From Bradyrhizobium archetypum (lineage in GTDB: Bacteria > Pseudomonadota > Alphaproteobacteria > Rhizobiales > Xanthobacteraceae), in assembly GCF_013114835.1 (NCBI RefSeq), contig NZ_JAAVLW010000005.1, positions 124,001 to 188,000 on the forward strand: a DNA stretch of 64,000 bases. Direction: 5' to 3'. Position numbers and translations under genes: made by a program. The notes under the pieces are model-generated. The model was not told where the DNA came from, made no database searches, and saw only the letters and a program-made list of their open reading frames with translations. Shown here piece by piece: positions 1 through 64,000 of this stretch (positions are counted from its first letter, which is position 1; the number at the start of each line of letters is the position of its first letter).

Positions 1-1303
1 AGCTGTTGACGAGGCCGGGAATAACGTGGCGCAGCGCCTGCGGCATCACGATCAGCGCCGTGGTCTTGCCCCAGGACAGGCCAAGCGCGCTCGCCGCCTC
101 CCCCTGCCCGCGCGGGATTGCCGCCAGGCCGCCGCGGATGACTTCGGCCTGATAGGCGCCGGCGAACAGCGCAATGCCAATCAGGGCGCGCATCAGCCCG
201 TCGATGGTGAAGCCGGTCGGCACGAACAGCGGCAGCATATAGGTGGCGAAGAACAGCACGGTGATGAGCGGAACGCCGCGCCAGAACTCGATGAAGGCGA
301 TCGAGAAAATCCGGATCAGCGGAATGGTCGAGCGCCGCCCGAGCGCGAGCGCAATGCCGACCGGCATCGAGGCGACGATGCCGACAACGGAAACCACCAG
401 CGTTACCAGCAGCCCACCCCACAGCCTTGTATCGACCTCCGGAAGGCCGCCGCTATCGAGCCCCATCACCGCGATGACGAGGCCAATGCCCACGAAGATC
501 GCCAGGCAGGTGATGAGCGGCCGCCAGCCGGATCGTAGGCCGCCGCCGAGCCAGAACAGCAGCGCCGAGACAATGACGGCGGTCGCCCCGAGGTCGGCCC
601 AGACCGGACGACCGAACGCCTGGATCTGATCGCGCAGCCAGGTCAGCGGTAGCAGCAGCCAGCCGATCAGCGTGCTCAGCAGCACGATCAGCTTGCCGAG
701 CACCCACAGCAGCGGTCCAATAATGGCCGTTGTCTCGCCCGCGGCCACCAACTTCCTGCCGCCGTCGCCGATACTGTCGTTGAAGCCTGAGAGAAGCCCT
801 GCAGTCCAACTCACGCCGAAGCCGCCAAGTCCACCGCCGCGCAGCAGGAAGAAGGCGACCACAGGTAACGCCACGAAGAACAGAAGCGCGTTGGGTCCCT
901 TGGCCGGCAGTCGCGGAATCAGAAGCGGAACCAGCAGGATAGCGGAAAGAAGGAAAGTCAGGTTGACGCGCCAGCGCTCCGGCTCCGGGTAGAAGCCATA
1001 GATGAACTGGTAAAACTTCGCTTGAACGAATGGCCAACAGGCGCCGACCGGGCGTCCGACATTCTCAGCAAGACAGGCCGTCCGATCCTTGCCGAACCAG
1101 ACCGCATCGATCAGCGCGAATTTCACCGCGGGAACGACGACGACCCACAGCAGCAACAGGCTGACGATCGTAATGAGGATGTTGGTCGGGGAATTGAACA
1201 GCCGCGTGCGCAGGAAGCCGATGAAGCCGGTGGTCTTCACCGGCGCGGGTCGCTCCGGCACGAGATCCTGACGGACGAAATTGGATGACGTGATATCGCT
1301 CAT
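1..1303 (-). CDS. aapM: General L-amino acid ABC transporter permease AapM (3' part outside window)
   Basis: Inner-membrane permease of the broad-specificity polar amino-acid ABC importer AapJQMP. The reading frame is open from an ATG at 1303 down to base 1, so the C-terminus and stop lie outside the window. The N-terminus begins MSDITSSNFVRQDLVPERP. A transmembrane segment (ITIVSLLLLWVVVVPAVKF) follows, then a long periplasmic insert with a Cys pair (TACLAENVGRPVGACW), typical of AapM. The C-terminal part carries the permease EAA region (EAASALGLSWGKT). The ATG overlaps the aapQ stop by 4 bases (ATGA), which fits translational coupling. The family assignment is firm. Only the 3' end and the expected downstream aapP cannot be seen. 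Confidence 0.93.
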   Translation of the reverse strand, partial: MSDITSSNFVRQDLVPERPAPVKTTGFIGFLRTRLFNSPTNILITIVSLLLLWVVVVPAVKFALIDAVWFGKDRTACLAENVGRPVGACWPFVQAKFYQFIYGFYPEPERWRVNLTFLLSAILLVPLLIPRLPAKGPNALLFFVALPVVAFFLLRGGGLGGFGVSWTAGLLSGFNDSIGDGGRKLVAAGETTAIIGPLLWVLGKLIVLLSTLIGWLLLPLTWLRDQIQAFGRPVWADLGATAVIVSALLFWLGGGLRSGWRPLITCLAIFVGIGLVIAVMGLDSGGLPEVDTRLWGGLLVTLVVSVVGIVASMPVGIALALGRRSTIPLIRIFSIAFIEFWRGVPLITVLFFATYMLPLFVPTGFTIDGLMRALIGIALFAGAYQAEVIRGGLAAIPRGQGEAASALGLSWGKTTALIVMPQALRHVIPGLVNS

Positions 1304-2505
1304 CCGCCCATGCTCCGGCTGATCCGCCATCCATAGAAGCTCATGATCGCGCTGGTGACCAGCGAGATCAGGAGATAGACGCCCATGGTGATGCCGATGA
1401 TTTCAATCGCCTGCCCGGTCTGGCTCAGCGTGGTTCCGGCAAACACCGAAACCAGGTCGGGGTAGCCGATCGCGACCGCCAGCGAGGAGTTCTTGGTCAG
1501 GTTGAGATACTGGTTGGTCAGCGGCGGCAGGATCACCCGCAAGGCTTGCGGGATCACGATCAGCCGCAGCACCGAGCCGCGCTGCAGTCCGAGCGAGGAG
1601 CCGGCTTCCATCTGGCCCTTGTGCACGGAAAGAATGCCCGCGCGCACGATCTCGGCGATGAAGGCTGCCGTGTAGGTCGATAGCGCGAGCGTCAGCGCGA
1701 CGAATTCTGGAATGAGCCGAGAGCCGCCGGCGAAGTTGAAGCCTCTGAGCACCGGCACCTCGAACGTGACCGGGACGCCGAAGATCAGCACGCTGATGAG
1801 CGGCAGGCCGATGATCATGGCGAGCGCATAGGGCCACACCTTGATCACCTTGCCGCTTTGGAAGAGCTGCCGGCGCGCGTATCGCCACAATATGATTGCA
1901 GCGATGATCGCCGCCAGCAGGGCGACGACGAACGGTTCGAAACCGGCCTCGCCGATCGGCTTGGGAATGACGAGACCGCGATTGCTTAGAAAGATGCCGT
2001 TGAAGATCGAAATGCTCTGCCGCGGATTGGGCAAGGCAGCGAGCACCGCGAGATACCAGAACAGAATCTGAAACAGCAGCGGCAGGTTGCGGATCAGTTC
2101 GACATAGCCGCCCGAGATCCGCGACAGCAGCCAGTTCGGCGACAGACGGCCAAGCGCGACGAGGAAGCCGATGATGGTGGCGAAGAAAATGCCGATCACC
2201 GAGACCAGCAGCGTATTGAGCAGGCCGACGACAAAGACGCGCGTGTAGGGATCGGAGCCGGAATACGGGATCAGGCTCTGGCTGACGTCAAAGCCCGCAT
2301 TGTTGGCAAGGAAGCCGAAGCCGGCGGTGATCCGCTGCGCCTGCAAATTGGCGCGGGCATTGGCGACGATCTCATAGGAGATCCAGGCGAGCGCGGCGAC
2401 GAACAGGAGCTGGAGCACGAAGCCGCTCCAGCCCGCTCGGCCGCCGAGCGCCCTCTGCAGCTTGGGAAGTAGCTGCGACGGAGGTTTTCGGGGTTCGATG
2501 GCCAT
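1300..2505 (-). CDS. aapQ: General L-amino acid ABC transporter permease AapQ
   Basis: Second inner-membrane permease of the AapJQMP amino-acid importer, 401 residues, the usual length. A first transmembrane helix lies at about residues 28-48. The HisMQ-type core follows from about residue 90 (RVFVVGLLNTLLVSVIGIFF), with LIRNLPLLFQILFWY and a C-terminal EAA-like loop (MEAGSSLGLQRGSVLRLIVI). It sits 24 bases downstream of aapJ and overlaps aapM by 4 bases, so aapJ, aapQ and aapM form one operon. AapQ and AapM are expected to heterodimerise and pair with the ATPase AapP, which should lie just outside the window. Confidence 0.95.
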   Translation of the reverse strand: MAIEPRKPPSQLLPKLQRALGGRAGWSGFVLQLLFVAALAWISYEIVANARANLQAQRITAGFGFLANNAGFDVSQSLIPYSGSDPYTRVFVVGLLNTLLVSVIGIFFATIIGFLVALGRLSPNWLLSRISGGYVELIRNLPLLFQILFWYLAVLAALPNPRQSISIFNGIFLSNRGLVIPKPIGEAGFEPFVVALLAAIIAAIILWRYARRQLFQSGKVIKVWPYALAMIIGLPLISVLIFGVPVTFEVPVLRGFNFAGGSRLIPEFVALTLALSTYTAAFIAEIVRAGILSVHKGQMEAGSSLGLQRGSVLRLIVIPQALRVILPPLTNQYLNLTKNSSLAVAIGYPDLVSVFAGTTLSQTGQAIEIIGITMGVYLLISLVTSAIMSFYGWRISRSMGG

Positions 2506-2529
2506 CGCCGCAGCCCCTCTCCTTGGCGC

Positions 2530-3543
2530 TTAGCGGATCGGCGGCGCGTACTGGATGCCGCCCTTGCTCCAGAGCTGGTTAAGGCCGCGGGCGATGCCGA
2601 GCTTGGAGCCGGAGCCGACATTGCGTTCGAAGGACTCACCGTAATTGCCGACCGCCTTCACGATCCGCACCATCCAGTCCTTGGTCAGGCCGAGCTGCTC
2701 GCCCAGATTGCCGTCGGTGCCCACGGCGCGCTTGACCTCGGGCTTGTCGGACTTGACGATCTCATCGACGTTTTTCTGGGTCATGCCGAGTTCCTCGGCG
2801 CCTACCATCGCGTAGAGCGTCCATTTCACGACATCGAACCATTGATCGTCGCCATGGCGGACCATCGGTCCGAGCGGCTCCTTCGAGATCACTTCGGGCA
2901 GCACGACGTGATCAGCCGGCGTCGCGAGCTTGAGGCGTTCGGCATAGAGCTGGGAGACATCAGAGGTGAAGACGTCGCAGCGGCCGGACTCATAGGCTTT
3001 GACGGTTTCGTCCGCGGTCGCAAACGCGATCACCTCATACTTCATGTTGTTGCCCTTGAAGTAGTCGGCAAGGTTTTGCTCGGTCGTGGTGCCGGTCTGC
3101 ACGCAGACGGAAGCGCTGTTGAGTTCCAACGCAGAGTTCACCTTCAGCGACTTCTTCACCAGGAAGCCCTGGCCGTCATAATAGGTCACGCCGGTGAAGT
3201 TGGCGCCAAGCGAAGTGTCGCGCGACAGCGTCCAGGTCGTGTTGCGGGACAGCACGTCGATCTCGCCGGACTGCAGCGCGGTAAAGCGGTCCTTGGCCGA
3301 CAAGGGCACGAATTTGATCTTGGTCGCATCATTGAAAATGGCCGCGGCGATCGCCCGGCAGATATCGACGTCGAGCCCGGTCCAGTTACCCTTGTCATCG
3401 GGCGACGAGAAGCCCGGCAGGCCCTGGCTGACCCCACAGGACAGCATCCCGCGGTCCTTGACCGTCTTGAGGGTTTGCGCCGAGGCGGCCTGAGCCGTGA
3501 GGCCGGCAAGGGCAAGGGTAACAACCAGAGATACGCGTTTCAT
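2530..3543 (-). CDS. aapJ: Amino acid ABC transporter periplasmic binding protein AapJ
   Basis: Periplasmic receptor that captures L-amino acids for the AapQM permease, 337 residues. The start is the ATG at 3543. It is followed by a clear signal peptide (MKRVSLVVTLALAGLTAQA, cleavage near ASA-Q) and preceded by a GAAAGG ribosome site. A longer in-frame start at 3708 adds 55 residues with no signal character. The mature protein has the SBP type-3 fold signature (GNWTGLDVDICRAIAAAIF), and a Cys occurs in SVCVQTGTTTEQ. It is the first gene of the aap operon, divergent from metC. Nitrogen-regulated expression is known for rhizobial aap operons; no specific site was identified here. Confidence 0.95.
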   Translation of the reverse strand: MKRVSLVVTLALAGLTAQAASAQTLKTVKDRGMLSCGVSQGLPGFSSPDDKGNWTGLDVDICRAIAAAIFNDATKIKFVPLSAKDRFTALQSGEIDVLSRNTTWTLSRDTSLGANFTGVTYYDGQGFLVKKSLKVNSALELNSASVCVQTGTTTEQNLADYFKGNNMKYEVIAFATADETVKAYESGRCDVFTSDVSQLYAERLKLATPADHVVLPEVISKEPLGPMVRHGDDQWFDVVKWTLYAMVGAEELGMTQKNVDEIVKSDKPEVKRAVGTDGNLGEQLGLTKDWMVRIVKAVGNYGESFERNVGSGSKLGIARGLNQLWSKGGIQYAPPIR

Positions 3544-3880
3544 GGGCAAAGGCCTTTCAAGGGGTCGTCCGGAAGATACTTCTAGGCAACGCCTGACGTT
3601 GGGGGCCAACCCGCTGATCCCTCGCTGAAAAGCGTCATGCTGACCGTGCATTTGGCGTGCCATTCCGGTCAGGCGGTGGATCCGGTATCGCAGCAGGCCC
3701 CTCAACATGCAGCGAGTGTTAGTTTGGCATGCATCACAGAACGACTGGCGTGCCGGGTCAAGGGGTTGACTGCCTACTTCTGTGTCTTGTTATTAACTCA
3801 GCCGGTCCCCGCCCCCGGACCGACGGTGTTTTCGCCGTCAAGTTGCGGCTGCGGCATAACGTCTTGGATAATGCAAACGC
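3544..3880. promoter_or_regulatory. Divergent promoter region between aapJ and metC
   Basis: This 337-base non-coding stretch separates the aap operon (-) from metC (+) and must hold both promoters. On the + strand a TTGACT at 3766-3771 stands 18 bases before TTATTA (3790-3795), a plausible housekeeping-type promoter about 85 bases upstream of metC. No convincing matching pair was found for aapJ, and no long operator palindrome was seen. The divergent metC-aap order recurs in rhizobia, from recall. Confidence 0.4.
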
Positions 3881-5074
3881 ATGAGCTTTTCGAACGACGG
3901 TCCGTCCAATCCGCAAAAAGCCGAAACCAGGCTGGTCACCGCCGGCCGTGACACCAAGGGACAGAGGGGTTTTGTCAACCCGGCGGTTTACCACGGTTCG
4001 ACCGTCCTCTACCCGACCGCCGAAGACCTGCATGCCCATCGTGCCGAGTTCTCGTACGGGCGTCATGGCAGCCCGACCACGCGGGCGCTGCAGGACGTCT
4101 TGATGTCGCTGGAAGGTCCGCAATGCGCCGGCGTCGGCCTGGCGCCGTCGGGCCTTGCCGCGATCACCACCACCCTGCTCTCGGTGTTGAAGGCCGGCGA
4201 TCATCTGCTGGTGACTGACAACGTCTACCGGCCCTCGCGCAATTTCTGCAACGGCATGCTGGCCCGCTTCGGCGTCGAGGTCAGCTATTTCGATCCGCTG
4301 ATTGGTGCCGGAATCGAAAAGCTGTTCAAGCCCAATACACGCGCGGTGCTGGTCGAGGCGCCCGGCTCCCAATCGTTTGAAATGAGCGATATCCCCGCCA
4401 TCGCCGAGGTCGCGCATGCGAGGAACGCGTTCGTCATCGACGACAATACCTGGGCAACGCCCCTGTTTCACCGTTCGCTCGACCAGGGTGTCGACATCAG
4501 CATGCAAGCCGCCACCAAATATGTTGGCGGCCATTCCGACATCATGTTCGGCACGATTTCGGCCAACGCGAAAGCCTGGCCGCTGCTCACCGAGGGCATC
4601 CGCCTGCTCGGCGTGTGCGCCGGGCCCGACGACGTCTTCCTGGCGCTGCGCGGCACCCGCACGCTTTCGGTGCGGCTCGCACAGCATTATAGCTCGGGCG
4701 TTGAGATGGCGCGCTGGCTTGCCGGCCGTCCCGAAGTGCTGACGGTGCTGCATCCCGCGCTCGAGAGCCATCCCGGCCATGCCATCTGGAAGCGCGACTT
4801 CACCGGCGCCTCCGGCCTGTTCAGCATCGTCCTGAAGCCGGTGCCGCAGAAAGCGGTCGATGCCCTGCTCGATGCGGTCAAGCTGTTCGGCATGGGCTAT
4901 TCGTGGGGCGGCTTCGAGAGCCTGATCATCCCGTTCGACTGCAATGAATACCGCACCGCGACAAAATGGTCGCCGGGCGGGCCGGCGCTGCGGCTGCACA
5001 TTGGCCTGGAGGACGTCGACGACCTCAAGGCCGACCTCGAGCGTGGTTTTGCGGCGTTGAAGGCTGCCGCCTGA
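3881..5074 (+). CDS. metC: Cystathionine beta-lyase, PLP-dependent (MetC)
   Basis: Cys/Met-metabolism PLP enzyme, 397 residues, expected to cleave L-cystathionine to homocysteine, pyruvate and ammonia in methionine synthesis. The PLP lysine is K213 in the motif SMQAATKYVGGHSD, and the cofactor aspartate is in VIDDNTW (about 187-188). YGRHGSPTT (about 60-67) is the phosphate/partner-subunit loop of this family. The CGS/MetB and gamma-lyase relatives are close, but the overall sequence fits the alphaproteobacterial MetC group found beside aap operons. The start ATG at 3881 has only a weak ribosome site. A hairpin follows the stop at 5086-5102. Confidence 0.88.
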   Translation: MSFSNDGPSNPQKAETRLVTAGRDTKGQRGFVNPAVYHGSTVLYPTAEDLHAHRAEFSYGRHGSPTTRALQDVLMSLEGPQCAGVGLAPSGLAAITTTLLSVLKAGDHLLVTDNVYRPSRNFCNGMLARFGVEVSYFDPLIGAGIEKLFKPNTRAVLVEAPGSQSFEMSDIPAIAEVAHARNAFVIDDNTWATPLFHRSLDQGVDISMQAATKYVGGHSDIMFGTISANAKAWPLLTEGIRLLGVCAGPDDVFLALRGTRTLSVRLAQHYSSGVEMARWLAGRPEVLTVLHPALESHPGHAIWKRDFTGASGLFSIVLKPVPQKAVDALLDAVKLFGMGYSWGGFESLIIPFDCNEYRTATKWSPGGPALRLHIGLEDVDDLKADLERGFAALKAAA

Positions 5075-5085
5075 AGCGTGATGAG

Positions 5086-5102
5086 ATCAGGTCCGGCCTG
5101 AT
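5086..5102 (+). terminator. Hairpin after metC
   Basis: A 6-bp perfect stem (ATCAGG / CCTGAT) with a 5-base loop lies 12 bases after the metC stop. No T-run follows, so intrinsic termination is doubtful. It may simply be a stable 3' end or part of a dispersed intergenic repeat. Confidence 0.3.
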
Positions 5103-5223
5103 GGTTCGTTGACCGTCCAAACAAAATATCGAAAACAACCCCATGCAAAGTAGCCGGCGAGGGCCGGCGCAGCAGGCGATCGACTGAAGCTAGACTAATC
5201 TCATCAGACTGTAGCCGACCCCC

Positions 5224-6255
5224 TCACGCCGCCCGAGTGCCCAGCCTGGCCGCATCGGCCATCTCAGCCGCGAGCAACAAGGCCGCGCGGCTGGCGCCAA
5301 TCGAGGCGACGCCCTGGCCTGCGATGTCATAGGCGGTGCCATGGGCCGGCGTGCAGATCGGAAACGGGAAGCCGCCCAGCATTGTCACGCCGCGATCGAA
5401 GCCCATCAGCTTCATCGCGATCTGGCCCTGGTCGTGGTACATCGTCAGCACCGCATCGAACGCCCCGTTCTTGGCGCGCAGGAAAACCGTGTCGGCCGGA
5501 AACGGCCCTTCCGCGGCTATTCCTTCGGCCCGGCCGGCCATGACAGCAGGCTCGATCACGTCGATCTCCTCGCGGCCGAAATTGCCGCCGTCCCCGGCAT
5601 GCGGGTTGAGCCCGGCCACCGCGATACGCGGCTCGGCAAAGCCGGCCCGTCGCATGCAGGCATCGGTCAGCTTCAGCGCGTGATGAATACGTTCAATGGA
5701 GAGGCGCGAGGCCACGTCCTTGAGCGCGATGTGCGAGGTGACGCGGGCATTCCAGAGCCTGTCGAGCACGTTGAATTCGCTGGCCGGCGTTTTCAGGCCG
5801 GCGATCTCGGCGGAGAACGCAATCTCATCGTCATACTCCGCGCGTGCGAGCCGCATTGCCTTCTTGTTGAATGGCGTGAAGCAGACGGCATCGGCCCGGC
5901 CGTCACGCGCCAGCGTCAGCGCACGACGGTAATTCTCCAGCGCGAACGCGCCGCCGGCCTGGCTGGCGACACCGCGTTCGATAGTCGCGGGATCGAGATG
6001 GCCGAGATCCATGAAGGCGGCGTCACTGCCGATTGTTCTGAGATCGGCGGATGGCGCTACATTCGGCAGGTCGACCTTGCCGCCAGCCACACGCGCGCCT
6101 TCCTCGAAAACGCGGCGGTCGCCGATCACGATCAGGCGTGCATGGGAGCGGATTTCGTCGAGCCCGGCGAGCTTGGCGGTCAGCTCCGGACTGATGCCGG
6201 CGGGGTCTCCCATCGCCAGCGCGATCACCGGCTTGCCGTGCGTCTGCACGTTCAT
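5224..6255 (-). CDS. PdxA-family dehydrogenase (PdxA2-like) in a carboxylate operon
   Basis: Member of the PdxA family, NAD- and metal-dependent dehydrogenases that oxidise and often decarboxylate phosphorylated beta-hydroxy acids; 343 residues. The three metal-ligand histidines are present: H175 (VTSHIALKD), H219 (GLNPHAGDGG) and H274 (MYHDQGQIAMK). The N-terminal loop reads GDPAGISPE, where classical PdxA has GIGPE. It is the last gene of the TctABC operon and overlaps tctA by 4 bases (ATGA), which argues for a catabolic PdxA2-type role and not pyridoxal synthesis. PdxA2 enzymes usually work with a DUF1537 kinase, and none is visible here. The substrate is unknown. Confidence 0.8.
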   Translation of the reverse strand: MNVQTHGKPVIALAMGDPAGISPELTAKLAGLDEIRSHARLIVIGDRRVFEEGARVAGGKVDLPNVAPSADLRTIGSDAAFMDLGHLDPATIERGVASQAGGAFALENYRRALTLARDGRADAVCFTPFNKKAMRLARAEYDDEIAFSAEIAGLKTPASEFNVLDRLWNARVTSHIALKDVASRLSIERIHHALKLTDACMRRAGFAEPRIAVAGLNPHAGDGGNFGREEIDVIEPAVMAGRAEGIAAEGPFPADTVFLRAKNGAFDAVLTMYHDQGQIAMKLMGFDRGVTMLGGFPFPICTPAHGTAYDIAGQGVASIGASRAALLLAAEMADAARLGTRAA

Positions 6256-7778
6256 ATGATCCTCACCTTTTCATGAGCAGCTTCATCCGTTTTTCGCAGC
6301 AGACGCACGATCTGCAGGGCGAGCGGAAGCAGCAACAGCGCGATCCCGGCCAGAACGAGGGTCGTCACCAGCCGGTTTGCAAAGAATATCCCGAGCGATC
6401 CCTTGGACATCAGCATGGCCTGGCGAAACGCATCCTCGGCCTTGTCGCCGATCACGATCGCAAGCACCAGCGGGGCCAACGGATAATGCAGCTTCTTGAA
6501 GAGATAGCCGAAGACGCCGAAGCCGAGCATCAGGACGATGTCGAGATAGGAATTCGAGACCGAATAGGCGCCGACGACGCAGATGATGACGATCAGGGGT
6601 GCGATGACGGCGAACGGAATCCGCATTAGCGCAGCGAACACGGGAACGGTGAGCAGCACGAGCACCACCGCAACGATGTTGCCGACATACATCGAGGCGA
6701 TCAGCCCCCAGACGAAATCCTTCTGGTCGACGAACAGCATCGGTCCGGGATTCAATCCCCAGATCATCAGCCCGCCCATCATGACGGCGGCCGTGGCTGA
6801 GCCGGGAATGCCGAGCGAAAGCATCGGCAACAGCGCGCTGGTGCCGGCGGCATGGTCGGCGGTCTCCGGCGCGACGATGCCCTCGGCCTCGCCGGTGCCG
6901 AAACGACTTCCATTGCGTGAGAAGCGCTTGGCGATGCCATAGCTCATGAAGGACGCAGCGGTCGGACCGCCCGGCGTAATGCCCATCCAGCAGCCGATGG
7001 CGGCGCTGCGCAGCAACGCCACGCCATGGTGCGGCAGACGGCCGAGCGCCCGGAAGACTTCCTTCCAGTCCACCCTCGACGACACCGCACGGGCGTGGAA
7101 TTCCTCCTCCACCGCGATCAGCAATTCGCCGATCCCGAACAGTCCCATCACGGCAACGACGAAGCTAACGCCCTTCACCAGCTCGTCGATACCCATGGTG
7201 AGCCGCACGCTGCCGGAGACCGTGTCGATGCCGATCGCCGCGATCGCAAACCCGATCGCGAGTGCCACCAACGTCTTGATCGGCGCCGCGCCGCCCATGC
7301 CGATGAAACTGGCGAAGGCGAGGAAATAGACCGCGAAATATTCGGGCGGCCCGAAGGCAAGCGCCACCTGCGCCACCCAGGACGCCAGAAACGTAATCAG
7401 GATCACGCCAACAAGCGCACCGAACGCCGCCGAGCCGAAGGCGGTGGCCAGCGCCGTCGTCGGCCTGCCGTCGCGCGCCATCGGATAGCCGTCGAACGTG
7501 GTGGCGACCGACGACGGCTCGCCGGGGATGTTGAACAGGATCGACGTCACCGAGCCGCCGAACAGCGCGCCCCAATACATGCTCGAAAGCAGGATGATCG
7601 CCGACACCGGCTGCATGCCGAAGGTCAGCGGCAGCAACAGCGACACGCCGTTTGGCGCACCCAAGCCCGGCAGGACGCCGACGAGGATGCCGAGCAGGAC
7701 GCCGACCACCATCAGCGTCAGATGCGGAACGGTGATCGCGATGGTGAAGCCGTGCAGCAGCGATTGAAGATTTTCCAT
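6252..7778 (-). CDS. tctA: Tripartite tricarboxylate transporter large permease TctA
   Basis: Large membrane subunit of a tripartite tricarboxylate (TTT) transporter, 508 residues with about 12 hydrophobic helices. Family hallmarks are GVLPGLGAPNGVSLLLPLTF (about 35-55), the internally repeated GITPGGPTAASFMSYGIAK region, and LSLGIPGSATAAVMMGGLMI. With the small subunit TctB and the binding protein TctC it imports a carboxylate using an ion gradient. It lies 12 bases downstream of tctB and overlaps the PdxA-like gene by 4. The substrate cannot be read from sequence: TTT systems move citrate, tartrate, aromatic acids and others. Confidence 0.93.
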   Translation of the reverse strand: MENLQSLLHGFTIAITVPHLTLMVVGVLLGILVGVLPGLGAPNGVSLLLPLTFGMQPVSAIILLSSMYWGALFGGSVTSILFNIPGEPSSVATTFDGYPMARDGRPTTALATAFGSAAFGALVGVILITFLASWVAQVALAFGPPEYFAVYFLAFASFIGMGGAAPIKTLVALAIGFAIAAIGIDTVSGSVRLTMGIDELVKGVSFVVAVMGLFGIGELLIAVEEEFHARAVSSRVDWKEVFRALGRLPHHGVALLRSAAIGCWMGITPGGPTAASFMSYGIAKRFSRNGSRFGTGEAEGIVAPETADHAAGTSALLPMLSLGIPGSATAAVMMGGLMIWGLNPGPMLFVDQKDFVWGLIASMYVGNIVAVVLVLLTVPVFAALMRIPFAVIAPLIVIICVVGAYSVSNSYLDIVLMLGFGVFGYLFKKLHYPLAPLVLAIVIGDKAEDAFRQAMLMSKGSLGIFFANRLVTTLVLAGIALLLLPLALQIVRLLRKTDEAAHEKVRII

Positions 7779-7790
7779 CGCCCCGTCCCT

Positions 7791-8273
7791 TCAGAAACCG
7801 AACGCTGTAGCGAGCGCGCCGTGCGGCAGCGACACCTGGAACATGCGCTCGAACACGACGTAGAGCGCCAGCGGGGTCGCCGCGGCGATGACAAGCGCGC
7901 GCAAGACCGATTGCCGCCTCGGGAAAGCCAGCACCGCAAACACATAGCCCGCGGAGGCGAGATACATTCCAACCAGGGGAATGACGGCCACGAAAATCGC
8001 GGCTGGAACGAACAAGCCCGCGAGGCGGCGCAACTCGGACGACGTGACGGCCGTCCTGACGATTGCAAGGGTGCCGCGTCCGAGCGCGCCCTGCCCCAGA
8101 TTGTAAAGGCTGCCGAGCACGATAATGACGCCGGTCAGGAACGGAAACGTGCCGGCGTCGACGCCGGCGCTGGACCAGCCGATGCCGTTATCGATGCTGG
8201 ATACGATGACCGCGACGCCGAAGATTCCGGTCAGCGCCGCAGCGGTTATCTCGAGCGCACGTCGGGAGATCAT
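7791..8273 (-). CDS. tctB: Tripartite tricarboxylate transporter small permease TctB
   Basis: Small membrane subunit of the TTT transporter, 160 residues with four hydrophobic segments. It starts MISRRALEITAAALTGIFG. Features include VDAGTFPFLTGVIIVLGS, typical of the TctB entry region, and a C-terminal stretch VLRALVIAAATPLALYVVFE. The start at 8273 was chosen because the upstream in-frame extension (to 8495) would overlap tctC and is out of character. It lies 11 bases after the tctC stop. TctB genes are poorly conserved; the call rests on topology and on position between tctC and tctA. Confidence 0.88.
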   Translation of the reverse strand: MISRRALEITAAALTGIFGVAVIVSSIDNGIGWSSAGVDAGTFPFLTGVIIVLGSLYNLGQGALGRGTLAIVRTAVTSSELRRLAGLFVPAAIFVAVIPLVGMYLASAGYVFAVLAFPRRQSVLRALVIAAATPLALYVVFERMFQVSLPHGALATAFGF

Positions 8274-8284
8274 CGCTCGCGCCC

Positions 8285-9277
8285 CTACTTCACCAGCCAG
8301 CCCTGTTCGCCCGCGACCTGCTTTACGTGTTCGAGGTCCTGCTTGATGAAATCGTCGAATGCTTTGCCGGTCAGGAAGGTGTCGACCTGCGAGGTCTTTT
8401 CGATGTACTCCTTCCATTCGGGTGTCGCCTGCACCTGCTTCATGAGATCGACGTAGAAGGCCGTCTGCTCGGGGCTGACCTTGCCTGGCAGCCACACCGT
8501 GCGCGGCTGCTCATATTGCGAGATCGCGAGCCCCTGCTCGACGCAGGTCGGCACATCGCTCCAGCCTTCCGACGTCGTGACTTTCGGCCCCTGCGGCAGC
8601 CGCTTCGCGCTGAAGGCGCACAGCGGGCGCTGGGTGCTGCCGCGCCATTGCCCGAGGCTCTCGGACGGATTGTTGACGTGGGCATCAATATGGCCGCCGG
8701 CGAGCTGCACTGCGGCTTCGGCGCCGCTCTTGAAGGGGATGTAGGTAAACCTGACCTTCGCCACCTTCTCGATCATCCGCGTCAGCACCTCGTCGGTATC
8801 CTTGGACTGCGCACCGCCCATCTTGAATTCGGACGCGGCCGCGGCCTTGAGGAAGTCGCCCGCGGTCTTGTAGGGCGCATCCTGCTTCACCCACAGCAGG
8901 AACTCGTCCTGCGCCATCGCGGCGATCGGGGTGAGATCGGTGTAGTTGAAGGCGACCTTGGAGACGAGCGGTTGCTGCCAGGCGTTCGAGGTGCCGAAGA
9001 TCACTTTGTACGGATCGCCCGCGGACGCCTTGCCGTAGACATAGCCTTCCGCCCCGCTGCCGCCGCCCTTATTGACCACCACCACCGGCTGGTCGGTCAG
9101 TTTGTATTTGGTGATGATGCTCTGGACAGCGCGCGCGAGATTGTCGGTGCCGCCGCCCGGTCCCGCGGTTGCGACGAACTCGATCGGCTTCTGCGGCTTC
9201 CAGGCCGCAGTTGCCGGAAGCGCGCCCCCGAGCAAGAGCAATGTCGTGGACAGCAGGAGTTTTGACACGATCTTCAT
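8285..9277 (-). CDS. tctC: TctC-type periplasmic binding protein
   Basis: Extracytoplasmic receptor of the TTT system (Bug/TctC family), 330 residues. The start is the ATG at 9277, preceded by GGAGG six bases upstream; a start at 9298 would add only seven residues. A signal peptide (MKIVSKLLLSTTLLLLGGAL, cleavage near ATA-A) leads to the family opening KPIEFVATAGPGGGTDNLAR. The GxGGGTD loop is the conserved carboxylate-binding region. PVVVVNKGGGSGAEGYVYG is the second family marker. It follows the CoA-transferase gene by 51 bases and heads the transporter part of the operon. Confidence 0.93.
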   Translation of the reverse strand: MKIVSKLLLSTTLLLLGGALPATAAWKPQKPIEFVATAGPGGGTDNLARAVQSIITKYKLTDQPVVVVNKGGGSGAEGYVYGKASAGDPYKVIFGTSNAWQQPLVSKVAFNYTDLTPIAAMAQDEFLLWVKQDAPYKTAGDFLKAAAASEFKMGGAQSKDTDEVLTRMIEKVAKVRFTYIPFKSGAEAAVQLAGGHIDAHVNNPSESLGQWRGSTQRPLCAFSAKRLPQGPKVTTSEGWSDVPTCVEQGLAISQYEQPRTVWLPGKVSPEQTAFYVDLMKQVQATPEWKEYIEKTSQVDTFLTGKAFDDFIKQDLEHVKQVAGEQGWLVK

Positions 9278-9328
9278 GGCTTTCCTCCGGGTAGACATTT
9301 TTGTTGCGGTTCGTATTTCGTTTTCTCG

Positions 9329-10582
9329 TCAGGCGACCTGCTCCTTGCGGCCGGCCGCGGCGGCAACGATCGCGCCCTCGCGCTCGAACGCGTCGATCTG
9401 CGCCTCGTCAAAACCATGTTCGCGCAGCACCTCGCGGGTATGCTCGCCATAAACCGGCGCACCCGAACGCACCTTGCCGGGTGTCGCCGAGAATTTGACC
9501 GGCAGTCCAATCGTCTTGACCGGACCGAGCGTCGAATGCTCAACTTCGACCACCATGTCGCGCGCGAGTGTCTGCGGATCGTTCAGCGCTTCCAGCATGT
9601 CGTGCACGGGGCCGCAGGGCACGCCCTTCTCGTCGAGCGCCGCCAGCCAATGCGCCCGCGTGTTCTTGCGGAAGCGCGCGCTCAGCTCGAATTCGAGCTC
9701 CTTCAGATGCGCCATGCGGTCGGAGCCGTTGACGAACCGCGGGTCGGAAGCCAGCTCCAGCGCGCCGAGCGCTTCCAGCATCAACAGCCAGTGCTTCTTG
9801 TTGGCGCCGCCGACCACGAGCCAGCCATCGGACGCCTCGAACGCCTGATACGGCGCGTTGAGCGGATGGGCCGAGCCCATGGCGCGCGGCGCCAAGTTGC
9901 TGGCGAGCGCTATCGTCGATTGCCAATAGGTCTGAACCAGCGCCGCCTCAAACAGCGAGGTCTCCACCCATTGCCCTTCGCCGGTCTTGAGCCGGTGCGA
10001 ATAGGCGGCAAGGATGCCCATGCTGGCGAGGAGACCGGCCGTGATATCGGACAGCGGCGGGCCACATTTGACCGGCGGACCGTCCGGCCGCTCGCCGGTA
10101 AAACTCATGATGCCGCTCATCGCTTGCGCCACCAGATCGAAGCCGCGGCGATGCTTGTAGGGGCCGGTGCGGCCGAAGCCGGACAGCGAGCAATAGATCA
10201 GCGCCGGAAAATCCCGATGCAGCTCCTGATAACCGAAGCCTAGCCGCTCCATCGCGCCCGGCGCAAAGTTCTCGACCAGCACGTCGGCGTCGGCGATCAG
10301 CCGCCGCAGCACTTCCTTACCTCCCGCGGTCTTCAGGTCGAGCACGATGCCGCGCTTGTTCCGGTTCATCATCAGGAAGGAAGCCGCCTCGTCGCCGATC
10401 TTCGGCGGCACCGAGTGCCGCGTGTCGTCGCCATTCGGCCATTTCTCGATCTTGATGACGTCGGCGCCCATGTCGGCGAGCATCAACGTGCAGGTCGGCC
10501 CCGCCATCACATGGGTGAGATCGATGACCTTGAGGCCGGCGAGCGGCCCCGAACGCGGCATCGTGTCGTCTTGAAGGGACAT
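9329..10582 (-). CDS. Class III (CaiB/BaiF) CoA-transferase
   Basis: Family III acyl-CoA transferase, 417 residues, expected to move CoA from a donor acyl-CoA to the carboxylate imported by TctABC. The catalytic aspartate is in RRGFDLVAQAMSG (D149 from this start). PLAGLKVIDLTHVMAGP and CSLSGFGRTGPY are family signatures. The start at 10582 has an AGGAG site seven bases upstream and leaves 8 bases to the preceding crotonase gene; a start at 10606 would overlap it. The acceptor could be a C4-C6 dicarboxylate or hydroxy acid. The substrate is not determined by sequence. Confidence 0.9.
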   Translation of the reverse strand: MSLQDDTMPRSGPLAGLKVIDLTHVMAGPTCTLMLADMGADVIKIEKWPNGDDTRHSVPPKIGDEAASFLMMNRNKRGIVLDLKTAGGKEVLRRLIADADVLVENFAPGAMERLGFGYQELHRDFPALIYCSLSGFGRTGPYKHRRGFDLVAQAMSGIMSFTGERPDGPPVKCGPPLSDITAGLLASMGILAAYSHRLKTGEGQWVETSLFEAALVQTYWQSTIALASNLAPRAMGSAHPLNAPYQAFEASDGWLVVGGANKKHWLLMLEALGALELASDPRFVNGSDRMAHLKELEFELSARFRKNTRAHWLAALDEKGVPCGPVHDMLEALNDPQTLARDMVVEVEHSTLGPVKTIGLPVKFSATPGKVRSGAPVYGEHTREVLREHGFDEAQIDAFEREGAIVAAAAGRKEQVA

Positions 10583-10590
10583 GCGGGCTC

Positions 10591-11391
10591 CTATTGGCCG
10601 CGCCATTGCGGCGGGCGCTTGGTGAGAAACGCGTCGAGCCCTTCACGGAAATCCTGGCTGGTGTAGCACATTAGGATCAGGTCCTCGCCCTCCTCGCGCG
10701 TCAGCCGTTTCTGCAGCCGGGCCACCGCCTGCTTGGTCGCACTCAACGTGAGCGGCGCATTGCCGGCAACCAGCCGCGCGATCTCGTCGGCGCGCTTCTC
10801 GAGCGCTGCGAGATCAGCGACGACCTCGTTGAGCAGGCCCACCGAGGCCGCCTCCTCGGCGTCGACAAGCCGTGCCGTGAAGATCAGATCCTTGACACGC
10901 GCCGGGCCGATCAACGCGGTAATGCGGCTGACATTCGACATCGAGAGGCAATTGCCGAGCGTGCGTGCGATCGGAAAGCCTATCCGCGTGCTTCTGGTGC
11001 CGATGCGCAGATCGCAAGAGGCCGCGATGCCCGCCCCGCCGCCGGTGCAGGCGCCGTTGATGGCGGCAATGGTCGGCACCCGGCATGTTTCCAGAATCCC
11101 GAGCACGCGGTCGATGCGGTTCTCGTAGTCGAGCGCGTCCTGCGGCGCCGCGAAGGCACGGAACTGATTGATGTCGGTGCCCGCGGCAAACGCCTTGTCG
11201 CCGGCCCCCCGCAGCAGCAGCACCTTGATCGCATGGTCGCGGTTGGCGAGCTCGCAGATCTCGGCCAGCCGTTCGTACATCTCGAAGGTAAAGGCGTTGC
11301 GCGCCTGCGGCCGGTTGAAGGTTATCCGGCCGATGCCGTCTTCGAGGTCAAACAGTAGATCACCCTCCCGTACCGCCACGTCCTGATCCAT
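10591..11391 (-). CDS. Crotonase-superfamily protein lacking both usual catalytic glutamates
   Basis: Enoyl-CoA hydratase/isomerase fold, 266 residues, first gene of the TTT operon. The CoA-binding and oxyanion-hole elements are present (AFAAGTDINQF near 68-77; INGACTGGGAGIAASCDLRI near 111-130). The two acid/base glutamates of classical hydratase (the E of GGGCEL and of PE) align here with G121 and with the PIA of FPIARTLG. Simple hydration is therefore unlikely; a decarboxylase, hydrolase, isomerase or lyase role is possible. The start at 11391 (MDQDVAVREG) has AAGGG nine bases upstream. The frame is open upstream to 11496, but that would cross the divergent promoter. Confidence 0.8.
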   Translation of the reverse strand: MDQDVAVREGDLLFDLEDGIGRITFNRPQARNAFTFEMYERLAEICELANRDHAIKVLLLRGAGDKAFAAGTDINQFRAFAAPQDALDYENRIDRVLGILETCRVPTIAAINGACTGGGAGIAASCDLRIGTRSTRIGFPIARTLGNCLSMSNVSRITALIGPARVKDLIFTARLVDAEEAASVGLLNEVVADLAALEKRADEIARLVAGNAPLTLSATKQAVARLQKRLTREEGEDLILMCYTSQDFREGLDAFLTKRPPQWRGQ

Positions 11392-11419
11392 GCTGCTGGC
11401 CCTTATTAATGGATTTTTA

Positions 11420-11501
11420 CCAATTTGAATGCAAAAATTCCATTTATCAAGCTGGAACAGGAAAGAATCCGGTGATATAGCCATTTTTGCATTCAAATTG
11501 G
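11420..11501. promoter_or_regulatory. 19-bp perfect inverted repeat, probable GntR operator pair
   Basis: The arm CCAATTTGAATGCAAAAAT at 11420-11438 recurs exactly as its reverse complement at 11483-11501, 44 bases further on. Each arm carries its own partial dyad (AATTT at one end, AAATT or similar at the other). The pair fills the 118-base gap between the divergent TTT operon and the gntR gene. Two copies in this position are what an autoregulating GntR/FCD repressor that also controls the operon would need. The second arm ends 8 bases before the gntR start codon. Confidence 0.6.
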
Positions 11502-11509
11502 ATTTTGGG

Positions 11510-12172
11510 ATGCTTCATGAGGAAGTCGTAGGCCGCGTCCGCGCGATGCTGCTCGATGGCGAAATTCCACCGGGGGCGCGGATCCCTGAGCGCGACCTTT
11601 GTGAAAGGCTGCAGATCTCGCGGACGCCGTTGCGCGAAGCCCTCAAGGTGCTTGCCGCAGAAGGCCTGGTCCAATTGCTGCCGAACCGCGGCTCGCGGGC
11701 AGCCAGGCTGACCGACAAGGACATGCGCGACCTGTTCGAGGTGTGCCAGGGGCTTGAAGCGCTGGCCGGCGAACTCGCCTGCGAGCGCATCACGGACGCC
11801 GAGATCGCCGACATCGCGGCTGCTCATGCAGCGATGCTGCGCCACTACGGCGATCGCGACCTTCTGCAGTACTACCGCTGCAACCGCACCATCCACGAGG
11901 CGATCATTGCCGCGGCCGGCAATCCCGTGTTGTCGGGCCTCTATGAATCGGTCACGGCACGCATTCGCCGTGCCCGCTATGTCACGCCGATGACGCCGCG
12001 ACGCTGGGCGCTGGCGGTGCAGGAGCACGAAGCGATCCTCAATGCACTGCAACGCCGTGACAGTGTGGGCTTGTCGCATATCCTGCGCGCGCACTTGCGC
12101 CACAAGCGCGACGAGGTCCTGCAGGCCGGCTTCGCGGAGACCGAACCGGCAGAACAGGCCCGCGCGTCATAG
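11510..12172 (+). CDS. GntR-family (FCD) transcriptional regulator of the TTT operon
   Basis: FadR-type regulator of 220 residues. An N-terminal winged helix-turn-helix (PERDLCERLQISRTPLREAL, about residues 27-46) is followed by an all-helical FCD ligand domain with the metal-ligand pattern of this class (NRTIHEAII and related His residues). It is divergent from the carboxylate operon, which it probably controls in response to an acid substrate or its CoA ester. The start at 11510 gives a normal N-terminus. The frame is open from 11429, but that start lies inside the first operator arm. Neither start has a strong ribosome site. Confidence 0.88.
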   Translation: MLHEEVVGRVRAMLLDGEIPPGARIPERDLCERLQISRTPLREALKVLAAEGLVQLLPNRGSRAARLTDKDMRDLFEVCQGLEALAGELACERITDAEIADIAAAHAAMLRHYGDRDLLQYYRCNRTIHEAIIAAAGNPVLSGLYESVTARIRRARYVTPMTPRRWALAVQEHEAILNALQRRDSVGLSHILRAHLRHKRDEVLQAGFAETEPAEQARAS

Positions 12173-12177
12173 CAGCG

Positions 12178-12194
12178 TCAGGCCTGAGGCCTGA
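12178..12194 (+). terminator. Hairpin after gntR
   Basis: A perfect 7-bp stem (TCAGGCC / GGCCTGA) with a 3-base loop starts 6 bases after the gntR stop. No T-run follows. It is probably a transcript-end or stability element. Confidence 0.35.
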
Positions 12195-12452
12195 TGGACG
12201 CCCGAAGCGCATGTCCATCTCTAGTGACGACGTCGACCGTTGGTGCGCGCATTGGGCGGCCTGCGGTCTTTTTCAGAGTGCGCCCTTCCGAACGATAACC
12301 AGTCGTTCACCATGACGGCGAATCCCGCCGCGCGATCAACCAAATAATTCACGCCTCAAGTTCCCTTATACCTTTGATGCCTAGTCATCCTTTCGGGATG
12401 GCTGTGTTGGCGGGGCATCCCTGCGTAGGCGTAAGAGTAGATCGTAAAGCGT

Positions 12453-13250
12453 ATGAACATCGCACGTGTTGTCGTCCTGACTATCGCGTTGAGTGCCGGC
12501 GGCGTCGCCGCCTATCTCGTCCGTGGCACGGATGAAAAATCCCGACCGGCGCCCGAACCGGTCGTACAGTTGCCCACGGTGGAAATTCTGGTTGCGAAGT
12601 CCGACATCGGGCTCGGCCAGCAGGTCAAGCCCGAGGACCTGCAATGGCAGGCCTGGCCTGCCGCGGCCGCTGGCAGCAATCTGATCAACCGTGCCAGCAA
12701 GGCCAACGCCATCCAGGAAACCGCCGGCTCGATCGCGCGCATCCCGTTCTTCGCAGGCGAGCCGATCCGCGAGCAGAAGCTGGTCAAAGCCAACGGCTCC
12801 GGCTTCATGGCCGCCATCCTGCCGACCGGCATGCGGGCGATCTCGACCGAGATCTCGCCGGAAACCGGCGCCGGCGGCTTCATCCTGCCCAACGACCGCG
12901 TCGACGTCATCCTTTCCAAGCGCGACAAGAATCCGGACAGCAAGGGAGCCGACGTCGCCCAGTCGGAAATCATTCTCTCCAACATCCGCGTGCTGGCGAT
13001 CGATCAGGCGCCGAAAGAAAAAGAGGGCAGCAACTCCCTCGTCGGCCGCACCGCCACACTCGAACTGAAGCCCGAGCAGGCCGAGACGCTGGCGCGTGCA
13101 CGCCAGAGCGGCTCGCTCTCGCTCGCGCTGCGCAGCATCACCGATGCCAATGCGCCCGAGGGCCAGACCGAGGAACAGGTCAAAAGACGAAGCGAGAGCG
13201 TCAACGTGGTTCGCTACGGAGTCGCCAATCAAACGACGGCACAGAAGTGA
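12453..13250 (+). CDS. cpaB: Flp/Tad pilus assembly protein CpaB
   Basis: Periplasmic-side component of the Tad (Flp) type IVc pilus machine, 265 residues. An N-terminal hydrophobic segment (MNIARVVVLTIALSAGGVAA) is followed by the SAF domain (VEILVAKSDIGLGQQVKPED, about 44-63) and the RcpC/CpaB domain (GMRAISTEISPETGAGGFIL), which ends in RVDVILSKRD. It is the first of four tightly spaced genes in the order cpaB-cpaC-cpaD-cpaE. The 280 bases upstream hold no pilin or prepilin peptidase gene, unlike a full tad locus. Confidence 0.93.
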   Translation: MNIARVVVLTIALSAGGVAAYLVRGTDEKSRPAPEPVVQLPTVEILVAKSDIGLGQQVKPEDLQWQAWPAAAAGSNLINRASKANAIQETAGSIARIPFFAGEPIREQKLVKANGSGFMAAILPTGMRAISTEISPETGAGGFILPNDRVDVILSKRDKNPDSKGADVAQSEIILSNIRVLAIDQAPKEKEGSNSLVGRTATLELKPEQAETLARARQSGSLSLALRSITDANAPEGQTEEQVKRRSESVNVVRYGVANQTTAQK

Positions 13251-13267
13251 CCGAAAGGACTCCTGAA

Positions 13268-14728
13268 ATGAAGTTTGGGGAAAATAAGTCGGCGATGCGG
13301 ACCGTGGCGGTGCGCGCCCTGTTGTTGTCGGCCGTCGGCGCGCTGACGCTCGGCCCGTTGCTGCCCGTCGTCGCAGCCGAGTCGGAGAAAGATCCGGTGA
13401 CGACCTCCGCCATCGGTCCGGTCAAGATGCGCTTCCTGTCGCTCGGCATCGGCAAGTCGATGGTCGTCGATCTGCCGCGCGACGTGAAGGATGTGCTGGT
13501 CGCCGATCCGAAGATCGCCAATGCCGTTATTCGCTCCCCGCAACGCGCCTATATCATCGGCGGCGCCGTCGGCCAGACCAACGTGGTGTTTTTCGACGGC
13601 GATGGCCAGCAGATCGCGTCCTACGACATCGCAGTCAAGCGCGACCTCAACGGCGTGCGTGCCGCGCTGCGACAGGCGATGCCGGGAATCCAGATCGAAG
13701 GCGTCGGCGACAGCGTGCTGCTGACCGGCTCGGTATCGAGCCCGGTCGAAGCCCAGCAGGCCGGCGAGATCGCCGCGCGGCTGGTCGGTGGATCCGAGAA
13801 GGTCGTCAACTCGATCGTCGTTCGCGGCCGCGACCAGGTGATGTTGAAGGTCACTGTCGCGGAAGTCCGTCGCGATATCATCAAACAGATGGGCATCGAT
13901 CTCAGCGCCAGCATGAATGTTGGCAACACCTCGGTGCTTTTCAACAATAACAATCCCTTCACGGCAAATAACGCGCCGCTCGTCCCCGGCAATAGTCTGA
14001 TCGGGCAATTCGGCTCGGCGCCGTCGGTCAGGGCGACGCTTCGCGCGATGGAAACCGCCGGTGTGGTGCGGACGCTTGCCGAACCCAATCTCACCGCGAT
14101 CTCCGGCGAATCCGCAACGTTTATCTCGGGCGGCGAATTTCCCATTCCGACCGGGGTGACCTGCCAAACAACCACGCCTGGTACGATCGGACAATGCGTC
14201 CAGACCGTCAGCTTCAAGAAATTCGGCATCTCGCTCAACTTCACGCCGGTAGTGCTGACTGAGGGACGGATCAGCCTGCGGGTGATGACGGAAGTGTCGG
14301 AAGTCTCGACCGAAAACTCCCTGACTGGCGGTGCCGGTGGAACGACCATTCCCTCGATCAAGACGAGGCGTGCAGAGACCACGCTGGAAATACCATCCGG
14401 CGGCTCGATGGCGATGGCCGGCCTGATCCAGGAGCAGACCAAGCAGGCCGTCAACGGCCTGCCCGGGGTTGATCAATTGCCGGTTTTGGGCGCGCTGTTC
14501 CGCAGCCAGGACTTCGTCAACAACGAGACCGAACTGATGGTTCTCGTGACGCCGTATGTCGTGCGCGCGGTCGCGCAGAAGGAACTGTCGCGGCCCGATG
14601 ACGGCTTCGCGCCGGCTGCCGATTCCCAGTCCACGCTGCTCGGGCGCATCAACCGCATCTACGGCCTCGCTGCCCGCGTCGATCCGGTCGCCGGCGTCCA
14701 GGGCAACTTTGGCTTCATCATTGATTGA
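13268..14728 (+). CDS. cpaC: Tad pilus outer-membrane secretin CpaC
   Basis: Secretin that forms the outer-membrane channel of the Tad pilus, 486 residues. A signal peptide ends near VAAES. The N0-like domain (MRFLSLGIGKSMVVDLPRDV) follows, then a BON-type domain (about residues 129-180) and the secretin core (about 190-445), with VPGNSLIGQF, GGEFPIPTGV and SIKTRRAETTLEIPSGGSMA. The start at 13268 has an AAAGGA site nine bases upstream and an N-terminal signal. The much longer open frame beginning at 12644 only antedates it inside cpaB. The gene lies 17 bases after cpaB. Confidence 0.94.
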   Translation: MKFGENKSAMRTVAVRALLLSAVGALTLGPLLPVVAAESEKDPVTTSAIGPVKMRFLSLGIGKSMVVDLPRDVKDVLVADPKIANAVIRSPQRAYIIGGAVGQTNVVFFDGDGQQIASYDIAVKRDLNGVRAALRQAMPGIQIEGVGDSVLLTGSVSSPVEAQQAGEIAARLVGGSEKVVNSIVVRGRDQVMLKVTVAEVRRDIIKQMGIDLSASMNVGNTSVLFNNNNPFTANNAPLVPGNSLIGQFGSAPSVRATLRAMETAGVVRTLAEPNLTAISGESATFISGGEFPIPTGVTCQTTTPGTIGQCVQTVSFKKFGISLNFTPVVLTEGRISLRVMTEVSEVSTENSLTGGAGGTTIPSIKTRRAETTLEIPSGGSMAMAGLIQEQTKQAVNGLPGVDQLPVLGALFRSQDFVNNETELMVLVTPYVVRAVAQKELSRPDDGFAPAADSQSTLLGRINRIYGLAARVDPVAGVQGNFGFIID

Positions 14729-14768
14729 GTTTCAGAACTGTTCACCGCGTGGGGACGAGGACAGACCG

Positions 14769-15512
14769 ATGACAACCAGAACACCGCTCCATCGCGTTAA
14801 GGTCGGGGGGCTGCTTAGCGCCCTTCTCGGCCTTTCGGCGACACTCGGCGCTTGCACGTGGCAATCCACGGAAATCGTGACGACCGCGAGCGTATCTGAT
14901 GATTACCGCCACCGTCATCCGATTGCCGTAACCGAAGCCGATCACTCGATCGTCGTGTTCGTCGGCCGCGGCCGCGGCGGCCTCTCCGGGCCGCAACGCG
15001 CCGACGTCATGGGCCTGGCGCAGGCCTGGATGCGCGAAGGCACCGGCGCAATCGTCGCCGATGTCCCGATCGACACCGCGAACGCGCACGCGGCCGCGTC
15101 GTCGTATCAGGAAATCCGATCGGTGCTGATGGCGGGCGGCGTGCCCGCGCGCGCCATCACGCGGCGTCACTACCACCCCGACGATAGCAGGACCTTGCCG
15201 ACGATCAGGCTGAGCTACCCGAAGATTTCAGCCGTGGCCGGTCCGTGCGGGCTGTGGCCGCAAGACCTCGGGCCGAACATCGACAATGTCGCCTATAGCG
15301 AAAACCGCTCCTACCACAATTTTGGCTGCGCCACCCAGCGCAACCTCGCTGCGATGATCGACAATCCCGCCGATCTCGAACAGCCGCGTCCCGAGAGCGC
15401 CGCCTATACGGCACGGCGCGACATCGCCTTTGAGAAATACCGCAAGGGCACGTCGACCGCGACCACTTACCCCGAAGCCGACAAGGCCAAACTCAGCGAT
15501 ACAGGCAAATGA
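14769..15512 (+). CDS. cpaD: Tad pilus assembly lipoprotein CpaD
   Basis: Pilotin-like outer-membrane lipoprotein of the Tad machine, 247 residues. The lipobox LSATLGAC places the lipidated cysteine at C29. The body shows the CpaD pattern: HPIAVTEADHSIVVFVGRG, YQEIRSVLMAGGVPARAI, and the C-terminal NFGCATQRNLAAMIDNPADL. The start at 14769 was chosen for the signal/lipobox; an earlier in-frame start at 14556 lies inside cpaC. The stop overlaps the cpaE start by 4 bases. Confidence 0.93.
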   Translation: MTTRTPLHRVKVGGLLSALLGLSATLGACTWQSTEIVTTASVSDDYRHRHPIAVTEADHSIVVFVGRGRGGLSGPQRADVMGLAQAWMREGTGAIVADVPIDTANAHAAASSYQEIRSVLMAGGVPARAITRRHYHPDDSRTLPTIRLSYPKISAVAGPCGLWPQDLGPNIDNVAYSENRSYHNFGCATQRNLAAMIDNPADLEQPRPESAAYTARRDIAFEKYRKGTSTATTYPEADKAKLSDTGK

Positions 15513-16792
15513 TCAGCCGCGTCTTTCCAAACTCCGACGATCAACTTGACGACGCGCCGGCGCAGCCCGAGGAATACATCTCGCCGGCGCCACGCGTATC
15601 GGTACAGGCGTTTTGCGCCAGCGTCGCAATCGCAACCGCAGTGCGCGCGGCGAGCGAAGACCGCCGTCTTGGCAAGGCCCACCTCACGGTTCACATGGGC
15701 GGCATTGCCGCCGCCATCGAGGCCTACCACACCGCGCCGACACCGAATGTCATTCTGCTGGAGACCGAACCGGGCTCCGATATCCTCGAGGGGCTCGACG
15801 AGCTCGCGACCGTGTGCGACGCCGGCACCCGCGTCGTCGTGATCGGCAACGCCGGCGACGTCACGCCCTATCGAGAACTGGTGCGGCGCGGCGTCAGCGA
15901 CTACGTCACCGGCCCGATCGAACCCATCGACGTCGTCCGTGCGATATGCGGCCTTTACGCGGCTTCCGAGGCCGTGGCGGTCGGCCGCATCGTCGCCGTC
16001 GTCGGTGCCAAGGGCGGCGTCGGTGCATCCACCGTCGCGCACAATGTCGCCTGGGCGATTGCGCGCGACCTTGCACTCGATTCCGTCGTGATCGATCTCG
16101 ACCTCGCCTTCGGCACCGCCGGCCTCGACTACAACCAGGATCCCGTGCAAGGCATCGCCAACGCGGTCTTTCAGCCGGAACGGCCGGACTCGGCCTTCAT
16201 GGAACGTCTGCTGGCGAAATGCACCGACCGCCTCAACCTGCTGGCGGCGCCGGCGACACTGGACCAGGTCTATGATTTCGGTGCCGACGCGTTCGATGCG
16301 ATCTTCGATACGATGCGGATGACGACCCCCTGCGTCGTGCTCGACGTGCCCCATCAATGGTCGGCATGGACCAAGCGCACGCTGGTCGGCGCCGACGACA
16401 TTCTGATCGTTGCCGAGCCCGATCTCGCCAACCTCCGCAACGCCAAGAACATGCTGAACGTGCTGAAGGCGGCGCGGCCCAACGACCGTCCGCCGCTCTA
16501 TTGCCTCAACCAGGTCGGCATGCACAAGCGTCCCGAAATCTCGGTACGCGAATTCGCCAAGGCGATCGAGAGCCAGCCCATCGCCGCCATTCCGTTCGAT
16601 TCGAAAATGTTCGGTACCGCCGCCAATAACGGCCAGATGATCGCGCAGATCTCAGCCCGGCATCGCACCGCCCAGATGTTCCTGCAGATCGCGCAGCGCA
16701 TGACGGGCCATGCCGTGAGCAAACGGTCGCGGACATCGTTCCTGACCCCGATTATCAAAAAGCTGCAGGGTGCCACAGCCCGCAGGGCGTGA
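15509..16792 (+). CDS. cpaE: Tad pilus assembly protein CpaE (ParA/MinD-like ATPase)
   Basis: Cytoplasmic ATPase needed for polar positioning or assembly of the Tad machine, 427 residues. An N-terminal receiver-like domain (about 30-150; VILLETEPGSDILEGLDELA) is followed by a MinD/ParA-type ATPase with the deviant Walker A GAKGGVGAST near residue 167 and SVVIDLDLAFGTAGLDYN. ATGA overlap with cpaD shows coupling. The next expected genes, cpaF and tadB/tadC, are absent: the following gene is on the opposite strand. Either the motor genes lie elsewhere or this locus is partial. Confidence 0.93.
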   Translation: MISRVFPNSDDQLDDAPAQPEEYISPAPRVSVQAFCASVAIATAVRAASEDRRLGKAHLTVHMGGIAAAIEAYHTAPTPNVILLETEPGSDILEGLDELATVCDAGTRVVVIGNAGDVTPYRELVRRGVSDYVTGPIEPIDVVRAICGLYAASEAVAVGRIVAVVGAKGGVGASTVAHNVAWAIARDLALDSVVIDLDLAFGTAGLDYNQDPVQGIANAVFQPERPDSAFMERLLAKCTDRLNLLAAPATLDQVYDFGADAFDAIFDTMRMTTPCVVLDVPHQWSAWTKRTLVGADDILIVAEPDLANLRNAKNMLNVLKAARPNDRPPLYCLNQVGMHKRPEISVREFAKAIESQPIAAIPFDSKMFGTAANNGQMIAQISARHRTAQMFLQIAQRMTGHAVSKRSRTSFLTPIIKKLQGATARRA

Positions 16793-16803
16793 GCAAAGAA
16801 TGA

Positions 16804-16825
16804 CGGCGGCCGCACCTGGCCGCCG
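16804..16825. terminator. Bidirectional hairpin between cpaE and tadD-like gene
   Basis: A perfect 8-bp stem CGGCGGCC / GGCCGCCG with a 6-base loop lies in the 37-base gap between two convergent stop codons. It is very GC-rich and has no long T-run on either strand, so it could slow both polymerases but is not a textbook intrinsic terminator. Confidence 0.45.
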
Positions 16826-16829
16826 GCGC

Positions 16830-17657
16830 TTAATCGGAACGTCCGGCCGCGGCAATCGGCAGCCTGCCGGCCTCGGCTCGCGCGTTTTCCTTGTCCTTTC
16901 GCGACAGCATCCGCTTCAATTGCGCGACGTTGGCGGCGGCCTCGGCGGGCGGTAGGTCGGCCTTCGCAATCTTTTCCGCCTCGGTGAAATTGCCCTGCAG
17001 GCCAACCGCCAGCGCCAGATTGGCGCGCACGCGCGGATCGCTTCCCCCAACGCTGTGGGCGCGGCGCAGCGTCTCCTCGGCTTTGGGCAATTCTTTCGAA
17101 AGCACGTAGGACAGTCCGAGATTGGACAGCACCGACGGCTGGTCGGGGGCGATTTTCAGCGCGCTCGCATAATATTGTCGCGCTTCCTCATAGCGGCCGA
17201 GCTGATCCAGCGTCGCCCCCTGTGCCGAGAGCAGCCGCCAATCCGGATCGTCGGGGCTGTGGGCGCGACCGAGCACGTCGAAGGCCTGTTGGAAGTTGCC
17301 GTTGTCGGCGAGCGCACGGCCATAGGCGGCGAGCAAGCGCTTGTCACCCGGATGGGCGATGGAAGCCTGTTCGAGCACCGCGACCGCCTGCGATCTTTGT
17401 CCCGTGGCACGCAACGCCTTGCCGTATTTCAGCGCCGCGTCGGCATCCTTCGGATTGCTGCGATAGCGTTCCTGATAGAGTTCGACATCGCGGCGCGGAT
17501 CGCTGGCCCGGCTGGCCTCGGCCTTCTCGTCGATCGAACCGGTAACGTCTGACAGCCCTGAGGTCTGGCAGCCGCCAAGGCCCAACGCCAGGATCAAGGT
17601 GGATGCGCACGCAAGCAGTCGCGCGGCGCGGGGCGGATGGGACAACTTCTGGAGCAT
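16830..17657 (-). CDS. TPR lipoprotein, TadD-like Flp pilus assembly protein
   Basis: 275-residue lipoprotein (lipobox LGLGGC, lipidated C30) with repeated TPR helices at about residues 70-240 (DADAALKYGKALRATGQRSQ; LLAAYGRALADNGNFQQAF; PSVLSNLGLSYVLSKELPKA). It resembles TadD, which helps assemble the Tad secretin. It is convergent with cpaE and transcribed separately, whereas TadD usually lies at the end of the same operon. The TPR family is broad; the TadD call leans on the neighbouring cpa genes. Confidence 0.78.
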   Translation of the reverse strand: MLQKLSHPPRAARLLACASTLILALGLGGCQTSGLSDVTGSIDEKAEASRASDPRRDVELYQERYRSNPKDADAALKYGKALRATGQRSQAVAVLEQASIAHPGDKRLLAAYGRALADNGNFQQAFDVLGRAHSPDDPDWRLLSAQGATLDQLGRYEEARQYYASALKIAPDQPSVLSNLGLSYVLSKELPKAEETLRRAHSVGGSDPRVRANLALAVGLQGNFTEAEKIAKADLPPAEAAANVAQLKRMLSRKDKENARAEAGRLPIAAAGRSD

Positions 17658-17828
17658 GTAGCGGGACTCACGGCGGCAACTGTCCAGCAGTGTTCCCAGC
17701 TTAACCCTAAATTCGGGTTAAACTGACCCGCTGCCACGGTAATGAGCAACCTTCGCGGGGCCTCGTGGCCAGTTGCGCCTTGGTGCCCCGCTCTGCACTG
17801 GCCGTGTCGGTCGACGCGATCAGGATGG

Positions 17829-18077
17829 CTAGTCGAGGAATTGCGCGCCGAGTTCGCAGCCGATCCGCCATGCCAACCGGCACTGACGCGGCCTTCCCTC
17901 CGAGAAGATCACCGTGAATTCGGAAGGGATTTCGGGATATTCGGCGATGATCTTTACACCGCCATCCGACATGTCCGTGATCATGCAGTCACGCGGCAAT
18001 CCGCCGGTCGCAAACTGTATTTTCGCAAAGTTTCTACACGCACGTCGTTCGCTTCTGCGGCGATTCGCTGCCAACAT
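17829..18077 (-). CDS. Short PilZ-domain protein (c-di-GMP receptor)
   Basis: 82-residue stand-alone PilZ domain. Both c-di-GMP motifs are visible: the arginine motif in RRRSERRACRN at the N-terminus and DMSDGG (D-x-S-x-x-G) near residues 35-40. It ends after a beta-rich core (CRLAWRIGCELGAQFLD). The ATG at 18077 has AGGGA eight bases upstream. Its place next to Tad pilus genes suggests, but does not show, a link between c-di-GMP and adhesion or surface behaviour. Confidence 0.82.
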   Translation of the reverse strand: MLAANRRRSERRACRNFAKIQFATGGLPRDCMITDMSDGGVKIIAEYPEIPSEFTVIFSEGRPRQCRLAWRIGCELGAQFLD

Positions 18078-18337
18078 GTCGGTCCCTGACCCTGCTCGAT
18101 GTGATTCACTCGAAGGCCAGCTTTACAGAAGAATCGTTGGAATTGACCTAGCGCGGCGGCGCGCAATGTAGCGGTTGTATTTGAACTCTGTTTACCCAAG
18201 CCGGCCCTAGGACTTCGAACCAGGTCGTGGCGGGGCAACATGCTCAGCGACGCAATTTTCGGCAAATTAAAGGGTTGATCCCCCCTCGTGAGGCGATAGC
18301 CTGACCGCTCGACTCGATTTGGCGGAAACAGACGCGC

Positions 18338-20026
18338 ATGGGAAGCCTCGTTCTTCTCGACCTGATGGGCGGCGTGGCGCTGCTGCTGTGGGGCCTCCAC
18401 ATGGTCCACAGCGGGATCCTGCGCGCGTTCGGGCCGAACCTGCGTCTCTTGCTCGCAAAGGCCCTGAGCAACCGGTTCACCGCCTTCACCGCCGGCCTTG
18501 GCCTGACTGCGCTGCTCCAGAGCAGCACCGCCACGGCGCTGATCACGAGTTCGTTTACGTCGGAGGGGCTCGTCAGCCTCGTGCCCGCGCTTGCCATCAT
18601 GCTCGGCGCCAATGTCGGCACAACGCTGATCGTGCAGATCCTCTCGTTCAACATCGCCGCCGTCGCGCCCGTGCTGTTCATCATCGGCCTGGTCGCTTTC
18701 CGCAGCGGGCCGCGCTCGCGCGTCAAGGACATCGGCCGTGTCTTTATCGGGCTTGGCCTGATGCTGCTGGCGCTGCATATCCTGCTCAATACGCTGGCGC
18801 CGGCGGAGAATGCACCGGGCGTGCGCGTGTTCATGAATGCGATCACCGGCGATCCCGTGCTCTGCATCCTGTTCGCGGCGATCGTGACCTGGGTGGTGCA
18901 TTCCTCGGTTGCCAGCGTGCTGCTGGTGATGTCGCTGGCCTATGCGCATTTCATCACGCCCTACGCGGCGCTGGCCCTCGTGCTCGGCGCCAATCTCGGC
19001 AGCGCCATCAACCCGATCGTCGAGGGCGCCCGCCGCGACAATCCCGCAAGCTATCGCCTGCCGCTGGGCAACCTGCTCAATCGCGTGGTCGGAATCCTGC
19101 TGGTGGCGCCGTTCCTGCAACCGATCGCGGAGTTCCTGATCGCCTGGCAACCGGATGCCGCCAAGGCAACCGCGCTATTCCACATCGCCTTCAATGGCGC
19201 GACCGCCCTTCTCTTCATCGGCCTGCTCGACGGCCTGGCGCGGCTGTTGAAGAGATTGCTGCCCGAACGCATCAAGGAGGCCGACGCGCTGGGGCCGCGC
19301 TATCTCGATGAGAGCGCGCTGGAGACGCCCTCGCTGGCGCTGGCCGATGCTGCCCGCGAGACCCTGCATATGGGCGATCACGTCGAAATCATGCTGCGCA
19401 AGGTGATGGCGGCGATGATAACCAACGACCGCGCGCTGGTCGACGAGGTGTCGCGGATGGACAACCGCGTCGACAGCCTCGACGAGGCGATCAAGCTCTA
19501 TGTCACCAAGCTCACCCGCGGCAGCCTCGACGAGCGCGAGGGGCAGCGGGCGATGGAGATCGTCTCCTTCGCCATCAACCTCGAGCATATCGGCGACATC
19601 ATCGACAAGAATTTGAGCGAGCTCGCCACCAAGAAGATCAAGCGGCGATTCCAGTTCTCGGCCGAGGGCGCCGAGGAGCTCTCAGCCTTTCACAAGCGGA
19701 CGATGGATTCGCTCCGGATCGCGTTCGGCGTCTTCATGTCCGGGGACGTCAACGAGGCACGGAAGCTGCTGGCGGAGAAAGCCGCGCTGCGCAACACGGA
19801 GCTCGCCGCGACCGAACGGCATCTCGACCGCTTGCGCGAAGGCCGGCCCGAAACCATCGAGACCACGTCACTTCATCTCGACGTGCTGCGCGATCTCAGA
19901 CGCATCCATTCGCATATCTGCTCGGTCGCCTACCCCGTGCTGGACGCGGCCGGCGAACTCGCCGCCCATCGCAGCGCCGAAAGCGAATTGCCCGCGCTGC
20001 CCACGGCGGCGCCGAGCCGCCCGTAA
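18338..20026 (+). CDS. Na/Pi cotransporter family protein with C-terminal PhoU-like domain
   Basis: 562-residue inner-membrane protein of the NptA/YjbB type, exporting or importing phosphate with sodium. Two inverted Na/Pi repeats are marked by QSSTATALITSSF (residues 61-73) and a second VHSSVASVLLVM near residue 187. GANVGTTLIVQ and GANLGSAINPIVEG are the paired phosphate loops. Residues from about 340 to 535 form a helical PhoU-like domain (RMDNRVDSLDEAIKLYVTK; NLEHIGDIIDKNL). The stop codon abuts the opposing stop of the next gene with no spacer. Confidence 0.9.
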   Translation: MGSLVLLDLMGGVALLLWGLHMVHSGILRAFGPNLRLLLAKALSNRFTAFTAGLGLTALLQSSTATALITSSFTSEGLVSLVPALAIMLGANVGTTLIVQILSFNIAAVAPVLFIIGLVAFRSGPRSRVKDIGRVFIGLGLMLLALHILLNTLAPAENAPGVRVFMNAITGDPVLCILFAAIVTWVVHSSVASVLLVMSLAYAHFITPYAALALVLGANLGSAINPIVEGARRDNPASYRLPLGNLLNRVVGILLVAPFLQPIAEFLIAWQPDAAKATALFHIAFNGATALLFIGLLDGLARLLKRLLPERIKEADALGPRYLDESALETPSLALADAARETLHMGDHVEIMLRKVMAAMITNDRALVDEVSRMDNRVDSLDEAIKLYVTKLTRGSLDEREGQRAMEIVSFAINLEHIGDIIDKNLSELATKKIKRRFQFSAEGAEELSAFHKRTMDSLRIAFGVFMSGDVNEARKLLAEKAALRNTELAATERHLDRLREGRPETIETTSLHLDVLRDLRRIHSHICSVAYPVLDAAGELAAHRSAESELPALPTAAPSRP

Positions 20027-20365
20027 TCAGCGATCCAGCGTCTTCGATGCCTTGCCGCGGTGCTTGAGGATCAGCATGATGTTGCGGATGTAGATGATCG
20101 TGGCCAGCGACTGGCCGATGATGATCACGGGCTCACGCTTGGCGATGCCGTAGATCAGCGTCATCGTCCCGCCCCCCATCGAGAAGAACCAGAACGCGAT
20201 CGGGATCACGCTTCGTCCGGCGCGCTCGCTCGAAATCCACTGCACCAGAAAGCGCGCGGTGAACAGCAATTGCGCGATCAGCCCAAAGGCCAGCCAGAAA
20301 TCGAATTTGGCGACGAAGACGTCATAGAGGTAATCGCCGAGCGCCTGGCCGTATTGAATCAGCAT
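20027..20365 (-). CDS. LABN-domain membrane protein (lipid-A-disaccharide synthase N-terminal-like)
   Basis: 112-residue membrane protein with three hydrophobic segments. It is a stand-alone copy of the domain found at the N-terminus of some LpxB proteins (QLLFTARFLVQWISSERAGR; IPIAFWFFSMGGGTMTLIYG). Such proteins accompany GT2 and GT39 enzymes in envelope glycolipid operons and are thought to act as flippase or partner subunits. The start at 20365 shares one base with the GT2 stop (TGATG), so the two are coupled. It is the last gene of the four-gene operon. Confidence 0.85.
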   Translation of the reverse strand: MLIQYGQALGDYLYDVFVAKFDFWLAFGLIAQLLFTARFLVQWISSERAGRSVIPIAFWFFSMGGGTMTLIYGIAKREPVIIIGQSLATIIYIRNIMLILKHRGKASKTLDR

Positions 20366-21153
20366 CAAGATACCTCGGTCGCAACAGGCGTCGGCTTCTT
20401 GCGGCGGATCAGCCACCACACGCCGGCGAGATCCATGATCCCGATCCATAGCCGGTCAAAGAAGCCGTAATTGGACACGCCGGACCGCCGCGGCCGGTCG
20501 ATCACGTCGACATAGGCGATGTCGAGGCCCTCGCGGCGCACCAGCGCCGGCAGGAACCGATGCAGCCCGTCGAAATACGGCATCGAGAGGAACACGTCGC
20601 GCGGGAACGCCTTCAGCCCGCAGCCGGTATCGCGGGTGCCGTCGTGCAGGATCGCCTTGCGAACGCCGTTGGCGATCCGCGACTGCAGCTTCTTGAAACC
20701 GGTATCCTTGCGCCCGACCCGCTGGCCAGCGGCGAGGCCGATGCGGCCGCCGCCTTGTTCAACCGCGGCAATCAGATCCGGCAGAAACACGGGATTGTTC
20801 TGACCGTCGCCGTCGAGCGTCGCCACAATGATGCCGCGCGCGGCCCGCACGCCGCTGCGCACCGCTGCCGACTGGCCGGACGATGTGTCATGCTTCAGTT
20901 GCCGGAGCTGTGGATATTGTTTCATCATCGCCGCCAGCCGCTCGGCGGTCGCATCCGTCGAACCGTCATTGACGTAGATGATCTCGTAGGCCCAGCGGCT
21001 GCCGAGCGCACCGACGATTTCCGCAATCAGCGGCGCGACATTGTCCGCCTCGTTGCGCACCGGCACAACGATCGAAACGGCGACCGCATCTCTGTCGGCT
21101 GGGGTCAAATCGGCACTCGTCTGGTTGGTTTGGGAGCACCCGGAACCGGGCAA
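20365..21153 (-). CDS. Glycosyltransferase family 2 (dolichyl/undecaprenyl-phosphate sugar synthase type)
   Basis: 262-residue GT-A fold enzyme. VSIVVPVRNEADNVAPLIAE opens the domain, with YVNDGSTDATAE and the metal-binding ATLDGDGQNNP. The C-terminus (RDTGCGLKAFPRDVFLSMP, FFDRLWIGIMDLAGVWWLI) resembles DPM1/ArnC-like enzymes that load a sugar onto a polyprenyl phosphate carrier at the cytoplasmic face. The downstream LABN protein and upstream GT39 complete the usual carrier-sugar, flip, transfer trio. The sugar is not known. The start at 21153 was kept; shorter starts would still include the first motif. Confidence 0.88.
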   Translation of the reverse strand: MPGSGCSQTNQTSADLTPADRDAVAVSIVVPVRNEADNVAPLIAEIVGALGSRWAYEIIYVNDGSTDATAERLAAMMKQYPQLRQLKHDTSSGQSAAVRSGVRAARGIIVATLDGDGQNNPVFLPDLIAAVEQGGGRIGLAAGQRVGRKDTGFKKLQSRIANGVRKAILHDGTRDTGCGLKAFPRDVFLSMPYFDGLHRFLPALVRREGLDIAYVDVIDRPRRSGVSNYGFFDRLWIGIMDLAGVWWLIRRKKPTPVATEVS

Positions 21154-21179
21154 CTCGGGCCGTCTGGCGGCGTCCGCTT

Positions 21180-22025
21180 TTATGGGGCGAAATGCCCCCC
21201 GGCAACCCTTTTGAGGCGCCCCGAGGAGGGCCCAACGAGGGGCACAATGCTGCCATCAAGCTGGATCGCAAACCCCAGGCGCCGGGCCGCAAACCAGTAT
21301 CGCACGAACATTGCGCCGATGATGCCGATCAGGGCGCCGGCGACCACATCGCTCGGATGATGCGCCAGCAGCACCAGACGGGTCGCCGCAATGATCGCAG
21401 CGTAAACGGCCATCGCCACCCGTGCGCGCGGCCATAGCGCCGATACCGCAAAAGCGAGTGCAAAGGCGGTGGTGGCGTGCCCGGAGGGGAAGCTGAAATA
21501 GGCCGGGTTTCCTGCGAAGTGGGAGAAGTGGAAGGCGTTGGCTTCGCCGCCGACAAAGGGCCGGCCGCGGCCGACGCAATATTTCAGCACTTCGGTCACC
21601 AGACTGGAGACGGCGACCGCGCAGAACAGGAACTGCAGCCGCGTTCCCAGGCCGAGCAGCAGCGAGCGCTTGATGCCATCCAGGGCTGGTGCGACGACCG
21701 CAACTGCAATGAGCAGCACGCCCAGCACCGCCAGCACATATTCGTCCTTGCCGAAATCAGTGAGAATGCGAACCCACCACAGCGAGGGTGTGCCGCGCTT
21801 CGGCATCTGGCTGATTTCCCACACATCGATCGCGTACATCAGCACGATGACCGCACCGCCGAGGCCGGCTGTCAGCCACAACACGTGCCGCGCCGCCCGG
21901 CGCGCGGCTTCGGCCCGCCGCGAATGTGACGGCGAGCGCACGAGTTGCGCCAGTGACTGCCACGCCAGCGTGACGAAGCGCGAGAGGTAGTTTTTAGATT
22001 CGCCGACAGCAGGAGGCGCAGCCAT
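21180..22025 (-). CDS. PAP2-superfamily membrane phosphatase
   Basis: 281-residue membrane protein with all three PAP2 motifs: KYCVGRGRP, PSGHATTAFALAF and TRLVLLAHHPSDVVAG (catalytic His pair). A long hydrophilic N-terminus (about 50 residues) precedes the first helix. Members remove phosphate from undecaprenyl-PP, phosphatidyl lipids or lipid A (LpxE/LpxF type). The ATG at 22025 follows the GT39 stop by one base; an earlier in-frame start at 22058 lies in GT39. Its place between GT39 and GT2 suggests lipid A or carrier-lipid dephosphorylation. Confidence 0.88.
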   Translation of the reverse strand: MAAPPAVGESKNYLSRFVTLAWQSLAQLVRSPSHSRRAEAARRAARHVLWLTAGLGGAVIVLMYAIDVWEISQMPKRGTPSLWWVRILTDFGKDEYVLAVLGVLLIAVAVVAPALDGIKRSLLLGLGTRLQFLFCAVAVSSLVTEVLKYCVGRGRPFVGGEANAFHFSHFAGNPAYFSFPSGHATTAFALAFAVSALWPRARVAMAVYAAIIAATRLVLLAHHPSDVVAGALIGIIGAMFVRYWFAARRLGFAIQLDGSIVPLVGPSSGRLKRVAGGHFAP

Positions 22026-22026
22026 C

Positions 22027-23769
22027 TTACTCCGTGCCTTCCGAGCGGAAGATCGCAATCGAGACCGCCTTGCCCTGCGAGATGTTATAGCCCTCGATCC
22101 GCTTCGCTACATTGTAGCGCAGCCCGATTGCTTCGGCGCGCTGCACGAAGGCGCGTTCGGTGCGCGATTCCACCAGCGCGAAGCGGCAACTGCCCTGCCC
22201 GAGGAAATCCGCAGCGCCCGAGCCGTCGGTCAGCAGCGTGCCGGTACCGGTCATGAAGACGAGGCTCGGCTCGTGAAAGCCCGCCGCGGCGGCCTTTGGC
22301 CCGACGCAGACCACGTTGCGAAGCGCGCGCGCGATCTCGGCACTCGGAAACATCGCGGTCAGCGACGGCATGACGACGCCGTAGATTCCGATCGCCAGAA
22401 ACATGGCGGCGGCGACGGCATTCAACAGCGAGCGTTCGGCGCGGCTGTCCTCGAACATCCACCAGGCGATCAGCCCGAAGATCATCGCGGCCGCCAGAAA
22501 CGGCCAAGCCGGAAACGCAGGGTAATGCGTCAGCTTGATGGCGCCGATAACGGTTATCACCGACGCCCCCGCCGGAATGACAAACCACCAGGCCGCGCCG
22601 CGTATCAGCCAGGACCGCGACAGCACGCGGCGCTCGAGCGCGCCGGCGGTGAGGATCGCAATCGCTGGATAGAGCGGCAGCACGTAATGCGGCAGCTTGG
22701 TCAGCACGAGCTCGAACGCGATCCATGACGGGACCAGCCATGCCAGCAGGTATTGCGCACCGGGCTCGCGCCGCGCGCGCCATACCGCCGGCGCCGCCAT
22801 TCCCGCCAGCGCCGCGCCCGGCCAGAACGTGACCCAGAACAGCAAGAGGTAAAGCCCGGGCGGCGCGCCGTGGGATTCCTGCGCGCCCAGCTTGCTCAGC
22901 ATGTCGCCGCCAAGTGAATTGGAGAAAAACGCCTCACCCGCGCGCCAGAAGATCGCAACGAACCACGGCAGCACCAGCACCAGCGTCCACATCAGCCCCC
23001 ACACTGGGCGCAGCCGCCAGAGCCATGCCGCCGAGCGGTCGAGGATCGCGAGTGCCAGGATGGTCAGTCCGACGAACATCAGGATGAGCGGCCCTTTGAG
23101 CAGGATGCCGCCGGCCAGCGCCGTCCAAAAGATTGCGGGCGCGGTCCAGGGTGGCCGCACCGGGTCCTCGCCGCGCTGCCAGGCCAGATACACCCGCGCC
23201 ATCGCGCCCATCGCAGCGACAACGGTCAACAGCAGCATCGCGTCGGTCTTGGCGAGCCGCGCTTCGACCCCGAGCAGGACGGAGCTGCACATCATCAGCG
23301 CCGCCAGCGCGGCCCCGCGCCGGGTGACGAAGGCGAGCGCCGTCCAATAGGTCAGGAGAACCGCGCCGATCGCGCCGATCAGCGAGGGAATCCGGTAGAG
23401 CCAGATGCGCAACTGCGCCCGCGGCAGCCCGAGCGATGAAGCGGTTTCGACCACGGCGGCCTGCAGCCAATAGATGCCGACCGGTTTCTTGTAGCGAACA
23501 TCGTCCTGGAAGCGGATATCGACGTAATCGCCGCTTTCGACCATCTGCTTGGTGGCCTGCGCAAAGCGCGCCTCGTCGCGGTCGATCGCCGGAATGTTGA
23601 AGAATCCGGGCAGGAAAAGCACGATGCAGCAGAGCATCAGGAACGCGATGGCGCGAAAATGGTTCGCAGTGGCGAAGTCGAACGCAACGGCCAGCCTGCG
23701 GCCGGAATGCGCAGGTTTTACTGGCTGTTGGCCCGATCCAAAGCGTGGGGGGTGCAAGGTTTCCACCAT
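22027..23769 (-). CDS. ArnT-like glycosyltransferase family 39 protein
   Basis: 580-residue multi-spanning inner-membrane GT-C enzyme. The catalytic loop motif DRDEARFAQATKQM (about residues 63-76) and KKPVGIYWLQAAVVE (about 103-117) are hallmarks of ArnT/Pmt/Rgt proteins, which transfer a sugar from a polyprenyl-phosphate donor to lipid A, LPS core or a protein in the periplasm. It is the first gene of the operon GT39-PAP2-GT2-LABN. Rhizobial relatives add galacturonic acid; the donor here is unknown. A small soluble domain follows the last helix. Confidence 0.88.
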   Translation of the reverse strand: MVETLHPPRFGSGQQPVKPAHSGRRLAVAFDFATANHFRAIAFLMLCCIVLFLPGFFNIPAIDRDEARFAQATKQMVESGDYVDIRFQDDVRYKKPVGIYWLQAAVVETASSLGLPRAQLRIWLYRIPSLIGAIGAVLLTYWTALAFVTRRGAALAALMMCSSVLLGVEARLAKTDAMLLLTVVAAMGAMARVYLAWQRGEDPVRPPWTAPAIFWTALAGGILLKGPLILMFVGLTILALAILDRSAAWLWRLRPVWGLMWTLVLVLPWFVAIFWRAGEAFFSNSLGGDMLSKLGAQESHGAPPGLYLLLFWVTFWPGAALAGMAAPAVWRARREPGAQYLLAWLVPSWIAFELVLTKLPHYVLPLYPAIAILTAGALERRVLSRSWLIRGAAWWFVIPAGASVITVIGAIKLTHYPAFPAWPFLAAAMIFGLIAWWMFEDSRAERSLLNAVAAAMFLAIGIYGVVMPSLTAMFPSAEIARALRNVVCVGPKAAAAGFHEPSLVFMTGTGTLLTDGSGAADFLGQGSCRFALVESRTERAFVQRAEAIGLRYNVAKRIEGYNISQGKAVSIAIFRSEGTE

Positions 23770-23848
23770 GCCGTTCGCATACGATGAAACCGCACTGCAA
23801 ACAACACCACAAATCCCTCTAAGTCGTGGTCAACAGAAGGGTTTTTCG

Positions 23849-25996
23849 TCACTGTACCCGGATCACCACGGTGTCGGCCGCCCCCGTCGCGTCGATCACG
23901 GTCAGCCGGGCAAAGCCCGGTCCGGGCGGGTCGACCAGACGCTGGCGGCGACTGTCGATCTCGCCGACGGAAGTGCCGTTCACCATGACGGTCAGCGGCA
24001 GCACGCCGCCGGCCACCTTGACCGGCATGGGCGCGCCCTGCCCGCCGGTTGAACGGTCGACATCGATCCGCGAGCCGTTCAGCGGAAACTGGATCCGCGG
24101 CGCAGCATCGCTGCCGGTCCGGATCAGTTCGCCAACCGGGCGGAAGCGCCGCAACGGCAGCGGTAGCTTGGCGTTGCCAGCAATCAGCGCCCCTTTCGGC
24201 GCCTTCGGCAACGCGGCCGGGATTTTGCCGGTGCGCGCAAACGCGTCGAACAGGATCGGCGCAGCGGCGGTGCGGCCGACCAGACCCGGCACCGGCGCGC
24301 CGTCGGGGCGCCCGACCCACACGCCGATCGTGATGCGGCCGTCAAAGCCGACCGACCAAGCGTCGCGATAGCCGTAGCTAGTGCCGGTCTTGAACGCGAT
24401 TTTGTTGTGCACGCCGTTTTCCGGCGGCGGCGTGCCGAGCAACACATTGCCGACCTGCCAGGCGGCGACCTGGTCCATCAGGCGCAACGGCTCGCGATCA
24501 TCGTTGGCCAGCATGACCTCGCGCAGCGGTTTGGCCGCGCCGAGCCGCGCCAGTCCGGCATAGAGCTGCGCCAGATCCTGGAGCGTGACGCCGACGCCGC
24601 CAAGGCCCATCGCGAGACCCGGTGCCTCGTCCTTCGGCAGCACGAGATTGCCACCGGCCTGCTTCAGCCGCGACGACAGCCGGCTGGAGCCGACGCGGTC
24701 GAGCAGCGCGATCGCCGGCACGTTCAACGAGAGCTGCAGCGCCTTGCGCACCGGCACCGTGCCCTGGAATGTCATGTCGAAATTTTCCGGCGCATAGGAG
24801 CCGAAACGAATGGGACGGTCGTCGATCAGGCTCTCGGGGTGCACAAACCCGTCCTCGAACGCGAGCCCGTAGATGAACGGTTTCAGCGTCGATCCCGGCG
24901 AACGCACCGCGCGGGTCATGTCGACCTGCCCGGCGCGGCGTTCGTCAAAATAGTCGGATGAGCCGACGCGGGCCAGCACGTCGCCGCTTTCATTGTCGAC
25001 GGCGACGATGGCGACCGAAATGTTCGGCCCCTGCGCCACGGCACGGTCGCGCGCCAGCGTCTCCAGCGTTTTCTGCAAGCCCGCGTCCAGCGTGAGCTTG
25101 ATCAGCGGCGCATCCTTCACCGTCGCCATCGCGGCATCGGAGGAATGCGGCGCCAGGATCGGCATTGGCTTGCGCAGCCGCGGCACGGCAACCGCCTTGG
25201 CCTGCGCCGCATCCTCTTTCGACACCACGCCATCCTCGACCATCCGCGCCAGCACGCGGTCGCGGGCGGCGTGCGCCGCTTCCGGATGACGGTCGAGCCG
25301 GCGGCGTTCCGGTGATTGCGGCAGCGCGACCAACAACGCGGCTTCGGCGAGCGAAAGCCGCTTCGGCTCCTTGCCGAAATAGGCGATGGAAGCGGCGCGA
25401 ATGCCTTCGAGATTGCCGCCGAACGGCGCCAGTGCCAGATAAAGATCGAGGATCTCGTCCTTGCTCAGTTGCTGCTCGAGCTGGATCGCGCGCACCATCT
25501 GCCGCAGTTTGGCGTAGACCGAACGCTCGCGCCGCGGCTCGATGAGCCGCGCCAGCTGCATCGTAATGGTCGAGCCGCCGGACACGATATGGCCGCTAGT
25601 TGAGAACTGTAGCACCGCGCGCCCGAGCGCCAGCGGATCGACGCCGCCATGCGACCAGAACCGGCGGTCTTCATAGGCCAGCAGCAGCTTGAGATAGCCG
25701 GGATCGACGGACGTCTTCGCATCCACCGGTAGCCGCCAGCGGCCGTCAGCCATCGCATAGGCACGCAACAGCTTGCCGTTGCGGTCGACGACCGTGGTCG
25801 AAACCTTGCGCGCCGCTTCCAGCGGCAACGGGCCGAGTGAGGCGATCCAGGCGGTGAACGCGGTAGTGATTACGATGAGGACGAAGGCGAGAGACACCGC
25901 GATCCGGAAGAAGCGGCGACGGCCCATACCACCGTCATGCCCGGGCTTGGCCCGGGCACCCACGTCTCCCTTTTGTTGGCGCAACTCTTTGCTCAT
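23849..25996 (-). CDS. pbpC: Penicillin-binding protein 1C (PbpC)
   Basis: Bifunctional peptidoglycan synthase, 715 residues from the ATG at 25996. A membrane anchor lies at about 31-50. The GT51 glycosyltransferase domain (YEDRRFWSHGGVDPLALGRA; GGSTITMQLARLI) is followed by the transpeptidase domain with the active serine in SPGSTLKPFI (about residue 367) and KTGTSYGYRDAW (about 535). A C-terminal PBP1C beta domain completes it. The first codon overlaps the alpha-2-macroglobulin stop by 4 bases. Residues 11-23 are encoded by a REP-like palindrome (25933-25966), so M24 (25927) is an equally possible start. Confidence 0.9.
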   Translation of the reverse strand: MSKELRQQKGDVGARAKPGHDGGMGRRRFFRIAVSLAFVLIVITTAFTAWIASLGPLPLEAARKVSTTVVDRNGKLLRAYAMADGRWRLPVDAKTSVDPGYLKLLLAYEDRRFWSHGGVDPLALGRAVLQFSTSGHIVSGGSTITMQLARLIEPRRERSVYAKLRQMVRAIQLEQQLSKDEILDLYLALAPFGGNLEGIRAASIAYFGKEPKRLSLAEAALLVALPQSPERRRLDRHPEAAHAARDRVLARMVEDGVVSKEDAAQAKAVAVPRLRKPMPILAPHSSDAAMATVKDAPLIKLTLDAGLQKTLETLARDRAVAQGPNISVAIVAVDNESGDVLARVGSSDYFDERRAGQVDMTRAVRSPGSTLKPFIYGLAFEDGFVHPESLIDDRPIRFGSYAPENFDMTFQGTVPVRKALQLSLNVPAIALLDRVGSSRLSSRLKQAGGNLVLPKDEAPGLAMGLGGVGVTLQDLAQLYAGLARLGAAKPLREVMLANDDREPLRLMDQVAAWQVGNVLLGTPPPENGVHNKIAFKTGTSYGYRDAWSVGFDGRITIGVWVGRPDGAPVPGLVGRTAAAPILFDAFARTGKIPAALPKAPKGALIAGNAKLPLPLRRFRPVGELIRTGSDAAPRIQFPLNGSRIDVDRSTGGQGAPMPVKVAGGVLPLTVMVNGTSVGEIDSRRQRLVDPPGPGFARLTVIDATGAADTVVIRVQ
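25933..25966. repeat. REP-like palindrome at the 5' end of pbpC
   Basis: An 8-bp perfect stem TGCCCGGG / CCCGGGCA around the loop CTTGG is flanked by GTCA and CACGTC. This is the layout of a dispersed intergenic palindrome I recall from Bradyrhizobium and Rhodopseudomonas genomes. It lies between the last codons of the alpha-2-macroglobulin gene and M24 of PbpC. In the long reading of pbpC it is translated as GARAKPGHDGG. Confidence 0.65.
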
Positions 25997-28900
25997 TTCG
26001 CCGGACGCACCTCAACCGAGCCAGTGCCGGTGCGGCCGTAGCGCGAGGGGTTGTACATATCCTCGACATGGGCCTGCGGCAGCACGTATTTGCCGGGCGA
26101 CACCGCGCGCACGATGTAGGCCACCGTAAACACCGACTGGTCGTCGCTGGCGCGGTCGATCGCCGCCGTGAAGCGGTCATCGCGAAACTCGGTGTGCTCC
26201 GGCTCCTCGCCGTCCTCGATCCAGTCCAGCGTACCGCTGTCACCCGACGACACCAGGCGTGGATTGTCGATCTCAAGGCCGGCCGGGAGATAATCGGCCA
26301 CCATGATGTGCCCGTATTCCGGCTTGGCCTCGGTGATCTTCAGCACCACGGCGAAGCGATCGTTCTGCTTGGCCTTGGTCACATCGGCGGGTTTGCCGTC
26401 GAGCGTGAAATAGCTGCGCTCGATCTTGAAGCCGTTGGACGCGGCCGGCTCCGGCGTAAGTGGCGAACCCGACACCGAGACCACCGCCTGGACCGGCGCA
26501 TCACCGGTGTTGGTGATTTTGACCGGCTTGCCGGCCACCGCCTCCGCCTTGTAGCTGCGATAGACCGCGGCCTTGACCGGCGATCCATCGATCTCGAGCG
26601 CCAGCGTTTCCTTCGACAGCGCCCGCGCGGCGAGCACCATCCACGCATTCTCCTGTGTGGAGGTGTAGGGCGTGAGCCCCCGCGCCGCTTCGACCCGCTG
26701 CACGGCCTGCGTCAGCGTCGCGCGCGGCGCGTTGCCTTCGCTGGCGAGCGAGACCAGCGCCGCCGCATCGCGAAGCTGCGAACCGTAATCGACGCGGCCG
26801 AACTCCAACGCAGGCTTCGGCGCGAGCGCTTCCACCGCCGCCGCATAGACCCGCTCCGCCCGCGTCCTGTCACCGACCAGCGCCAGCGCCGCGGCGAGCT
26901 GTGACTTCGCGATCGGCGTTGCGAGATTGTTCAGCTTGGTATCGGCGAGATAGCGCAAATCGCCGATCGGAGCTGCGCCGTTGCGGGCGAGCACGTAGAG
27001 GCCGTAGGCGAGATCGCGGCCGCCGTCCTTTTCCGGCTCGTTGGCGTTGACCACCGAGTTGCGGATACGATCCAGCGCGTTCTTGAACAGCACATCAGGC
27101 ACCACAAAGCCCTTCTCCCGGGCTCGTGTCAGGAAGTCGGTCACATAAGCATCAAGCCAGGCGTCTTCGCCGCCCGCCGACCACAGGCCGAACGAGCCGT
27201 TCGAGCCCTGCCGTGCCAGCAGCCGTTCGATCGCATCCCTGATGCGCTGGTCGATGGCGGTATCCATCGCCAGATGCGCGCCCGCCGCGAGGTCGTTGAC
27301 ATAGAGCAGCGGCATGGCACGGCTCGTGATCTGCTCGGAGCAGCCGTGCGGATAGCGATCCAGTGCCTTCAGGATGGTCGCCGCATCGAGCGCGGTGGAA
27401 AGGCTGACCGAGAGCGACACGCTGCCGGTGCCCGACACCAGGTCGGAGAACATGTCCGGGGACAACGTCAAGCTCTCGCCCTTGGCCAGCGTGCGGATCG
27501 AGCGTCGCGCCAGCACCTGCGTTGCCGCCTTGACGTCGAGCGCATAATGCCGCGCCAGCGTCACCCCGTTCGGGCCCTTGATGTCGACGTCGAGATTGGC
27601 GGTGCCAGCGCCGCCGGCATCGAGCGCCAACGACATCGACGTGCGCTGCTTGGCCGCGAGCTTGACGGTGGTGGTCGGGTTGCCCGTCACCTTCACCGGA
27701 CCCGAGGTCTTCACGCTGATGCTGTAGTCGCCGGGCGCGCCCTCGACATTATCGAGATCGAAGCTCACCGTGCCCTTGTCGCCGTTGAGCAGGAAGCGCG
27801 GCAGGGTTGCCGTCAGCACCACGGGATCGCGCACGGTGACGTCGATCGTCGCGCGGCCGAGCTTGGTCGCAGTCCACGCCACCGCCATGACCCGCGCGGT
27901 GCCCGCGAATTCCGGAATGTCGAAGCTGATCTCGGCGGTGCCGTCGGCGCCGACCGTAACGATGCCGGAATAGAGCGCCAGCGGCTTCTGCGTCGGCGGC
28001 GAGCCTTGCAGCTCGGCGCCGGCGGAATCGCCGCCGGTGCGGATCTGGCCACGGGTACCCTGCATGCCGTCGATCAACTGGCCGTAGAGATCACGGATTT
28101 CAGCCGTCAGCCGGCGCTGGCCGAGATAGTAATCATCAGGCGCCGGTGGCTTGTAATTGGTCAGGTTGAGAATACCGACATCGACCGCGGCAACGACGAT
28201 CTTGGCGTCCTCTCCCGGATTGAGTCCGCCAAGCTTGACGGGAATCTTCAAGCTGGTGCCGGGCCGAACCAGCGGCGGCGGCGACAACGCGACCTGCAAC
28301 GTCCGCGTCTTCTTGTCGATGCCGAACCATTTCAAGCCGATTGCCCGGCCGGGCATGCGCAACGCCGCTGCATCCAGCGGACGGCGCAGCGTCGCCAGCA
28401 CATAAGCGCCGGTGCCCCAGTCCTTGCCGACGGTGAGCTTGACCTGCTGCGTGCCTTCCTTGACGTCGACAGTCTGCGTCGTCAGCAGGCGGTCGCCGAG
28501 CACGTTGATGGTCAGCTTGCCGGCGGTGCGGGCATTGACCGACACCACCATCGTGTCGCCCGAAGCATATTCCGGCTTATCGACCGAGGTCTCCAACAAA
28601 TCCGGCGTGTCGGCGCTGCCGTCGGAATACCAGCCGACGTCGAATTGCACGGAGGTGATCGGACCATCGGCCTCGTTCGATTTGACGTCGAGGCGGTAGC
28701 GGCCAGGCTCCGGAGATACTGACACGCGCGCTGCCTTGTCAGCGGTCAGCGTCAGGTCGCCGTCGGCAACGCGCTTGGTCGACTTAACCGGCTCATATTC
28801 CCAGGACGAGTTCTGCCGATACCACTGATATCGCGACTCCATCTTCAGAAGTTCGTAGCGCAGGCCATCCCGCGCCAATTGTTTTCCATCCGGGCTGACG

Positions 28901-31206
28901 AACACGACGTCGAATTCGGCCTTGTCGCCCTCGGCAACGCTCTTGTCGCCGAACAGCGGCTTGATACCGATCAGCGCGCCTTGCGGCGCCACGGGTAGCA
29001 CCAGCTTGCGCTCGACCGCACGGCCGCCGGTCTCCACCATGCGGATGAAGATCTGCGCCTCCTGCGGACGTGTGGACGTCGGCGCCTTGGCTAGCGACAC
29101 TGGAAAAGTCGCGACGCCATTGGCGTCGGCCTCGGGCAGGTTTTCGATCGGTGTGCGCTCGTTGGAGGCGGTTTCCTCGTCCGCTACGCCGAACTGGTAG
29201 CCGGGATAGCCGGGTCGCCCTGAAGCCGCCGGCGCAACCAGCATGTCGCCCTCGAGCTGCAGGCCGGACGCCGGCGCGCCATAAAGGAACTTGCCAGCGA
29301 CCTTCAGTTCGACCGGAGACTCAGCCTTGATCACCTTCTCCTTGGCCGAGACCTCGAATTCGATCCGCTCGGGGATGTAGTCCTCGACCATGAAGGTGGT
29401 CTCGCCCACGGACGAAGCCTTGGGATCGGTAAAGGCGCGGACCCGCCACGTTCCGGTCGGGACCGCGGAATTGAGCGGCACGGCCATCGAGCGCCCACCG
29501 GCACCCTGATCAGGCAGCACGACACGGCGGAATTCGACGCCGTCCGGCCGCTCGATCACAAGCGTCAGCGGCCCGCCGGCCATCGCGTTGCCCTGCCCGT
29601 CGCGCAGCAGCGCGGTCAGATAGACCGTCTCGTTCGAGCGGTAGACGCCGCGCTCGGCATAGACGAAGGCGTCGGCGCCAGGGGGCACCACCCGCCCGGA
29701 TACGCCGCGGTCGGTGAGGTCGAAGGCATTGGTCTTCAGGCTGAGGAAGGCGTAGTCGGCCTTCTCGCTCATGACGGTCAGAAGCGCCGGCGACAGCCCG
29801 CCCTCGCCACGCGCCAGCCCTGCCTCGAACAGCACGTGGCCGGCCTCGTCGGTCTTGCGGTTTGCCAGGATCTCGTTGTTGCGCGCCACCAGCCGCACTT
29901 CGGCCTTGGCGACCGGTTCGGTCGAAGCCAGTGAATTGACGAAGACGTGGATGCCGTCATTGCCGGAAAACGCCGTCAAGCCCATGTCGGAGACGATGAA
30001 CCATTGCGTTGCCAGCGAGCCGTCATCGTCGCCGCTGCTGCCGGGGCCCTTGGCCGCTGCCGTCATGACATAGACGCCTGGCTGCAGGTCACCGAGCGCC
30101 TGGTCGACCGGGAACGCGGTCACGATGTCCTGATTCAACGTTGAGGCGGTCGCGAGCTCGCCCGACCAGACCTTGACGCCGCGCTCGTTGCCCAAATCCG
30201 AGAGCTGGTAGCTGGAAAGCGTCTTCTGAAAATCGCTGTCGACCACCGTGTTGATCAAATTGCGGTCGCCGATCCGGAACACGTTGGCGTTCACTGCAGG
30301 TGTATTGACGCTGACCAGCGGAATGCCGCGCTGGCCGGTGCGCGGCAGCACATAGGCGCGCCCCGTGAAGCGCACGAACGGCTTGCGGTCGCGGACATAG
30401 ATGTTGAATTCGGCCGACTTCGGCAGGCTCTCCTTCACCGTGGACGGCAGGCCGGCGCGCAGGTTGATGTTGTAGCGCTCGCCATGCTTCAGCCCGTCGA
30501 CGCAGAGCTGCCTACCCTCGCTGGTCAGCGCCGGCTTGTCGGTGCCGGCCTGTGCCACGAAGGGCGCGAAATCGACCCGCTTGGCAAGGTCCTCGGAGAA
30601 CTGGAAACAGGCCCGCGGCGAGGCGCCGTCGGAATCGACCGTATAGTCGAGCAGACGGAAGCCGTGCTGGTCGCGCATCTTCTCATACTGGCCGCGGACC
30701 TCGGCGACTTCACGCATATCGAGCGACATCCGCAAAGCATCCAGCGCCGGACGCCACAGCTTGCGCTCCGACATCGCCCGGCCGATCACGGCCAGCGCAT
30801 CGGCCTCCTCAGCCTGGTTGCCGGCGCGCTGATAGGCGATGTAGGCGGCGGTCGCGGCGCGCTCATAGAGGAAGGTCTGTTCGCTGGAGCTGGCGGCGCG
30901 GATCTGGAAGATGGTCTTGGCGAGCTTCAGCCAGTTGGCGCTGTCTTCCGGCGTGGTGGCGGCGATCTGGCCCAGGATCTGCAAGCCGACGCGGAAGTCG
31001 GAGCGCCTGAAAGCGGCGTCGGCATCGTTGCGCAGCGTGGCGGAGGATTTCGCGACCGGCCCCGCCTCGCTCTTGATCTGGGCCTCCAGCTTCACGGCCG
31101 AATCGGCCAGCTCATCGCGCTTGAACGCCTTGTCTGCGGCTCCTGCCGCCGTCAGGCCGAGCGCCAGCGCTGCGCAAATCACTGAGGCGCGAACCAAACC
31201 GATCAT
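25993..31206 (-). CDS. Alpha-2-macroglobulin family protein with thioester motif
   Basis: 1737-residue envelope protein of the bacterial alpha-2-macroglobulin family, thought to trap invading proteases and, with PBP1C, guard or repair the cell wall. The start at 31206 begins a signal peptide (MIGLVRASVICAALALGLTA, cleavage near AGA-A); a longer frame from 31311 lacks one. MG2-like and bait-region domains fill the middle. The thioester CSEQ is encoded at 27331-27342 (C1289). VMAVAWTATKLGRAT marks the macroglobulin A2M region. Unlike the E. coli protein, no lipobox cysteine is visible, so it may be soluble in the periplasm. It is coupled to pbpC by ATGA overlap. Confidence 0.93.
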   Translation of the reverse strand: MIGLVRASVICAALALGLTAAGAADKAFKRDELADSAVKLEAQIKSEAGPVAKSSATLRNDADAAFRRSDFRVGLQILGQIAATTPEDSANWLKLAKTIFQIRAASSSEQTFLYERAATAAYIAYQRAGNQAEEADALAVIGRAMSERKLWRPALDALRMSLDMREVAEVRGQYEKMRDQHGFRLLDYTVDSDGASPRACFQFSEDLAKRVDFAPFVAQAGTDKPALTSEGRQLCVDGLKHGERYNINLRAGLPSTVKESLPKSAEFNIYVRDRKPFVRFTGRAYVLPRTGQRGIPLVSVNTPAVNANVFRIGDRNLINTVVDSDFQKTLSSYQLSDLGNERGVKVWSGELATASTLNQDIVTAFPVDQALGDLQPGVYVMTAAAKGPGSSGDDDGSLATQWFIVSDMGLTAFSGNDGIHVFVNSLASTEPVAKAEVRLVARNNEILANRKTDEAGHVLFEAGLARGEGGLSPALLTVMSEKADYAFLSLKTNAFDLTDRGVSGRVVPPGADAFVYAERGVYRSNETVYLTALLRDGQGNAMAGGPLTLVIERPDGVEFRRVVLPDQGAGGRSMAVPLNSAVPTGTWRVRAFTDPKASSVGETTFMVEDYIPERIEFEVSAKEKVIKAESPVELKVAGKFLYGAPASGLQLEGDMLVAPAASGRPGYPGYQFGVADEETASNERTPIENLPEADANGVATFPVSLAKAPTSTRPQEAQIFIRMVETGGRAVERKLVLPVAPQGALIGIKPLFGDKSVAEGDKAEFDVVFVSPDGKQLARDGLRYELLKMESRYQWYRQNSSWEYEPVKSTKRVADGDLTLTADKAARVSVSPEPGRYRLDVKSNEADGPITSVQFDVGWYSDGSADTPDLLETSVDKPEYASGDTMVVSVNARTAGKLTINVLGDRLLTTQTVDVKEGTQQVKLTVGKDWGTGAYVLATLRRPLDAAALRMPGRAIGLKWFGIDKKTRTLQVALSPPPLVRPGTSLKIPVKLGGLNPGEDAKIVVAAVDVGILNLTNYKPPAPDDYYLGQRRLTAEIRDLYGQLIDGMQGTRGQIRTGGDSAGAELQGSPPTQKPLALYSGIVTVGADGTAEISFDIPEFAGTARVMAVAWTATKLGRATIDVTVRDPVVLTATLPRFLLNGDKGTVSFDLDNVEGAPGDYSISVKTSGPVKVTGNPTTTVKLAAKQRTSMSLALDAGGAGTANLDVDIKGPNGVTLARHYALDVKAATQVLARRSIRTLAKGESLTLSPDMFSDLVSGTGSVSLSVSLSTALDAATILKALDRYPHGCSEQITSRAMPLLYVNDLAAGAHLAMDTAIDQRIRDAIERLLARQGSNGSFGLWSAGGEDAWLDAYVTDFLTRAREKGFVVPDVLFKNALDRIRNSVVNANEPEKDGGRDLAYGLYVLARNGAAPIGDLRYLADTKLNNLATPIAKSQLAAALALVGDRTRAERVYAAAVEALAPKPALEFGRVDYGSQLRDAAALVSLASEGNAPRATLTQAVQRVEAARGLTPYTSTQENAWMVLAARALSKETLALEIDGSPVKAAVYRSYKAEAVAGKPVKITNTGDAPVQAVVSVSGSPLTPEPAASNGFKIERSYFTLDGKPADVTKAKQNDRFAVVLKITEAKPEYGHIMVADYLPAGLEIDNPRLVSSGDSGTLDWIEDGEEPEHTEFRDDRFTAAIDRASDDQSVFTVAYIVRAVSPGKYVLPQAHVEDMYNPSRYGRTGTGSVEVRPAK

Positions 31207-31511
31207 GATGGGCTCCTTGCGGCGGACAGATGCCGCGTAACGATCAAAAAAGGCGCGAAAAGGTGACGGACTGATGGCGGCAGCATTGGCTTGCGAAAAG
31301 GTCGCGTGCATGGCTTAGGCAGTCCAACCGGTCCCGCCCGCCGCCTCGCCGGCGGACAGGCATATGTGTCAGGGGCGGGGCTATGGCCCGTCGTCTGGCT
31401 TTGTCGCACCTTTAAGGAAATCGGTTCGACCGTCTTGGCGGGAAAGCGGATTTTTCATATTGGCAGTGCTAGAGAGACCTAGGTGGTTGCCAGCCGCCTA
31501 TCGCTCCAGAC
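31207..31511. other. Intergenic region between alpha-2-macroglobulin gene and tRNA-Arg
   Basis: About 305 bases with no gene-like frame. It must contain the promoter of the alpha-2-macroglobulin/pbpC operon (-) and that of the tRNA (+). A GC-rich imperfect hairpin lies near 31337-31358. No promoter pair was clear enough to name. Confidence 0.5.
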
Positions 31512-31588
31512 GGTCCCGTAGCTCAACTGGATAGAGTAGCGGATTTCTACTCCGCGGGTTGCAGGTTCGAATCCTGCCGGGATCGCCA
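31512..31588 (+). tRNA. tRNA-Arg (anticodon TCT)
   Basis: A 77-base cloverleaf with encoded CCA (31586-31588). The acceptor arm GGTCCCG pairs with CGGGATC (one G-T wobble), with discriminator G. The D-arm is GCTC...GAG and the T-arm is GCAGG TTCGAAT CCTGC. The anticodon stem GCGGA/TCCGC holds loop TTTCTAC, giving anticodon TCT, which reads AGA, a rare codon in this GC-rich genome. tRNA-Arg genes are common integration targets, but no integrase or repeated 3' end was found in the following DNA. Confidence 0.96.
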
Positions 31589-31700
31589 CTACCGCTACGC
31601 CTTTCCGCAATTTCGACTTCATTGTCGTCTCGGTTGGATTCTGGGCCTATGATGCCGGCCAAGAATTGCTTCCGTTGCCCTGACAAAGGATACGGTCGTC

Positions 31701-31958
31701 ATGCCAAGAAAGGGAATCACCGGCCACGACGAATGGGTGGTCACGGAAGCGCTGGCGACGGCGCTGGTCGCGCTCGAGCAGCTCGAACCAACCCAGCAAT
31801 CGCGCCAGCAGATGGACGACATCCGGAAACTCTTGGCGGCCAATTGCCAGCCCGGCACCATCAACCTGCATCTCGCCCAGGCCAAGTGCCGGCTGAACCC
31901 CCATTCGGATCGCGCCGCGATCTATCGGGAATATGGGTTTGAGGACTGGGAAGTCTGA
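31701..31958 (+). CDS. Small hypothetical protein
   Basis: 85-residue soluble protein (MPRKGITGHDEWVVTEALAT...). It has a helical, Gln-rich middle (LEQLEPTQQSRQQMDDIRKL) and ends YREYGFEDWEV. AAAGGA lies ten bases before the ATG. No signal peptide or membrane segment is present and I recognise no domain. It stands alone after the tRNA gene. Codon use resembles the neighbouring genes, which supports it being real. Confidence 0.6.
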   Translation: MPRKGITGHDEWVVTEALATALVALEQLEPTQQSRQQMDDIRKLLAANCQPGTINLHLAQAKCRLNPHSDRAAIYREYGFEDWEV

Positions 31959-32129
31959 ACTGAGCTGCGCGCCGCCAACGTCGGATGGATCAACGGGTCG
32001 AGCGAGTGCGCGCCCCAAGGCGCGAATGCGGGCTACCTGCTTCCTGCCGGAACAAGCTCCGCGCGCTGGTGTTTTGTCGTTGGGAGAGGACCGCGATAAT
32101 TCCGCGGGGAAGTCTGGGAGGACATCAGG

Positions 32130-32414
32130 ATGAAGCTGCCGCATGCATCTGCCACAGCAATCGCTTTGACAGTTTTAGCCGCGACGATCGCCCCGCCCTC
32201 ATCCGCCCGCGCCCAGACCTACGATCCGAGCTACCCCGTTTGCCTGCAGGTCTACCAGGGCTTCGTGGATTACTACTTCGAGTGCCACTATCGAACGATG
32301 GCGCAGTGTCAGGCGTCGGCATCGGGCCGCAGCGCCCAATGCGTCGTCAATCCATACTACGGCGGGCCGAACGCCGGGCGCGGCAAACGCCAGAGGCGCT
32401 ATCAGCCGTATTGA
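32130..32414 (+). CDS. DUF3551-type small exported protein
   Basis: 94 residues with a signal peptide (MKLPHASATAIALTVLAATI, cleavage near ARA-Q) and a short mature domain with four cysteines (YPVCLQVYQGFVDYYFECHY, AQCQASASGRSAQC) and a GR-rich tail. This cysteine pattern matches the DUF3551 family, abundant and multi-copy in Bradyrhizobium; its function is unknown. Disulfide formation in the periplasm is likely. It has its own upstream region and is convergent with the next gene. Confidence 0.82.
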   Translation: MKLPHASATAIALTVLAATIAPPSSARAQTYDPSYPVCLQVYQGFVDYYFECHYRTMAQCQASASGRSAQCVVNPYYGGPNAGRGKRQRRYQPY

Positions 32415-32454
32415 AAGCCGGTCTGCTGCACGCCGCCGGCCTCGGCGCCCGAGG

Positions 32455-32730
32455 TCACCAGCCGTAGGTGCCGAGCGCAAGCGGCCGGGATGGAGTCTTC
32501 GCCGTTCGCGTGGTTTCGGGCTTCAGGCAGCGCCGGGCCGCATCGATCTCGGCGTCGCTCGCGCCCTTGCTCCGGGCCCATTGCTCCGCAGCGGGCGCAC
32601 TGTATTTCGCCACATAGTACCGCACGACAGGGCATGAAATCCGACGCAAGATGCCTGACTGTTCGCTCGCAAATCCGGCGCTTGATGTTCCAAGACACAG
32701 CGCCAGCACATACACCCAACGTAAGATCAT
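32455..32730 (-). CDS. Small exported hypothetical protein
   Basis: 91 residues with a signal peptide (MILRWVYVLALCLGTSSAGF, cleavage near GFA-S). The mature part holds two cysteines (ISCPVVRYYVAKYSAPAAEQ and AARRCLKPE) and a helical stretch WARSKGASDAEIDAARRCL. I recall similar short proteins from Bradyrhizobium, function unknown. It converges with the DUF3551 gene, leaving a 40-base gap. Confidence 0.7.
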   Translation of the reverse strand: MILRWVYVLALCLGTSSAGFASEQSGILRRISCPVVRYYVAKYSAPAAEQWARSKGASDAEIDAARRCLKPETTRTAKTPSRPLALGTYGW

Positions 32731-32990
32731 CTGATTCCCCTCTATGTATTAGAGAGGCCACGGCTTTCGCCCATGCATCAAGTCCGTTCATGAGTTCCAC
32801 ACACGGAACAGCCCGAGCTGTGCTTAAGGCGCAACTGCAGGCCATTCGGAGACGGCCGCTCCCGGAATCACCCCGGCTTTTTGGGATGATTAAAATTGAT
32901 TGTTTACGAAGAAGACCGAAGCTGGTTGCTGCCTGCGGGCCATTCGATAGCCTCTGATTGCCAGGGCAGGCACGAACTGGTGGTATTAGG

Positions 32991-33242
32991 ATGGAACTTG
33001 AACGCCGATCTATCGCGAGGACAACGATCTCAAAAGACGCGCTGCTGTTCTTTGACACCCAGCGCGGCGTCCTTACCTGCCGCGTTCAGGACATCACGAA
33101 TTCCGGGGCCGGCATTGAACTTCACAGTCTGAATTTGCTGCCGTTGAATTTCGAACTGACTTTCGACAAATTTCATACCGTTCGCGAGTGCCGCGTGATC
33201 TGGCGGCAAGGCGATTTCATCGGTGTTGCGTTTCAAAACTGA
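32991..33242 (+). CDS. Short PilZ-domain protein
   Basis: 83 residues forming a single PilZ-like beta barrel: ELERRSIARTTISKDALLFF at the N-terminus, VQDITNSGAGIELHSLNLLP in the D-x-S-x-x-G position (here D-I-T-N-S-G-A-G) and CRVIWRQGDFIGVAF at the end. The arginine motif is less clear than in the PilZ protein at 17829-18077, so c-di-GMP binding is uncertain. The ATG at 32991 was preferred; a TTG at 32958 would add eleven residues. Confidence 0.72.
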   Translation: MELERRSIARTTISKDALLFFDTQRGVLTCRVQDITNSGAGIELHSLNLLPLNFELTFDKFHTVRECRVIWRQGDFIGVAFQN

Positions 33243-33473
33243 TCGATCCACGTCCGGCAACGAAACAGCGCCAGGATTGGAACTAGTAGGAACGCGCTGC
33301 GTCGAACCTGCTGCTTTCGGTTGCACTTGAACATCCCAACGCCGGCTGGGAGCTTTCGTGCAATCCTCTCGCGCGCGAGCCGTCTTGGTCCGCGACAGGT
33401 GTTCGAGCAATGTCCTGGGATCGTCCGTTCGCTCTGCGCCGCTACCTCTGCCAAAGAGGCCGCCGGCGCTTGC

Positions 33474-33812
33474 TTACGCTACGTGCCTTATGCGGAAGTC
33501 GTCGATCCGCTTGCCGGACTTCAGTTTTGCAACAAGCCAGCGGGGCGTCTTCCCTCGCCCTGCCCAAGTCTCGGATGGCCGATCCGGATTTCGAAATTTC
33601 GGAACGACCGTTGGATACGGACGCCGCCCGGTCGACGATCTTGGGCTCGATGATTTTGTGCGCTCGGCTTCAATGCCGCCGTTGAGTTGCTTCAGGCGAT
33701 CTTCGAGCAGACGCTTCTCCGCGAGCAGTGCCGTTGCAAGCCTGGCAGCAACTTCTTCGTGGAGTGCCCATAGCTCGTCCGTGGACATTGATTTGAAGTC
33801 AATTCGGTTCAC
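33474..33812 (-). CDS. H-NS-family nucleoid-associated protein
   Basis: 112-residue H-NS/MvaT-like DNA-bridging protein. An N-terminal helical oligomerisation part (MSTDELWALHEEVAARLATA) is followed by the C-terminal DNA-binding module YPTVVPKFRNPDRPSETWAG and RGKTPRWLVAKLKSGKRIDD. The GTG at 33812 was chosen because GGGGA stands seven bases upstream and the family typically starts a few residues before DF..MSTDEL. A TTG at 33824 and an ATG at 33788 are alternatives. H-NS proteins often silence acquired AT-rich DNA, and the local DNA is less GC-rich than its surroundings. Confidence 0.85.
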   Translation of the reverse strand: MNRIDFKSMSTDELWALHEEVAARLATALLAEKRLLEDRLKQLNGGIEAERTKSSSPRSSTGRRPYPTVVPKFRNPDRPSETWAGRGKTPRWLVAKLKSGKRIDDFRIRHVA

Positions 33813-34808
33813 GACCGTCCCCAATCATGATTCGATGTGGTTGTCATCGTTGCTAAGCAAACGAGCAGAATAAGGCCGATTGAGAACCTCGTTCGGCCCG
33901 AAAAGTTCCAGCAGATTTGTATTTCTTACTCAGCGCAACCGTAATGGAATCCGCTTGAAGCCGCACCAGATTTCCATCCACAGCGTCGCACAACTGTTGA
34001 TGATTTGATCGCGGACACAACCCGGTTGCAGCGCGCGCGAGACGGGGCGTTCGGCAGGATTTTCATCGTTACCAATCGCGCGGCCGGCCATTCTTCCAAG
34101 CCTCCACGACGGGATCACTTGCGGCTTTTGTCCGCACGATCAGGGGATGCCCATAATAGCCGAGCGCTCGTCCCCCTGGGGTAGGTGATAGGAGCGGCGC
34201 CCGGCTATTCGGGCCGCGCGGCGGTGCGGCCTCAACAGGAACTCATTTATGATTTAAGGGAACTTTAAAAAGCTCTTGAATCATAACGATTTTTATCCGG
34301 CGCAGATTATCCTATCGAGCGGTGGGGGCCTCCTGCGGAACCGAAATCGGCGCTAAGATGGGCACAAACCTCTCGCGCCAGGAACGGAATGCCCTCAAAG
34401 CGTTTTCCTGCTGCATGAAGTGAAACGGCCGCGCGAGGATTTGTTGAGCCCGCCACCCCCCGAATTGGATCGCGACGAGGCATTGGTCTGCATGACGCTG
34501 GCGTTCTGCCTGGCCGGCGCGTCGACCGGCATCATCTACCGGCTGCTGGGTTAGTTCGGGACAAGCCGGTAGTGGCTCAGCCGCCGTGACTGGCGAGTAG
34601 ACGAGGCCCGGAGTGCCTAGGAGTCCGGGCCTCGTGGCCTCCAGTGGTCGCGCTCGTCGTGATGAACGAACGCCCTGCCCCCCGCTGCAAGCGCCGCTGT
34701 TATAGATGCGCCTTCTCGGCGCAGCCAATCCGTACGAGTACGGTGAGCAAGCGCCGGACTGTTCCGTGTGACAAATTGATTGTAGCGGATGCAGCTATTC
34801 GCCGCGTC
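33813..34808. other. About 1 kb with no confident gene
   Basis: Upstream of the H-NS gene this stretch has lower GC and several short, uneven frames. The only candidate I would keep is the small frame at 34420-34554. The 138-residue minus-strand frame at 34312-34728 has no recognisable feature and covers that candidate. I see no RNA gene, repeat or mobile element. Confidence 0.5.
34420..34554 (+). CDS. Possible 44-residue single-pass membrane peptide
   Basis: A GTG-initiated frame encodes a charged, proline-rich head (KRPREDLLSPPPPELDRDEA) and a hydrophobic segment (LVCMTLAFCLAGASTGIIYR) ending LLG. The charged head followed by one helix is protein-like, but there is no good ribosome site and the frame is open upstream to 34357. 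A conservation check is needed before accepting it. Confidence 0.28.
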   Translation: MKRPREDLLSPPPPELDRDEALVCMTLAFCLAGASTGIIYRLLG

Positions 34809-35111
34809 TTACCGTTTATCGAACGGAATATATTGATGATACTGCTTCGGCACCGAGCTCCGGTAACGCGCGGGCACCGTGCCACGGTCGATCGAACGGT
34901 CGATCTCCTGCTGCCGGGTCATCCTGGCCGGTTTCTTTTTCTTCGGCGCGGCATTGCCCTTCTCAGGGGTGGTTTCCGGCGCGGCCGCCGGTGGGTCTGC
35001 CGTTGTGGTGGTTCCGCCACCCGCCTTGTCTTGCGCCAGAGCGACGCCGGCCGGCACGAATGTGAGTGCCGCCGCGGATGCGGCCACCACAAAACGAGTC
35101 AGTTTTCGCAT
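34809..35111 (-). CDS. Small exported hypothetical protein, Pro/Lys-rich
   Basis: 100 residues. The signal peptide MRKLTRFVVAASAAALTFVP is cleaved near ALA-Q. A low-complexity linker rich in Thr, Pro and Lys (GGGTTTTADPPAAAPETTPE; APKKKKPARM) follows, then a short conserved-looking tail RQQEIDRSIDRGTVPARYRS and PKQYHQYIPFDKR. GGAG lies eight bases before the ATG at 35111. The tail could be an interaction motif; no known domain was recognised. The frame is open to 35393 but the extension has no signal character. Confidence 0.72.
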   Translation of the reverse strand: MRKLTRFVVAASAAALTFVPAGVALAQDKAGGGTTTTADPPAAAPETTPEKGNAAPKKKKPARMTRQQEIDRSIDRGTVPARYRSSVPKQYHQYIPFDKR

Positions 35112-35155
35112 AGGAAACTCCAGTTTGAGGCCACACCGCGTCCGGCCCAATCCTA

Positions 35156-35404
35156 TTACGTCCGCAACCGGCCGCACACCGAGACTTTGGCAACGCGGAC
35201 GGGCGTAGACTGGCTGTTCTTGACCCGGCTGCAGGTCGTGAACACGAATGCCAACCGGCTGCACTGCCATTCCGGACCAAGGGCTGCACTCAAGACCGGC
35301 TCCGGCGTGGACAGCCCGAACATCGCGAAAGCGGTGATGCAGGCCAGCGAGACGGCCGCGGCGGCCAGAACGAGGTTTTTGCGGGTCCACCAATTGTGTG
35401 GCAT
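35156..35404 (-). CDS. Small membrane-anchored or exported hypothetical protein
   Basis: 82 residues: MPHNWWTRKNLVLAAAAVSL begins a single N-terminal hydrophobic segment, followed by a short polar domain with four cysteines (W-Q-C-S-R, T-T-C-S-R, V-C-G and one in the helix). AGGAG stands nine bases before the ATG. It is upstream of the Pro/Lys-rich exported protein on the same strand (44-base gap) and may be co-transcribed with it. Family unknown. Confidence 0.62.
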   Translation of the reverse strand: MPHNWWTRKNLVLAAAAVSLACITAFAMFGLSTPEPVLSAALGPEWQCSRLAFVFTTCSRVKNSQSTPVRVAKVSVCGRLRT

Positions 35405-35614
35405 GGCGGGTCGCTCCTGTTTTGGAAGCTGTTTTGGAAGCCCGGAAAATAGGGTCGCCCCGGCCCTGGCCCTGTGAAGAAAATCACATTACATGGGCTT
35501 GTGTGCAGAGCCCGTGGACGGGGAAACGGGGTATAAGTCGCGCAAATCCGTTGCACGCCCGCAACCCTTGATCGAAATTGCCGGTTCGATGCGAGCGCGT
35601 GTGCGGGGCGTGCG

Positions 35615-35860
35615 ATGGACAGGCAGGAAACAGGCGGGCAGGAGTCCGGCAAGCAGGAAGCAAGCTACGACTACCTTCGCTACAAGCAATTGCTGGCCGA
35701 TGCAGTCGACGAGACCAGGCGGCTCGAACTGATCGAGATCATTGTCAGGGAGAAAGCCCGCGAAAGGCTGGAGGCACAGCGGATCGCGGATCGGGTGGCG
35801 ATGACGGCGATGACCGTCGCCCGCGTTCTCCGGCCCGGCGGGCGGCGCGAAAGCTTCTAG
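35615..35860 (+). CDS. Small hypothetical cytoplasmic protein
   Basis: 81 residues with a Gln/Gly/Glu-rich N-terminus (MDRQETGGQESGKQEASYDY) and an amphipathic helical body (YKQLLADAVDETRRLELIEI, REKARERLEAQRIADRVAMT). No signal peptide and no recognised domain. I recall similar short proteins in Bradyrhizobium, without a function. The ribosome site is weak. Confidence 0.6.
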   Translation: MDRQETGGQESGKQEASYDYLRYKQLLADAVDETRRLELIEIIVREKARERLEAQRIADRVAMTAMTVARVLRPGGRRESF

Positions 35861-36088
35861 CGCGTTTCAAGCAAAGTATGCCTGCCGGACGTGATCCGTA
35901 GAGCACCGCAAGCCTGATGTAGTCGGCTCGTCAGCGTCGGTTCGGGTCATTTGCTATTCACGCAAGTCTCCCCTGCTCTGCCGGCTCGCTTTCGACGCTG
36001 GCATTTTGGCCCGGGTTCACTTACCTAGGCGCCATTCCGCGCCCGTGGGCGCCCAACCCCAAGAGTGAAAGCGACAAGGCCTCTTTAA

Positions 36089-36442
36089 ATGAGTGGATTC
36101 AAGGAACCGAACTTCGCGGACCGCCAGAAGGCCGCGATGCAGGCGCGGCAGAACATCCTGAACAAGTTTCGCGCCCAACCAGGACCTGATGATCCCGAGG
36201 TGAAGCGCCGTCAGGCCGAGCGCGAGGCCCTCGCCGCCGCCCGCGCCAAGGCACGAGAGGCAAAGGAAGCCGAAAAGGCCGAGCAGAAGCGCCGCGAGGC
36301 CGAGGCCGCTGCGGCGGAAGCGGCCAGGATCGCGCGCGAGAAGGAAGAGGAGGCCGCCAGACAGGCGGCGCTGGAAGCCGAGCAGAAGGCCAAGCGCGAC
36401 GCGCGGTACGCCGCGCGCAAGAGCAAGGGCAAGAAGAGGTAG
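36089..36442 (+). CDS. DUF6481-like coiled-coil protein
   Basis: 117 residues: a short N-terminal motif (MSGFKEPNFADRQKAAMQAR) then a long highly charged Ala/Glu/Lys/Arg helix (residues about 40-105) that should form a coiled coil, ending in a basic tail (RYAARKSKGKKR). The opening FKEPNFADRQKAA matches the DUF6481 family found in Bradyrhizobium and relatives, function unknown. The basic tail suggests nucleic-acid or ribosome association; this is inference only. Confidence 0.78.
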   Translation: MSGFKEPNFADRQKAAMQARQNILNKFRAQPGPDDPEVKRRQAEREALAAARAKAREAKEAEKAEQKRREAEAAAAEAARIAREKEEEAARQAALEAEQKAKRDARYAARKSKGKKR

Positions 36443-36484
36443 GCGGCGAGGCGCGGTCCGTGCTGGCACGCCTGCCCGGACTCG

Positions 36485-36557
36485 GTCATTCCGGGGTGGT
36501 GCGTTAGCACCAGACCCGGAATCTCGGGTTCGATGCTGTGCATCGCCCCGGCATGAC
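36485..36557. repeat. REP-like palindrome between convergent genes
   Basis: Outer arms GTCATTCCGGGG and CCCCGGCATGAC (reverse complements with one mismatch) enclose an inner hairpin (GGTGC gtta GCACC with CCGGG/CCCGG). It resembles the dispersed palindromic units I recall from Bradyrhizobium genomes. It lies between the stops of the DUF6481-like gene (+) and the MXKDX gene (-), where it can act as a bidirectional transcript end. Confidence 0.65.
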
Positions 36558-36565
36558 GGTGCGGC

Positions 36566-36802
36566 TCAGTTCTTCTTCATGCCGTCGTCTTTTTTCATGC
36601 CGTCTTTCATCATGCCATCGTGCTTCATGCCGTCCTTCTTCATCATGCCGTCATCTTTCTTCATCGCGTCCTTGGACATGGATTCCTTCTTCATGCCGTC
36701 GTCCTTGCCCATCTTGTCCTGAGCGAAGGCGGCTGGCGCGAAGGCAAGGCCAAGCGAAACGAGCGCGGCAGAAAGGCCGAGGCTGAAGCGGGTCGTGGTC
36801 AT
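36566..36802 (-). CDS. Pentapeptide MXKDX repeat exported protein
   Basis: 78 residues. The signal peptide MTTTRFSLGLSAALVSLGLA is cleaved near AFA-Q. The mature protein is almost entirely a Met/Lys/Asp repeat (DKMGKDDGMKKESMSKDAMK, KKDGMKHDGMMKDGMKKDDG), the MXKDX family. Such Met- and His/Asp-rich chains may bind metal such as copper, which is inference. AAGGA lies nine bases before the ATG at 36802; a start at 36832 would add ten residues ahead of the signal. Confidence 0.88.
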   Translation of the reverse strand: MTTTRFSLGLSAALVSLGLAFAPAAFAQDKMGKDDGMKKESMSKDAMKKDDGMMKKDGMKHDGMMKDGMKKDDGMKKN

Positions 36803-37198
36803 GGGTGGTCGTCCTTTGGGTTGGTTTCTCAAGATGCGACATCTGCCGCTTCCCCAACGACGATGCTGCGACCGGCTTCGTTACCCGCCATACCCAAAAA
36901 TTTCTTCCATTCTCACGGTTAGTTGAAGCCGGCAAAATGATGGCGCTCGTGCTCCGCGGGTGCCCGATGTTGGACGCATTATTGACGGAGTCTTCTGCGA
37001 ACGGCTGTCCCCGGGGCGTGCGCCGCAACCGTAGCGGGCTTTGGTCTGGGGCTGGGATCAGGGCTTGCCGTCGCGCACCACCTCGACCTATCACACCGCC
37101 TCGAACTATCAGACTAGAGCCACTTCGGGACGAATACCGGCTTGGATGGGCTGCCGGTCCGGATCGCCGACCCAAGAACCATTTGCAGGGGAGAAACC
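36803..37198. other. Intergenic region between MXKDX gene and TRAP operon
   Basis: About 396 bases between divergently transcribed genes. It contains no gene-like frame of quality. Promoters for both sides must lie here. A small direct echo (TATCACACCGCCTCGAAC / TATCAGACTAGAG) occurs near 37090-37120, but I would not name an operator. Confidence 0.45.
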
Positions 37199-38221
37199 AT
37201 GCTCACACGCCGCCATCTCATCGCATCGGCATTTGCCGCGCCCGCCGTTCTTCGCTTCGGCACCGGCACCGCCCATGCCGCCACCACGCTGAAGATCTCG
37301 CACCAATTCCCGGGCGGCACCATCGACAAGGGCGACTTCCGCGACCGGCTGTGCCGCACCTTCGCCGCTGAAGTCGCCAAGCGAAGCGGCGGCGAGATCG
37401 CGGCCGAAGTCTATCCGAACTCTTCGCTGATCAAGACCAACGCGCAATTTTCGGCGATGCGCAAAGGTGCGCTGGATATCAGCCTGTATCCGATGCCTTA
37501 CGCCGGCGGCGAATTGCCGGAGACCAATATCGGCCTGATGCCGGGCCTGGTTGCAACCTATGACCAGGGCCTACGCTGGAAGAAGGAGCCGGTTGGCAAG
37601 GCACTGACCGACTTCCTCGCCGACAAGGGGATCATTCTGCTGACCTGGATCTGGCAGGCTGGCGGCGTCGCCAGCCGTTCCCGACCGATCGTCCTCCCCG
37701 AAGACGCCAAGGGGCTGAAGGTGCGCGGCGGCTCGCGCGAAATGGACATGGTGCTGCAGACCGCGGGCGCTGCCGTGCTCTCGGTGCCGTCGAACGAAAT
37801 CTACGCCGCGATGCAGACCGGCGCCTGCGATGCCGGCATCACCTCCTCCACCAGCCTGATCTCGTTCCGCCTCGAAGAGGTCGCGAAGTCGCTGACCTCG
37901 GGTGCCGGCGCCTCTTACTGGTTCATGCTCGAGCCCTTGATGATGTCGAAGGCGATCTTCGACAAATTGCCCAAGAACCACCAGGACATCATCCTGTCGG
38001 TCGGCAGCGAACTGGAAGCGTTCGGCCGCAAGGGCGCACAGGACGACGATATCGAGGTCGCCAAGGTCTATGAGAAGGCCGGCGCCAAGGTCAGCAAGCT
38101 CGATGTCGCGACCGTCGGCAAGTGGCGGGACATCGCGCGCGATACCGCGTGGAAGGACTACAGCGCCAAGACGGCGACGTCGGCCAATCTGCTGAAGCTT
38201 GCCAGCGACGTTGCCGCATGA
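37199..38221 (+). CDS. TRAP transporter substrate-binding protein (DctP family), system 1
   Basis: 340-residue periplasmic receptor with a Tat-like signal (MLTRRHLIASAFAAPAVLRF). The DctP core includes KISHQFPGGTIDKGDFRDRL, ALDISLYPMPYAGGE and the substrate-clamp region around LKVRGGSREMDMVLQTAGA. It starts at 37199 after GGGGAG. It is the first gene of a P-Q-M TRAP operon with ATGA overlaps. TRAP systems import carboxylates with a sodium gradient. No catabolic gene is attached to this operon, so the substrate is open. Confidence 0.92.
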   Translation: MLTRRHLIASAFAAPAVLRFGTGTAHAATTLKISHQFPGGTIDKGDFRDRLCRTFAAEVAKRSGGEIAAEVYPNSSLIKTNAQFSAMRKGALDISLYPMPYAGGELPETNIGLMPGLVATYDQGLRWKKEPVGKALTDFLADKGIILLTWIWQAGGVASRSRPIVLPEDAKGLKVRGGSREMDMVLQTAGAAVLSVPSNEIYAAMQTGACDAGITSSTSLISFRLEEVAKSLTSGAGASYWFMLEPLMMSKAIFDKLPKNHQDIILSVGSELEAFGRKGAQDDDIEVAKVYEKAGAKVSKLDVATVGKWRDIARDTAWKDYSAKTATSANLLKLASDVAA

Positions 38222-38772
38222 TGCATGGTCCGGTTCCGGATCAGAAGGACCATTCCGAAGCCGCCACGGGCAATCCGCTCGTGGCGGCGCTCGGCCGGAC
38301 GCTGGCGCTATGCAACAGCGTCATCGTGGTCTTTGCCGCGCTCGCGCTGATCGCGGCCTGCGTGATCCTCAGTTACAGCGTGCTCGGCCGCGCCCTGTTC
38401 CACAGCCCCAACTACTGGCAGGACGAGGCGGCGGTGTTTCTGCTCGTCGGCGCCACCTTCATGACGGCTGCCTATGTGCAGGGCCAGCGCGGCCATATCG
38501 GCATTGAGGCCTTTGTCGGGCTGATGTCGCCGCTCGCCAACCGCATCCGGCTGTGGCTCGTCGATGTCGCGAGCCTGTTGTTCTGCGCCTTCTTTGCCTG
38601 GAAATCCTGGACGCTGGCGCATGAGGCCTATGTCGACGGCCAGGTGTCGAACTCGATGTGGTCGCCGCCGCTCGCGATCCCCTACGTCCTGATGGCACTG
38701 GGCATGACGCTGCTGTGCCTGCAGATCCTGTTGCAGATCATTATTCCCTTTGCTGGTGCTTCACGTCGATGA
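38218..38772 (+). CDS. TRAP transporter small permease (DctQ family), system 1
   Basis: 184-residue membrane protein with four helices, the usual DctQ topology; SPNYWQDEAAVFLLVGATF is the conserved W-x-D/E-E motif between helices 1 and 2. Its ATG at 38218 overlaps the dctP stop by 4 bases; a second ATG at 38221 is equally possible. The longer open frame from 38122 lies within dctP. Its stop overlaps dctM by 4 bases. Confidence 0.9.
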   Translation: MMHGPVPDQKDHSEAATGNPLVAALGRTLALCNSVIVVFAALALIAACVILSYSVLGRALFHSPNYWQDEAAVFLLVGATFMTAAYVQGQRGHIGIEAFVGLMSPLANRIRLWLVDVASLLFCAFFAWKSWTLAHEAYVDGQVSNSMWSPPLAIPYVLMALGMTLLCLQILLQIIIPFAGASRR

Positions 38773-40127
38773 GCGTTCTTGGAATTGGTATCAGTTACGG
38801 ACTGGCGACCCTGTTTGCGATGTTTTCCGGCATGCCCATTGCTTTTGCTTTGGGCGCCGTCGCGGTCGTCTTCATGGCGATCTACATGCCGGCTGCGTCA
38901 CTCGATACCGTGACGCAGAACGTCTACGAGGAAATGGCCTCGATCACGCTGCTGTCGATCCCGCTGTTCATTCTCAAGGGCGCGGCGATCGGCAAATCGC
39001 GCGCCGGTCAGGATCTTTATTCCGCGCTGCATGCCTGGCTGCATCGCGTGCCTGGCGGACTTGGCGTCGCCAACGTATTCGCCTGCGCGCTGTTTGCGGC
39101 CATGGCGGGCTCCTCGCCCGCGACCTGCTCGGCGATCGGTTCGGCCGGCATTCCCGAGATGCGCAAGCGCGGCTATTCCGGCGGCTTTGCTGCCGGCATC
39201 ATCGCCGCCGGCGGCACGCTCGGCATCCTGCTGCCGCCCTCGATCACCATGATCCTGTTCGCGGTCGCCGCGGAGAAATCGCTGGGACGGCTGTTCCTCG
39301 CCGGCATCGGCCCGGGATTGCTCCTGGTGACGCTGTTCGGCATCTACGCGGTGCTGCGCTTCCGCAAGGAGTTTGCGGCAGCGCAGGTGCTGTATGAAAA
39401 GACCGGAGCGGAAGCCGCCATCCTGCAGCGCGACGAATTCACGATGGCCGAGCGCTTCACCATGCTGCCGCGGGTGATCCCGTTCGTGCTGCTGCTGACC
39501 GGCGTGATGATCGCGCTGTATGGCGGCTACGCGACGCCATCGGAAACCGCAGGGTTAGGCGGGCTTCTGGCACTGGCGCTGATTGCGGTGATCTACAGCG
39601 TATGGCGGCCGAGCGACCTGTCGCCGATCCTCAAATCCACCATCCGCGAATCGACCATGCTGATGATGATCATCGGCATGTCGCTGCTCTATTCCTACGT
39701 GATGAGCTATTTGCACATTTCGCAGTCGGCGGCGGAATCCATCGTCGCCATGCATCTGCCGCGCTGGGAGCTATTGACCGCGATCCTGCTGATGGTGGTG
39801 GTGCTCGGCTTTTTCCTGCCGCCGGTGTCGATCATCCTGATGACCGCTCCGATCATCCTGCCGCCGCTGCGCGCCGCCAATTTCGACATTATCTGGTTCG
39901 GCGTGGTCATGACGATCGTGATGGAGATGGGGCTGATCCACCCGCCGGTCGGCCTGAACATCTTCGTCATTCGCAACGTCGCTCCCGACATTCCCTTGAG
40001 CGAAGTGATCTGGGGCACCCTGCCCTTCGTGCTGCTGATGATGCTGGCGGTGCTGTTGTTGTGCTTCTTCCCGGGGATTTCGACCTGGCTGCCGGATCTC
40101 GTAATGGGCCCGGATGGAGGGAGGTGA
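38769..40127 (+). CDS. TRAP transporter large permease (DctM family), system 1
   Basis: 452-residue membrane transport subunit with about 12 helices. Signature stretches are LLSIPLFILKGAAIGKSRAG, AMAGSSPATCSAIGSAGIPE, AGIIAAGGTLGILLPPSITM and MEMGLIHPPVGLNIFVIRNV. ATGA overlap with dctQ fixes the start at 38769. Twenty-one bases after the stop a REP-like palindrome begins, followed by a convergent GntR gene. Confidence 0.93.
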   Translation: MSVLGIGISYGLATLFAMFSGMPIAFALGAVAVVFMAIYMPAASLDTVTQNVYEEMASITLLSIPLFILKGAAIGKSRAGQDLYSALHAWLHRVPGGLGVANVFACALFAAMAGSSPATCSAIGSAGIPEMRKRGYSGGFAAGIIAAGGTLGILLPPSITMILFAVAAEKSLGRLFLAGIGPGLLLVTLFGIYAVLRFRKEFAAAQVLYEKTGAEAAILQRDEFTMAERFTMLPRVIPFVLLLTGVMIALYGGYATPSETAGLGGLLALALIAVIYSVWRPSDLSPILKSTIRESTMLMMIIGMSLLYSYVMSYLHISQSAAESIVAMHLPRWELLTAILLMVVVLGFFLPPVSIILMTAPIILPPLRAANFDIIWFGVVMTIVMEMGLIHPPVGLNIFVIRNVAPDIPLSEVIWGTLPFVLLMMLAVLLLCFFPGISTWLPDLVMGPDGGR

Positions 40128-40148
40128 GGCTTCCGATCGCTCTCACCC

Positions 40149-40234
40149 CGTCATTGCGAGCGAAGCGAAGCAATCCATCCCTCCGCGTATGAGGAAGGAT
40201 GGATTGCTTCGCGCTTTCGCTCCTCGCAATGACG
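40149..40234. repeat. Long REP-like palindrome between convergent genes
   Basis: Left arm CGTCATTGCGAGCGAAGCGA and right arm ending TCGCTCCTCGCAATGACG are near-perfect reverse complements, continuing inward through CAATCCATCC / GGATGGATTG, to form a stem of more than 30 bp with a small loop. I recall this GTCATTGCGAG family as dispersed in Bradyrhizobium and Rhodopseudomonas. It lies between dctM (+) and gntR (-) and may end both transcripts. Confidence 0.75.
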
Positions 40235-40261
40235 CGGTTAGGCCTGCGCCGATGTCAACCT

Positions 40262-40960
40262 TCACCGCCCGGCCCGCGCCGCGATCGAGCCGCCGCCCAC
40301 CACCTGCAACAGGTCCGTCCTGACAGCCTCGATATGCCGCTCGAGAAACCGGCAGGCCTCGTCGATCTTTTTCGCCCGGCATAGCGCGATCAGATGGGCG
40401 TGCTCCTTTTCGGCCTTCCCCATCGCCTTGGTGTTGGAAAGCTGCAGGCGCGTATAGCGGTCGCTGGTCTGCAATAGCGCCACGACGATCGCCTTGGTCC
40501 GCGGCCGCCGCGCGTGGGCGTACAGCGCCATATGGAAATCGGCATTGAGCTGCCCCCACTCGCTGACATTGCCCGCTTTGATCGCCTTCTCAAAGCGCTT
40601 CTGGATATCGTCCAGCGCGGCAAAATCTGCTTCCGCAAAATGCGGTGCGGACTGCGCCAGGAGCCGCGGCTCCATGATCCCGCGAAGATCGAACACGTCG
40701 TTGATTTCGTCGAGCGACAGCTCGGAGACGATCGCGCCTTTTTGCGGGACGATTCGCACCAACCCTTCGGCCTCGAGCTGAAACAGCGCTTCGCGCACCG
40801 GAATGCGGCTCACGCCATACGCGTCGCCGAGCGCATCCTGCCGCAGCTGGCAGCCGGCCGGATAGGTGCCGTCGAGAATGGCCTGCCTGAGCTGGTCGAC
40901 GATCGCGGCCGACAGCGTCCGGTGCTTCAGAGCGCCTTTCATTTGATCTTCCGTCATCAT
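40262..40960 (-). CDS. GntR-family (FCD) regulator between two TRAP operons
   Basis: 232-residue FadR-type regulator. The winged helix includes LRQDALGDAYGVSRIPVREA (about 40-59), and the FCD domain includes DLRGIMEPRLLAQSAPHFAE and NADFHMALYAHARR with metal-site histidines. It starts at 40960 after AAGGG; the frame is open to 41047. It is divergent from the second TRAP operon (dctQMP-dapA) and most likely regulates it; a perfect 15-bp palindrome lies between them. It is convergent with the first TRAP operon. Confidence 0.88.
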   Translation of the reverse strand: MMTEDQMKGALKHRTLSAAIVDQLRQAILDGTYPAGCQLRQDALGDAYGVSRIPVREALFQLEAEGLVRIVPQKGAIVSELSLDEINDVFDLRGIMEPRLLAQSAPHFAEADFAALDDIQKRFEKAIKAGNVSEWGQLNADFHMALYAHARRPRTKAIVVALLQTSDRYTRLQLSNTKAMGKAEKEHAHLIALCRAKKIDEACRFLERHIEAVRTDLLQVVGGGSIAARAGR

Positions 40961-41057
40961 TGCCGGCCCTTCCGATCGAGGCGGCCCTGTTTCGCACGTT
41001 GACGTGGCCCCGCCCCAGCAAAAGCTGTCCGTGCCCACAATCACCATTTGACAAGAT

Positions 41058-41072
41058 TGTATAAATTATACA
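41058..41072. promoter_or_regulatory. Palindromic operator, probable GntR binding site
   Basis: TGTATAAATTATACA is a perfect odd palindrome (arms TGTATAA and TTATACA) in the 158-base gap between gntR and the second TRAP operon. It contains a TATAAT on the minus strand (41065-41070), a good -10 for gntR. TTGACA at 41048-41053 is a -35-like element for the + strand. FadR-type regulators often bind TGTATACA-like sites. Confidence 0.6.
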
Positions 41073-41118
41073 CCCTCGAATAGCACGGGAAATTTCCGAG
41101 GGGGCAGCGGGGCTCTTC

Positions 41119-41742
41119 ATGATCGACCAGACGATTGCGCAAGCGCCGGCGTTCAGCGCCTGGCGGATCGTTGTCAGGGCTTCGAGTCTCCTGCTCGCCT
41201 TCGAGCGCATCGCCTTGATGAGCCTGATGTATCTCTTGACGGCATTGATCCTGGTGAACGTCGTCACCCGCTATTCGCATTTCCCGATCTACTGGATCGA
41301 TGAATCGGCGGTCTATTGCGTGGTCTGGCTGACCTTCATCGGCGCCTCCGCCATGACCCGGCTGCGGCTCGACTTCGCGGTCACGATGATGACCGAACGC
41401 TTGTCAGCGCGGAATCAGAAGATCGCGAAGGTCATCGCGACGGCAATGGTCGTCGTGTTCGGCGTGACCCTGATCATCACCTGCTTCCTCTGGATGGATC
41501 CGATCGGGTTGGCCCGCGCCGGTTTCGACGCGCGCAAGCTCGCCGCCGAGACGTTCAACTTCCTCTACACCGAGCGAACGCAGACGCTGAACTGGCCGAC
41601 CTGGGTGCTCTATCTGACGCTGCCGATCTTCGCGGTCTCCATGACCGTTCATGGGCTCGCAAACCTGCTCGAAGATCTCGAACTGGTGCCGCGGACGCCG
41701 CCGAAGGGCTTTCAGCTCTCCGAACTCGACGGGGTCAACTAG
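41119..41742 (+). CDS. TRAP transporter small permease (DctQ family), system 2
   Basis: 207-residue membrane protein with four helices. The DctQ motif is FPIYWIDESAVYCVVWLTFI. A longer periplasmic loop than in system 1 (MDPIGLARAGFDARKLAAET and after) separates helices 3 and 4. It is the first gene of a Q-M-P-dapA operon, downstream of the palindrome at 41058. The stop TAG shares one base with the GTG start of dctM. Confidence 0.88.
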   Translation: MIDQTIAQAPAFSAWRIVVRASSLLLAFERIALMSLMYLLTALILVNVVTRYSHFPIYWIDESAVYCVVWLTFIGASAMTRLRLDFAVTMMTERLSARNQKIAKVIATAMVVVFGVTLIITCFLWMDPIGLARAGFDARKLAAETFNFLYTERTQTLNWPTWVLYLTLPIFAVSMTVHGLANLLEDLELVPRTPPKGFQLSELDGVN

Positions 41743-43007
41743 TGATCACGTCAGCCGCCTTCATCGCGATCATGCTGGTCGGGGTGCCGATCGGCCTTTG
41801 CTTGTGCCTGGCCGGCTTCGTCTACATCATCGCGTCGGGCAATCCGGTGCTGTTCCAGTCCTACCCGCTGCAGCTTTTCGGCGGCGTCGACAGTTATGGA
41901 CTGATCGCGATCCCGCTGTTCATCCTGATCGGCGAAATCATGAACGGCGGCGGCATCACGCGGCGCATTGTCGACATGGCAATGGCCTTTGTCGGCTCGC
42001 TGAAAGGCGGGCTCGCCTACGTCAACATCCTCGCCAACATGTTCATCTCCTCCATCCTGGGATCTGCGACGGCGCAGGTCGCAATCATGGCGCAGATCAT
42101 GGTGCCGGAGATGGAAAAGAAGGGTTACGACAAGACCTTTGCCGCCGGTCTGACCGCCTACGGCGGCATGCTCGGACCGATCATTCCGCCCTCGGTGATG
42201 TTCGTGGTCTACAGCGTGCTGGCGCAGGTTTCCGTCAGCGACATGCTGATTGCCGGCATCGTACCGGGCGTGATCCTGACAGTGATGTTCTGCATCGTCA
42301 TCGCGTTGATGGGATACATCTACAACTATCCCAAGGCCGATTATCAGACCCCACGGCAGCGCGTGGCGACGATCCTGCGGACATCGCCGACGCTTCTCAT
42401 TCCCATCGTGATCGTCGGCAGCATCCTCGGCGGGCTCGCCAACGCGACGGAGTCCGCGGCCGTCGGCGCCGTGGCCGCCGCGCTGGTCGGAAAATACTGG
42501 ACCAAGGAATTCCAGTTTTCGCAGCTTCCGCAGATGATGCTGCGCGCCGGCATCTACTCGGCGATCGTGCTGTTCCTGGTCGCGGCTGCCGCCGTGTTCT
42601 CCTGGGTGCTGATCTTCGGCAAGGTGCCGCAGGAGACCGCGGGCTGGATCCAGTCGGTCGCCAAGGATCCCGTCAGCTTCATGCTCCTCTGCAACGTGAT
42701 CCTGCTGATCATCGGCACGGTGATCGATGGCATTCCCGGCCTGATCATGACGGTGCCGATCCTGCTGCCGGTTGCGACCGAGGTCTATCACATCGATCCG
42801 CGCCAGTTCGGCGTGGTGGTGGTGATCAATCTCGTGCTCGGATTGCTGTCACCTCCGGTCGGTCTTTGCTTCTTCGTGGCGGCCGCCGTCACCGGCGCCA
42901 AGCCCGGAAAGATGTTCATGGTGACGCTGCCGCTGTTCGGCATCTCCTGCATCCTTCTGGTGCTGCTGTCGCTCTACCCGCCCCTTTCCCTCGTCCTCAT
43001 CAAGTAA
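41742..43007 (+). CDS. TRAP transporter large permease (DctM family), system 2
   Basis: 421-residue membrane subunit. It starts with GTG at 41742 in the coupling TAGTG (MITSAAFIAIMLVGVPIGLC); the longer open frame from 41316 runs through dctQ. Family signatures are IAIPLFILIGEIMNGGGITR, GSATAQVAIMAQIMVPEMEK, YGGMLGPIIPPSVMFVVYSV and LGLLSPPVGLCFFVAAAVTG. Gene order differs from system 1 (P-Q-M there, Q-M-P here), so the two are not a simple tandem duplication. Confidence 0.92.
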   Translation: MITSAAFIAIMLVGVPIGLCLCLAGFVYIIASGNPVLFQSYPLQLFGGVDSYGLIAIPLFILIGEIMNGGGITRRIVDMAMAFVGSLKGGLAYVNILANMFISSILGSATAQVAIMAQIMVPEMEKKGYDKTFAAGLTAYGGMLGPIIPPSVMFVVYSVLAQVSVSDMLIAGIVPGVILTVMFCIVIALMGYIYNYPKADYQTPRQRVATILRTSPTLLIPIVIVGSILGGLANATESAAVGAVAAALVGKYWTKEFQFSQLPQMMLRAGIYSAIVLFLVAAAAVFSWVLIFGKVPQETAGWIQSVAKDPVSFMLLCNVILLIIGTVIDGIPGLIMTVPILLPVATEVYHIDPRQFGVVVVINLVLGLLSPPVGLCFFVAAAVTGAKPGKMFMVTLPLFGISCILLVLLSLYPPLSLVLIK

Positions 43008-43035
43008 ACCCGAAAACCCCTTTAGGAGCCTTGCC

Positions 43036-44019
43036 ATGTCTCTTTCGCGTCGCCGCTTCCTTGCCGCCAGCGCGGCCGTGCCGCTGTTCGCGCCGTCGCT
43101 GGCGCTGGCTCAAGCCAAGGAATTCCGCCTCGGCCTGATTACGCCCAATGGCCATTCCTGGAACAAGGCGGCGCTGAAGCTCGGCGACGATCTCAAGGCG
43201 GCGACCAACGGCCGTCTGACCATGACGGTGTTTCACTCCGGCCAACTCGGCAACGAGCCGGCGATGATGCAGCAATTGCAGTCCGGCGCGCTCGACATGG
43301 GATTCATCCAAGCCGCCGAGCTCGGCTCGCGCGTTCCGCACATCGCGGCAATCAATGCGCCCTACATCGTGCGCTCGACACCGTCGGTGGCGAAATTCGT
43401 CCGCCATCCGGCAGCGATCAAGCTGTTCGACGTGCTGCCACAGGAAACCGGCACGATCGGCCTCGGCTGGGGCATCACCGGCATGCGCGCCATCTTCTCG
43501 TCGAAAGACCTGACTGGTCTGGCCGATATTAAGGGCATGAAGCTGCGCATCAACCCGACGCCGGTCTACCGCGACTTCTATTCGTCGCTCGGCGCGGCGC
43601 CGACGCCGATCCCGACGCCCCAGGTGTTCGATGCCATGGCGAACGGCCAGGTCGACGGTCTCGAGGCGGATCTGGAGTTCTCCTGGAACCAGCGCTTCGA
43701 CAAGGTGTCAAAGGTCATCCTGCAGATGAACGCCGTCTTCATGCCGATGGCAGCCGTCGTCTCCGGCCGGGTCTGGCAATCGCTGCCGGCAGCCGACCGC
43801 GAGCTGATCACCAAGACGGTCAAGTCGACGCTCGATGCCCAAATCGACGAACTGGCCGGCAACGAGCCCAAGCTGATCGAGAACTTCAAGAACGCGCCGA
43901 TCCCCATCCGTCAGGTCCCCGCCGGAGATACCGAGGCGGTCATTGCCGAGTTCGACAAGGTCTGGCTGCCCAAGGCGCCTGTCCTTGCCGAGCTGCGGAA
44001 GGTCGGCGCAACGCTTTAA
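43036..44019 (+). CDS. TRAP transporter substrate-binding protein (DctP family), system 2
   Basis: 327-residue periplasmic receptor with a clear Tat signal (MSLSRRRFLAASAAVPLFAP, cleavage near ALA-Q). DctP features include SGQLGNEPAMMQQLQSGALD, the conserved arginine region KGMKLRINPTPVYRDFYSSL and VFDAMANGQVDGLEADLEFS. It lies 28 bases after dctM and 76 before the DapA-family gene. Specificity is probably for the acid handled by that aldolase. Confidence 0.92.
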   Translation: MSLSRRRFLAASAAVPLFAPSLALAQAKEFRLGLITPNGHSWNKAALKLGDDLKAATNGRLTMTVFHSGQLGNEPAMMQQLQSGALDMGFIQAAELGSRVPHIAAINAPYIVRSTPSVAKFVRHPAAIKLFDVLPQETGTIGLGWGITGMRAIFSSKDLTGLADIKGMKLRINPTPVYRDFYSSLGAAPTPIPTPQVFDAMANGQVDGLEADLEFSWNQRFDKVSKVILQMNAVFMPMAAVVSGRVWQSLPAADRELITKTVKSTLDAQIDELAGNEPKLIENFKNAPIPIRQVPAGDTEAVIAEFDKVWLPKAPVLAELRKVGATL

Positions 44020-44095
44020 CCCCCACCCATCGTTTCCAAACTAGCGCCTGGCGGTTTCAAACCATCCGCCGGCAAATCCCAATTGGAGCCAAATA

Positions 44096-45022
44096 ATGAG
44101 CCCACGCATTTCCTGGGAAGGCGTCTTCCCGGCCGTTACCACGCAGTTCAACGACGACCTGTCGCTCAATATCGACGCCACCGCCAAGGTCATGGATGGC
44201 CTGATCCGCGACGGCGTTTCCGGACTGATCGTCTGCGGGTCCGTCGGTGAGAACACCTCACTGGAGCGCAAGGAGAAGGTTGCAATCATGGAAGCGGCAA
44301 AATCCGTCGCGGCCGGCCGCGTGCCCGTGCTGTGCGGCATTGCCGAATTCACGACCGCCTTCGCCGTCGAGACCGCGAAGGAAGCCGCGCGCGTCGGCAT
44401 CGACGGCATCATGGTGATGCCCGCGTTGGTCTATTCGTCCAAGTCGCATGAGACCGCCGCGCATTTCCGCTCGGTTGCCAGCGCGACCGACCTGCCGGTC
44501 ATGCTCTACAACAACCCGCCGATCTACAAGAACGACGTCACGCCGGACATTCTGGCCTCGCTCGCCGACGTCGAAACCGTCGTCTGCTTCAAGGATTCCT
44601 CCGGCGACACGCGGCGTTTCATCGACACCCGCAACATGGTCGGCGACCGCTTCGTGCTGTTCGCAGGCCTCGACGACGTCATCGTCGAGAGCGTGGCCAT
44701 GGGCGCGGTCGGCTGGGTGTCCGGCATGTCGAATGCCTTCCCGCGCGAGGGCGAGACCCTGTTCCGCCTCGCCAAGGCGGGGCGCTATGCCGAGGCGATG
44801 CCGCTCTACGAATGGTTCATGCCGCTGTTGCATCTCGATGCCCGCCCGGACCTCGTTCAATGCATCAAGCTGTGCGAGCACATCATGGGCCGCGGCACCG
44901 CGCTGACCCGCCCGCCGCGGCTGGCGTTGCTGCCGCACGAGAAGGCCGAGGTCGAAGCGATGATGGCGAAGGCGCTGAAGAACCGGCCTGTGCTGCCGAA
45001 TGTCGGCCTGAAGGCCGCGTAG
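44096..45022 (+). CDS. DapA-family aldolase/lyase, non-biosynthetic type
   Basis: 308-residue class I aldolase of the dihydrodipicolinate synthase / N-acetylneuraminate lyase superfamily. The Schiff-base lysine is K166 (VVCFKDSSGDTRR) and the partner tyrosine is Y138 (VMLYNNPP). The carboxylate loop reads CGSVGENTSL where DapA has GTTGE, so it is probably not the lysine-pathway enzyme. Clustering with a TRAP importer and GntR regulator points to cleavage or deamination of an imported keto- or hydroxy-acid (sugar acid, sialic acid or hydroxyproline derivative). The exact substrate cannot be named. Confidence 0.85.
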   Translation: MSPRISWEGVFPAVTTQFNDDLSLNIDATAKVMDGLIRDGVSGLIVCGSVGENTSLERKEKVAIMEAAKSVAAGRVPVLCGIAEFTTAFAVETAKEAARVGIDGIMVMPALVYSSKSHETAAHFRSVASATDLPVMLYNNPPIYKNDVTPDILASLADVETVVCFKDSSGDTRRFIDTRNMVGDRFVLFAGLDDVIVESVAMGAVGWVSGMSNAFPREGETLFRLAKAGRYAEAMPLYEWFMPLLHLDARPDLVQCIKLCEHIMGRGTALTRPPRLALLPHEKAEVEAMMAKALKNRPVLPNVGLKAA

Positions 45023-45029
45023 GCGGCCT
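45012..45029. terminator. Bidirectional hairpin spanning two opposing stop codons
   Basis: A perfect 7-bp stem AGGCCGC / GCGGCCT with loop GTAG contains the dapA-like stop in its loop and right side and touches the opposing hmgL stop (45028-45030). Only five bases separate the two genes. No T-run is present. Confidence 0.4.
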
Positions 45030-45933
45030 ACTTGGCTCGCGCCTTCGCATTCAACGCCGCCGCGACGCGGCTGACCGGCGGCCGGCCGATCAGGCCGCTC
45101 ACGACATTGGTCGCGGCGACCAACTTTTCCATGTCGATTCCGGTCCCAATGCCCAAGCCCTCGAGCATATAGACGACATCCTCCGTCGCGACGTTGCCCG
45201 TCGCGCCGGGGGCATAGGGGCAGCCGCCGAGGCCGCCGGCTGCGGAATCGACCGCGCGGCAGCCTTCCTCCATTCCGGCGTAGAGATTGGCGAGCGCCTG
45301 GCCATAGGTGTCGTGGAAATGCATGGCGAGATTGGCCATCGGCACGTGGCCGGCGACCGCGCGCAACAGCTGCCGCGCTTTCAGTGGCGTGCCGACGCCG
45401 ATGGTATCGCCGAGCGAGATTTCGTAGCAGCCGAGATCCCACAGCACCTTTGCGACATCGACCACCGCCTGCGGCTTGATCTCGCCCTCATAGGGACAGC
45501 CGAGCACGGTGGAAATGTAGCCGCGCACCCGGACGCCATCGGCCTTGGCGCGCGCGAGCACCGGCTTGAACCGCTCGATCGATTCCGCGATTCCGCAATT
45601 GATGTTGGCGCACGAAAAGCTTTCCGACGCGGCGGCAAACACGGCGATCAATTTGGCACCGGCCGCCTGCGAAGCCTCATAGCCCTTCTCGTTCGGCACC
45701 AGCACCGGCAGCTCGCAGTTGGTGTGATGGCTGACGCCGCGCAAGACTTCGGCCGAGCCCACCATTTGCGGAATCGCCTTGGGCGAGACGAACGCGCCGA
45801 CCTCCACTGCCTTGAGCCCGGCGCCGATCAGCGCCTCGACGAAAGCGATCCGATCAGCGACGCTGATCGGGGTTTTCTCGTTCTGCAGCCCGTCGCGCGG
45901 GCCGACTTCGACGATGTGAATGCTATCGCTCAT
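45028..45933 (-). CDS. Hydroxymethylglutaryl-CoA lyase
   Basis: 301-residue DRE-TIM metallolyase that splits HMG-CoA into acetoacetate and acetyl-CoA, the last step of leucine/isovalerate breakdown. VEVGPRDGLQNEKTPI is the N-terminal substrate/metal motif, HFHDTYGQAL holds the metal histidines and GGLGGCPYAPGATGNVATED carries the catalytic cysteine loop. The ATG overlaps the mccA stop by 4 bases. It is the final gene of the operon ivd-mccB-mccA-hmgL. Confidence 0.93.
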   Translation of the reverse strand: MSDSIHIVEVGPRDGLQNEKTPISVADRIAFVEALIGAGLKAVEVGAFVSPKAIPQMVGSAEVLRGVSHHTNCELPVLVPNEKGYEASQAAGAKLIAVFAAASESFSCANINCGIAESIERFKPVLARAKADGVRVRGYISTVLGCPYEGEIKPQAVVDVAKVLWDLGCYEISLGDTIGVGTPLKARQLLRAVAGHVPMANLAMHFHDTYGQALANLYAGMEEGCRAVDSAAGGLGGCPYAPGATGNVATEDVVYMLEGLGIGTGIDMEKLVAATNVVSGLIGRPPVSRVAAALNAKARAK

Positions 45934-47939
45934 GGTGTGGCCGTCGGTTCGATTTCGGCAAGCTCAACGCCTTCGCCGACGATATCGCCGACCTTGCAGT
46001 TGAGCTTCTTCAAGACGCCAGCAAAGGGCGCGCGGAGCGTCTGCTCCATTTTCATGACTTCCAGCGTCAGGATCGCGGCTCCTTTTTCCATGGCTGCGCC
46101 TTCCTCGGCCAGCAACGCCACGACTGTGCCCGGCAAGGGCGCCACGATCTTGTCCTCGCCGACCTGCTCCTCGGTCTCGCCGCCGAACGGATCGACCCAA
46201 TGCAGGTCGAAGCGGCCGTTCCGGGTGCGCAGGTAAAGCTCGTGCCCCTCGATCACGGCGGTCACACGCGACTTCATACCGTCGAGCGTGAGGTCGAAGG
46301 CGCCGCCATCCGCCGGCGAGATCGCGAAAACAAACTGGTGCTTGCCGATCGATAGCGTCGACAGCCCATTGCCATATCGCAGCGTCACCTTCTGTTCGCC
46401 GCCCTGCCCCTGGCGGAACGAGAATACCCGCTGCCGCTGCCCGACCGGCATCCAGCCGAAAGTCTGCCAGGGCGAATGCGCCTCCCTGCCCGCCGCCTTC
46501 CGTTCGTCGTGGACGATCGCACCGACCGCGGCGCAAAGCTCGAGATTGCCGGCTGTCCCGGAGAACTCTGTCAGCTTGTTCAGCTCGCGCTCGATGAAGC
46601 CGGTGTCAATCGTATTGGCGCGCACGTCAGGATGCATGATGAGCGCCGACAGGAACGAAATGTTCGTGACGATGCCACGGACGTCGGTCTCTTCCAGCCC
46701 GCGGTTGAGCCGCTCGATCGCGGCTTGGCGCGTCGGCGCCCAGGCGATGACTTTAGCCAACATAGCGTCGTAATAGGGCGATACTGCATCACCATCGCGA
46801 TAGCCGGCATCGATGCGCAGGCCGTCGACGGCATCTGGCGTACGCCAGATGCTGATCCGGCCGACCGAGGGCATGAAGTTCTTCTGCGGGTTTTCGGCGT
46901 AGACCCGCGCCTCGATGGCATGGCCGTTCAGCTTGATCTCGTCCTGCGTGAGCGGCAGCTTTTCGCCGAACGCCACCCGCAACTGCCATTCGACGAGATC
47001 GACGCCGGTGATCAGTTCGGTCACGGGATGCTCGACCTGCAGGCGGGTGTTCATCTCGATGAAGAACACCTTCTTGCCATCAGAGACGAATTCGATCGTG
47101 CCGGCGCCGACATAGTCGACGGCAGCCGCCGCCCTGCGCGCGGCTTCGCAAACCGTCTCACGTTGTTTAGTGTCCAGCGTGGGCGACGGCGCCTCCTCGA
47201 TCACCTTCTGGTGCCGCCGCTGCAGCGTGCATTCGCGCTCCCAAAGCGAAAGCAGATTGCCGTGGCTGTCGCCGATGATCTGCACCTCGATGTGCCGTGG
47301 GTTTTGCACGAATTTCTCGATCAGCATGCGGTCGTCGCCGAATGCCGCCTTGGCCTCGCGCTTGGCGCTGACGATTGCCGCCGCAAGCTCTGCCGCCGAA
47401 TTGACCACGCGCATGCCGCGTCCGCCGCCGCCGGCGGATGCCTTCACCAGAACGGGGAAGCCGATCGCATCGGCGGCCCTCGCCAGTGTCGCCTCGTCCT
47501 GCGCCTCGCCATGATAGCCGGGCACCAGCGGCACGCCGGCTTTTTCCATCAGCGCTTTCGAGCCCGACTTCGAGCCCATCGCCGTCATCATCTCGGCGGT
47601 AGGACCGACGAATACCAGCCCGGCGTTCAGGCAGGCCTTCGCGAACTCGGCATTCTCCGACAGGAATCCGTAGCCGGGATGGACAGCTTCGGCGCCGGTC
47701 TGGCGCGCGGCTTCGATCACCCGCTCGATGTTGAGATAGCTGTCGCGCGCCCGCGCCGGTCCGAGCAGCACGGCCTCATCGGCCATGGCGACGTGCATGG
47801 CGTCGCAATCGGCCTCCGAATAGACGGCAACCGTGCGCAGCCCCATGGCTCGGGCGGAGCGGGTGACCCGGCAGGCGATCTCGCCACGGTTGGCGATCAG
47901 GAGCGTATGGAAACGGCGGTAAAGCTTTGCGCGGTCCAT
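45930..47939 (-). CDS. Methylcrotonoyl-CoA carboxylase biotin-containing alpha subunit
   Basis: 669-residue biotin carboxylase fused to a biotin carrier domain. The biotin carboxylase core begins FHTLLIANRGEIACRVTRSA, with ATP-grasp glycine loop KASAGGGGRGMRVV and catalytic FIEMNTRLQVEHPVTE. The biotinyl lysine is in LTLEVMKMEQTLRAPF near the C-terminus. Biotin carboxylase subunits of propionyl-CoA or geranyl-CoA carboxylases look similar, but neighbours (mccB, hmgL, broken ivd) settle the role. It starts at 47939 after AGGA, two bases after the mccB stop. Confidence 0.92.
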   Translation of the reverse strand: MDRAKLYRRFHTLLIANRGEIACRVTRSARAMGLRTVAVYSEADCDAMHVAMADEAVLLGPARARDSYLNIERVIEAARQTGAEAVHPGYGFLSENAEFAKACLNAGLVFVGPTAEMMTAMGSKSGSKALMEKAGVPLVPGYHGEAQDEATLARAADAIGFPVLVKASAGGGGRGMRVVNSAAELAAAIVSAKREAKAAFGDDRMLIEKFVQNPRHIEVQIIGDSHGNLLSLWERECTLQRRHQKVIEEAPSPTLDTKQRETVCEAARRAAAAVDYVGAGTIEFVSDGKKVFFIEMNTRLQVEHPVTELITGVDLVEWQLRVAFGEKLPLTQDEIKLNGHAIEARVYAENPQKNFMPSVGRISIWRTPDAVDGLRIDAGYRDGDAVSPYYDAMLAKVIAWAPTRQAAIERLNRGLEETDVRGIVTNISFLSALIMHPDVRANTIDTGFIERELNKLTEFSGTAGNLELCAAVGAIVHDERKAAGREAHSPWQTFGWMPVGQRQRVFSFRQGQGGEQKVTLRYGNGLSTLSIGKHQFVFAISPADGGAFDLTLDGMKSRVTAVIEGHELYLRTRNGRFDLHWVDPFGGETEEQVGEDKIVAPLPGTVVALLAEEGAAMEKGAAILTLEVMKMEQTLRAPFAGVLKKLNCKVGDIVGEGVELAEIEPTATP

Positions 47940-47941
47940 CG

Positions 47942-49546
47942 TCACATCCTGAACAGGCCAAACTTCGTCGGTTCGATCGGCGCATTCGCCGCGGCTGAAA
48001 GGCCAAGGCCCAGCACCAGCCGGGTGTCGGCGGGATCGATCACGCCGTCGTCCCACAGCCGCGCGGTGGCGTAATAGGGATTGCCCTGGCTTTCATATTG
48101 CGCGCGGATCGGCGCGCGGAACTTTTCCTCCTCTTCCGCCGACCAGGTCTCGCCCTTGGCCTCGATATTGTCACGGCGGACCTGGCTCAGCACCATCGAG
48201 GCCTGCTCGCCGCCCATCACGGAGATGCGGGCGTTCGGCCACAGCCAGAGAAAGCGCGGGCTATAGGAGCGGCCGCACATGCCGTAATTGCCGGCGCCAT
48301 AGGAGCCGCCGATCACGACCGTGAATTTCGGCACGCCCGCGGTCGCTACCGCCGTCACCAGCTTGGCGCCATCGCGCGCGATGCCGCCGGCCTCGTATTT
48401 CTTGCCGACCATGAAGCCGGTGATGTTCTGCAAAAACACCAGCGGGATATTGCGTTGGCAGCACAATTCGATGAAATGCGCGCCTTTCAGCGAGCTCTCG
48501 CTGAACAGGATGCCGTTGTTGGCGATGATGCCGACCGGATAGCCCCAGACATGGGCGAAGCCGCAGATCAGCGTCGTGCCGTAGAGCTTCTTGAATTCAT
48601 CGAACTCCGAGCCGTCGACAATTCGCGCGATGATGTCGTGGACGTCGAACGGCTTTCTGCCATCGGCGGAGACCACGCCGTAGATTTCCTCCGCCGGGAA
48701 CAGCGGCTCACGCGGCTCGCGCATGTTGAGCACAGCGCGCGTCGGCTGTTTCAGCGTGGCGACAATGCGCCGGGCGATCCCGATCGCATGAGCATCGTTC
48801 TGCGCGTAGTGATCGGTGACGCCCGAGTGGCGGGAATGCACGTCGGCGCCACCGAGCTCCTCGGCGGATACCACCTCGCCGGTCGCAGCCTTCACCAGCG
48901 GCGGCCCGCCGAGAAAGATCGTGCCCTGATTGCGCACAATGATGCTCTCGTCCGACATCGCCGGCACATAAGCGCCGCCCGCGGTGCAGGAGCCCATCAC
49001 GATCGCAATCTGCGGAATGCCCATCGAGGACATTTGCGCCTGATTGTAGAAGATGCGGCCGAAATGGCGCTCGTCCGGAAAGATCTCGTCCTGCATCGGC
49101 AGGAAGGCGCCGCCGGAATCGACCATATAGACACAGGGCAGATTGTTCTGCCGCGCGATATCCTGCGCCCGCAGATGCTTCTTCACGGTCATCGGATAAT
49201 AGGTGCCGCCCTTGATGGTGGCATCGTTGGCGACAATGATGCATTCGCGGCCGGAAATACGCCCCACGCCAGTGATGACGCTGGCGGAATGGACGTCGCC
49301 GCCATAAAGGCCGTTGGCGGCGAGTGGCGACAATTCGAGAAAGGCGGTGCCGGGATCAACCAGGAGATCGACGCGCTCGCGCGCCAGCATCTTGCCGCGT
49401 GACGTATGCCGCTTGCGCGAGGCTTCGCCGCCGCCGCCGGAAACCACCTTGAGCTTCTCGCGCAGTTCGGCCACGAGACCCCGCATCACGTCAGCGTTGC
49501 GGGCAAACTCGGAGGATTTCGGATCGATGGTGGAATGAAGCGGCAT
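47942..49546 (-). CDS. Methylcrotonoyl-CoA carboxylase carboxyltransferase beta subunit
   Basis: 534-residue crotonase-fold carboxyltransferase that moves CO2 from biotin to 3-methylcrotonyl-CoA. Family features are [40 protein letters not shown], the oxyanion-forming [16 protein letters not shown] and [20 protein letters not shown] / [18 protein letters not shown] in the C-terminal half. Length is normal. It lies 105 bases after the ivd remnant and 2 bases before mccA. Confidence 0.93.
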
Positions 49547-49651
49547 GGTCGGCGTTTCTTTGAATGCTGGAGAGCCGTGGCTTCAGGATTGTCGGGTCAG
49601 CCCATTCGAACTGGATGCGCAGCCTGTACCATCTTTGCCCCGATGTGAAGT

Positions 49652-50660
49652 TCAGGCGGTCTTCTCGAACAGTTCCCGCCCGATCAGCATGCGGCGGATT
49701 TCGCTGGTGCCGGCGCCGATCTCGTAGAGCTTGGCGTCGCGCAGCAGCCGGCCGGTCGGGTAGTCGTTGATGTAGCCGTTGCCGCCCAAGAGCTGGATGG
49801 CGTCGAGCGCGCATTGGGTGGCTTTTTCCGCCGCGTAGAGAATGGCGCCCGCGGCATCCTCGCGCGTGGTCTCGCCGCGGTCGCAGGCCTTGGCCACCGC
49901 GTAGACATAGGCGCGCGAGGCATTCATCGTGGTGTACATGTCGGCGATCTTGCCCTCCGAGCACGTTGTCCGCCGGCACCTCGCAATCCTCAAACAACAG
50001 CTCGCAGGTGTCGGAGCCGCGCATGCCGAGCTTGTCGAGCTTCTGGGCGGTGGAAAAGCCCTTCATGCCCTTTTCGATCAGGAAGGCGGTGATGCCGCGC
50101 GGACCGGCGTTGGCGTCGGTCTTGGCGTAGACCACCAGCGTGTCGGCCTCGGGCCCGTTGGTGATCCACATCTTGTTGCCGTTCAGCACGAAGCGGTCGC
50201 CCTTCTTCTCGGCGCGGGTCTTCATCGAGACCACATCGGAACCGGCGCCGGGCTCCGACATCGCCAGCGAGCCGACATGCTCGCCGGAGATCAGTTTCGG
50301 CAGGTATTTGCGCTTCTGCGCCTCGCTGCCGTTGCGGCGGATCTGGTTGACGCAGAGGTTGGAATGCGCGCCGTAGGACAGGCCGACGGAGGCGGACGCC
50401 CGCGAGATCTCTTCCAGCGCAATGCAATGCTCGAGATAGCCGAGGCCGGCGCCGCCATACTCCTCCTCCACCGTGATGCCGTGCAGCCCGAGCGCGCCGA
50501 TCCTCGGCCAGAGGTCGCGCGGAAACTGGTTGCTGCGGTCGATCTCGGCGGCGCGCGGGGCGATTTCGTTTTGCGAAAACGCATGCACCGTCTCGCGGAT
50601 CGCATCCGCGGTTTCACCGAGATCGAAGTTGAGAAGCTGCGCCCTGTTCGAGGCCATCAT
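49652..50660 (-). pseudogene. Isovaleryl-CoA dehydrogenase, internal deletion with frame change
   Basis: Acyl-CoA dehydrogenase that should convert isovaleryl-CoA to methylcrotonyl-CoA. The first 235 residues are normal ([53 protein letters not shown]). The sequence then jumps, in another frame, to [20 protein letters not shown] and a normal C-terminus ending [10 protein letters not shown] (stop 49652). About 55 codons are missing at the junction (near 49953-49960). From family knowledge these hold the catalytic glutamate region (GLDYERxVLAxGPLG) and the RKQFGQPIGEF segment. Read through in frame, the 5' part instead runs to a junk tail ending at 49491. No active enzyme is expected unless this is an assembly error. 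Confidence 0.88.
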
Positions 50661-50685
50661 TTCCCTTGGATGTCTTCTTCGAATT

Positions 50686-50701
50686 AAACGATCATACGTT
50701 T
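50686..50701. promoter_or_regulatory. Possible TetR operator between ivd and tetR
   Basis: AAACGATCATACGTTT has matching outer arms AAACG / CGTTT. A related ACGATC occurs again at about 50789-50794, ahead of the tetR start. The 181-base gap between the divergent genes is AT-rich compared with its surroundings. Two related half-sites in this position could serve the divergent TetR protein. Confidence 0.35.
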
Positions 50702-50841
50702 TTTTACTATCACTACAAGAGGAACCTTTTCAGGTTCAATTGAGTGCCGCAGATAATTGAAAATACTATCCTTTCATGTCATTATTATACGATCGCTTGC
50801 TCGTTTCCACAGACAACGAACGCTCATCTTTCAGAGGCCCC

Positions 50842-51510
50842 ATGGCGCGGACGATCGGCTCTCAGGGCCCCAAGACGATGGAGGCGATCCGCAAGGCCGG
50901 GCTGCGCCTGATCTTCGAGCACGGCTATGCCGCCATGAGCCTGCGCCAGCTCGCCGCGGAAGTCGGGATACAGTCGGGTTCGCTCTACAACCATATCTCG
51001 ACGAAGCAGGAATTGTTGTTCGTACTGGTACGCGACCACATCAACGAATTGCTGCGCCAGCTCGATCGTGCCCTGGATGGGAAACAGCGGCCGGCCGACA
51101 AGCTCCGTGCCTTCGTCGCTTTTCACGTCAGCTATCATATGACGAGAAAACGCGAGGTCTTCATCGCCAATTCCGAGCTGCGGAGTCTCGAGCCGAAGAA
51201 CTATGAGGAGATCGTGGCGCTGCGCGGCGCCTATGAGCAGCGGCTGGCGGAAATTCTCGGCCAGGGGGTCGCCGAAGGCGAGTTCGAGGTCGTGGACATC
51301 CAGGTGGCGACATTTGCAATCCTCGCCTTGTTGACCGGTCTCACCACCTGGTACCGGCCCGGCGGGAGGCTCACCAAGGAGGCGATCGTCGCCGCCCATG
51401 AGAAGCTGGTGCTATCCGGCGTCACCCCTGGCGCGAAACCCGATCAAGCTCGAGTCCTACGCACGCCCTCCCCTGACGTCAGGGCGCGGGGCGGACCGGA
51501 GCGTCGATAG
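50842..51510 (+). CDS. TetR-family regulator, probable controller of the leucine/isovalerate operon
   Basis: 222-residue TetR repressor. The N-terminal helix-turn-helix is MSLRQLAAEVGIQSGSLYNH (about 33-52); the C-terminal ligand domain includes REVFIANSELRSLEPKNYEE and AILALLTGLTTWYRPGGRLT, a pattern shared with acyl-CoA-responsive TetR proteins. The ATG at 50842 follows AGAGG; an ATG at 50776 would add 22 residues. It is divergent from ivd-mccBA-hmgL and so is the likely regulator, with an acyl-CoA as inferred ligand. The C-terminal tail is unusually Arg/Pro-rich. Confidence 0.86.
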   Translation: MARTIGSQGPKTMEAIRKAGLRLIFEHGYAAMSLRQLAAEVGIQSGSLYNHISTKQELLFVLVRDHINELLRQLDRALDGKQRPADKLRAFVAFHVSYHMTRKREVFIANSELRSLEPKNYEEIVALRGAYEQRLAEILGQGVAEGEFEVVDIQVATFAILALLTGLTTWYRPGGRLTKEAIVAAHEKLVLSGVTPGAKPDQARVLRTPSPDVRARGGPERR

Positions 51511-51531
51511 GATGCCTATGACGGAATGCCC

Positions 51532-52029
51532 ATGACTGAACGTCACGCGCTCGACGACATCGACCTGAAAATACTGTCCGAGTTGCAGAAGGACGGGCGC
51601 ATCCGCAACAACGAGCTGGCAGAGCGCGTCGGCCTTTCCGAGCCGCCATGCCGCCGGCGGGTTCGGGCCCTGCGCGAACGCGGCCATGTCAGCGCCATCA
51701 GAGCCACGCTCGACGAAAAGCTGCTTGGCTACGAAGTCATCTCGTTCGTCCTGATCCAATTGCAGAGTCAGGCTCAGGCGCCGCTGCAGGCGTTCGAAAG
51801 ATCGATCGCGGCGATACCACTCGTCCTGCAGTCCTGGCGAATCTCGGGTGACGCCGACTACCTGCTCAAATGCGTGGCGCGAAACGTCGAGGGCATGCAC
51901 CAGCAGCTTCTGCAGTTCTCCACAATGCCCGAGATCCGTAACATCAGGAGCTTCCCGGTGCTCGGCATCGCCAAGGATGCGCCGCTGCCCATCCTTCAGG
52001 ATCCGTCGACACGCGACCCGGCGCAGTAG
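51532..52029 (+). CDS. Lrp/AsnC-family transcriptional regulator
   Basis: 165-residue regulator: the N-terminal HTH (LDDIDLKILSELQKDGRIRN; ELAERVGLSEPPCRRRVRAL) is followed by the RAM ligand domain (DEKLLGYEVISFVLIQLQSQ; SGDADYLLKCVARNVEGMHQ). The start at 51532 has GACGGA seven bases upstream; an ATG two codons earlier (51526) is possible. It lies 21 bases after tetR on the same strand and could share its transcript. Lrp proteins often sense amino acids, which would suit a locus for leucine breakdown, but the target is not shown. Confidence 0.88.
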   Translation: MTERHALDDIDLKILSELQKDGRIRNNELAERVGLSEPPCRRRVRALRERGHVSAIRATLDEKLLGYEVISFVLIQLQSQAQAPLQAFERSIAAIPLVLQSWRISGDADYLLKCVARNVEGMHQQLLQFSTMPEIRNIRSFPVLGIAKDAPLPILQDPSTRDPAQ

Positions 52030-52077
52030 CCCGGCCCGCCCCGCCGTCGCGTCGCACGACCAGAAGGACTTGCTGTT

Positions 52078-52383
52078 CTAGTGGGTCCAGGGCTCGACGC
52101 GCTTGAAGGCAAAATTGTCGGCGTAAGCGACCGGCCGGCGCACGGAATCCTTGGGCTCGATCACCTGGTAGGCAATGCCCTTGCGCTCGCAATAGGCGAT
52201 CGCGTCTTCCTTGGTATCGAATTGCAACGTGAGCTGCTGCTTCATGTCGGTCGATGAGGTCCAGCCCATCAGCGGCTCGACAGCCCGGGCATGCTCGGGC
52301 TCGTAGTCGAGCTGCCATTCCTGGGTCTTGGCCCGGCCCGATTGCATCGCGTTTTTGGCGGGCTTAAAAATGCGTGCGGTCAT
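52078..52383 (-). CDS. NADH:ubiquinone oxidoreductase accessory subunit, NDUFS4/18-kDa type
   Basis: 101-residue ETC complex I accessory subunit, the alphaproteobacterial counterpart of mitochondrial NDUFS4 (AQDQ). MTARIFKPAKNAMQSGRAKT and EWQLDYEPEHARAVEPLMGW are the family start; TSSTDMKQQLTLQFDTKEDA and IAYCERKGIAYQVIEPKDSV form the core. The start at 52383 matches the family; the open frame to 52500 does not. It stands apart from the nuo operon, as usual for this gene. Confidence 0.9.
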   Translation of the reverse strand: MTARIFKPAKNAMQSGRAKTQEWQLDYEPEHARAVEPLMGWTSSTDMKQQLTLQFDTKEDAIAYCERKGIAYQVIEPKDSVRRPVAYADNFAFKRVEPWTH

Positions 52384-52612
52384 GGATGGTCGGGTCCTTA
52401 GCGTGTGCGACATGGTAGCGGTTGGTGGAAGCGGCCGGGATAGTATAGATACACCTTTCAGGAAATTTGATCGGTGATTCCACAAACCCGGATGTACCAT
52501 TTCCGTACCGGTATAGTCATTATGCCGTACTGTGACAATCTAGGGCCATCCGGGGCGGGGGCCCCGTCTTGCGGCGCCATCCTGCCGGAAGCATCACTGT
52601 GAAGCGGCATCC

Positions 52613-53758
52613 ATGAAAATCAACGCCACCCTGCCCGACAAAGGACGTGACCTCCGGCTCGACCTGTTCCGCGGGGTCGCGAACTGGGCGATCTATCTGG
52701 ATCACATCCCCGACAACGTCGTGAACTGGATCACCACCCGCAATTACGGGTTTAGCGACGCGGCCGACCTCTTCGTTTTCATTTCCGGCTATACCGCCTC
52801 TTTCGTCTATGCCCGGATGATGCTGGAACGCGGCTTCATCGTCGGCGCCACGCGGCTGACCAAGCGAGTCTGGCAGCTCTATGTCGCCCACATCATCCTG
52901 TTCGTGATCTATATCGCCTCGATCAGCTATCTGGCGCTGCGCTTCGGCGATTCCGAGCTGGTCAACGATTTCAACGTGGTCGGCCTGATCGACAACGCGA
53001 CCGAAACGCTCCGGCAGGGATTGTTCCTGAAGTTCAAGCCGGTCAATCTCGACGTGTTGCCGCTCTACATCGTGCTGATGGGGCTGTTCCCGCCGGTGCT
53101 GTGGATCATGCTGCGCCAGCCCAACTGGACCATGCTGGCCGCCATCGTGCTGTGGCTGGTATCGCGACAGACTGGCTGGAACCTGCCCGCCTACCCGGTC
53201 GGCACCTGGTACTTCAATCCGTTCTGCTGGCAGGTGCTGTTCGTGTTCGGCGCGTGGTGTGCGCTTGGCGGCGCCCGCAACAACATGGCGATCATCAACG
53301 CGCCGGTCACGCTCTATCTATGCATCGGCTATCTGATCTTTTCCCTCATCATGACGATGGCCGGCCGCTTCCCGGCGTTCGGCGACATGTTCCCACAGTG
53401 GCTGTTTTCGACCTTCAATCCGAACGACAAGACCAACCTCGCGCCCTACCGCTTCCTGCATTTCGTGGCGATCGTGATCCTGATCATCCGCTTCGTGCCG
53501 AAGGAATGGCCCGGACTGGAATGGAGGATCTTCGATCCGCTTGTCGTTTGCGGCCAGCAATCGCTCGCCGTGTTCTGCGTCGGCGTGTTCCTGTCGTTCG
53601 TCGGGCATTTCGAACTGTCGATGAGCTCGGGCTCACTGTTCGCGCAGATCTTCGTCAGCGTGACCGGCATCGCGATCATGACGATTGTCGCCTATTACAT
53701 CTCCTGGTCGAAGCGGCAGGATAAGCCGCTCAAGCCGACGGCGCCAAAGGCCGCCTGA
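52613..53758 (+). CDS. OpgC-like membrane acyltransferase
   Basis: 381-residue inner-membrane protein with about ten helices and the OpgC opening RDLRLDLFRGVANWAIYLDH and RNYGFSDAADLFVFISGYTA (conserved R-x-D and D-H pairs). OpgC adds succinyl groups to osmoregulated periplasmic glucans; other members acylate exopolysaccharides. A mature length of about 380 and a basic C-terminal tail (WSKRQDKPLKPTAPKAA) are normal. It has its own divergent promoter region with the NDUFS4-like gene and is convergent with the carbamoyltransferase gene. Confidence 0.85.
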   Translation: MKINATLPDKGRDLRLDLFRGVANWAIYLDHIPDNVVNWITTRNYGFSDAADLFVFISGYTASFVYARMMLERGFIVGATRLTKRVWQLYVAHIILFVIYIASISYLALRFGDSELVNDFNVVGLIDNATETLRQGLFLKFKPVNLDVLPLYIVLMGLFPPVLWIMLRQPNWTMLAAIVLWLVSRQTGWNLPAYPVGTWYFNPFCWQVLFVFGAWCALGGARNNMAIINAPVTLYLCIGYLIFSLIMTMAGRFPAFGDMFPQWLFSTFNPNDKTNLAPYRFLHFVAIVILIIRFVPKEWPGLEWRIFDPLVVCGQQSLAVFCVGVFLSFVGHFELSMSSGSLFAQIFVSVTGIAIMTIVAYYISWSKRQDKPLKPTAPKAA

Positions 53759-53782
53759 GCGACTTCCGGCTCCACCGCGGCG

Positions 53783-53798
53783 GCCGGCTCATGCCGGC
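53783..53798. terminator. Hairpin between opgC-like and carbamoyltransferase genes
   Basis: GCCGGC tcat GCCGGC forms a 6-bp stem that covers the stop of the minus-strand carbamoyltransferase gene, 25 bases past the opposing stop. It is GC-rich and has no T-run. Confidence 0.3.
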
Positions 53799-55603
53799 TG
53801 CGCGGTCGAGGCCACGAGCGTCCGCACGTCGGCGTAGACGTTGAGCACCGGCGCGACCACCTTGTGCATCGTATTTTTCGAGACGATCGTATCGTGCATG
53901 ACCAGGTGATCGACGCCGGTGGTCAGAAAACAGTTCAGGGCGTCCTGCGGCGTTTCCACGATGGGTTCGCCCTTGATGTTGAACGAGGTGTTGATCAGCA
54001 CGGGAACGCCGGTCAGGGCCTCGAACTCCTTGAGCAGGCGATACAGCATCGGATTGGTCGTTTCGCGCACGGTCTGGACACGCGCAGTGCCGTCCACGTG
54101 CACGATCGCCGGAATCCTCTCCCGCCATTCGGGGCGCACCGGCTTGGCGATCAGCATGAAGGGCGAGTCCTCCTCACCTTCGAAGATTTCCTTCATCCGC
54201 TCGGCAAGCACGATCGGCGCGAAGGGGCGGAACGCCTGCCGGTGCTTCACGCGGCTGTTGAGGATGTCCTTCATTTCGCCCTTGCGCGGATCGGCCAGCA
54301 GGCTGCGGTTGCCGAGCGCACGCGGCCCGAATTCCGAACGGTCCTGAAACCAGCCGATCACCTTTTGGCCGGCGAGTAGCTTTGCAGTGTCGCGGCAGAC
54401 ATTCTCGCTCCTGACCGCCTCGACCTGGATCCGCACCAGAAATTTCTGCAATTCCTTGGCGACGTCCTGATCGCTGTAGCGCCGGCCGACATAGGCATGA
54501 TCCATGACGAAGCCGCGGCGCTGCTTGAGGATTTCGAGCCAGCCGTAATAGGCGCAGCCGATTGCAATCCCATCATCGCCGGCCGCAGGCTGAATCCAGA
54601 CGTTGTCGAATCCGGCCTCGCGTGCCACCCGGCCGTTCGCCACGCAATTGAGCGCGACGCCGCCGGCCATGCAAAGGTTCTTCGCGCCGGTGGTCTCGCG
54701 CAACCAGCGGGCGCGGGCGAGCAGCACGTTTTCGGTATCGTCCTGCGTCCGCCAGGCCAGGTCTTCCCAGTGCCGCATCGCAGGGCTCTTTTCCCAATTG
54801 CCGGCGGCGTCAAAGATGTAAGGCTGCTTGAAGTCGGTGGCGTTCCAGTGCGGCACGTGCAGTTTGCCGTCGTGCAGTTCGAGCAGATGCTTGACCTGTT
54901 CGCGGCGTCCGTAAGGCGCCAATCCCATCAGCTCGCCGCACTTGTTCCAGTCGCCGAAGATGTAGGTCGAGGCACGGCTGTAGAGCGCGCCAAGTCCCGG
55001 CATGGTGTAGAACTCGTCGCTGAGAAAACCGCGGTCGGGCTCCATCCAGACCTTTTTCAGGCATTCCAGCGTCTTGCCGTTGAATTTGTAGTAACTCTCC
55101 GATTCGCGTGCGAGCGGCGTTGCCGTATCGCTGGCGGGAAAGGATTCCATCACGTCAGACCGGTAGCTGCCGACACCATCGACGATCATCACCACGCCAT
55201 CGTCGAACGGCGATACGGCGAAGGCGCTATAGGCGTGCGCCAGGTGATGGGAGATCGTCACCACCTTGTCCGAATGGTTCAGATAAAGCGGGTGCTTGGC
55301 GGCATCGGCCCGCTCGAATTCCGGCAGGAAGCCGGGCGCGTCGAAATAGACCAGCCGGTCCTCCATCTCCGGGACCGGCAGGATGTAGCAATTGCGCACC
55401 ACCAGATCGACGTCATCGAGCGTGATGCCTTCGGCTTCGAGGCAATAGTCGATCACTTCCTTGTAAAAGCCCGAGGCGTGCTTGGCCCGGGTGATCCGCT
55501 CCTTGGCGATCGCAAAGGCGATGGCGCCGTCGCGCAACAGGCAGGCGCTCACATCGTGGTCATAGGTGTTCAGGCCAAGGACATAAGTGTGTTTTTTGGA
55601 CAT
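53789..55603 (-). CDS. NodU/CmcH-type carbamoyltransferase
   Basis: 604-residue O-carbamoyltransferase. The N-terminal Kae1-like domain that makes carbamoyl-adenylate includes YVLGLNTYDHDVSACLLRDG, ISHHLAHAYSAFAVSPFDDG, VMIVDGVGSYRSD and CMAGGVALNCVANGR. The C-terminal domain includes FQDRSEFGPRALGNRSLLAD and PVLINTSFNIKGEPIVETPQ. Relatives carbamoylate Nod factors (NodU), antibiotics (CmcH, NovN) or surface sugars. No nod or biosynthetic cluster is present here, so a cell-surface glycan is the more likely acceptor. The next gene (convergent) is an OpgC-type acyltransferase. Confidence 0.92.
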   Translation of the reverse strand: MSKKHTYVLGLNTYDHDVSACLLRDGAIAFAIAKERITRAKHASGFYKEVIDYCLEAEGITLDDVDLVVRNCYILPVPEMEDRLVYFDAPGFLPEFERADAAKHPLYLNHSDKVVTISHHLAHAYSAFAVSPFDDGVVMIVDGVGSYRSDVMESFPASDTATPLARESESYYKFNGKTLECLKKVWMEPDRGFLSDEFYTMPGLGALYSRASTYIFGDWNKCGELMGLAPYGRREQVKHLLELHDGKLHVPHWNATDFKQPYIFDAAGNWEKSPAMRHWEDLAWRTQDDTENVLLARARWLRETTGAKNLCMAGGVALNCVANGRVAREAGFDNVWIQPAAGDDGIAIGCAYYGWLEILKQRRGFVMDHAYVGRRYSDQDVAKELQKFLVRIQVEAVRSENVCRDTAKLLAGQKVIGWFQDRSEFGPRALGNRSLLADPRKGEMKDILNSRVKHRQAFRPFAPIVLAERMKEIFEGEEDSPFMLIAKPVRPEWRERIPAIVHVDGTARVQTVRETTNPMLYRLLKEFEALTGVPVLINTSFNIKGEPIVETPQDALNCFLTTGVDHLVMHDTIVSKNTMHKVVAPVLNVYADVRTLVASTAQPA

Positions 55604-55940
55604 GGGTACTCGTCAGGAGAGGATCATCTTGCGCTGAGAAAATGGAGATCGTGTCGACATCAAGTTGTTGGCATGGCCCTGTGAATTTTTTTCAGTCGAA
55701 GTTCTGCAGCGCACAATCTTTGGTATTCATCCAGCGTTCAGAAAGATGAACAGCACTGCGGGAATCCGCAGCAGAACCGGCCGTAACTTGACCTTATCCC
55801 GCCTTCTCAATAGAGTCCCCAGCGCCCGCAAGAACCTTAGTGAAAATATCGTCTTAGCGCACCTGAACCGATGGCTTTCTCAAGCGTCTGAGTGAGATAG
55901 TGCCGAAGTCCAGATGCTTGGAAGTGACCGGGAGATTCGA
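55604..55940. other. Divergent intergenic region between carbamoyltransferase and Gly-rich protein genes
   Basis: 337 bases. TTGACC at about 55787-55792 could be a -35 for the + strand, but no clean -10 follows at the right distance. The 76-residue frame at 55665-55895 lacks any domain or ribosome site and was not called. Nothing else was recognised. Confidence 0.4.
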
Positions 55941-56219
55941 ATGGCTAAACGCTACAACATCCTGACCCGCTGCCTTGCAGCGTTGGCTCTCTTCTTCGTG
56001 TACATCGCCAGCACCTCTGCCATTCTGGTGGGTGCGACGACCTCGTCAGCCCAAGCCCAATGGCGAGGAAGAGGCTATTATGGTCGCGGTTATGGTCGTG
56101 GTTATGGCAGAGGCTGGGGTCGCGGTCGCGGCTATGGCTTCTATGGTGGCCCCGTCGTCGTGCGTCCGGGTCCGCGCTGCTGGTGGAACCCCTACGGCGT
56201 CCGAGTCTGCAGGTGGTGA
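55941..56219 (+). CDS. Exported Gly/Tyr/Arg-rich repeat protein
   Basis: 92 residues. A signal segment (about residues 1-40, ending near AQA-Q) is followed by seven G-R-G/G-Y-G units (WRGRGYYGRGYGRGYGRGWG) and a short C-terminal domain with two cysteines (RPGPRCWWNPYGVRVCRW). The ATG at 55941 has GGGAG six bases upstream; a start at 55914 would add nine residues. Such proteins are common, unstudied envelope proteins in Bradyrhizobium. The gene has a strong terminator 41 bases after its stop, so it is a single-gene unit. Confidence 0.8.
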   Translation: MAKRYNILTRCLAALALFFVYIASTSAILVGATTSSAQAQWRGRGYYGRGYGRGYGRGWGRGRGYGFYGGPVVVRPGPRCWWNPYGVRVCRW

Positions 56220-56260
56220 TATAGCCGATCGTCGTCGCGTCCGACGTGATGGTGAGAATC

Positions 56261-56290
56261 AGGCGTGCCGATCGGCGCGCCTTTTTCTTT
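56261..56290 (+). terminator. Rho-independent terminator
   Basis: AGGCGTGCCG atCGGCGCGCCT forms a near-perfect stem (one G-T pair) centred on the loop GATC and runs straight into TTTTTCTTTT. This is the best intrinsic terminator in the window and ends the Gly-rich protein transcript. Confidence 0.85.
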
Positions 56291-56333
56291 TGGTTGATTG
56301 CTCCACGCGCAAGGAGCGCCAATCGCGCCCGGC

Positions 56334-57431
56334 TTAGGTTGCCAGCCGCGGCATCAGCTTGAGCGCATTGCCGCGTTCGATCGCTGCGACCTGTTCTTCC
56401 GTGAACACACCCGCCTCGCGCAGCCCTTTCACATGATCGATGCCGGTCCGGTACGGAAAATCCGTTCCGAACACGATTTGCGACGGCGGGATGATTGCCG
56501 CCAGCGCCGACATCGCGCCGCGGTTGGAGGTCTGCGCGGTGTCGTAGAAGAAGCGCTTGAGCTCTGCGAGAGTGCCCTCGGGCACCATCTCCTTGGCCTT
56601 CGGCACTAGCAACGGATGGCGCGCGAAGCGCTCGATCAGGAACGGCATCGTGCCGCCCGCGTGCGAGAAGATCCAGCGGATGTCGGGAAACCGCCGTGCA
56701 TTGCCGGAGAAGATGATGTCGGCGATGGTGCGCGTCGTGTCGGTGCCGAACTCGATCATGACGGGCGGCTGCGTCGGCACCAGGTTCTCGCAGCAATTCG
56801 CCGCAGTCGGATGGGTGTAGACCAGCACCTTTCGCCGGTTCAGCTCCTCCATGACGGGCAGGAACAGCGGGTCCCCGAGCCATTTGTCGCGATAGCTCGT
56901 CATCAAGGCGATGCCGTCGGCCTTGAGGGTGTCGAGCGCATAGGTCAGTTCGCGCAGACTGCCTTCTATATCGGTGAGCGGCAGCATGGCGAAATTGCCA
57001 AAGCGTCCGGGATAATCCGCAACCAGCTTCGCGGCATACTCGTTCGCCTCGCGGCAGAGCCTTCGCGCCGGATCGCCCTTCGTGAAGTTGACGGCGGGCG
57101 TGGTGACTGAGAGCATCGAGGTAGCGATGCCGGCCTTGTCCATGTCTGCGATCGATTTCTCGATGGTCCAGTTCTTCATCAAGGGATCGCCGAAGCCGGC
57201 CTCGTTGGACGCGGTCACGTAGCTCGGCGGCGACAGATGATGGTGGACGTCGATCCGGAACGGTTTTGCCTCGGCGCCTTGCGCCTCGGCCCGGTCGCGC
57301 CCGATGGCCGCAGTCAGCGCCAAAGCGCCAGCGCCGAGCAAGAAGCCGCGCCGGCTAGGCCTGGAGCGCGGCGAAATTGATGGACCGCAGCAGAAGCATC
57401 CCCGCAACTGCGGCGCGCGCATATACGTCAT
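56334..57431 (-). CDS. Amidohydrolase (ACMSD-like) with Tat export signal
   Basis: 365-residue amidohydrolase-2 family protein. A twin-arginine signal (SRPSRRGFLLGAGALALTAA, RR at 27-28) precedes the metal motif RIDVHHHLSPP (D61, H63, H65). Further ligands are in VLVYTHPTAANC, WIFSHAGGTMPFLIERFARH and IVFGTDFPYRTG. The family includes ACMS decarboxylase and resorcylate-type decarboxylases, normally cytoplasmic; an exported copy acts outside the membrane. The start at 57431 follows GGAGG; the frame is open to 57491. It lies 40 bases after the cyclase gene in a three-gene unit with the FAH hydrolase. Confidence 0.86.
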   Translation of the reverse strand: MTYMRAPQLRGCFCCGPSISPRSRPSRRGFLLGAGALALTAAIGRDRAEAQGAEAKPFRIDVHHHLSPPSYVTASNEAGFGDPLMKNWTIEKSIADMDKAGIATSMLSVTTPAVNFTKGDPARRLCREANEYAAKLVADYPGRFGNFAMLPLTDIEGSLRELTYALDTLKADGIALMTSYRDKWLGDPLFLPVMEELNRRKVLVYTHPTAANCCENLVPTQPPVMIEFGTDTTRTIADIIFSGNARRFPDIRWIFSHAGGTMPFLIERFARHPLLVPKAKEMVPEGTLAELKRFFYDTAQTSNRGAMSALAAIIPPSQIVFGTDFPYRTGIDHVKGLREAGVFTEEQVAAIERGNALKLMPRLAT

Positions 57432-57471
57432 TCGTGCCTCCCCCTTTTTTGTCTGTTGTCGCGTGCAGCCT

Positions 57472-58248
57472 TCATCCGTCGAGAATAGCAACCGCCCGGG
57501 TCCAGCCGGCGGATGCGCGCTCGATCTTCACCGGGAAGCACGACACCATGAAGCCGATCGACGGCAGTTGCTCGAGGTTGTGCAGCTTCTCGAGATGGCA
57601 GTAGCCGATGTGGCGGCCGGCCTTGTGGCCTTCCCAGATCAGGCTGGCATCCTTGGTCTCGGCATATTTCTTTGCCGTGTAGACGAACGGCGCGTCCCAG
57701 CTCCAGCCGTCGGTGCCGGTCAGTCGCACGCCGCGCTCCAGGAGATACATCGTCGCCTCATAGCCCATGCCGCAGCCGGACGTAACGTAGTCGAGCCTTC
57801 CATATTTGGCGCCGGCACTGGTGTTGACCACCACGATCTCGAGCGGCGACAGCGTGTGACCGATGCGCTTCAATTCCGCCTCGACATCCCTGGCGGTGGC
57901 GACATAGCCGTCCGGAAGGTGCCGGAAGTCGAGTTTCACGCCCGGCTGAAAACACCATTCCAGCGGAACTTCGTCGATCGTCCATGAACGCTCGCCGCGA
58001 TTCATGGTGGGGTGGAAGTGCCAGGGCGCATCCAGATGCGTGCCGTTGTGGGTGGAGAGCGATACCTGCTCCACCGCCCAGCCTTGCCCATCCGGCAGAT
58101 CTTCGGCCTTCAGCCCCTCGAAGAACTGCAGCATCCGCGGCAGACCCTGCTGGTGATCGATGTACTGGATGGTCGGGTGATTGCCGGGCGGATCGGCCGG
58201 CACGTCGTTTTGCAGGGGAACAGAAATATCGATCAGCTTGCGCGCCAT
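57472..58248 (-). CDS. Cyclase-family metal hydrolase (kynurenine formamidase-like)
   Basis: 258-residue metal-dependent hydrolase of the cyclase/KynB family. The signature STHNGTHLDAPWHFHP places metal residues H67, H71, D73 and H77. VVNTSAGAKYGRLDYVTSGC and LTGTDGWSWDAPFVYTAKKY form the active-site rim. Members hydrolyse N-formylkynurenine, isatin or other cyclic amides and lactones. Lying between an FAH-family hydrolase and an exported amidohydrolase, it probably opens a ring or lactone in an unknown pathway. Spacing is 41 bases from FAH and 40 from the amidohydrolase. Confidence 0.88.
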   Translation of the reverse strand: MARKLIDISVPLQNDVPADPPGNHPTIQYIDHQQGLPRMLQFFEGLKAEDLPDGQGWAVEQVSLSTHNGTHLDAPWHFHPTMNRGERSWTIDEVPLEWCFQPGVKLDFRHLPDGYVATARDVEAELKRIGHTLSPLEIVVVNTSAGAKYGRLDYVTSGCGMGYEATMYLLERGVRLTGTDGWSWDAPFVYTAKKYAETKDASLIWEGHKAGRHIGYCHLEKLHNLEQLPSIGFMVSCFPVKIERASAGWTRAVAILDG

Positions 58249-58289
58249 GGCGTTTCCTCGCTTGTGTTCTTCTTGGTGTAGGCCGGATC

Positions 58290-59273
58290 TTATTGCCGCT
58301 CGACCCGGTTCTTCAAAATGCCGATCTTTTCGACCTCGAGTTCGATCGTGTCGCCGTGCTCGAGATACCAGCCGAGTTCGAGGCCGCAGCCATTGCCGAC
58401 GGTGCCGGAACCGATGAACTCGCCGGGCATCAGTGTCTCGTCTTGGCTGACATGGGCGATGATCTCCTCGAACGAGAATAGCATGCCCTCGCTTACTCCT
58501 TGCGAGCGCATCTCGCCGTTGACGCGCGCTTCCATCTTCAATTTATAGGGGTCGCCAATCTCGTCGGGCGTAACGATCCAGGGCCCCATAACGTTGCCGC
58601 CATCAAAGCTCTTGCCTTTCGCCGGGCCGAGCCGCCCTTCCATCTCAAGTCGCTGGGCATCGCGCGCGGAAAAATCGTTGAAGATCGTATAGCCGAAGAT
58701 GTGATCCTTGGCCTTGGCGGCGGAGATGTTGGCGCCCTTGTTCCTGGTGATGATGCCGAATTCCAGCTCGTAGTCCATCACCTGGCTGTAACGCGGCCAT
58801 TTGACGGTCGTGTTGGTGCCGCGCACGCTGAAGCGGTTGGTGATGTAGTAGATCGGCTGCCTGCGATAGACCTCCGGCAACTCACCGAGCGGCTCGGCCT
58901 CGATCCGCTCCAGCTCTGCCATGTCGCCCTTGGCGCGCGCGGCAAGCTTGAGCTGCCCGCGCGGGGCCTGCAGGATGTGCAGCGGGAACGACATGCCGTC
59001 CCGCATCTGTCGTGGTTCCGGAACGGGAGCGAGAATTTCCGCGCTCTCGGTCTTGATCGACAAGCCCTCGTCCTTGCCCTGCTTGTCGAACAGTCTTGCC
59101 GCTTGTTCGAGCGCGGCGTCGCCGGCATCGATCAAGGCCAGCATCGATGCGAAGGCCGGATCGGCGCTGCCGCCGCGGCTGGCGGCGGCTGCGAGATCGA
59201 ACAGGAGCGTATCGCCCCCATGCACGATTCCGATCTTTTCCTGTCCGCCGGATTTGAATGTCGCGAGTTTCAC
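58290..59273 (-). CDS. Fumarylacetoacetate hydrolase family protein
   Basis: 327-residue FAH-fold hydrolase or decarboxylase. The acidic metal ligands are in MDYELEFGIITRNKGAN (E169, E171) and FNDFSARDAQ (D200). The C-terminal FIGSGTVGNGCGLELGWYLE and DTIELEVEKIGILKNRV are typical. The start is GTG at 59273 (MKLATFKSGG) with AAGGGG eight bases before it; the very long open frame extending to 60944 runs antisense through the next gene and is false upstream of this point. It is first of the three minus-strand catabolic genes, divergent from the ABC transporter. Confidence 0.9.
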   Translation of the reverse strand: MKLATFKSGGQEKIGIVHGGDTLLFDLAAAASRGGSADPAFASMLALIDAGDAALEQAARLFDKQGKDEGLSIKTESAEILAPVPEPRQMRDGMSFPLHILQAPRGQLKLAARAKGDMAELERIEAEPLGELPEVYRRQPIYYITNRFSVRGTNTTVKWPRYSQVMDYELEFGIITRNKGANISAAKAKDHIFGYTIFNDFSARDAQRLEMEGRLGPAKGKSFDGGNVMGPWIVTPDEIGDPYKLKMEARVNGEMRSQGVSEGMLFSFEEIIAHVSQDETLMPGEFIGSGTVGNGCGLELGWYLEHGDTIELEVEKIGILKNRVERQ

Positions 59274-59360
59274 TGATGCACCCCTTGTGTTCTTTCGAAA
59301 TATATGATCAAAAAAAATATCGATAAACAAGACAGAAAAATGTGTCGTAGGGAGAACACC

Positions 59361-60284
59361 GTGAAAAAGGTCCTTGCCGCCTTTGCGGTCAGCGTAGCGC
59401 TGACCGGCACCGCCCTTGCGCAACCCAAGATCCAGGTCGGCTGCACGGCGACCTCGGACTGTGCCTCCGCAATGGTGGCGATCGATGAAGGCATCTTCAA
59501 AAAGCACGGGCTTGAGGTCGAGATGACGCCGATCGCGATCAACTCGAACATTCCGGCCGCGATCCTGTCGAACTCGATCCAGGTTGGCGGGCCGACCTCG
59601 ACCGTGTTCCTGCAGGCGGTCGATGGTGGGCTCGATCTCGTCGCGATTGCTGGCGCAACCGTCATGAGTCCGGTGTCGAACGGCAACATCACCGCCTTCG
59701 TCCGCAATGGCATCACGATCAAGGAGCCGAAGGATTTCATCGGCAAGAAAGTCGGCGCGCCCGGCCTCAACGCCTTTCTGCACGTGCTGTTCGTGAAATG
59801 GCTGGTAGAGAAGGGTGTCGATCCCAAGGGCGTCAATTTCGTCGAGGTCACCTTCCCGACCATGGCCGATATCATCAAGTCCGGCGGCGTCGATGCCGTG
59901 CTGACGGCCGAGCCGTTCGTGACCCGCATGACCAATGCCGGCCTTGGCTCGGTCGGCGCGCGCTATGCAGTCGAATTGGCGCGAACCGATCCGATCATCT
60001 TCTACGCCGCGTCGCGCGAATGGGCGGAAAAGAACGCCGCTGCAGTCAAGAAATTCCGCGATGCGCTCGCCGAATCCGCAGTCATCGTCAACAATGACCG
60101 CGAAAAGGCCTCGAACTCGATTGCCAAGTTCACCAAGCAGCCGATCGAACTGGTCAAGGCGACGCCCCCGAACCGCTCCGAACCGGCGCTCAAGCCCGAG
60201 CAGCTTGCCTGGTGGATCGAGGTGATGTCGTCGCAGAAGATGCTGCAATCCAAGCTCGACACCTCGAAACTCGTTTTGAAATAA
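59361..60284 (+). CDS. ABC transporter substrate-binding protein (NMT1/SsuA-like)
   Basis: 307-residue periplasmic receptor with a signal peptide (MKKVLAAFAVSVALTGTALA, cleavage ALA-Q). The NMT1/THI5-type domain includes MVAIDEGIFKKHGLEVEMTP and NSIQVGGPTSTVFLQAVDGG. Relatives bind sulfonates, nitrate, pyrimidines or aromatic acids. The GTG at 59361 has GGGAG eight bases upstream; a start at 59304 would place 19 charged residues before the signal. The 87-base gap to FAH holds both promoters. It is nine bases before the embedded GntR gene. Confidence 0.9.
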   Translation: MKKVLAAFAVSVALTGTALAQPKIQVGCTATSDCASAMVAIDEGIFKKHGLEVEMTPIAINSNIPAAILSNSIQVGGPTSTVFLQAVDGGLDLVAIAGATVMSPVSNGNITAFVRNGITIKEPKDFIGKKVGAPGLNAFLHVLFVKWLVEKGVDPKGVNFVEVTFPTMADIIKSGGVDAVLTAEPFVTRMTNAGLGSVGARYAVELARTDPIIFYAASREWAEKNAAAVKKFRDALAESAVIVNNDREKASNSIAKFTKQPIELVKATPPNRSEPALKPEQLAWWIEVMSSQKMLQSKLDTSKLVLK

Positions 60285-60293
60285 CGGATTGCG

Positions 60294-60992
60294 ATGCCAG
60301 CCTCCGAGCGTCAACCAAACCGACCGGCACCTGAGGCCGCCACGCTGAGCGAGCGCGCGGCCATGCTGGTCGAACAGGATATCCTGGCCGGTCACCTGGC
60401 GCCGGGATCGCGGCTCGGCATCGTCGACCTCGTGCAGCGATATGAGATCGGCGCGACGCCCCTGCGCGAAGGGCTGTCTCGGCTGATGTCGCGGGGACTG
60501 ATCGTGGGCATCGGACAGCGCGGCTTTCGCGTCGCTGACATCAGCCGCGACGATCTGCTCGACATCACCACGATGCGCACCGCGGTCGAGGTCGAGGCCA
60601 TCAGGCTCGCGATCACCCATGGCGATGACGCCTGGGAGGCCGGCATCGTCAGCGCGCTGCACCAGATGCGCCGCCATATCGAGCGCACCGGCGATGAATT
60701 CCGCGAAGGCGCCGAGGATTTCGACCGGCTGCACAAGGGCTTTCATACCGCGCTGTTGGCGGCCTGCGGCTCGAAACGTCTGCTCGCAGCCCATTCCGAT
60801 CTCTACGACCAAGCCTATCGCTACCGGCGCGTGATGATGCGCTCCTTTGACAGCGGCAAGAAATTCGTCCGCGCCCATCAGTTGCTCGCCGACCGCGTGA
60901 TCGCGCGGGACATTCAGGGAGCGCAAGCGATGCTGACGGCGCATCTGCGCTCGACCATGGACTTCGTCTATCCCTCAGGCAACGAGAGCTGA
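60294..60992 (+). CDS. GntR-family (FCD) regulator inside the ABC operon
   Basis: 232-residue FadR-type regulator. The winged helix includes RLGIVDLVQRYEIGATPLRE and the FCD domain HKGFHTALLAACGSKRLLAA with metal-site histidines. It lies between the binding-protein gene and the ATPase gene with gaps of nine and four bases, so it is co-transcribed with the transporter and would be under its own control. It is the natural candidate to regulate the divergent amidohydrolase-cyclase-FAH unit as well. Confidence 0.88.
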   Translation: MPASERQPNRPAPEAATLSERAAMLVEQDILAGHLAPGSRLGIVDLVQRYEIGATPLREGLSRLMSRGLIVGIGQRGFRVADISRDDLLDITTMRTAVEVEAIRLAITHGDDAWEAGIVSALHQMRRHIERTGDEFREGAEDFDRLHKGFHTALLAACGSKRLLAAHSDLYDQAYRYRRVMMRSFDSGKKFVRAHQLLADRVIARDIQGAQAMLTAHLRSTMDFVYPSGNES

Positions 60993-60996
60993 CATC

Positions 60997-61800
60997 ATGG
61001 CAAGCGCCGCGAAACGCCTCGAAGCCGTCTCCGGCACGGCTGCGCCGCAAATCAGTTTCGATGCGGTGACGCTGCAGCTCGGCGGCAAGACCATCATCGA
61101 AAATCTCAGTCTGGGAGTCCGGCCGGGCGAATTCCTCTGCATCGTCGGCGCCTCCGGCTGCGGCAAGACCACCGCGCTGCGGCTGGCCGCCGGTCTCTAC
61201 CAGCCGACCGGCGGCAAGGTGAATTTCGACGGCCAGCCGATGCGCGAGCCGCGCCGCGAGATTGCGATCGTGTTCCAGGACTACGGCAAGGCGCTGCTGC
61301 CGTGGCGCACCGCGGCGGGCAACGTCTCGCTGGCGCTGGAAGCGGGCGGCACGCCGTCGGCCGAGCGCCCTGCCCGTATCGAGGAATTGCTGCGCACCGT
61401 CGGCCTGCCCGGCCACGCCGGCAAATATCCGTCCGAAATGTCAGGCGGCATGCAGCAGCGTCTGCAGATCGCCCGTTGCCTGGCGCAGGAGCCGAAGACA
61501 CTTTTGATGGACGAGCCGTTCGGCGCGCTGGACGCGATGACGCGGCAGGGCTTGCAGGACGAGGTGCTGTCGCTGGTGGCAGCAAGCGGCGCTACCGTGA
61601 TCTTCGTGACCCACGATCTCGACGAAGCAATCTATCTCGGCGACCGCGTCATCGGCCTGCTACCGCATCCCGGGCGGATCGGCATCGAACTGAAGGTCAA
61701 CCTGCCGCGCCCGCGCGACCAGCTATCGACCCGTGAACATCCGGAATTCCTGCGGCTGCGGCGGCAATTGTTCGATTTCATCAAGGCGACCGAGCAGTGA
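60997..61800 (+). CDS. ABC transporter ATP-binding protein (SsuB/TauB type)
   Basis: 267-residue ATPase. Walker A GASGCGKTTALR (about residue 50), Q-loop FQDYGKALLPW, signature MSGGMQQRLQIAR, Walker B LLMDEPFGALD and H-loop VTHDLDEAIYLG are all intact. It energises uptake by the two downstream permeases. It overlaps the first permease by 4 bases (GTGA). The NitT/TauT group it belongs to imports sulfonates, nitrate, cyanate and many organic acids, so the ATPase does not indicate the substrate. Confidence 0.93.
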   Translation: MASAAKRLEAVSGTAAPQISFDAVTLQLGGKTIIENLSLGVRPGEFLCIVGASGCGKTTALRLAAGLYQPTGGKVNFDGQPMREPRREIAIVFQDYGKALLPWRTAAGNVSLALEAGGTPSAERPARIEELLRTVGLPGHAGKYPSEMSGGMQQRLQIARCLAQEPKTLLMDEPFGALDAMTRQGLQDEVLSLVAASGATVIFVTHDLDEAIYLGDRVIGLLPHPGRIGIELKVNLPRPRDQLSTREHPEFLRLRRQLFDFIKATEQ

Positions 61801-62561
61801 CGACGAATCCCGCCAAGGCGCTGATTCTGCCACTTAGCCTTCTGGCAGCGTTCGAGATCTGGGCGCGCGCCACCCATCTGCAAAGCGACAGCCTTGCGTC
61901 GCCGAGCGAGATCGTGATGGCGCTCGCCGGCGCCTTCGCCGATCTCTCGATCCTGGCGGCGACGCGCGACACGCTGTTTTCAGCCTTTGCCGGGCTTGCG
62001 ATCGGCACGGTCATCGGACTTGCGCTCGGCATTGCATTTGGGATTTCCACCACGCTCGACCGCTTGATGGAAGTGACCGTCGAGGCGATCAGGCCGATCC
62101 CCTCGATCGCGCTGCTGCCGATCGCGCTGATCGCGCTTGGCTTCGGCTATCGCATGGAAATCGTGATCGTCGCATTTGCCTGTATCTGGCCGGTCCTGAT
62201 CCTCTCGCGCGCGGCTGTGCGCAGCATCGAGCCGCGGTTGATGGAAGTGGCGCGGGCGCTGCGGCTGCCGCCGGCGCAGCGAGTCTGGAAGATCGTGATT
62301 CCGGCGGCGCTGCCGCGGATCTTTGTCGCCTTTCGGCTATCGGCGGGCATCGCGCTGATCGTCGCCGTGACGGTCGAAATCGCCATCAATCCGCTTGGCC
62401 TCGGCGCCGGCATCATGCTGGCGCAGCAGGCGCTACGCCCTGACTTGATGCTGGCCTATCTGGTCTGGATCGGCGTCATCGGATATGCGCTCAACGTTCT
62501 TCTCATCGTGGCCCAGAACCGTCTGTTCGGCCGTGCTGCCCTGAGCGGAGACGGCCAATGA
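61797..62561 (+). CDS. ABC transporter permease (NitT/TauT type), first subunit
   Basis: 254-residue inner-membrane permease starting with GTG in a GTGA overlap with the ATPase stop. Six hydrophobic helices; the EAA coupling loop reads EVARALRLPPAQRVWKIVIP. IRPIPSIALLPIALIALGFG is the conserved core of this family. It pairs with the second permease; two different permease genes, and not one, is unusual for SsuC-type systems and implies a heterodimer. Confidence 0.9.
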   Translation: MTTNPAKALILPLSLLAAFEIWARATHLQSDSLASPSEIVMALAGAFADLSILAATRDTLFSAFAGLAIGTVIGLALGIAFGISTTLDRLMEVTVEAIRPIPSIALLPIALIALGFGYRMEIVIVAFACIWPVLILSRAAVRSIEPRLMEVARALRLPPAQRVWKIVIPAALPRIFVAFRLSAGIALIVAVTVEIAINPLGLGAGIMLAQQALRPDLMLAYLVWIGVIGYALNVLLIVAQNRLFGRAALSGDGQ

Positions 62562-63325
62562 ACCGGGCCGTCATCATCTGGCGCGTGGCGAGCTTTCTGG
62601 TCGCGGCCGGCTTCATCGCGCTCTGGCAGTTGATCGCCAATCTGAAACTGGTCTCACCCGTGTTCCTGCCGGGGCCTGATAGAGCCTGGGGCGCGCTGGT
62701 GCGCGGATTTTCGTCCGGAGACCTCTGGAGCAAGCTTGCGGGAACGCTCGAACACATGGCCTATGGCTGGCTTGCCGCCTCCATTGCCGGCATCGCGATC
62801 GGCGCGATCATTGGATCATCGCGCACGATGCGGACCTATGTCGCGCCGTCGCTGGAGTTTTTGCGGCCGCTGCCGGTCTCGGCAATCATTCCGGTAGCGA
62901 TTGCCATGCTCGGTCTGACCCAGGCGATGGCGCTGTTCGTGATCGCCTTCGGCGCAATCTGGCCAATCATGCTGGCGACCATCCACGGTTTCGCCGCCGT
63001 CGAGCCGCGCCTCTACGAAGTGGCGCGCTCGCTGCAAATGTCGCGGCTGGCAGTCATCTTCAAGATCGCGCTGCCTTCCGCCAGCCCCGACATTCTCGCC
63101 GGCATGCGCCTCAGCCTGACGGTGGCACTGATCCTCTCGGTGGTCTGCGAAATCCTGGCCGGCCTCGACGGGCTCGGCCATTGGGTGCTGCTATCGGCCC
63201 GCGCGTTCCGCTCGGCCGACCTGTTCGCCGGTGTCATCCTGCTGGGGTTGACCGGTTACGTGACTTCGGTCGCGATGTCGCTTGCCGAGCACAGGCTGCT
63301 GGCGTGGCAGGCGGCGCAGCGCTGA
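62558..63325 (+). CDS. ABC transporter permease (NitT/TauT type), second subunit
   Basis: 255-residue permease with six helices, overlapping the first permease by 4 bases (ATGA). The coupling loop is EVARSLQMSRLAVIFKIALP and the family core is LRPLPVSAIIPVAIAMLGLT. It is clearly related to, but well diverged from, the first permease. It ends the ABC operon; a dispersed repeat starts 12 bases after the stop. Confidence 0.9.
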   Translation: MNRAVIIWRVASFLVAAGFIALWQLIANLKLVSPVFLPGPDRAWGALVRGFSSGDLWSKLAGTLEHMAYGWLAASIAGIAIGAIIGSSRTMRTYVAPSLEFLRPLPVSAIIPVAIAMLGLTQAMALFVIAFGAIWPIMLATIHGFAAVEPRLYEVARSLQMSRLAVIFKIALPSASPDILAGMRLSLTVALILSVVCEILAGLDGLGHWVLLSARAFRSADLFAGVILLGLTGYVTSVAMSLAEHRLLAWQAAQR

Positions 63326-63336
63326 GATAGCAGGAG

Positions 63337-63413
63337 CATTTTCGAGCGAAGCACGCCCTTGGACTTGATCCGTGGGTGGACACCGGTCCGCATCAAGAAA
63401 CGCGTCAAAAGAC
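63337..63413. repeat. Probable dispersed intergenic repeat after the ABC operon
   Basis: The string begins CATTTTCGAGCGAAGCACGC, continues GTGGACACCGGTCCGCATCA and ends AGAAACGCGTCAAAA. It matches the pattern of a repeated 3'-end element that I recall in Bradyrhizobium (TTTCGAGCGAAGTGG...CCGGTTCGCGTGAAG...ACGCGTCAAAA). Only one copy is in the window, so this rests on recall. Confidence 0.5.
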
Positions 63414-63779
63414 ACTAAGGCTGCGAGACGCTCTCCGACACGGCCGATGAAGAAACGCTTGCCCGGAAGCGCTGCGGCTCGCGCTGAAGCCAGGATCGCC
63501 GCCTTGCTGCGCTCACAAGATCCCTGCCGGCAAGTCCGACCCACCGCCCCAAAGCCCGCAGACTGAAGGTAACGAGCACCTCATGGTGCCGCATTCCCTT
63601 GCCACCCTTCACCAGCCCGAGATCGCGGATGATGCAGTACGTCCCGCTGCTCATGCGGGCGAACTTCGCACCTCGAAAATGATTGCGCACACGCGACAAC
63701 ATGTGCGCAGCATGCATCGCACGTTGATTCAGTCAATCTTGACGGCTGCCGAATCAGCGGCGCGGAAAGGCGAAAGCCG
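63414..63779. other. Region without a confident gene
   Basis: 366 bases following the dispersed repeat. A minus-strand frame (63415-63717, 100 residues) has an odd composition, no ribosome site and no domain; it overlaps the repeat boundary and was not called. Short inverted elements occur around 63715-63760 but form no clear operator or terminator. Confidence 0.4.
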
Positions 63780-64000
63780 TCAAAGCGTTGCGTTATTGCT
63801 GCGTTCGCCGATCCGATACAGCTGCGCGGTCCGGACCGGCATACGACCGAGCACCGAACGCCGCTCCTTCATGCGCGCGCTAGGCGCGTCCGGCTGCGCA
63901 AAGCATTCAAGAATCTGGATCCGGATTTCCTCCGCGAGCGGACCTTCGACTTGGCGCATGCGATTCCAGAGCCGGATGATTTCGCGTTGCTTCTCGACAT
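63780..64000 (-). CDS. 3' end of a small hypothetical gene (start outside window)
   Basis: The frame is open from the window edge to a TGA at 63780-63782, giving 73 whole residues: VEKQREIIRLWNRMRQVEGP, then LAEEIRIQILECFAQPDAPS, a basic MKERRSVLGRMPVRTAQLYR and the end IGERSNNATL. It looks soluble, helical and positively charged. I recognise no domain. The N-terminus is missing, so length and start are unknown. Confidence 0.55.
   Translation of the reverse strand, partial: VEKQREIIRLWNRMRQVEGPLAEEIRIQILECFAQPDAPSARMKERRSVLGRMPVRTAQLYRIGERSNNATL

Follow-up and report, generated by a model that had tools for sequence, protein, structure and literature searches.

Gene conversion is an established mechanism of concerted evolution, and PMC6053082 presents the tufA/tufB pair as an example. 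PMC11017572 traces many bacterial pseudogenes to assembly; false pseudogenes and assembly errors at repeated sequences are described for draft genomes of bacteria both there and in PMC5771137. The ivd (isovaleryl-CoA dehydrogenase) genes compared here resemble tufA/tufB in that own-genome paralogues are closer than orthologues and the flanks reveal two old loci. They differ in encoding a catabolic acyl-CoA dehydrogenase, and in that the present data come from one part of one genus rather than from the hundreds of millions of years considered for tufA/tufB. Concerted evolution as a process is already known; the main text of PMC6053082 contains none of the words acyl-CoA, dehydrogenase and Bradyrhizobium, and in the open literature we found no report of ivd conversion or of a double ivd locus in Bradyrhizobium. 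The broken ivd gene described below would share with the draft-genome cases an origin in the assembly process, in this instance at a repeat that exceeds the assembler overlap, and would differ from them in that the repeat is a metabolic gene pair under concerted evolution.

The frame break in the ivd gene

In the window (the whole stretch of 64,000 nucleotides that was analysed), the ivd gene, hereafter copy a, occupies 1009 bases of the minus strand from 50660 to 49652. Its N-terminal part (49957–50660, minus strand) comprises 234 codons and 2 bases in frame 1 and reads as 235 residues ending in DNVLG, with whole matches to Acyl-CoA_dh_N and Acyl-CoA_dh_M. The C-terminus (49652–49956, minus strand) resumes in another frame for about 100 residues ending in FEKTA, and only positions 55–149 of the 150 of Acyl-CoA_dh_1 are matched there, out of frame. 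The frame break is not a product of chance, as judged from the domain matches of both parts. As assembled, the window copy does not present the N-terminal, middle and C-terminal domains of an isovaleryl-CoA dehydrogenase, all three of which are found in the intact gene of a relative, Bradyrhizobium sp. CSA112 (L017).

The copies read in relatives are 1173–1176 bases long and encode 390–391 amino acids. Aligned with these intact genes, the window copy is 167 bases (55 codons and 2 bases) short between 49956 and 49957 on the minus strand, a junction that we located by this comparison and followed with a junction 27-mer. The loss of about 55 codons and the shift of frame claimed in the first-pass annotation were thus borne out, and its statement that the lost segment holds the RKQFG region also held, in that DYERAVL and RKQFGEPIG both fall inside the absent stretch. 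We take the catalytic glutamate of isovaleryl-CoA dehydrogenase to be located in DYERAVL.

The intact protein of CSA112 aligned end to end with the isovaleryl-CoA dehydrogenases of PDB 4o5m, 4kto and 1ivh (4o5m, E 1.7e-203), and the best five of 18 distinct sequences of solved structures were named isovaleryl-CoA dehydrogenase; this comparison was run on the intact relative, not on the broken window copy. Compared with these enzymes, the window copy as assembled is without approximately residues 236–290 of the intact protein. An NCBIfam search for isovaleryl-CoA dehydrogenase returned no model at its cut-off.

The neighbours of copy a on the minus strand are those of a leucine operon. Immediately downstream lies an mccB-type carboxyltransferase gene (47942–49546; Carboxyl_trans, 509.7 bits), which we used as the marker of locus a, followed by an mccA-type biotin carboxylase gene (45930–48056 as the longest open reading frame, its true start probably lying further in; BT_MCC_alpha, 34.0 bits at a cut-off of 31) and hmgL, for hydroxymethylglutaryl-CoA lyase (45028–45933; PRK05692, 418.7 bits at a cut-off of 246). 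Upstream of ivd, a TetR-type regulator gene (50776–51510, plus strand; TetR_C_24 and TetR_N) is divergently oriented.

A second ivd copy and the overlap length of the assembly

The window sits in contig C30 of a 7.02-Mb genome in 35 contigs. Searching this genome with the N-terminal part of the acyl-CoA dehydrogenase gave 31 matches, two of which were ivd; the next best was 40% identical. A second ivd gene, copy b, was indeed found, split over two contigs (C12:1–609 and C14:20196–20499): the left end of C12 matches the N-terminal part with 97% identity over residues 2–203, and the right end of C14 matches the C-terminal part with 99% identity. The sequences of C12 and C14 flank the second ivd in the same order in three relatives (G053, G039 and G031). 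In view of this copy, the earlier claim that the leucine operon is without its entry enzyme is unsupported, and this strain should not be cited as having lost that enzyme of leucine catabolism; were copy a really deleted, its role would most naturally fall to copy b.

The last 298 bases of C14, the 3' end of copy b, are identical to window positions 49659–49956 with zero mismatches, and C14 ends at the exact junction base. The point of divergence between C14 and the window is 49658, beside the stop codon. On the other side, the first 274 bases of C12, from the 5' part of copy b, are identical to window positions 50052–50325, the copies diverging from 50326; the start of C12 is placed 95 bases beyond the junction. 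In the frame of G053, a gap of 262 bases separates C12 from C14; the window has 95 of these bases and is without the other 167. The middle of copy b is also absent from the readable contigs, where a probe for the missing ivd stretch hit nothing closer than distant acyl-CoA dehydrogenases. Eight contigs of less than 1.3 kb are read as N and could harbour the stretch.

We compared both ends of every contig, counting exact overlaps of at least 15 bases among the 54 readable ends. Exactly 298 bases were common to 20 pairs (7 end-to-start overlaps and 13 common starts), and the remaining exact overlaps were of 223 (4), 160 (4) and 295 (2) bases, so that 298 bases is evidently the fixed overlap length of this assembly. 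Counting 298 bases from the divergence point at 49658 leads to 49956, the junction. Because divergence at the stop codon and the 298-base overlap fix the place where C14 ends, nothing beyond the repeat is needed to account for it. We had considered this contig end as proof of reads across the junction and dropped that argument for the same reason.

Concerted evolution of two ivd loci in Bradyrhizobium

Two ivd matches were counted in 26 genomes, and both loci were fetched for 22; the two-match genomes outside this pair analysis are G001, with contig-edge pieces, and G184, G147 and G170. In all 22 genomes, one copy occupies locus a, co-oriented with mccB and 101–118 bases ahead of it, and the other occupies locus b, opposite a P450 gene. 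All 44 copies are intact, with 390 or 391 codons, and 28 of them come from 14 single-contig genomes. Fourteen genomes with a single locus were also read, 8 with locus a and 6 with locus b. In six genomes (L161, L019, L268, L269, L270 and L271), ivd adjoins the P450 gene and mccB is absent from the fetched stretch. Beside copy b of L097, two related genes lie on one strand (819–2090 and 2198–3583); Pfam identifies the first as a P450, and the second resembles it.

Over 1092 bases of the gene, copies a and b within a genome are 94.3–99.9% identical (median 96.25), as against medians of 91.3% between genomes for locus-a copies (best 95.05) and 91.2% for locus-b copies (best 95.33). The nearest sequence was the own-genome paralogue for every one of the 44 copies. 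The same was seen at third codon positions, where the median identity is 90.7% within genomes versus 78.3% between them and the own paralogue was best in 22 of 22 pairs. In two single-contig genomes, G241 and G053, the stretches of complete identity between copies a and b extend to 1082 and 860 bases, respectively, so ivd repeats much longer than 298 bases occur naturally.

The gene tree, from which the CSA112 row was removed because its sequence is the same as that of G215a, groups the copies by genome, with 21 of 22 pairs supported and G215 unresolved beside G028; on this tree the label a needs 22 changes, every one forced by supported branches. By contrast with the gene bodies, the upstream 180 bases together with the first 36 bases of the gene are parted by a single branch, 30 a from 28 b, with an SH-aLRT of 100. 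An earlier tree that included the two copies of the source genome likewise set a and b (8 rows each) apart at 100/100. The downstream tree, of only 126 poorly filled bases, needed 3 changes rather than 1.

Because the gene bodies pair by genome while the upstream DNA sorts by locus, the pattern is, as far as sequence comparison reaches, concerted evolution: paralogues are closest even at silent sites, and the flanks point to two old loci with repeatedly homogenised reading frames rather than to repeated recent duplication. The homogenising process is almost certainly gene conversion. In all likelihood, then, part of Bradyrhizobium carries a pair of unlinked ivd genes, each in its own operon, kept near-identical in species after species by recurrent conversion of the body of the reading frame, with limits near its start and stop. 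If true, the ivd pair represents tuf-like concerted evolution in a catabolic gene, masked in short-read assemblies, and would offer a clear natural example for asking why two metabolic-gene loci stay alike and where conversion stops.

Origin of the junction

The loss of the 167 bases is very probably an artefact of assembly, and most probably not real. An assembly error at the junction was among the options raised in the first-pass annotation, and it is the one that the evidence favours. The observations behind it are the near-identical second copy in the same genome, longer than the assembler overlap, with which the window shares the two blocks; the 298-base rule, together with a junction that lies at a contig end plus the overlap length, exactly so on the left side; the intact copies of relatives; and the concerted evolution of the pair. 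Since C14 ends at the junction base and 298 bases is the overlap of the assembler, the apparent deletion falls at the exact end of a graph overlap. Reads would most probably show copy a to be intact.

The error may have arisen as follows. Gene conversion would have made the two ivd genes, a in the leucine operon and b beside the cytochrome P450 gene, nearly identical. The assembler would then have met the repeat at the onset of identity between the copies, past the stop codons, kept its fixed 298-base overlap from that point and ended C14. In C30, we infer, a piece ending at the last base of C14 was joined to a piece from the other side and the 167 bases were dropped, the exact step of this joining being conjectural. 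Some points speak against an artefact. On its right side the junction is untidy and lacks a clean 298-base overlap, in that the right piece of the window goes 71 bases past 298 into the shared block and C12 shares only 274 bases with the window. In addition, no second faulty join was found among 23 contig-end probes.

Of 265 Bradyrhizobium genomes searched for the junction 27-mer with up to 3 mismatches, only the source genome contained it, which rules out a conserved deletion of the lineage. With a cut-off of E ≤ 1e-60, a 371-base piece of intact ivd spanning the missing stretch was matched in 248 of 257 genomes, a count that includes the source genome through a single match (E 1.4e-66), which we take as the part outside the gap.

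It is improbable, in our judgement, that copy a truly carries a 167-base deletion, with an intact copy b supplying isovaleryl-CoA dehydrogenase and the bases found only in copy b lost as a short contig. Such a loss would be tolerable given copy b, and relatives with one ivd locus are many, as the fetched set illustrates. Moreover, the assembly graph would branch at the same junction base if copy a truly carried the deletion, which counts against the artefact, and the eight small contigs are read as N. On the other hand, a real deletion would have to fall by chance exactly 298 bases, the assembler overlap, from the divergence point, which we estimate at one in several hundred, and neither any of the 44 copies in two-copy relatives nor any other of the 265 genomes has the junction. 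We also considered deletion through microhomology: before the point of resumption the relatives read GTGCAGGGCAAG and the window CTCGGAGGGCAAG, with no clear direct repeat at the ends, and therefore no mechanism of true deletion is suggested. That a real deletion leaves the other enzymes of the operon to run without isovaleryl-CoA dehydrogenase, or with another acyl-CoA dehydrogenase as substitute, is highly improbable: the N-terminal part does have some 30 matches in the genome, but the second ivd copy is 97% (residues 2–203) and 99% (C-terminal part) identical and the next best match only 40%.

If the junction is an assembly error, as we favour, the same fault can be expected again in other Bradyrhizobium species with two copies, because the ivd pair is kept alike by concerted evolution. 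In five other drafts, ivd is interrupted by contig ends, with four pieces at contig ends in each of G056 and G023, two in each of G001 and G024, and one in G033. Both ivd contigs of G024 (L233:109–147 and L234:109–141) have runs of N inside the gene, of 40 and 34 N, explicable either as an assembly gap or as masking; that the middle of ivd is wholly missing in G024 was rejected, as parts of it were found at the starts of C103 and C92. In two-copy Bradyrhizobium, ivd is thus apt to look broken or missing in fragmented assemblies such as these five drafts, and its absence there does not equal loss of the gene.

Of the ends tested with the 23 probes, just one was placed within a different contig: the left end of C14, which falls in C4 and shares 276 bases with a cheA-type gene that is open through this point. 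Because its left end matches this gene and its right end lies in ivd, C14 has both ends inside repeats. The cheA-like gene of C4 (221–2962) and C14:1–1473 are 96% identical over about 1.5 kb.
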